Of a DNA stretch of 22,768 nt, positions 1 to 22,768 are shown one piece after another. The notes under the pieces are model-generated. The model made no database searches. It was not told where the DNA came from and saw only the letters and a list, made by a program, of their open reading frames with translations. Numbering within the stretch: position 1 is the first letter of the stretch; every line of letters begins with the position of its first letter. Location: the IMG/VR virus record IMGVR_UViG_3300031812_000023, positions 1 through 22,768 of that record. One strand, given 5' to 3'. This DNA is from a virus. The position numbers were made by a program, and so were the translations under genes.

Positions 1-107
1 GTGGCAGCGCTACTTGATGAAACGGTAACGGAGCCGGACCAGTTCACTCGTACTGTGGCCGGTGCAAAGTTGTCCCCGCGCTCTAACAGGTCTATTCGCT
101 CGTTCAT
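1..107 (-). CDS. 5' part of a tail/virion gene, cut by the window edge
   Basis: An open frame begins at ATG 107-105, overlapping the stop of the preceding gene as ATGA, and runs off the window at position 1. The 35 visible residues begin MNERIDLLERGDN and end in a Ser/Thr-rich, strand-like stretch (SGSVTVSSSSAAT). The translational coupling and its position after the baseplate-hub-like gene make it the next tail-tip or accessory virion gene. No domain can be named from so short a piece. The truncated minus-strand frame at the other end of the window (22503-22768) could be the rest of the same protein, but a direct end-to-end join is out of frame. Confidence 0.7.
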   Translation of the reverse strand, partial: MNERIDLLERGDNFAPATVRVNWSGSVTVSSSSAA

Positions 108-1138
108 ATTTGCACCACCCCCACTTCTGCACTTGAGACCTGCCCACCGGTCACCGTATAGCGCTCGCTCACCACGTGCGCGATGCCGGCGCATCGCTGG
201 TGCTCTCCCGCGACGAGAAACACCTGGTCTCCAAGCCTAGGCATCTCCTGCGAGTAAGCCTGGCCCGAACCAGCCTCAACTGGTCGCCAACGCATAAGCG
301 CTGCCTGAGCTGCTGCTGACGTGCCAGTTGCCCGTCCATCGAGCCGGCCTTCCCAGTATGTCCATCCGTTGAATAGGCCGCGCGCAGCTCGCGCCCTGGT
401 CACGTCCCTGTCCTCTCCGTGACCGTAGCCAAGCGCAACCCCTGCCGTCGGCTGGCTTCTGTCGTACACCCACGCATCGTACTTGATAGAGCTAGCCCAG
501 CGCGGGCGAAACAAGCCATTGCGCGGAAGTCCGTGAGAAAAAACAAGTGCAACGGATGGTTGTGTTCCGTACCATCCTCCAGGCTCAAACCACCACACCA
601 ACGGAAAGCCCTGCGCATGCGCCAGCCGCGTGATCTCCTGCGCAGCTTCGAGCCTTGAAGCCCACGCGAAAGACGTGCTGACGTTCACGCTTGGTGGCAC
701 GTTGTTCGGCGTAATGATCCAGTAATCGCGGAAGCTGAGCGAAAAAGAATGAACTGGTACGTACTCTATCGGCCTGAGCGAGCGCAATACTCCTGCAGCT
801 GCATCACCGCTCCATTGCGCATCAGCTGTCCCGGCGTACCGGTCGGGATAATAGTCGCGCAGGTAACGCAGGAACGTCTCGCCGCGCAAAACATAGTAGG
901 TGTTGCGCCGCTCGATTGCGGTGATGAAATAGTATTCCCTGCGGTTAGGTAACATCACTAGTAGCACGTCTCCATATGCGCTAAGTTCATAGCTCGGCGC
1001 ACGCACGCTTATTTCTAGCTCGCACTCCGCTACTTCCATCGCGCGCCGCTCAAACGAGCCGCTGAGTGCCAGTGCGCCGACGCGCGTTCCTGGACTTCTA
1101 AGTGATGTTAATGCAATAGTGACCTCAGCGCCAATCAT
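104..1138 (-). CDS. Baseplate hub / tail-tip protein (Gp37-like)
   Basis: This 344-residue protein follows the Dit-like gene, the position where siphoviruses encode the tail-associated hub protein. I see no transmembrane segment. The sequence is rich in aromatic residues and beta-strand-like (for example REYYFITAIERR near residue 70, WWFEPGGWYGTQ near 185), as expected of tail-hub beta domains. The overall pattern resembles the Siphovirus ReqiPepy6 Gp37-like family by memory and position; this is recognition, not a search result. It would sit at the tail tip, contacting Dit and the tail fibres. The start overlaps the end of the upstream gene by 14 nt and the 3' end overlaps the next gene as ATGA. 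The ribosome site is weak, so coupling probably drives translation. Confidence 0.55.
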   Translation of the reverse strand: MIGAEVTIALTSLRSPGTRVGALALSGSFERRAMEVAECELEISVRAPSYELSAYGDVLLVMLPNRREYYFITAIERRNTYYVLRGETFLRYLRDYYPDRYAGTADAQWSGDAAAGVLRSLRPIEYVPVHSFSLSFRDYWIITPNNVPPSVNVSTSFAWASRLEAAQEITRLAHAQGFPLVWWFEPGGWYGTQPSVALVFSHGLPRNGLFRPRWASSIKYDAWVYDRSQPTAGVALGYGHGEDRDVTRARAARGLFNGWTYWEGRLDGRATGTSAAAQAALMRWRPVEAGSGQAYSQEMPRLGDQVFLVAGEHQRCAGIAHVVSERYTVTGGQVSSAEVGVVQI

Positions 1139-2879
1139 GCTTATATCTGTTGAACGTGACAGTCGACGTCACGCTTCCACCCACGGCAAACGAGTATCGG
1201 GTTACTCCTTCGTTCATCGACCCTCTGAACATGCGCTCATAGTTCGTGCCCGGCAACGGCGTGACAACTCCGCCGCTGTGGTACTTCGGCTCGTAGTTTT
1301 CCGCTTGAGTCTGCGGATCAATCACTTCGCCAAGAATTTCCGTGTCCACCTTGCTGTAACAACCGAACACAGGGACAGCAAGCCCGCCCAAACGCGGCAC
1401 GATCTCCGCCGTCGCGCCGGTGTTTGCAATCGAGCCGACGTCAACATTTAGAGGCGTCCACACATTAGCTGTCGCAACGTAGCCGATGCACATGAGATTA
1501 CCTACTCGTCGTACAGCAATGCTGTTTGCACTTGTTGTGAACAGCGGCATCGCTGTTCCATCATCACCAAGTCGAAACGCCTTTCGCGGTTCACTGGTAG
1601 CAAACGTGAATCGCTCTACAGCACAACCGTCCTGAACGCCACCGATTGACGCAGTCGGGTAGGCGTACGGCACGATGCCGCTCAGGTTCCTTAGCCGGCA
1701 CAGTGTGTTGAACGTGCGCCCTGCGTGAATCCAGGAATCAGCGCAGATAGTCACGTCGTCAATCGACGACGACTGGTCAATCTCAAATGGCCCCCATGTG
1801 GACGCGCCTTCTGCGACGTAGTACGGCGCAACCTGACCGCTCCACACGACAACCCAGCTTTGAGACGGTGATGTTGCACGATATGCGATTGCTATGCCGA
1901 TATCTTCTTTGATTAGCACGTCGCGGATTCGCCCGCCGCCAGGGAAGACGACGCTGGTCGGGAAGGGAGAAAACGGGTTGATGACATTCCCGTTGACGTC
2001 AGTAGTGACCATTCCCGCCAGTCCACCTGTGGTTTGGAACTGGCTAAATTCACCCACTGACACATACGTATTACCAAACCGCCTGACACGAACCGGAACG
2101 CCGTTGAACGTACCTAACCCAGTTGGACCCGAGGAAGGGTAGGTAAATCGCACAAGAAAATTCACGCCCTGCGCCACTGCCAGGATGTTTCCATCGTGCG
2201 TCACGCATCCTCGCAAGGCGGTTGAGCCTGATAACGACCCAATGAGCGCAGCCGCTCCACCCGTAGCAGGCGCGCGCCAGACCTGAGAAGTCGTGAAGAT
2301 GATCCACTCGTTTGAGGCTGCTCGATAGTCAATGTTAGAGATTGCCTCCGTGATTCCGGTGATAGGTGTGAAGGTCATCGTGCTCAGGTTCACCACGAAG
2401 GCATTGCCAGTTAGCGTGTTGTTGGAAGCAGAAACCGTGCTGATGAACTCTTGCCAGTAGACGCTTCTACACGCAAAGCGCAACGTCACTGTTGCGCGAT
2501 ACTGGTCGTCCTCGAACTGCGCGCTCATCTGCTCAAGCACAACCTCTGTCTTGCTCCACGGGTTAGTAGCTTGCGCCCTGACACGCAACTCGAGCGGCGT
2601 TCCTTTGCGCCAGCGCACATGCGACTCTAGCTCCCGTATTGCCGCGTGCAGGTTCACCATGCTTGTTCCCTGAACGTCGAGCACGATGACGATGCGTCGC
2701 GCGCGTCCCTGTTGTCCTGCTACCAACGTGCGTCCACCAAGAGCTTCTCGTGTGAGCACTTCAACTTCATCCATCAGGTCGCCCTGGAAGTCACGCAGCA
2801 CCCACGAGTATTGCCCTGGCACGGTGCGATAGTGCAGCGTGGTCAGCGCAGACGACCCTCTGAATAGTTCTATCTCCAT
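1125..2879 (-). CDS. Dit-like distal tail protein with large central insertion
   Basis: This 584-residue protein lies directly after the tape measure, where distal tail (Dit) proteins are encoded. Residues 1 to about 145 look like a Dit belt domain (start MEIELFRGSS, then a VRWRKGTPLELRV segment and alternating strands ending near RATVTLRFACRSVYW). The last 30 or so residues (YSFAVGGSVTSTVTFNRYKHDWR) look like a terminal beta strand. Between them about 320 residues form repeated short strands of the type seen in beta-propellers (NEWIIFTTSQVWRA, NILAVAQGVNFLVRF, NTYVSVGEFSQFQT, GIAIAYRATSPSQSWVV). Plain Dit proteins are usually about 200-300 residues, so this resembles an evolved Dit with an inserted host-binding module. 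A GGAGG site lies five bases before the ATG. The start overlaps the tape-measure stop by 10 nt. Confidence 0.6.
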   Translation of the reverse strand: MEIELFRGSSALTTLHYRTVPGQYSWVLRDFQGDLMDEVEVLTREALGGRTLVAGQQGRARRIVIVLDVQGTSMVNLHAAIRELESHVRWRKGTPLELRVRAQATNPWSKTEVVLEQMSAQFEDDQYRATVTLRFACRSVYWQEFISTVSASNNTLTGNAFVVNLSTMTFTPITGITEAISNIDYRAASNEWIIFTTSQVWRAPATGGAAALIGSLSGSTALRGCVTHDGNILAVAQGVNFLVRFTYPSSGPTGLGTFNGVPVRVRRFGNTYVSVGEFSQFQTTGGLAGMVTTDVNGNVINPFSPFPTSVVFPGGGRIRDVLIKEDIGIAIAYRATSPSQSWVVVWSGQVAPYYVAEGASTWGPFEIDQSSSIDDVTICADSWIHAGRTFNTLCRLRNLSGIVPYAYPTASIGGVQDGCAVERFTFATSEPRKAFRLGDDGTAMPLFTTSANSIAVRRVGNLMCIGYVATANVWTPLNVDVGSIANTGATAEIVPRLGGLAVPVFGCYSKVDTEILGEVIDPQTQAENYEPKYHSGGVVTPLPGTNYERMFRGSMNEGVTRYSFAVGGSVTSTVTFNRYKHDWR

Positions 2880-5032
2880 CCTAACCTCCGCATTAGCTCA
2901 AAGTCACTCATTACGCCCTGTGAAGAGACAGCGTTCACGTTGAGCATGTAGTTGTTCGTCACGTTCTGCGTCGTTTGCTGCTGTTGGCCACCCGCGCCGA
3001 ATGGTAGGCGAATGCTGTTGATAGCGCTACCCACCGCTTGAGCCACGTTCAGCCCAAGATTGCGCACGCTGAGAAGTGCGTTATTTATTCGCTCGATGAA
3101 CGATAGCACGCCGGTCAGGTTGACGCCAATCAGGTTACCAATTGTTTCCACTGCGCCCCGTATGGCGGTAGTCACTAACTCACGCAGGTTCTTCACGCTG
3201 TCGCCTAGGTAGCGTACGAAGCCATCCACGTCACCGCGCAGCAATGCAGCAATGGCGCGGATGAATGATGATAAGGTCTGTAACGCTTCTCGAATCACAG
3301 CACCAAAGTTTCTAGCAAGGGAAAGTAGCGCGTTGCCGATCTGCGAAACAAGCGGCGCAAGCGCCTTTAGCACGTTCTGAACGTGTGGCACAAGAGATAC
3401 TAATAGCTGGCCAATAGCCAGCAACACTTCCTCTGCCACTGGTTTTAAGTCGGCAAAGGTTTTAGTGAGAATCGGGAACGCCTGCACAGCGAGTATTTTT
3501 ACCTGGTCGAAGATGCCTCGCAAAATCGGCGCAACAGCTTCTCCGAGCATAGCCAACCCAGCTCGAATCGGCATAAACATCCGGCCTAGCTCTTCGCCGG
3601 CCATGCGCGCCGAATCACGAAGAGCCGAAAAATCAATCTGGCTAACTGCTATTCTAATATCGTCTATTGCGATGCTTATCTCCTCAAAATCAGTAATCTG
3701 CATAATAGTGTTCACCACACCAGCTATCCCCTCAAAAAATAGCTTGAGCGCAGAAGCAAGCGCATTGATGATGGGTTCAAAGTACAACTCTTCTTTTATG
3801 GCTTCTATAAAGCGACCGATTTTTAACAAAATACTGTTGATGCCCTCTCCTATCCTCTCAAAAAACTCGACAAATTCGTCTTGCTCCATAAGAGATATAA
3901 GCGCTTCCATGACATTTGTTAAACCCGGAAGCAACTTCTCGCCAAAAGATAAAGCGAGTGAATCGACAACGTTGTTGAGAGCTTCCTGCGCGCCCTTCAG
4001 CCCGCGCATGCGCGCCGCGGCAAGGTCTGCTGCCGCGTTCGATTTGGTAACGGCCTTGTACATCTCGTCGTAGGCATCCACGCCAGCCATAAGGATGATA
4101 TTCGCTGCGCGGATTGCGTCTGTGCCGAAAATCGTAGAGAGTGTGAAGTTGCGCTGGTCCTCGTTGAGTTTCGATAGAGCGCGAGAGAACTGATCAACAA
4201 TGTTCCGCATTGGCAGCATCCTGCCTTTAGCGTCGGTCAGTTTGATGCCCAGCTCTGCCATCATTCCAGCAGCTTTGTCTGTCGGCGCGACCAAGCGCAG
4301 CAACATCGTCTTTAGGGACGTGCCGGCATCGCTACCTTGGATGCCGGCGTTCGCCATCATCGCAAGCGCTGTGATGGTTTCCTCAATGCTCCTGTTACTC
4401 ATCGCAGCAACTGCACTCGCCATCTTGAGCGAATCGGCCATGCTGGTCACGTCAGCCGCGCTCGCGTTCGCGGAAGCCGCTAACAGGTCCGCCACCCGGA
4501 CAGCCTGGTCGCCTTGGAGATTGAAAGCATTGAGCGCGCCGGCCACAATCTCAGCCGCGCGTGCAGCTTCAAGCTGTCCGGCGGCAGCCAATTGCAATGT
4601 CCCTCTCGCTGCCGCCATGCTCTGCTCTACATTCAAGCCGGCCTTTGCTAGCGCCGTCATCGCCTTAGCAGCATCAAGCGCAGATGCAGCAGGGATGGTT
4701 GCATCTGCACCAAGTTGCTTTGCGAGCTCCGAGACTTTACGCATCTGCTCGCCAGTCGCGCCACTTACTGCTTGTAGGAAGTTAAGCTCGTTCTCGAGCT
4801 CTGCGGCTTTACCTACTGCCCCGCTAATCGCGCCAGAGAGCGCTTGTAGGCCGTTTTGAATCGCACCTGCGGCAAGAATCCCTGCGGCTGCAGAAAACGC
4901 GGTCTTGAGCGCATCGCCTAGGCCAAAGCTCTGCTTTTGTAGCCTGCCAATATCGTCCGATACGCCAGCTAGCGCGCGCCGAAAGTCGCGCGCGTCGCCC
5001 GTGATCTCGATGCGAATCTCACCGTCCGCCAT
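2870..5032 (-). CDS. Tail tape measure protein
   Basis: This is the longest gene of the tail module (720 residues), placed right after the tail chaperones. Tape measure proteins set tail length and are ejected with the DNA. The sequence is Ala-rich and mostly helical. Residues about 90-340 (AVSGATGEQMRKVSELAKQL, ALDAAKAMTALAKAGL, MANAGIQGSDAGTSL, LSTIFGTDAIRAANII) match the pattern of the TP901/PhageMin_Tail core. Hydrophobic helices follow in the middle (MFMPIRAGLAMLGEAVAPIL). The C terminus has a glutamine/asparagine-rich hinge (QQQQTTQNVTNN). At the usual ~0.15 nm per residue the tail would be about 110 nm. The ATG lies within the end of the frameshifted chaperone frame, with GAGGA just upstream. 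Long plus-strand frames opposite are composition shadows. Confidence 0.9.
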   Translation of the reverse strand: MADGEIRIEITGDARDFRRALAGVSDDIGRLQKQSFGLGDALKTAFSAAAGILAAGAIQNGLQALSGAISGAVGKAAELENELNFLQAVSGATGEQMRKVSELAKQLGADATIPAASALDAAKAMTALAKAGLNVEQSMAAARGTLQLAAAGQLEAARAAEIVAGALNAFNLQGDQAVRVADLLAASANASAADVTSMADSLKMASAVAAMSNRSIEETITALAMMANAGIQGSDAGTSLKTMLLRLVAPTDKAAGMMAELGIKLTDAKGRMLPMRNIVDQFSRALSKLNEDQRNFTLSTIFGTDAIRAANIILMAGVDAYDEMYKAVTKSNAAADLAAARMRGLKGAQEALNNVVDSLALSFGEKLLPGLTNVMEALISLMEQDEFVEFFERIGEGINSILLKIGRFIEAIKEELYFEPIINALASALKLFFEGIAGVVNTIMQITDFEEISIAIDDIRIAVSQIDFSALRDSARMAGEELGRMFMPIRAGLAMLGEAVAPILRGIFDQVKILAVQAFPILTKTFADLKPVAEEVLLAIGQLLVSLVPHVQNVLKALAPLVSQIGNALLSLARNFGAVIREALQTLSSFIRAIAALLRGDVDGFVRYLGDSVKNLRELVTTAIRGAVETIGNLIGVNLTGVLSFIERINNALLSVRNLGLNVAQAVGSAINSIRLPFGAGGQQQQTTQNVTNNYMLNVNAVSSQGVMSDFELMRRLGWR

Positions 5033-5401
5033 GCTTCCTCATCGCGCGCTTCATCTGGCGCGCCTTCTCACGCTCCCACTCGCATGCGGCCTCAGCCCAG
5101 AAAAGCGAAAGCTCTTGCTCAAGCACCCACGGCGGAACGCCCCACGTCTCCGCGAGATGCAGCAACAAGGTCACGCGGTCGCGCTCGTGTCCCCTAAAGG
5201 GGTTGGCTCTCCCGCGATGTGCTTGATTACATCCGTCAGCTCGTTGAACGAAAGCTCATGCAAGTTAACGCCGTAGCTCTCCAGCGCACGCGCGATAGCC
5301 ATCAGGTCGCCCTCGGAGATGATGGCTTGCAGGCGCGCGTACTCCATGAAGCTCCCTGGCGCGTTCCGGTCAATTCGACGAACTTTGCTCAGGTCGATCA
5401 T
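5019..5401 (-). CDS. Tail assembly chaperone, -1 frameshift product (GT-like)
   Basis: Reading the upstream 76-residue frame to its 69th codon and slipping back one base at CCCTTTA (5201-5195) opens a second frame to a TGA at 5021-5019, giving about 127 residues. The extension begins RGHERDRVTLLLHLAETWGV and contains WVLEQELSLFWAEAACEWER, the sort of Trp/Glu-rich helix seen in the T part of lambda G/GT-type chaperones. It has no start codon or ribosome site of its own. It sits exactly between tail tube and tape measure, as in many siphoviruses. The fused form would bind the tape measure while the short form coats it during tail assembly. The end overlaps the tape-measure start by 14 nt. No computation was run; the frame was read by hand. 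Confidence 0.8.
5171..5401 (-). CDS. Tail assembly chaperone, short form (G-like)
   Basis: This 76-residue acidic protein starts in an ATGA overlap with the tail tube stop. It is mostly helical (MEYARLQAIISEGDLMAIARAL, LSFNELTDVIKHIAG), which is typical of gpG-type chaperones. It ends in a short unstructured tail shortly after the slippery heptamer CCCTTTA. Size, position between tail tube and tape measure, and the frameshift link to a downstream frame identify it as the short, abundant chaperone. Sequence similarity in this family is generally low, so the call rests mainly on context. Confidence 0.8.
   Translation of the reverse strand: MIDLSKVRRIDRNAPGSFMEYARLQAIISEGDLMAIARALESYGVNLHELSFNELTDVIKHIAGEPTPLGDTSATA
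5172..5201 (-). promoter_or_regulatory. Programmed -1 ribosomal frameshift site
   Basis: On the minus strand the zero-frame codons ACC CCT TTA contain the canonical X XXY YYZ heptamer C CCT TTA at 5201-5195. Five bases downstream a hairpin can form at 5189-5172: CAC and GCG pair with CGC and GTG around a CGAC loop, with a two-base GA bulge. The zero-frame stop TGA (5173-5171) lies at the foot of this hairpin. Slippery site, spacer and stem together match the arrangement known for tail chaperone frameshifts. Efficiency cannot be judged from sequence. Confidence 0.8.
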
Positions 5402-6348
5402 GGCAGCGTAGCGATACCGTTGATGGTGCGAATCTGTAGCCAGTTGTTCAAGGGCGCGGCCACCAACGCTTTGAACGTCAGCTCAGCGGTCATGTTGCCG
5501 TCGCGGTCGCCGAATAGCTCAATCGGCTCAGCAAGCAAGCCTACAAAGTCAATTCGCAGCTCGCGCGTGCCAGGCGTTTCCACAAAGTTGACGCGAAAGT
5601 TGCGTGCTACAGGGTTTATCAGCAAACCGTCAACCCACGTCTTAGTCGTCGCATTGAACTCCGCCGTCAAGGTCAACTGCGCTTCCCATCGTCCTTCGCC
5701 CCAAGTGATCGGCTGTGAGCCTTCAAACATCTTCAGGTGCCTGTTGGTGTTGATGCTCAGCTCCGCCTCAATCACCGTGCCAGGTATCGGCGTCGTGCCG
5801 TGGGCTGTGCCGATGTTGTCCATGAACCATGAGGCATGAGCCGAAACAACAGGCGTAACGACGCGCGTCGGTAGTGAGCCGGTCAGGGCGTTCGCTTGCA
5901 CACTTCGCCCGATAAATGACCAACTTTCGGTCACCCCAGCGTTCGCCTCATAGCGCAACGTCCACTCCCTGATGATGCCGCCGACCACTCGGTACTCTGC
6001 ACCCGGCGCTCCGTACTCAATCGTGTAAATCTGCGGCGCAGCGTAGTTCGTGATCGGCGCATTGAATGTGCGCGCGCCGCCGCTCGGCGCAACCGGGCCG
6101 AACAAGCCAAACAAGCCATAGAGTATGTCCTCGTACGTGCACTGGAGCTCTAGCTCTCCTTCGGCATGACGCTGCGAGAAGACAATCAGGTCACTCACTG
6201 AGCGACCTAGCTCCTCAACCACCGCGTCATCGTGGTTGATGGTGACGCTCCCGTCCTTCACGCCCCGCAAGATGGACGTGGCAGCGACCGGCGTCGCAAA
6301 CGCTGTCTGCTGACCTAGCTGAACCCTACGTAGATGAGTCGCTGGCAT
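5398..6348 (-). CDS. Major tail (tube) protein
   Basis: This 316-residue protein precedes the tail chaperones. It begins MPATHLRRVQLGQQTAFATP and continues with an acidic, beta-rich body (LELQCTYEDILYGLFGLFG, YTIEYGAPGAEYRVVGG, GRWEAQLTLTAEF), a pattern common to tail tube proteins of the lambda gpV/phage tube superfamily. It should polymerise into hexameric rings around the tape measure. The length is ordinary for the family. The ATG overlaps the end of the preceding 78-residue gene by 23 nt, and the stop overlaps the chaperone start as ATGA. Confidence 0.8.
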   Translation of the reverse strand: MPATHLRRVQLGQQTAFATPVAATSILRGVKDGSVTINHDDAVVEELGRSVSDLIVFSQRHAEGELELQCTYEDILYGLFGLFGPVAPSGGARTFNAPITNYAAPQIYTIEYGAPGAEYRVVGGIIREWTLRYEANAGVTESWSFIGRSVQANALTGSLPTRVVTPVVSAHASWFMDNIGTAHGTTPIPGTVIEAELSINTNRHLKMFEGSQPITWGEGRWEAQLTLTAEFNATTKTWVDGLLINPVARNFRVNFVETPGTRELRIDFVGLLAEPIELFGDRDGNMTAELTFKALVAAPLNNWLQIRTINGIATLP

Positions 6349-6562
6349 CTTTCACCTTCTCCTTTTGAATCGCGTATAAGCTTCTGACAAACTGAATGTC
6401 GTAGTCGTGCACCCTTGCTAGCTCAACAAGCTCGTCGTCCGTGAGTGGGAAAAAAGGCAAGCCGGGGTAGTACACCCTGTGCCACTTCTCCGCCACCGGC
6501 TCATAGACGACCTTGATGGCCTCCTCTCCTTGCTTGTTCCCAAGCTTCTGTTTGTCGCTCAT
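6326..6562 (-). CDS. Small protein of the tail module, unknown function
   Basis: This 78-residue charged protein starts in an ATGA overlap with the tail-terminator-like gene. It has a Lys/Gln-rich N terminus, a central hydrophobic/aromatic patch (HRVYYPGLPFFPLTDDELVEL) and a C-terminal helix. No membrane segment or known motif is visible. It lies between the tail terminator and tail tube genes, so a minor role in tail or connector assembly is likely. I do not recognise a family. Confidence 0.65.
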   Translation of the reverse strand: MSDKQKLGNKQGEEAIKVVYEPVAEKWHRVYYPGLPFFPLTDDELVELARVHDYDIQFVRSLYAIQKEKVKDASDSST

Positions 6563-6969
6563 ATCTTCTCCACCACCCTTGCCAAGACGCTGATACTCAG
6601 ATAGTCCGTACCTGCCAGCGTGTAGATAGCCGGCTCGTCAGCGTCCACGCTGGCTACGTGGTCCACCTGCCCGCCCAACGTGATGTCATCCGTCAGTGCC
6701 GTCATTACCGCATCAGCCAGCGCATAGAGCGCTGATTGCTGAAGCTCAGTAATACCCTGCGCGACCGGCGAGTGCACGATGCGCACGCGAACCAGCGTCT
6801 CAATGCGCACCAGCTCATGCGCGTGCTGGCGGCGATTCTCGCTGACCGGCGTCACCAGCGCCATAGGCAGCGCAGGCGTGTTCGCGCTCATCGGCACGGT
6901 CGTGTAGGCCGCGACGATTCCCGGCACAGCAGCGACCACGGCATGAACGGCATTGACAGCGCTCAGCAT
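6559..6969 (-). CDS. Tail terminator / tail completion-like protein
   Basis: This 136-residue protein lies between the head-tail adaptor and the tail tube, the slot of tail terminator (lambda gpU-like) or tail completion proteins. The pattern is right for the fold: an N-terminal Ala/Val-rich helix, a strand with RIETLVRVRIVH, a long helix (LQQSALYALADAVMTALTD) and a final strand (TDYLSISVLARVVEKI). It would cap the tail tube and join it to the head. The start overlaps the upstream stop by seven bases and its stop overlaps the next start as ATGA. The call is from position and length. Confidence 0.6.
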   Translation of the reverse strand: MLSAVNAVHAVVAAVPGIVAAYTTVPMSANTPALPMALVTPVSENRRQHAHELVRIETLVRVRIVHSPVAQGITELQQSALYALADAVMTALTDDITLGGQVDHVASVDADEPAIYTLAGTDYLSISVLARVVEKI

Positions 6970-7511
6970 GGCATCACCTCAAGCACAACGTATGGGTCGA
7001 GCATCTGCGCGATGTCGCGCGGCAGGCGCGTGCTCAGCGTGTTCAGCCCTTCCTGCCCCGTCACGTCAAACACCTGCGCATCTTTGGAGCGATACATCCA
7101 GCTCGCCAATCGAATGCAGATTTGCACGATGTCATCTGGCGGGGCCGCGGTGAATCCCCATTGCCCTGTTACATCTGCGGTGTATTCGATGCTCCACGAC
7201 GGCGCGTCAGCCTTGATGCGCAGCAACCTGGTCGGCGGGTCAAACGGCACGAAGTCTGATGGCAACAGGGTATCGCCTTCGTCGGTCACGACCTGCGTCA
7301 GCGCGCGCAGGTCATCCGGCAGGAAGAACACGTCCCGGACGATGTGTTCCCGGCGAATCTTCTTCGTCGCGGTTGACGCAGTGAAGCGCCTGCCGGTGTA
7401 ACGGTCAATCGCTGCTGACGCAGCATCTCTCAGCCGCGTCAGCAGCGCATCTTCGCTCGTCGCAGTGATGCCCAGATACTGCTTGATTTGAGCGAGCGTT
7501 GCGTAGCTCAT
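6963..7511 (-). CDS. Head-tail connector (gp6-like adaptor)
   Basis: This 182-residue protein begins MSYATLAQIKQYLGITATSEDALLTRL, the characteristic start of HK97 gp6/SPP1 gp15-type connectors. A helix with RDAASAAIDRYTGRRF follows, then a beta region and a helical end (IVQICIRLASWMYRSKDAQ). Such adaptors form a ring under the portal and close the head after packaging. The ATG overlaps the previous stop as TGATG. Its neighbours (capsid upstream, tail terminator downstream) fit. Confidence 0.8.
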   Translation of the reverse strand: MSYATLAQIKQYLGITATSEDALLTRLRDAASAAIDRYTGRRFTASTATKKIRREHIVRDVFFLPDDLRALTQVVTDEGDTLLPSDFVPFDPPTRLLRIKADAPSWSIEYTADVTGQWGFTAAPPDDIVQICIRLASWMYRSKDAQVFDVTGQEGLNTLSTRLPRDIAQMLDPYVVLEVMPC

Positions 7512-7897
7512 CAGTCAACGATGGTCGTGCTAGCCAGCTTCGCAGGCGGGTTGTTGCGCGCCGAAGTGCCGATGAAGACCACGGCGACCGTCGCGTTCCC
7601 GTTCACCGCCGCGCGAATCCAGCGGTGACCGTCCGGCAAATCCTCGTCGCGAACGTTGATGATGCCCTCGCTGTTGGCGGCAACGCTGGTGATGCTCTTG
7701 CCGGTCAGGTCGGCGAACGTCGAGTTGTCGGCGCTGGACTGAATCTTGAACGACGGCGGCGTGGACGCTGTGCCTACGATACACACAGCAGCCACACCAC
7801 GCAGCAACTGCATGTCCACACTAGTTGTGTCCGTCGCGCCGGTGATCGCCTGCGCCGGCAGGCGACCGGCGATGTTCAGAAAGTCGGTCGGCTTCAT
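7511..7897 (-). CDS. Small virion protein after the capsid gene, possible decoration protein
   Basis: This 128-residue protein is encoded directly after the major capsid gene. It is rich in Ala, Thr and Ser and looks all-beta (MQLLRGVAAVCIVGTAS, SFKIQSSADNSTFADL, NATVAVVFIGTSAR), consistent with a small capsid-surface or head-fibre protein. No enzymatic motif or membrane segment is seen. A good site, AGGAG plus six bases, precedes the ATG; the string GGAGACTGACATG here closely resembles the one at the internal capsid start. Decoration is inferred from position and composition only. Confidence 0.6.
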   Translation of the reverse strand: MKPTDFLNIAGRLPAQAITGATDTTSVDMQLLRGVAAVCIVGTASTPPSFKIQSSADNSTFADLTGKSITSVAANSEGIINVRDEDLPDGHRWIRAAVNGNATVAVVFIGTSARNNPPAKLASTTIVD

Positions 7898-7909
7898 GTC
7901 AGTCTCCTG

Positions 7910-8890
7910 TTAGCTCAAGCGAACAAACGGACTCACTTCCACGTTCGTGTTGATGTACTTCGCCTTGTCCACCACGCGCGGCGTGCCGTCGGCATAGACC
8001 GTCAGCCGGTAGGCCGTCTGGTCAAACTCGAAGTAGGCATCTGCGCTCGCGGCGATCTCGATGTCGCGCACCAGCTGAACGGCATACATGCTGAAGTCCG
8101 CGAGCAGCACGTCGCCGGCAGTGCCGAGCGCATTGACCTTCTCTGTCAGGATGACCGGGATGCCCATCAGTGTTCCCGCAATGCCTTCCTGCCAGTTGGG
8201 CTGCCAAACCGGGGTATTACCGATGGAGAACTGGACGAGCTGCGGCAGCACGGTCGGATGGATCAACCACACAGCGCGACCGAGCGAACCTGGCATCAGT
8301 CGCTCCAGCATCTTTGCAGCGTCAACTGGCTTGAACTGGTTGGCTGTGTCGCGGGCTACGCTGACCAGCGCCTGGGCGCTCAACACGCCGAGCGGCTCGC
8401 CTGCGCCGTTACCACGAATGAAGTAGTAATCCAGGTAGTCCGAAGCGCTTTCAGCCAAGATTCGCCTGATTTGCGCGTCAAACGTGGTGCTGGCCAACAT
8501 GCGATTGCTCACACGCACGATGCCGGCCATCGTCAGCGCGCGCAAGGTGTATTGCTTAAAGGCTGGCTCGGTCTCGGCAATCGCGCTGTTCTCGTTCGCC
8601 CACGTGAACTTGACGCCACCGTACCAGGCAAACACACCAGAAGCACCCTTGCCCAGGTCAATGACCGGCTGGCGAACAGTTCCGGGCGCATCGGTCACGA
8701 ACGCGCGCGGTAGAACGATGGACTGCTCGCTCACAGCGGTTAGCAAGTCGGGGAGTAGCGTTTCCGGCACGAGATAGCCCCCCGACGGGCCCTGTCCCGT
8801 GCCTAGCGCCTTAATCGCATCGTAATCCTTGCGCGCTACGGCGCTCATGAAGTCGCGCAAGGTTGCAGTCTTAGTCTCAGTTACGTACAT
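7910..8890 (-). CDS. Major capsid protein from an internal start in the fusion gene
   Basis: In frame inside the fusion, the ATG at 8890 (Met309) is preceded by GGAGGAG at 8903-8897 with a six-base spacer, the strongest ribosome site I see in the late operon. It would yield a 326-residue protein starting MYVTETKTATLRDFMSAV, a normal length for a processed HK97-fold capsid subunit. Hundreds of capsid copies are needed per head but few proteases, so a nested start would fix the ratio, much as lambda C/Nu3 share a frame. Alternatively all capsid protein comes from cleavage of the fusion near residue 300. Confidence 0.65.
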   Translation of the reverse strand: MYVTETKTATLRDFMSAVARKDYDAIKALGTGQGPSGGYLVPETLLPDLLTAVSEQSIVLPRAFVTDAPGTVRQPVIDLGKGASGVFAWYGGVKFTWANENSAIAETEPAFKQYTLRALTMAGIVRVSNRMLASTTFDAQIRRILAESASDYLDYYFIRGNGAGEPLGVLSAQALVSVARDTANQFKPVDAAKMLERLMPGSLGRAVWLIHPTVLPQLVQFSIGNTPVWQPNWQEGIAGTLMGIPVILTEKVNALGTAGDVLLADFSMYAVQLVRDIEIAASADAYFEFDQTAYRLTVYADGTPRVVDKAKYINTNVEVSPFVRLS

Positions 8891-9814
8891 GTGAGTCTCC
8901 TCCGCTACGCTCTTTCGTGCATCCGCCTTGCCTTCCTCGGCGGTGACAACCTCCGACGGCTTAGCCTCTGGAAGCGCGATTGAGCGAATAGCTTCCACGA
9001 TCTCAACGCCGAGCGTGCGCGGTTCAGCCGGCGTCGGAGTCAACGATACCTCAACGATTGGCCAGCGCTCGATCTCTCCGCTGCTCTTGCGCGAGACAAG
9101 GTGGCCGGGCGCGCCAGTGCTCATGCCGAGCGCACCCTGCTCTGCTAGCTGGCGCACAAGCTCGATGTATTTGCTGTGCCGGTCAAGCTCTGCCTTGACG
9201 AGCAAGCCGATTTCGTCGGTGTTCATCTCCTCTACGCGCCCTATCACCTTAAGTCCTACGTCTGGGTGAATGCCGTGCTCATAAAGAAGCGGCGGGTTGC
9301 TCAATCCGAGAAGCTCTGCGCCAAAGTCTGTTCCGCGCGTGAAGTGCTCGCCGTGAAGGTCGCGCCCGCCGAACACGACCGCATAGCCTTCAGCGTATAA
9401 CTTGCCTTCCTGCTCATACACCTTCACGGCAAACGAGCGCATCTCCGTCTCTTGTTCCTGCCGGCCCAGCAGCTCTTCGAGCGCGCGACGCGCCCGGGCG
9501 AGCAGCTCTTCCGGCGCGTCAATCCCACCACGCGCGCCATTCACGGCAGCCAGCGCAAAGCGCATGCCGGATGTGACCAGCCGCGGGTTGCCATCCACGA
9601 TGTCGCCACAGGGGGCGACCAGGTCACCTTTGGTAGCGGATTCGTCGCGGCGGAAGAGGAACAAACGCGCAGCGCGTTCGAGCGCTTCGTTGCGCACGTC
9701 CTCTTCTGCGTCTGTCTCATACCCAGCCCAAGCTAAGATGCGCTCACGCGCGGCATCTCCGTCCCACTCACCGCGCTCAATTACAGGAAGTTCAGTATCA
9801 AGCGTGAATCTCAT
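7910..9814 (-). CDS. Prohead protease-major capsid protein fusion
   Basis: This single 634-residue frame holds three parts. Residues 1-120 carry a phage domain with WDGDAARERILAWAG and later DIVDGNPRLVTSG and ARGGID, often seen next to prohead proteases. Residues 125-275 match an S78/HK97 gp4-type serine protease with the triad visible: H180 in LLYEHG, S232 in GMSTG, E255 in PIVEVSLTP. Residues 309-634 are an HK97-fold major capsid protein (GGYLVPETLLPDLL near 358, YYFIRGNGAGEPLGVL near 475, and a typical TAYRLTVYADG C-terminal segment). The protease would mature the shell and normally cleaves between the scaffold and capsid parts. The start overlaps the previous stop as ATGA. Protease and capsid are more usually separate genes; an internal start appears to supply free capsid protein. 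Confidence 0.85.
   Translation of the reverse strand: MRFTLDTELPVIERGEWDGDAARERILAWAGYETDAEEDVRNEALERAARLFLFRRDESATKGDLVAPCGDIVDGNPRLVTSGMRFALAAVNGARGGIDAPEELLARARRALEELLGRQEQETEMRSFAVKVYEQEGKLYAEGYAVVFGGRDLHGEHFTRGTDFGAELLGLSNPPLLYEHGIHPDVGLKVIGRVEEMNTDEIGLLVKAELDRHSKYIELVRQLAEQGALGMSTGAPGHLVSRKSSGEIERWPIVEVSLTPTPAEPRTLGVEIVEAIRSIALPEAKPSEVVTAEEGKADARKSVAEETHMYVTETKTATLRDFMSAVARKDYDAIKALGTGQGPSGGYLVPETLLPDLLTAVSEQSIVLPRAFVTDAPGTVRQPVIDLGKGASGVFAWYGGVKFTWANENSAIAETEPAFKQYTLRALTMAGIVRVSNRMLASTTFDAQIRRILAESASDYLDYYFIRGNGAGEPLGVLSAQALVSVARDTANQFKPVDAAKMLERLMPGSLGRAVWLIHPTVLPQLVQFSIGNTPVWQPNWQEGIAGTLMGIPVILTEKVNALGTAGDVLLADFSMYAVQLVRDIEIAASADAYFEFDQTAYRLTVYADGTPRVVDKAKYINTNVEVSPFVRLS
8888..8903 (-). 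promoter_or_regulatory. Strong internal ribosome binding site for the capsid protein
   Basis: On the minus strand GGAGGAG, six bases, then ATG. The string GGAGACTCACATG matches GGAGACTGACATG at the start of the next gene (7897) at 12 of 13 positions, arguing that it is a true initiation site and not merely codons for Glu-Glu-Thr-His. Confidence 0.65.
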
Positions 9815-10239
9815 CGCTTTAGCTCCCGTTCGATTATGCGAGCGAACTCGCGCATCACGGCACGATTGTAAACCAGTTTGCTTGCTTCTTCGTCCGCGCG
9901 CTTCCAGCCGCTATCTCGGTGAAACGGTTGCTGCGCCGTCCCAACCACAAACGCAGCATAGCGCGCCTTGTTGCGCACGACCACCTGCGCGTTCCCTGTT
10001 GGCGTGACGAACCACTGCTTCGCCAGCCAACCAGTTCGTCGGTAAGGCAGCCGGCCTTTAGCCAACACATACCTGCGCTGTCGCTCGCTCCTCCAGCGAA
10101 TGCGCATTCTTTGGCTTTTAGGCGGATACACGTTCACATTGTCGCGCAGCCTGTAGCCAAGGAACAGCAACGCTGGCGTCAGGTCTAGTTGACCGCGAAA
10201 CACACGCGGAAGATTTAAGCGAACAATAGTTTTGCTCAT
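9811..10239 (-). CDS. Neck / head-tail protein (gp10-like), small basic
   Basis: This 142-residue basic protein lies between portal-MuF and the protease-capsid gene. I chose ATG 10239 (MSKTIVRLNLP), which overlaps the portal stop as ATGA; an in-frame ATG 15 codons earlier lies inside the portal gene. The middle (RRTGWLAKQWFVTPTGNAQVVVRNKARYAAFVVG) resembles HK97 gp10-like tail-completion or minor morphogenesis proteins, which show an RTG..L..... pattern followed by YA..V..G. Those usually sit after the connector rather than before the capsid, so the family call is tentative. Confidence 0.55.
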   Translation of the reverse strand: MSKTIVRLNLPRVFRGQLDLTPALLFLGYRLRDNVNVYPPKSQRMRIRWRSERQRRYVLAKGRLPYRRTGWLAKQWFVTPTGNAQVVVRNKARYAAFVVGTAQQPFHRDSGWKRADEEASKLVYNRAVMREFARIIERELKR

Positions 10240-12041
10240 CTTCGGCGACCCCTTGGTTGTTCTAGCGTCGTCCAGCACCGGCAACTGACGTGCGCCGGCG
10301 GCAGCTCATCCCAGCCATCGCCTTGTTCGCGCCCATCGCGCGGTGCGCATATCGGACATACGCGCTCGTCAGCGGCGGTGTGCCACACATGAACGAGCGA
10401 TAAGCCGGACTCGTCAAGTATCTGCCTTGCGATGTCTGTTCCCTGCGAATAAGAGCGCGTGACCTCAGTTGTGGCGATCATCTCCGCGCGTTGCGGACCA
10501 AACACGCGCGCGATTCGGTCAACGAGCATATTGCGCGTCCAGCCCTCGGCGCGAGAGCGCGTGAATAGCTCTTGCAGTCGCTTCCGCGTGGTCTCGTTGA
10601 TTCCACGCACAAGCTCGTAGCTATAGTCCTTCGCCCAGCGCGAGGCGAAGTCGTACGCACGCTCCACATCAGCAAAGGCCGCAGAAGAAAGCATCGCAGC
10701 GGTGGCTTGATCGATGGCAACAGCGAGCAACAAAGACTCGGCATAGGCGCGCGCTTTTTTCTCGAAGCCCTGCTCGTCGTAGCTCAGGTCGTCTAGTGAG
10801 ATTGAGTCCTCAAGCACCTGAAGCATCTGCGCAGCCAATTGCTCGCGCTCGCGGTCGAGCGGCGGTTCTGCCTGGCGTGCTTTCGCTTCGATGAAGCGCG
10901 CGAAGGCAAACGGCGAATGGCCAAGGTCGGCAAGTGACCTGACCGCGCGAACCCACGCATCCGGCAGGTCGCGCGGCGAGAAATCAGCGAGCATCGTCTT
11001 GCGCGCCTCGCTCTTGCGTCGCCACTGGTCAAGTTCGCGCAGCGCGGATTGCGTCGCCACGTCAACCGGCTGCTCTGTCTCAAAGCCCAGCATCTGGCGC
11101 GCCTCTTCGCGCGTCACAAGGCCGGCCTGATACAGGTCAATCACGCTCTTGCGCTGCGCACCTACGTCCTCAGCCAGCGCTTCAATGTCGTCGTAGTTGA
11201 TCGTCAACCCTAGTGCTTCTGCTATCAACTCCGCGTCTGGCAACACCGTGTCTCGCCAGAAAGAGATGCGGTGCTCAGCGGCGGTGGCGTAGTTCGCAGC
11301 ATCGGTCAACATGGTCACAGGAACGCCGAACGCTGCGCTGATGCGCCGGAGCGCCATGTCATCAACCTTCTCCATGGCGAGCTTGTCCAGCGCCGGGATT
11401 TCCAGCGGTCGGATTTGCATGTTGCGCCTGAGCACCAGCGCACGCCATGCATTGCGCACGCCAGACGTGAGACGCTGCCACGTCGTGCGCAAGGCTTCGG
11501 CGTCTGCGTCGGTCAGCGCGCCTTCTTCCGGCGTGATGATGAGTGGTGGAAGTGCACCCTGCTCAAAGAAGGCGCGCGTGAACTGCTCGGCGGCCAGCGC
11601 GGTAGCTGCGCTGGTCTCAGCGACCTTCAGCGGCGTAAGCCCCGGCCCGATGTCGCTCGTCGGCGACCAGGTGTGCGCGTAAATCACCTGGTCAGGCAAG
11701 TAACGGCGCGTGAACTGGCCGTTCTGCCATATGTGCGCAGTGATTCCTCTCACTGCGTCCCCTTCCACGCGCATCGCGGTTGGGTTGAGCACGCGCATGG
11801 TCGCGCGCTCGATCCAGAAAGCGCCGGCGACGCACAGCGACGATTCGCAAAGATAGTACAGGCGCGACGGGAACGGCGCTTGCTCTTCGCCACGCAGGAA
11901 AGAGAGAGACGCGACGGCATTCGCGCGCAGGGTGATGCAGCGCATGACGTAGGCATGGAGCGACTGTGCCTGTGGGCGCGTCACATAGCCCACAGCGTCA
12001 ATCGCCTTGGTCGTCCCGTATGCCGTCTTGATAGTTACCAT
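10236..12041 (-). CDS. Portal-MuF fusion protein
   Basis: This protein has 601 residues from ATG 12041, which overlaps the terminase stop (ATGGTAA). The N-terminal roughly 330 residues match HK97-type portal proteins (YVMRCITLRANAVASL, LPDQVIYAHTWSP, IGPGLTPLKVAETSA, and AFGVPVTMLTDAANYATAAEHRISF). The last 80 residues are a Mu gpF/SPP1 gp7-like domain: TTEVTRSYSQGTDIA at 524, then Cys562-x2-Cys565 and His584-x2-Cys587-x-Cys589, the expected zinc-type set. A helical linker joins them. The portal forms the twelve-fold DNA entry pore; MuF proteins are minor head proteins. I see no convincing internal ribosome site, so the fusion is probably made whole. Confidence 0.85.
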   Translation of the reverse strand: MVTIKTAYGTTKAIDAVGYVTRPQAQSLHAYVMRCITLRANAVASLSFLRGEEQAPFPSRLYYLCESSLCVAGAFWIERATMRVLNPTAMRVEGDAVRGITAHIWQNGQFTRRYLPDQVIYAHTWSPTSDIGPGLTPLKVAETSAATALAAEQFTRAFFEQGALPPLIITPEEGALTDADAEALRTTWQRLTSGVRNAWRALVLRRNMQIRPLEIPALDKLAMEKVDDMALRRISAAFGVPVTMLTDAANYATAAEHRISFWRDTVLPDAELIAEALGLTINYDDIEALAEDVGAQRKSVIDLYQAGLVTREEARQMLGFETEQPVDVATQSALRELDQWRRKSEARKTMLADFSPRDLPDAWVRAVRSLADLGHSPFAFARFIEAKARQAEPPLDREREQLAAQMLQVLEDSISLDDLSYDEQGFEKKARAYAESLLLAVAIDQATAAMLSSAAFADVERAYDFASRWAKDYSYELVRGINETTRKRLQELFTRSRAEGWTRNMLVDRIARVFGPQRAEMIATTEVTRSYSQGTDIARQILDESGLSLVHVWHTAADERVCPICAPRDGREQGDGWDELPPAHVSCRCWTTLEQPRGRRR

Positions 12042-13210
12042 ATCGCATCCACAATTGCGCCGCTCCTGCCGGCTGCGCGCGAATACACCCACGCGATGGC
12101 CATCACGCAGTCATCGTGCATCCCTGCCGGCGCAGAGTACTCGTACGTGCCGTCCCTGCGTCGCTGTTGCGAGAACTGCTCAAGCTCCGTCAGGACGTAA
12201 TCGTCGTCCGGCAACACAATCTCGCCGCGCTCAATCGCCCACGCCAAACGCTCAATGATTGCGCGTTTTGTACTGGCCGTGGTGGTCGCGCCTAAAACCG
12301 GGACGTTCTGCGACGCAAGGTAGTCCATGACCGGCGCGCCGGCAGCGTTCTGCTCCACGACGACCTCGATTGCTTGGCACTCGCGCGCGATCTGCGCTAT
12401 GCGCTGAACGGTGCGCGTGTAATCCTCATGTCGCCAGCGCTCCACTCGCAGCACAGCCGATTGGCCAACGTCAAAGACGGCCACGGCGGTGTAGTCCTCG
12501 TCTCGCCCGATGTCCACGCCCAGCGCGAAAGGACCGCGCGGCTCAACAGCACGAACGCACGCGCGCACGCCGCGGAACACCCCGCCGGCTTCGTCCACGA
12601 ACTCAGCGAGCCACTCTTGCCGGTAGGTGCGATCACTCACGAGTTGACGGGCGCGCTCGGCAGCCTCGCGGATGCTCTGTAGCTTGTTGTCGGTGCTCGG
12701 CGCGCGCCATGCTGCGCCTTCCTGCCGGCATCGCTCGTACTCGCGCCAGAACCAGTTGCGTCCTCTTGGCGTGCTAACGAGTATCGCGTGCCCCCGGCGG
12801 TCTGCCAATGTCGGCATGAGCACATCGTACCAGACGCGCTCGTCCATCAGCGCCGCCTCGTCCACGATGACCAGGTCGAACGCTTCACCGCGGATTGAGT
12901 CTGGCGAGTCGGCGGAATAGATGCTCAGGTAACCGCCGGATGGGAACTCGATGGTGCGCTCAGCGCGCCGGACAAGTAGCTGGTTGGCGACCGGCGCGGT
13001 CATGCGCTCAGCAAACCGCCAGAGCGGGCGCGAATTACGGTATGTGGGTGCAACCCATGCAACAGCTGCGCCTCTATTTGCGCACGCAATCGCAATCGTG
13101 CCGCACATGGTCGTCTTGCCCCAGCGACGACCTGTGCACACCACTTTCATACTAGCTTTGTGCCTCGCTATCCTGCTCTGGTCCTGACGTAATCTCGGCA
13201 ACGGCAGCAT
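12035..13210 (-). CDS. Terminase large subunit
   Basis: This is the ATPase/nuclease motor that packages DNA into proheads. From ATG 13210 (MLPLPRLRQDQ) it has 391 residues; a longer frame exists but would overlap the small-terminase gene by 140 nt. Motifs: Walker A GRRWGKTT (27-34), Walker B VIVDE (114-118), coupling motif LVSTPRG (about 144), and nuclease acidic residues D233 (LGVDIGRDEDYTAV), E286 (VVVEQN) and D366/D367 (MHDDCVMAIAW). All key residues are present. It overlaps the small subunit by 59 nt and the portal start by 7 nt. Confidence 0.92.
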   Translation of the reverse strand: MLPLPRLRQDQSRIARHKASMKVVCTGRRWGKTTMCGTIAIACANRGAAVAWVAPTYRNSRPLWRFAERMTAPVANQLLVRRAERTIEFPSGGYLSIYSADSPDSIRGEAFDLVIVDEAALMDERVWYDVLMPTLADRRGHAILVSTPRGRNWFWREYERCRQEGAAWRAPSTDNKLQSIREAAERARQLVSDRTYRQEWLAEFVDEAGGVFRGVRACVRAVEPRGPFALGVDIGRDEDYTAVAVFDVGQSAVLRVERWRHEDYTRTVQRIAQIARECQAIEVVVEQNAAGAPVMDYLASQNVPVLGATTTASTKRAIIERLAWAIERGEIVLPDDDYVLTELEQFSQQRRRDGTYEYSAPAGMHDDCVMAIAWVYSRAAGRSGAIVDAIW

Positions 13211-13535
13211 AGTAATCAAACGCCTGCACCTTGAACGGCGCGCCTTCACGCCCTGTAACCTCGATTCGCTCTGGCGGCTTGCCGAAGGCAACCTCGATGA
13301 GCCAGCGCGCGAAGTGCTGATGTTTCATCGCAGAGCGAAGGATTAGTTCAACGTTTGTGGCGACGTGCCCATCAATGATGATGGGCTGACCGTCCGCACC
13401 CTTGGCCGGCTCGCTCAGAATTGAGATAGCAAGCTTGCGAAGCTGGTCAAAGGTGCGCGGGCGACCCTTGCGGTTGATCCGCGGGTCACCTTTTGTGAAT
13501 GGCTTGCCAAACCTACGCGGCTTCTCTTGTTCCAT
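13152..13535 (-). CDS. Terminase small subunit-like protein (DUF5681)
   Basis: The 127-residue protein begins with RRFGKPFTKGDPRINRKGRP, the Gly/Pro/Arg-rich signature of DUF5681 proteins that commonly precede terminase large subunits. A helical region follows (DQLRKLAISILSEPAKG, ELILRSAMKHQHFARWLIEVAFGKPP) with the FGKPP string often seen in this group. It likely recognises phage DNA and hands it to the large subunit. Acting as the small terminase is inferred from adjacency. Confidence 0.75.
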   Translation of the reverse strand: MEQEKPRRFGKPFTKGDPRINRKGRPRTFDQLRKLAISILSEPAKGADGQPIIIDGHVATNVELILRSAMKHQHFARWLIEVAFGKPPERIEVTGREGAPFKVQAFDYYAAVAEITSGPEQDSEAQS

Positions 13536-13545
13536 GTTGAACTAT

Positions 13546-14148
13546 TCAACTATCTTCTTTGCTCGGAAACCAGATTAACTTTGTTCGAGCCGTAATCTTT
13601 TGGCCAACAAGCTCAGCAAACGATTGAACCGCTTCCTCTGTTTCAAAACAAACCTTGATTGTGCGATAAGCTGATTTGACCGAATCAGCGTTAGGTGCGC
13701 TGTATTCTGGATTTGACTGCTCGCTTTCCAGCAACGAAGATAGGCCGGCGGTATCGAGCCGCCACTGTTTCAAAGTATCCTCGTCTAACCCCCACTCGAC
13801 AAGTTGCTGGGCTTCCCAGCCGGCAAGAGCATCCCAGTCCCAGTGACCAGTTGCGCCAACGTGCAGCAGGATGACGAGCCGGCGGCGCTCATCGTCGGTC
13901 AGCGCGCGCGACGCGCGTCTCACCTCGAGCTCGTAGTCCTCGCCATAGACGGCTTTAAGCGCGCTTAACCGCTGGTGACCATCGTAGACCTCGTTGTCAG
14001 GTCCAACGACGATCATCTGCACCTGCCCGTAGTCGCGCCACGAGTCCAGCAAGCGCTGCGCAGCGCGCTTGGTGATCTGCCGCGGGTTGCACTCCCACGG
14101 CTTCAGGTCACGCAGCCTGACGCGCTCATTCGTCCATGTCAGCGACAT
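13546..14148 (-). CDS. ParB/Srx-type N-terminal domain protein
   Basis: This has 200 residues from ATG 14148 (MSLTWTNERVRLRDL), which follows the previous stop after one base (TAG C ATG); a frame starting 15 codons upstream would lie inside that gene. The N-terminal ~90 residues carry the ParB-like pattern: LKPWECNPRQITKRAAQRLLDSW, then VYDGHQRLSALKAVYG with the nucleotide/DNA-handling GHQR motif. The C terminus (YRTIKVCFETEEAVQSFAELVGQ) is a segment found in many phage ParB-like proteins. In phages these lie beside terminases or methyltransferases; role in packaging or DNA modification is unproven. No methyltransferase is present here. Confidence 0.75.
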   Translation of the reverse strand: MSLTWTNERVRLRDLKPWECNPRQITKRAAQRLLDSWRDYGQVQMIVVGPDNEVYDGHQRLSALKAVYGEDYELEVRRASRALTDDERRRLVILLHVGATGHWDWDALAGWEAQQLVEWGLDEDTLKQWRLDTAGLSSLLESEQSNPEYSAPNADSVKSAYRTIKVCFETEEAVQSFAELVGQKITARTKLIWFPSKEDS

Positions 14149-14149
14149 G

Positions 14150-14338
14150 CTATTTCGTTCTGAACGATTCCATCGCCTGCTCCAGCAACTCAAACGCGCG
14201 CTGGTGGCGCTCCAGGTCGCGCTTGAGTGCCCGAATCTCGTCCCGCAGCGCGCGAATCTCCGCGGCCTGCTTGGCCGTCACCGCGGCCAGCAATATGGCA
14301 GAGACGGCAAACAGCGCAGAGAAGGCATCCATGCGCAT
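14150..14338 (-). CDS. Small membrane protein with coiled coil (lysis cassette candidate)
   Basis: This 62-residue protein has one N-terminal hydrophobic helix (about 5-22, AFSALFAVSAILLAAVTA) and a charged heptad-like coiled coil (about 24-58, EIRALRDEIRALKRDLERHQRAF). The ATG immediately follows the holin-like gene stop (TAG ATG). One membrane helix plus periplasmic or cytoplasmic coiled coil, next to a holin-like gene, suggests an accessory lysis protein (i-spanin-like or antiholin). The hydrophobic segment is also short enough that another role is possible. Confidence 0.55.
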   Translation of the reverse strand: MRMDAFSALFAVSAILLAAVTAKQAAEIRALRDEIRALKRDLERHQRAFELLEQAMESFRTK

Positions 14339-14692
14339 CTAGTGGTCTTTGCGCAAAAGCTTGGCTAGGTTCTCCGGCAACGGGATGCCCAGCTCGTGCA
14401 AGCTCGCTGCGATACGACCGAGCAACGATGCCTGGATGATGATCCAGGTGGCAGCAGCCACGGCTTGCAATCCAAGCTCGTCGGCTGCGATGCGGATGCT
14501 GGCGTATGCGACGACATAAGGTAGCAGATGTCGCCACAGGAAGTTAGCCAGCGCCGGCAGCTGGAAGTCGTCGTTTCTGATGCTGGCGGCCACAGCAAGC
14601 GCGGTGTTGACTAGGATTGACGCGGCGATGAACTGCACCTCGGGAAGCGAAGCGATGTATTTGAGAAAGGCTTGAACTTGCGTGATATCCAT
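14339..14692 (-). CDS. Holin-like membrane protein
   Basis: This has 117 residues from ATG 14692 (MDITQVQAFLKYIASLP); a GTG six codons upstream is possible. Three hydrophobic segments appear at about 16-36 (VQFIAASILVNTALAVAASI), 54-70 (LLPYVVAYASIRIAA) and 77-96 (AVAAATWIIIQASLLGRIAAS), with a charged C terminus (LAKLLRKDH). This size and topology fit a class I holin, which makes the membrane lesion at lysis. The preceding sequence has only a weak AGGG site. No endolysin is in the window, so lysis function rests on topology alone. Confidence 0.55.
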   Translation of the reverse strand: MDITQVQAFLKYIASLPEVQFIAASILVNTALAVAASIRNDDFQLPALANFLWRHLLPYVVAYASIRIAADELGLQAVAAATWIIIQASLLGRIAASLHELGIPLPENLAKLLRKDH

Positions 14693-14728
14693 GTGCCCTA
14701 TTGTACCCACAAAGCCGGCAGGACGCTG

Positions 14729-15583
14729 CTAGGGCTCCACATCAAGCGAGAACTCGGCTGCAATCCGGTTTGTGGTCTTGCTGATGGTCAGGCGTCCCCA
14801 CACGCAACCGTACATGCGCGGGGGCTTACCGGTGCGCGCGGAATAACTGCGCTCAGCGTAGTCATCCAGGTACGAAGGGCAGCGTATGTGCCAAGTAAAG
14901 GACCGACGCGGTATGCCGCTCACAGACAACTCCTCGCGCGCGACCGGCAATACGTAGCAGTCGTGCGTATGGCCCTGAACGATGACATCGGCGGAGATGT
15001 AGCTTTGCATGCGGCGGGTGTCCAGCGTCCCAAAGCTCATCATTGCGCCTGAGCCGCTCCCATGCGAGTAGCGAATCGTGAGCGTGCCGATACGCGGGAT
15101 GCTGGTGTGGAAGGTCAGACGAACCCAGCCGGCATAAGGCATCGAGGCGCACTGAGAACCGCGCTCACGCAGCGCAGCCGCGATACGGTCAGTGAGCGAC
15201 GTGCCGTAGTGCTGCAAGACGCTTTGCTCATGGTTGCCCATCGCCAGCATCGCAAAGTTGCCGGCGTAGGGCGCGTAGCGTTCGACCGCGCGGCTAACGA
15301 GCGAGTCAAAATAGTCGTTGCGCTTGTACTGATGAGCCAAACCGGAGTATGAGGCGCGGGGGTCGCCTTTGCCCTGCATCGCGTCACAAAAGTCGCCCAG
15401 GTCCAGGATGATGGCATTGCGCTCGCGCGCAAGTTCTAAATGGCGAATCTCAAGCTCAGACCTTTGGGCAGGGTGGTCATGATGCCGGTCGGAAGAGAGC
15501 ATCAGGTAAATCTCTTCGTCTCGTTTCAGGGTTACGTCAATGTAAAGCACATCCAGTCCGCGCCGGCGGGGCGACCATTGCAC
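14729..15583 (-). CDS. Calcineurin-like metallophosphoesterase
   Basis: This 284-residue protein has the full set of metal-binding motifs: D32 and H34 (SSDRHH), D64 in GDFCD, N117-H118 in MGNHE, H174 in YSHGSG, and H205/H207 in GHTHD. Members hydrolyse phosphomonoesters or phosphodiesters with two metals. The substrate is unknown; nucleic-acid ends, nucleotides or cyclic nucleotides are all possible. The start used is GTG 15583; there is no in-frame ATG until Met28, just before the first motif, and the ribosome site is poor. It is the first gene after the terminator at 15.6 kb, so it may open the late transcript. Confidence 0.8.
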   Translation of the reverse strand: MQWSPRRRGLDVLYIDVTLKRDEEIYLMLSSDRHHDHPAQRSELEIRHLELARERNAIILDLGDFCDAMQGKGDPRASYSGLAHQYKRNDYFDSLVSRAVERYAPYAGNFAMLAMGNHEQSVLQHYGTSLTDRIAAALRERGSQCASMPYAGWVRLTFHTSIPRIGTLTIRYSHGSGSGAMMSFGTLDTRRMQSYISADVIVQGHTHDCYVLPVAREELSVSGIPRRSFTWHIRCPSYLDDYAERSYSARTGKPPRMYGCVWGRLTISKTTNRIAAEFSLDVEP

Positions 15584-15589
15584 GGCAGG

Positions 15590-15597
15590 ATTGTACC
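15590..15597 (-). promoter_or_regulatory. Possible -10 element (GGTACAAT) before the late operon
   Basis: GGTACAAT lies seven bases before the metallophosphoesterase GTG start, just downstream of the terminator. The same octamer occurs at 14707-14700, eight bases before the holin-like ATG. No convincing -35 is present at 16-18 bases in either case, so an alternative or activator-dependent late promoter, or chance, remain open. Confidence 0.25.
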
Positions 15598-15605
15598 TGA
15601 TTTCT

Positions 15606-15640
15606 TAAAAAGAAAGCCAACCACGTCTTGTGGTTGGCTT
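15606..15640 (-). terminator. Rho-independent terminator of the replication block
   Basis: On the minus strand AAGCCAACCAC, loop AAGAC, GTGGTTGGCTT: an 11-base-pair perfect stem, followed by TCTTTTT. It lies between the small nuclease stop (15694) and the metallophosphoesterase start (15583), so it separates early and late minus-strand transcription. Confidence 0.85.
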
Positions 15641-15693
15641 AGGGAGAGGAGGAAACAGATAAACCGAGGACGATGTTACTCGATCTGCTCGTT

Positions 15694-15990
15694 TTACGCA
15701 AGTAGGGCGCGCAGGTCGCGCTCAAGCTGGCCGAGCTGGTGCGGTGCATAGCGCAGCACGCGCCAGCCAAGCACGACGGCGCGGTTGTACTTCTCCAGGT
15801 CTGCGAGATAGCCAACCGGTCTGACGTGGCGACCGCGCACCCACACGCCGCCTTCGACCTCGACCGCAATCTTCAAAGATGGCCACGCGAAGTCGAATCG
15901 CCAGCGGCGTTCGGAGTCGAAGCGATATTCGCGTTCGGGCACAGGTAGGCCGAGGCTGAAAGCAATGGCAGAAACCTGGGCGAAGAGCAC
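15694..15990 (-). CDS. Small PD-(D/E)XK endonuclease-like protein
   Basis: The 98-residue protein reads YRFDSERRWRFDFAWPSLKIAVEVEGGVW, with D in FDFAWP and E-x-E in VEVEGG forming the PD-(D/E)XK core (no Lys in the usual place; an unusual EVEGG). KYNRAVVLGWRVLRYAPHQL follows, a tail shared by Vsr-fold/DUF559-like small nucleases common near phage replication genes. These can be resolvases or nicking enzymes; the substrate is not known. The start is GTG 15990 without a clear ribosome site; the frame stays open upstream to a TAG but without ATG. It follows the structured non-coding stretch downstream of the helicase. Confidence 0.65.
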   Translation of the reverse strand: MLFAQVSAIAFSLGLPVPEREYRFDSERRWRFDFAWPSLKIAVEVEGGVWVRGRHVRPVGYLADLEKYNRAVVLGWRVLRYAPHQLGQLERDLRALLA

Positions 15991-16094
15991 TGATCGCGGG
16001 CAGTATAGCAGCCGGGACAGATGGCCGGGATTTGAGCGTTTCTGGCAGGAGCTTCTACAGCGGCAAGGCTAACATAACTTAAAACGCACAGGAA

Positions 16095-16207
16095 GCCCGT
16101 AGAGCCGCGTTTTGGTGGCCAGGGGTATCTAGATACCTATGGTAGCCAAACGAGGCCAAAAATCGGCCTCTGGATGCGTTATAGGCCCTATTTTCCGGGG
16201 GTCGGCG
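16095..16207. repeat. 113-bp imperfect direct repeat, copy 1
   Basis: It begins GCCCGTAGAGCCGCG and ends GGGGGTCGGCG. Aligned by hand without gaps to copy 2 it differs at about 23 of 113 positions. It includes GGTATCTAGATACC (perfect 14-base palindrome, 16124-16137), GAGGCC/GGCCTC flanking AAAAATC, and a 24-base block from AAAAATCGG to GCGTTA shared exactly with copy 2. It is not coding. Confidence 0.85.
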
Positions 16208-16230
16208 GGGCTGTTGGGAACTCAGCAGCC

Positions 16231-16250
16231 AGCTAGCTAGTTAGCTAGCT
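16231..16250. repeat. Perfect-arm palindrome between the repeat copies
   Basis: AGCTAGCTA, GT, TAGCTAGCT. It is flanked by GGGAAC (16216-16221) and GTTCCC (16251-16256), which can pair outside it with a nine-base bulge. It could form a cruciform or RNA hairpin. Confidence 0.8.
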
Positions 16251-16303
16251 GTTCCCTGTCGGCTGTCCCACCGGTTGGAAGCCTCCTGCGGCTTCAAAAA
16301 ACG

Positions 16304-16416
16304 GCCCGTAGAGCCGCGGAAACGTGGGCAAGGGTATCTGGATACCTGTGGAGGCCGAAAGGCCCTAAAAATCGGCCTCTGGATGCGTTACAAGGCATGT
16401 TTTTCGGGGGTCGGCG
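16304..16416. repeat. 113-bp imperfect direct repeat, copy 2
   Basis: It starts 209 bp after copy 1 and lies 17 bp from the helicase stop. Here CCGCG-GAAA-CGTGG forms a tetraloop hairpin where copy 1 has CCGC-GTTTTG-GTGG. GGTATCTGGATACC keeps the 14-base palindrome arms. GAGGCCGA/TCGGCCTC pairs across AAGGCCCTAAAAA. Stems are kept while loop and arm sequences change, which suggests selection on structure. Confidence 0.85.
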
Positions 16417-16433
16417 CGCCTTACCGACACTGA

Positions 16434-17762
16434 CTACTTCGCCCATGCGCCCTTCGGGGCTTCAAAGACTTCAGCGAACGACGCCTTGGCCGCACAAAAG
16501 CCCAGATACATCTTCCCAACCGCGCCGTGGCGATTCTTACGGATTTGCACTTCGATTGTGCGCACAGGCGGCGGGTTAAGCGCGTCGCCTGCGTCAGCGC
16601 GTTCGAGCACGATGAGCGCATCAGCGTGTTGCTCAATGGCGCGAGACTCGCGCACTTCGCCAGCGTCGTTCACCTGCGAGCCGGCGATGATGGACATTCC
16701 GAGTTGGCCGGCCAGCGTCTTGAGCGCGAGAGCTACTTCCGCTACTTCCTGCTCGCGGTTCTGGTCGCGGCGCGTGCGACCGTCTACGAGTTGGATGTAG
16801 TCAACAACAGCAAGCTGAGCACCGTGTTGGGCGTGATGGCGCAACAGGTGGCGCAACTGGCTGACGGAGATGCCGGGACGGTACTCGATGGCAATCGGCA
16901 TCTTAGCGATCTGGTCAGCGGCGTCCATCAGCCGGCGGCGCTGTTCAGCGCGCGTGCGTTCGTCCAGCGCAAGCACGTCTGCTGGAGATAGGCTGATGCC
17001 GGCGTGACGACTGAGCAACACGCGGCAAACTTCCGGCTCGCTCATCTCGCATGAGACGATGACTACAGGCGATTCAGCGCGCGCGGCAGCCAGAGCCATC
17101 TGAATCATGAGCGTAGTCTTGCCGGCCCCAGGCTTACCAGCGACTACGGTCAGCCGACCAGGACATAAACCACCCAAGATGCGGTCAAACGCGCTTAGGC
17201 CGGTAGGGATGCCAGGCAATCGCTCGCCTGCGGCGTCGTAGTCAGCGACGCAGCAGAGAAGGGCGTCAGTGAGCGATAAAGCTTGGTGAGCGCCTGTCGT
17301 GAGCGTAGATATCCTGTTAGATGCGTATGTGGGCAGGTTGTCGCGGCCTTGCTTGGCGGCTTCGATGATGTCCTGCGCGATGAGTATCGCTGTGCGGCGT
17401 TGCCAGTCACGGTAAACGATTTCAGCGTAATGCTGGACGTTCAGCGCGTTAGGGACGACGCAGCAAAGCTGAGCGATGTAAGGTTCGCCCCCTGCTTCTT
17501 CCAGATGTTCTCGTATGCGCAATTCGTCAGAGAGTGAGAGAAGGTCGACCGGGCAGCCGCGCCCGAACAATCTCAGCATCGCTTCAAAGATGCGCTGGTG
17601 ACGCTCTTCCCAGAAGTGCTCTGGTTCGAGCATGTCAGCCAGCACTGCCAGCGCTTCCTGGTCGATGAGCGCTGAACCTAAAGCGGCTTGTTCTGCTTCT
17701 TGGTTGTAAATGGGCGTGATGTCAATAGGGGTTGGCTTAGTTCCGTTTCGGCTTGCGTACAT
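16434..17762 (-). CDS. dnaB: Replicative DNA helicase, DnaB-type
   Basis: This has 442 residues from ATG 17762 (MYASRNGTKPTP); AGAGAGG lies five bases upstream, better than the ATG six codons earlier. The N-terminal domain has YNQEAEQAALGSALIDQEAL and FWEERHQRIFEAMLRLF, typical of DnaB. The RecA-like domain follows: GKPGAGKTT (209-217), VIVSCEMSEPEVCRVLLSRHAGI, Walker B LAVVDYIQL (about 317), then GSQVND and ESRAIEQHADAL. No intein is seen. It unwinds the phage fork as a hexameric ring. It overlaps the O-like gene by 26 nt, matching the lambda O/P-type pairing where the initiator recruits the helicase; a phage-encoded helicase replaces the need for a P loader or works with the host loader. 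Confidence 0.93.
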   Translation of the reverse strand: MYASRNGTKPTPIDITPIYNQEAEQAALGSALIDQEALAVLADMLEPEHFWEERHQRIFEAMLRLFGRGCPVDLLSLSDELRIREHLEEAGGEPYIAQLCCVVPNALNVQHYAEIVYRDWQRRTAILIAQDIIEAAKQGRDNLPTYASNRISTLTTGAHQALSLTDALLCCVADYDAAGERLPGIPTGLSAFDRILGGLCPGRLTVVAGKPGAGKTTLMIQMALAAARAESPVVIVSCEMSEPEVCRVLLSRHAGISLSPADVLALDERTRAEQRRRLMDAADQIAKMPIAIEYRPGISVSQLRHLLRHHAQHGAQLAVVDYIQLVDGRTRRDQNREQEVAEVALALKTLAGQLGMSIIAGSQVNDAGEVRESRAIEQHADALIVLERADAGDALNPPPVRTIEVQIRKNRHGAVGKMYLGFCAAKASFAEVFEAPKGAWAK

Positions 17763-18675
17763 ATCCGCCTCTCTCCTCATCGTAAACGAGCTCGTATTCC
17801 TGCTGAATCGAGCGAATGGCTTTCAGGTTTATCACTGCGCCCGGCCAAGTGCAGGTTAGGCCGGCTTTGCGGGCTTCTTCTCGTGCTGCTTTGAGCCGTG
17901 CTTCGTCGCAGCGCAGTTCGTGCAGCGTCTCGGCAGCCTTGGCCCAGCGCGCCTTGTCGGCCTTCGTTGGCATGACCTCAAAGACGCGGGCGAAGGAGAG
18001 GCACTGCGCCTCAAGGTGTGGTGGGAGTGACCATGCGCGGATGGTGCGCTCGGCTGGGTCTTGTCCTTCCAGCCTGGCTAACACGTGGTCTAGGTAGTCG
18101 CGCATCTTGTTGTTCTGGTTCTCAGAAGAGGACGCGGGCGCGCGCGACGAGCGCGCGCCCTCTCTTTCTTTATTTTCTTTTTTCTTTTGTGGGGTCAAAC
18201 TTTGACCCCTTAAGGGGTCAAGGCTTGACCCCTTAAGGGGGTAATTTTTGACCCCTGCATCGTTGTCAGTGGTCAAATTTTTACCCTCTAAAGGGTTAGG
18301 TTTTGACCCCTTAAGGGGGTAATTTTTGACCCCTACATCATCCTTTGGGGTCAAACTTTGACCCTTTAAGGGGTCAAGACTTGACCCATTAGATGACGGG
18401 ATGGCGCACGAGTAAGACGCTGCCTTGCTGCCTATTGCTCGAGTGCGCTCTACGACCAACCCGCGTTTAAGCAGTCCTCGTAGCCCTGCGCGGACGCTGT
18501 TCCTTGAAAGCCCCGTCATTCGCTGAAGCTGTTCAATGCTAATCTCGTCGCTCTGCTTTTGCCATCCCACTGTTTTGCGTACAATGGCCAGAAGTACCTT
18601 TGTCTCTGTGCATGACAGTTCTGGCAGACACTCGTCAAAGTAAATGTTAGGCACTGTTGTGAACGATTCCATCAT
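17737..18675 (-). CDS. O-like replication initiator carrying the origin
   Basis: 312 residues. Residues 1-80 match the phage replication protein O N-terminal winged helix: TTVPNIYFDECLPELSCTETKVLLAIVRKTVGWQKQSDEISIEQLQRMTGLSRNSVRAGLRGLLKRGLVVE is the family pattern in shortened pieces (VRKTVGW, then MTGLSRNSV as recognition helix). Residues 96-163 are a low-complexity linker (LDPLKGQSLTP, GVKNYPLKG repeats) that is the translation of the DNA iterons. A Lys/Glu-rich stretch and a helical C terminus follow, likely contacting the helicase. AGGAG lies five bases before ATG 18675; a second ATG follows directly. By lambda precedent the protein binds the iterons in its own gene and loads DnaB. Confidence 0.85.
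   Translation of the reverse strand: MMESFTTVPNIYFDECLPELSCTETKVLLAIVRKTVGWQKQSDEISIEQLQRMTGLSRNSVRAGLRGLLKRGLVVERTRAIGSKAASYSCAIPSSNGSSLDPLKGQSLTPKDDVGVKNYPLKGSKPNPLEGKNLTTDNDAGVKNYPLKGSSLDPLRGQSLTPQKKKENKEREGARSSRAPASSSENQNNKMRDYLDHVLARLEGQDPAERTIRAWSLPPHLEAQCLSFARVFEVMPTKADKARWAKAAETLHELRCDEARLKAAREEARKAGLTCTWPGAVINLKAIRSIQQEYELVYDEERGGYVRKPKRN
18136..18160. repeat. GC-only inverted repeat beside the origin
   Basis: GGGCGCGCGC, loop GACGA, GCGCGCGCCC: a perfect ten-base-pair stem at 18136-18160. It is directly followed on the plus strand by a ~30-base pyrimidine/T-rich tract. It could be a single-strand initiation hairpin of the origin or a plus-strand terminator preventing transcription into the iterons. 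Confidence 0.7.
18161..18388. other. Iteron-type replication origin inside the O-like gene
   Basis: At least eleven copies of TTGACCC(C/T/A) or its complement lie at 18191, 18202, 18214, 18225, 18248, 18303, 18326, 18347, 18358, 18370 and 18381, alternating in orientation, with degenerate copies at about 18237, 18270 and 18314. Neighbouring copies are 11-12 bp apart, so they fall on one helix face. TTGACCCCTTAAGGGGTCAA at 18202-18221 is a perfect 20-base palindrome. Plus-orientation copies are 23, 55 or 32 bases apart, so they are read in different codon frames: the DNA, not the peptide, is conserved. An AT/pyrimidine-rich tract at 18161-18190 could be the unwinding element. The arrangement parallels lambda ori within gene O. 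Confidence 0.8.
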
Positions 18676-19375
18676 TCAATCTCCTGGCATGACGCACTTG
18701 TAGGACGCCGGCCTGATTCCCCTTGCGGCTCTCGTTTGCACAATTAATCCGCTTCCTCATCTCAACGATGTAGTGACGTTCACACTCAGAAGCCAGCGAG
18801 AAGATGCGCGTGCCTTTGTATGGCACTATTGCAACGCCAACATAATCCTTCGTTACCAGATTCTTGATAGCTTCTACGAGATACCTCACGTTCAGGCCGA
18901 TACGTCCAGGTAACGTTAGATTAGCGGGAATAGAGACCTTTCCTAGCTCGCCTACGCACTCGATACTTCCTTCGGCGATCTCAAGTTCGCAGTACAACTT
19001 GTGGGCCGTCAATGACTTTGTGTACAGCTTCTTGATTTGCCTGATGTCACTCACTTGAGCAATAGCCACTGCTGCTCTTTTTGTCTTGTCTAGTCTTCGC
19101 AGCCTTTCAATGCGCCAATCACCCCACGGAAGCGCGCTCGTTTTGTCTCTGGCTAAAGCTTCGCTCAGGGACTTTGCATCCCTTAGCACGCTTGCGGGAA
19201 CAGCACTCTCCATCTTCTCGATCTCATGCTTTCCTCGTGTGATCACGCACGCAGCGCGGTATTCACTAATTGACCACGCTTGGACTGAGCCGTCATCTGA
19301 GACCTGAACGACCACGTCACCATCAGGATGCAGTTCGTCAACCGTATAGAGCACCTTCTTTAGCTTTGCGATCAT
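18647..19375 (-). CDS. Sliding-clamp-like protein (DnaN C-terminal domain pattern), candidate
   Basis: 242 residues. The C-terminal ~90 residues follow the last domain of bacterial beta clamps: a strand LYCELEIAEGSIECVGE, then VSIPANLTLPGRIGLNVRYLVEAIKNL (compare the E. coli pattern of ..IGFNVSYVLDVLNAL), a strand, and IFSLASECERHYIVEMRKR in place of the ..AYVVMPMRL end. The N-terminal half is not recognised but could be one more clamp domain. Usual DnaN has three domains and about 366 residues; this length fits two, as in T4 gp45. It would tether polymerase to phage DNA, or mimic the host clamp. The start overlaps the previous stop as ATGA. Comparison is from memory and needs a profile search. 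Confidence 0.5.
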   Translation of the reverse strand: MIAKLKKVLYTVDELHPDGDVVVQVSDDGSVQAWSISEYRAACVITRGKHEIEKMESAVPASVLRDAKSLSEALARDKTSALPWGDWRIERLRRLDKTKRAAVAIAQVSDIRQIKKLYTKSLTAHKLYCELEIAEGSIECVGELGKVSIPANLTLPGRIGLNVRYLVEAIKNLVTKDYVGVAIVPYKGTRIFSLASECERHYIVEMRKRINCANESRKGNQAGVLQVRHARRLNDGIVHNSA

Positions 19376-19989
19376 CGTTCTTCTTCTCTAGGGATGAAAG
19401 CTGTAAACCCGTTGCGGTAATCGAACACGTAGTGAGTCTCTGCGCCCAGCGAGATTTTGAGCGCACGCGCGTGGCGACGCCCCAAAATGTCCACCTGCGC
19501 CGTCTCGTCGTGCGGCATCTGCTCGAAGGCAAAACGCAGCGGCCTACTCCTCACGAGCATTTCTGCGCTGTATAGGGCGATTCCGCCCAGTGTCACGCCT
19601 TGGATGCTCAGCCCCTTGTCGTTGATAGTCACTGTCTTCGCTGCGTCATCATCCTGGAGAAGACTTAGTGCCCAGCGCAAAGTCCACGTCTCGATGATGA
19701 CGCTAGCTAGGCTTTTGTGTCTCTCCATCACCTCGCAGATGTGGGGATGGTTGTGCTTGAAACCGTAGAGCAGCGCGGCGCTCTCGATTTCTTCAGCGGA
19801 TTGTAGGCCGGCCAGACGCTCGCACGACACTACGTATCGCGTCCTCTTTCGCGTCTTCGTTGGCCACACGTACTTCGCGGCTTGCTCTGCGTTGGACGCA
19901 AGCAAGTACAGCCGGCTTCGCTCAGTCCCGACGACAACGTCAAAGGATGCGCAGTACAGAAGGTTCTTAGGATAGGTGTTAGGGTTCAT
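19372..19989 (-). CDS. Unknown protein upstream of the clamp-like gene
   Basis: 205 residues, no membrane segment. GGAGAAACAG precedes ATG 19989, and both ends overlap neighbours as ATGA. The C-terminal half is strand-rich (AKTVTINDKGLSIQGVTL, PLRFAFEQM, LKISLGAETHYVFDYRNGF). Its layout loosely echoes that of the adjacent clamp-like protein (strand pair, helix, then a His-Tyr strand near the end), so a diverged paralogue or partner is possible, but I cannot support homology by eye. Co-transcription with the initiator and helicase suggests a replication-related role. Confidence 0.6.
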   Translation of the reverse strand: MNPNTYPKNLLYCASFDVVVGTERSRLYLLASNAEQAAKYVWPTKTRKRTRYVVSCERLAGLQSAEEIESAALLYGFKHNHPHICEVMERHKSLASVIIETWTLRWALSLLQDDDAAKTVTINDKGLSIQGVTLGGIALYSAEMLVRSRPLRFAFEQMPHDETAQVDILGRRHARALKISLGAETHYVFDYRNGFTAFIPREEER

Positions 19990-20297
19990 CTGTTTCTCCT
20001 TTTGCTTTGTGGCAGGTGATCTGCCACGGATTCACGTTTCAACAGCCACCGTGCGAGATGCCAGGTGATGCCGTTCAGCTCGATGACCTCGTGTTGTGGT
20101 TCGCGCGCCAGGAAGATGAATGCTTCGCGCGCGAGCGCAACCACTTGCGCGATGTCGTCAGCGTCTGGCTGGCGTTCGATACGCCCGATGGCCAGATACT
20201 CTCGCGGCTGGTAGCTAAGCGCCAGACCTGGAGCTATAAAGCCCTTGAGCGGGCGCTCCTCACGGAACGCTCGCTCAAGGGCGTGCGTTGAGATCAT
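19986..20297 (-). CDS. Unknown small protein after the RHH regulator
   Basis: 103 residues. The first 23 nt overlap the end of the RHH gene and the stop overlaps the next start as ATGA. There is no clear ribosome site, so coupling to the RHH gene is likely. A helix (DDIAQVVALAREAFIFLAR) and a basic C terminus (LPQSKRRNR) are visible. An 11-bp inverted repeat covers codons near its start. I do not recognise a family. Confidence 0.55.
   Translation of the reverse strand: MISTHALERAFREERPLKGFIAPGLALSYQPREYLAIGRIERQPDADDIAQVVALAREAFIFLAREPQHEVIELNGITWHLARWLLKRESVADHLPQSKRRNR
20241..20282 (-). repeat. 11-bp inverted repeat over the RHH stop and next gene start
   Basis: GCCCTTGAGCG (20241-20251) and CGCTCAAGGGC (20272-20282) are perfect complements separated by 20 bases. 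On minus-strand RNA the stem begins 14 bases after the start codon of the 103-residue gene and includes the RHH stop. It could regulate coupled translation or be a protein-binding palindrome. Confidence 0.6.
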
Positions 20298-20490
20298 AGT
20301 CGCTTTGCGCTTCGAGTCGCGGCAAAGCGAACTCGATTAGCTCGCGTGCAAGCTGGCTGATGCTAATGCGCCGCGCGCGCGCGAGTACCTTGATGCGCTG
20401 CTTAAGCTCCGGGTCAACGTAGCACCCCAGCAGGTGCTTCTTAACAACCTGTTCCTGTTCCCAGTTTCTCATGCCCATATTATATAACAT
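20275..20490 (-). CDS. Ribbon-helix-helix DNA-binding protein
   Basis: 71 residues. After an N-terminal strand (KKHLLGCYVDPELKQRIKVLARARRISISQLARELIEFAL) the pattern is that of CopG/Arc-type regulators: strand HLLGCYVD, helix PELKQRIKVLARAR, turn RISI, helix SQLARELIEFAL. The start may be ATG 20490, or one of two later ATGs at 20478 and 20472 (MRNWEQEQ). As the first gene of the replication block it faces the plus-strand promoter. Two near-identical 20-bp repeats flank the gap, one covering its own start, so it probably binds them and controls both directions. Confidence 0.75.
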   Translation of the reverse strand: MLYNMGMRNWEQEQVVKKHLLGCYVDPELKQRIKVLARARRISISQLARELIEFALPRLEAQSDYDLNARP

Positions 20491-20491
20491 C
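20472..20491. promoter_or_regulatory. Putative operator, copy 1
   Basis: TGCCCATATTATATAACATC at 20472-20491 matches 18 of 20 bases with copy 2 at 20561. On the minus strand it contains TATAAT, which lies about seven bases before the ATG at 20472, so it may also be a -10 giving a leaderless RHH message; no good -35 is visible for it. Confidence 0.6.
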
Positions 20492-20544
20492 GCGCTCGCC
20501 TTACTGGGTTAAACCTTAGAGTTTGATAAGAAATCCCTTACCCC

Positions 20545-20572
20545 TTGACATCGGGTCGCCTGCCCATATAAT
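20545..20572 (+). promoter_or_regulatory. Consensus sigma-70-type promoter
   Basis: TTGACA (20545-20550), 16-base spacer, TATAAT (20567-20572): both hexamers match the consensus exactly. Start of transcription is expected near 20579, giving a ~29-base leader with AAAGGAGG before ATG 20608. The -10 is inside operator copy 2. Confidence 0.88.
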
Positions 20573-20580
20573 ATCACATC
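20561..20580. promoter_or_regulatory. Putative operator, copy 2, overlapping the plus-strand -10
   Basis: TGCCCATATAATATCACATC at 20561-20580, 89 bp from copy 1 in the same orientation. The core ATATAATAT is the reverse complement of ATATTATAT in copy 1. A bound protein would block RNA polymerase at the plus-strand promoter. Confidence 0.6.
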
Positions 20581-20607
20581 ATAACCAGTCCTAAAGGAGG
20601 AAACCAG

Positions 20608-21012
20608 ATGGACCAGATAACCAGTAACCAAACGACGAACGAGACTCTAGACGACCTTGTAAAGCGCGGTCTGGCGATCCGCCAGAAGCGAATCGCAGAA
20701 AACCGCATCCGCCAACTGGCCGAAGAAGCGGCTCGCGCCGCTCAGTACGCCGAAGATTACTGTCTGATCTGCAACCTTCTTCCCCCATCGCTTGCTCAAC
20801 TGGCAAAGGTGGAGATACGCGGGAAGAACGCTGATGTCTATGTGACTCAGCCCTTCCCAAGGTCGGGAACCGTAAAGGTTAACGCGAAGAAGGACGCATA
20901 CGGGCACTGGTCGCTATGCGACTACGAAGCCACAAACCCTGATGGGTACTACCTCAAGCTTCAAACGCTCGAGGAATCAGTTGCCTACGCATCTGGCGCT
21001 TTGGAGATTTAA
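20608..21012 (+). CDS. Unknown protein, first gene of the plus-strand cluster
   Basis: 134 residues, excellent ribosome site (AAAGGAGG, 20593-20600). The N-terminal half is helical and charged (LDDLVKRGLAIRQKRIAEN, RIRQLAEEAARAAQYAEDY), the C-terminal half strand-rich (VEIRGKNADVYVTQPF, GHWSLCDYEA). Expressed from the strongest promoter in the window and placed two bases before the annealing-protein-like gene, it may assist recombination or be an early host-takeover protein. No family recognised. Confidence 0.7.
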   Translation: MDQITSNQTTNETLDDLVKRGLAIRQKRIAENRIRQLAEEAARAAQYAEDYCLICNLLPPSLAQLAKVEIRGKNADVYVTQPFPRSGTVKVNAKKDAYGHWSLCDYEATNPDGYYLKLQTLEESVAYASGALEI

Positions 21013-21014
21013 CT

Positions 21015-21686
21015 ATGAGCGAACTATCTATTACCCCTTCGATTACCACCAGCGTTCTGGAACGCGCGCTTATCTCTGGCGATCTTTCCGGGCTAAACGA
21101 GGCGCAGCGGCTCGAATACTACCGAGCCGTTTGTGAATCGCTCGGCCTTAATCCGTTGACGCGCCCGTTCGAGTATCTCAAGCTCAACGGTCGTCTTGTG
21201 CTGTATGCCACTCGCGCGGCAGCCGATCAATTGCGCTCGATTCACGGGATAAGCATCTTGGACGCGCATATTGAGCGCAAAGATGAGCTGATAACTGTGA
21301 CCGTTCGCGGACGCACCCGTGACGGGCGCGAGGACGTGGAAATCGGCGTTGTCTCAGTAGCCGGCCTGCGGGGTGATGCGCTCGCCAACGCCGAGATGAA
21401 AGCCCTAACCAAGGCTAAGCGCAGGCTTACTTTAAGTCTTGCTGGCCTTGGCTGGCTTGACGAGACCGAGACCGAGACTATTCCAGGCGCTCAGCGCGTG
21501 ACCGAGTCTCAGCTTTCACCCTTACCAGACGAAGTTCAAGAGCTACGCCAAAGGCTGGCAGATGCGGCAAGGAAGCTGCCCGAAGATTCCCCTTTGCGCA
21601 CCCAGGCGCGCGAAGCGTGGAAATCTGGTGACGTTGACGCCATGAGAGAAGCCCTTGACGTGATCTCCAAAGAAGATGCCGAGTAG
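21015..21686 (+). CDS. Single-strand annealing / recombination protein candidate
   Basis: 223 residues; GGAG lies eight bases before ATG 21015. Segments match a pattern I associate with phage SSAP-type (RecT/Bet/Rad52-like) proteins: YYRAVCESLGLNPLTRPFEYL near 35, RLVLYATRAAADQLRSIHGI near 60, then NAEMKALTKAKRRLTLSLAGLGWLDETE near 125 followed by ETIPGA. The C-terminal ~70 residues are a charged helical tail. Such proteins anneal DNA strands during phage recombination and replication. No exonuclease partner is in the window. Family assignment is from memory. Confidence 0.5.
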   Translation: MSELSITPSITTSVLERALISGDLSGLNEAQRLEYYRAVCESLGLNPLTRPFEYLKLNGRLVLYATRAAADQLRSIHGISILDAHIERKDELITVTVRGRTRDGREDVEIGVVSVAGLRGDALANAEMKALTKAKRRLTLSLAGLGWLDETETETIPGAQRVTESQLSPLPDEVQELRQRLADAARKLPEDSPLRTQAREAWKSGDVDAMREALDVISKEDAE

Positions 21687-21701
21687 CTAGCACAAGACTA
21701 A

Positions 21702-21730
21702 CGCCGGCGGCGCTTGCTACGCCGCCGGCG
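21702..21730 (+). other. GC-rich hairpin between plus-strand genes
   Basis: CGCCGGCGGCG, loop CTTGCTA, CGCCGCCGGCG: an 11-bp perfect stem 15 bases after one stop and six bases before the next AAGGAG site. No T-run follows. It may protect the upstream mRNA end or reduce readthrough into the next gene. Confidence 0.65.
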
Positions 21731-21747
21731 CATCCAAGGAGAAAACC

Positions 21748-22119
21748 ATGTACAGTAACTCGCGTTTTAACTCAGCTAAAGTTGCTCTCGCTTGTAGCAT
21801 TGTGCACTCTCCAGATAACCCTATCGAGCGCGCCGAAACTGCCTTCCTCCGCCACCTGCTGTCTACGGCGGCAGAACAGGGCTACGTGACGTGGGATGAC
21901 ATCCAGCGCGCCATAGAGAATAGCGTCGTGCTGAATGAGCTTGAGATGGATTCAGAAAGTGCCTACGATTTCCTCGCTTCGCTTTGGAGAATAGGCGATA
22001 GATACGTTGGTGAACTCTCGCCCTACCAGGCACAAGAGCTACGCCAACTGCGCCATCTGTGCCTAAGCGCAGCCAGTGGTGACAAAACGGCGCTCGAAAA
22101 GATCGCAGAACTGGTTTAA
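21748..22119 (+). CDS. Unknown helical protein of the plus-strand cluster
   Basis: 123 residues with a good AAGGAG site seven bases before ATG 21748. Mostly helical and acidic (PIERAETAFLRHLLSTAAEQ, WDDIQRAIENSVVLNELEMD, YQAQELRQLRHLCLSAASGD). No membrane segment or known motif is seen. It is separated from the previous gene by a GC-rich hairpin. Confidence 0.65.
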   Translation: MYSNSRFNSAKVALACSIVHSPDNPIERAETAFLRHLLSTAAEQGYVTWDDIQRAIENSVVLNELEMDSESAYDFLASLWRIGDRYVGELSPYQAQELRQLRHLCLSAASGDKTALEKIAELV

Positions 22120-22144
22120 TTCGCCGCGCTTTACATCTTTGATG

Positions 22145-22180
22145 GCAGGTCGCCGGCGTTTACCAGGGCTGGCGACCTGC
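22145..22180 (+). other. Hairpin between the last two plus-strand genes
   Basis: GCAGGTCGCC (22145-22154) and GGCGACCTGC (22171-22180) form a 10-bp perfect stem with a 16-base loop. No T-run follows on either strand. It stands 19 bases before the next ATG, which lacks a ribosome site. Confidence 0.6.
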
Positions 22181-22199
22181 TCACGATAAACTAACGACA

Positions 22200-22502
22200 A
22201 TGATACGTTTACGCGCATTACGCAGAGCCGTTAAAAAGGCAGGGTTGGCGGACGCTCCGGTAAAGTCTGCACTAGAGACTATCGCTGATATGCCAGAAGC
22301 CAAAAAATATCTTTTAACGCGCAGAAAACTTCGCCTTATGCTTTACAAGATTCAACTCGGCCCGTACGCCGAAGAACTGTTAAATCGCGCAGGATACCGC
22401 GTTGAGATGTCGCTCGCAGACTTTGCCTATCTTGCTAAATACGATAAAACACTCTTGGAAGTAGTGGTCTCGATTATTGTTTACCTATATAGCGATGCTT
22501 AG
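22200..22502 (+). CDS. Unknown small basic protein
   Basis: 100 residues with a strongly basic N terminus (MIRLRALRRAVKKAG, YLLTRRKLRLMLYKI) and a hydrophobic C-terminal helix (LLEVVVSIIVYLYSDA). No ribosome site precedes ATG 22200; a hairpin does. The stop abuts directly the stop of the convergent minus-strand gene at 22503, with no terminator between. No family recognised. Confidence 0.55.
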   Translation: MIRLRALRRAVKKAGLADAPVKSALETIADMPEAKKYLLTRRKLRLMLYKIQLGPYAEELLNRAGYRVEMSLADFAYLAKYDKTLLEVVVSIIVYLYSDA

Positions 22503-22768
22503 CTATCGCCTGCCCAGATAAACCAGACGAATATTCACCGAATACAGAGTGAAGCTCCCCGAACCACCAGAGTTCATGATCCAAATCTGATAGTTCGCTC
22601 CGCTCGTAGGAACGTCAACAAACCGCACGCCGCCTGTGGCGAACGCGAAGGCCGAGTGTGTGTAATACGGTTGCCCGACCAGAACCCAATCGTGCGTCGG
22701 CGACGCTTGCCGCATCATCACGCGCATATTCCCGATGCCTGTTGCACCGCAGATGACATCAACGAGAT
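22503..22768 (-). CDS. 3' end of a virion-like gene, cut by the window edge
   Basis: The frame is open from the window end to the stop at 22505-22503, 87 codons. An ATG at 22727 exists but the frame continues upstream of it without a stop (LVDVICGATGIGNM), so the gene is truncated. The sequence is all-beta with many Gly, Ser, Tyr and Thr (VGQPYYTHSAFAFATGG, YQIWIMNSGGSGSFTLYSV), as in tail or decoration proteins. It may be the C-terminal part of the gene cut at position 1. Confidence 0.6.
   Translation of the reverse strand, partial: LVDVICGATGIGNMRVMMRQASPTHDWVLVGQPYYTHSAFAFATGGVRFVDVPTSGANYQIWIMNSGGSGSFTLYSVNIRLVYLGRR

Follow-up and report, generated by a model that had tools for sequence, protein, structure and literature searches.

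A conserved intergenic element of a phage replication region with sequence relatives beside a tyrosine recombinase gene in Chloroflexota genomes

The window analyzed here is an entire IMG/VR record of 22,768 bases. On its minus strand, a DnaB-like helicase gene is followed by a repeated intergenic element and then by a nuclease-like gene. The original prediction described two ungapped copies of this element in a gene-free stretch (16095-16207 and 16304-16416) and proposed that they represent a tandem structured RNA. The two copies are identical at 90 of 113 positions and lie 209 bp apart (79% identity when extended to 118 nt), no credible gene is present in 15991-16433, and both hairpins quoted in that prediction are found in the sequence. 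The homologous unit exceeds 113 bp, with copy A covering ~16081-16212 and including an outer arm (AACGCA/TGCGTT) that is missing on one side in copy B. Copy B starts within the remnant of the 3' end of a lost open reading frame (ORF) with CxxC motifs. The features of the locus are as follows.

15694-15990, minus strand: nuclease-like gene (PHROG 503, unknown function), downstream neighbor of the element
16002-16010, minus strand: extended -10 promoter TGCTATACT, which is conserved in relatives and serves the downstream gene, itself leaderless
16081-16212, minus strand: copy A, complete unit (R1, 109 bits at 16081-16200), consisting of a 5' block TATAACGCATCCAGAGGCC, a T-rich hairpin loop, an apical inverted repeat, a 3' core and the outer arm TGCGTT
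16089-16104, minus strand: 3' core CTCTACGGGCTTCCTG of copy A, the part common to bacterial genomes (R2 match at 16083-16107, 24.7 bits)
16124-16137, unstranded: apical inverted repeat GGTATCTAGATACC of copy A (two matches in the window versus 0.28 expected)
16213-16301, unstranded: spacer between the copies, rich in hairpins, with no recognizable homology to the spacer of contig L041
16297-16317, minus strand: CGGCTCTACGGGCCG followed by TTTTTT at the 3' edge of copy B, predicted to be an intrinsic terminator (score +6.7)
16302-16421, minus strand: copy B, unit without the outer 3' arm (R1, 90 bits at 16302-16409)
16304-16313, minus strand: truncated 3' core CTCTACGGGC of copy B
16333-16346, unstranded: apical inverted repeat GGTATCTGGATACC of copy B (same window search as for the copy A repeat)
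16434-17780, minus strand: DnaB-like helicase gene, upstream neighbor of the element

Inside an O-like replication gene, three 78-bp repeats contain GGGGTCAAxCTTTGACCCC palindromes (18191-18426), and a lambda-type origin is likely located at these repeats. Their presence disfavors the element as the primary origin, and a switch in GC skew was looked for at the element and not found. Two adjacent unnamed proteins of the replication module (18647-19375 and 19372-19989) gave the impression of resembling each other and sliding clamps. A packaging site, one alternative raised in the original prediction, gained no support, as the element lies between the helicase and nuclease-like genes and the gene for the terminase large subunit is ~2.8 kb away. 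In this phage group, TATACT/TATAAT-like boxes (15984-16010 and ~15583-15600 in the window) precede the gene starts by a few bases, and many transcripts are therefore probably leaderless. A strong intrinsic terminator is predicted at 15612-15640, after the nuclease-like gene.

Known phages gave no match to the whole element. A single copy is present at the equivalent position in five viral contigs (L002 to L006), whose DnaB proteins are 81-85% identical, and a contig of a Chloroflexota metagenome-assembled genome (L041) carries the tandem as in the window. In all five single-copy relatives, the element is preceded by an ORF of 82 aa that contains two CxxC motifs and whose stop codon lies inside the element. 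This conserved CxxC-CxxC protein, encoded after DnaB (L003:11319-11564 and relatives), has been lost from both the window and L041. Genes 3' of the element also vary: two small genes, read as RHH-like, are inserted just downstream in L002 and L004, and a different gene is inserted there in L005. Throughout this phage group the element is always found at the end of the DnaB operon. Copy A is 71-81% identical to the elements of other phages (54% in the case of L005), compared to 48-60% identity at the four-fold sites of DnaB. As the identity of the element exceeds that of these sites, the element is under constraint. The B copies of the window and L041 are 85% identical. The strong sequence constraint upholds the earlier claim of a functional noncoding element; the controls for folding and covariation and the Rfam search do not extend this to a structured RNA.

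A stretch of 346 nt covering the locus folds better than every shuffled version on both strands (z of -4.65 for plus and -4.27 for minus), so that folding alone cannot choose the strand. Single copies reach a z of only -2.5 to -0.4, and the spacer ~-2.6 and -2.2. With RNAalifold and column-shuffled alignments, the plus strand gave a z of -1.3 to -2.5 and the minus strand ~-0.5. The best of these values, -2.5 for seven complete copies, favors a noncoding RNA transcribed from the plus strand as originally proposed, as does the quoted hairpin, in which wobble pairs are G-U on the plus strand. That observation was offered as a sign of strand and holds for this hairpin, but in two other conserved hairpins the minus strand alone gives G-U at every wobble. 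Furthermore, the quoted hairpin is missing or broken in copy B of L041, in L003 and in L005, as read from their sequences, and neither a promoter nor a terminator was found on the plus strand at the element. Compensatory changes had been named as a test of the RNA; among the phage copies, no pair of alignment segments showed matched complementarity above permuted rows. No match to the element at the gathering score was obtained in Rfam, and no family came close to the threshold. The copies from bacterial genomes showed no excess folding (n=23, mean z of -0.3 and -0.4) and no consensus structure in an alignment that included one empty row and whose z is approximate. Collectively, these results leave the structured RNA weak and make a plus-strand RNA very improbable.

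An RNA element on the sense strand, which would end the replication operon by providing a terminator, attenuator or processing hairpins on the DnaB mRNA, is better placed. The element always follows the DnaB or CxxC genes and usually precedes a gene with its own promoter, and a good predicted terminator, ranking fourth on the minus strand in a terminator scan of the window, ends copy B. Three minus-strand hairpins keep their pairing, with wobbles that are valid on that strand only. However, these hairpins were chosen by eye, and an unbiased hairpin scan was borderline on the plus and minus strands alike. Copy A and the copies of the relatives score as nonterminators (best score -10.6), and the CxxC ORF directly adjoins the nuclease-like gene in a more distant phage (L066) from which the element is absent. 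Given also that the bacterial copies share no conserved structure, we regard such an operon-end RNA as unlikely.

The distribution of the element outside the phage group points in a different direction. A sequence-only profile built from nine copies gave weak matches in Chloroflexota genomes; ParA and RHH genes adjoin two of these matches. The core CTCTACGGSCYTYCTG was found 32 times in 16 of 386 Chloroflexota genomes, compared to four matches for a reversed-pattern control, and several copies can be present per genome, with conservation extending ~75-110 bases upstream of the core. A second profile (R2) recovered additional copies as well as the phage sites, scoring 24.7 bits in the window, and the copy in L172/L208 also has a phage-like apical repeat. 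In four regions (L210, L211, L220 and L223), sites run in the same orientation at intervals of 0.8-1.6 kb, and small ORFs lie in these intervals; other copies are near ParA/RHH or rep-like genes. The match in L173, which falls inside a likely gene, was set aside, and core matches in L181, L182, L194 and L195 look like chance or coding matches. Judged by sequence, the phage copy belongs to a family dispersed through Chloroflexota genomes, and the core was not found in print in the collection of papers searched. Two tandem arrays were noted along the way. A Chloroflexota array of 61-63-bp hairpin units (L158:1-430) looks CRISPR-like but is degenerate, and a 38-bp match to a GC-rich array in G684, considered as a CRISPR spacer, was dropped because that array is a degenerate minisatellite (second copy 77%).

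In six Chloroflexota regions, a conserved tyrosine recombinase gene starts 135-315 bp (in one case 1.4 kb) from the site. The arrangement is always divergent, with the site pointing away from the recombinase, which contains Pfam Phage_integrase and SAM-like domains. Among recombinases at least ~81% identical and with their start present, the site is upstream in seven of nine, whereas it is upstream in none of eight that are 43-69% identical; one other relative has a different layout. The presence of the site thus differs between close and distant homologues (Fisher p 0.002, in a test that treats related copies as independent). Similarity between the recombinase-site modules extends on one side to the stop codon of the recombinase gene, and on the other side it stops shortly past the core. 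Since these modules are homologous copies, the adjacency may reflect one ancestral event. Fragments of ~90-160 nt that match only the 3' end of the recombinase gene are also scattered in these genomes (L211:8496-8594 and 9966-10064; L212, L218 and L224) and perhaps represent the second end of a mobile unit. The phage element looks like one copy of an undescribed kind of DNA site, found repeatedly next to a recombinase gene in Chloroflexota.

Intergenic copies of the core are also present in unrelated viral contigs. In two of them (L253 and L257), the core follows a large serine integrase gene at a distance of ~115-130 bp, the usual position of attP. Matches of lower significance lie on sphingomonad plasmids (preceding repA by ~730 bp in the single case annotated there), on a 3-kb Klebsiella plasmid with MobV and Rep (preceding rep by ~250 bp), and in Citrobacter and E. 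coli close to genes for inovirus-type Gp2. Taken singly, the plasmid and enterobacterial matches are weak, with E-values of 0.04-3, and those inspected have no recombinase of the Chloroflexota kind annotated alongside. Membership of plasmids and other phages in the family is less certain. These neighbors, together with DnaB in the phages and the ParA/RHH and rep-like genes in Chloroflexota, suggest that the element could be a site for lagging-strand or single-strand initiation, at which the single-stranded unit would fold and a primase or primosome would start near the conserved CTG ending CTACGGGCYTCCTG. Such a role is possible yet doubtful, as several of the plasmid matches are at chance level by E-value, a priming role would not account for the occurrence of several chromosomal copies next to a tyrosine recombinase, and replication of the phage likely starts instead at the palindromic repeats of the O-like gene.

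We favor the interpretation that the element acts in cis as a ~100-bp DNA site carried by mobile elements and that it would serve as substrate of a recombinase or a replication enzyme, recombination coming first; we assign this a probability of roughly 0.4. The constraint, the tandem in L041, the single copies in L002 to L006 and the enrichment of the core argue for this interpretation, as do the same-orientation runs, the divergent recombinase, the serine integrase neighbors in L253 and L257, and the apical arms, which differ on both sides around loops of 3-9 nt. The recombination or second-origin site that the original prediction listed as an alternative fits this wider distribution better than an RNA does. 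Among the candidate mechanisms, recombination would be followed by single-strand priming and then by an operon-end RNA.

If recombination is the role, the site would be the substrate of the Chloroflexota tyrosine recombinase or of a relative in the host, and may be read as a folded single strand, like the attC of integrons. The phage copy would then act as a docking place for DNA segments entering or leaving, which would fit both the gene turnover around the element (loss of the CxxC ORF, the two RHH genes in L002 and L004, and the insert in L005) and the variable spacer between the two copies. Several observations stand against the recombination site: the similarity of phage and host copies is strongest over only ~25 nt, no recombinase of the site-associated Chloroflexota family was found in the phage group, and no excision or junction was seen. 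A more elaborate picture, in which Chloroflexota possess an integron-like system with a non-IntI tyrosine recombinase, a divergent site and dispersed sites bounding small cassettes, and phages provide a dock for the cassettes, is speculative and improbable as a whole.

A recombinase substrate would imply cassette capture in Chloroflexota that is independent of IntI, with phages as vehicles, while a replication start would imply a priming sequence widely shared by mobile replicons. Under both readings, phages and bacterial genomes share an intergenic sequence that carries no annotation, and the pairing of recombinase and site makes the question directly testable.

Compared to known systems, the Chloroflexota loci share several features with integrons. 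First, as with attI/attC and IntI, the recombinase gene is divergent from the adjoining site. Second, the Chloroflexota genomes, unlike the phages, contain arrays in which successive sites point the same way and are separated by small ORFs. Third, the sites contain imperfect inverted repeats. However, the Chloroflexota recombinase is not IntI (NCBIfam gives only weak XerC/XerD/XerA matches, far below the cut-off), and the recombinase-adjacent site and the distant sites have one common sequence. The RYYYAAC/GTTRRRY ends of attC are present in none of nine phage and none of 21 host units on either strand. With no end boxes in 30 units and an enzyme other than IntI, a canonical integron attC was rejected. 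Phage-borne attC sites working with IntI1 have been reported (PMC9892861), and a recombination site on a phage is thus a known kind of thing.

The attP and attB sites of tyrosine or serine recombinases are likewise short, intergenic and adjacent to an integrase, but the element is dispersed in many copies and no recombinase of the site-associated Chloroflexota family was found in the phage group. Single-strand initiation sites of plasmids and phages, likened here by description only, are intergenic, form hairpins and lie near replication genes. REP- and MITE-like repeats are also short, dispersed intergenic copies with inverted repeats. Compared to these repeats, the element has a fixed position in the phages, is conserved above four-fold sites and is associated with a recombinase.
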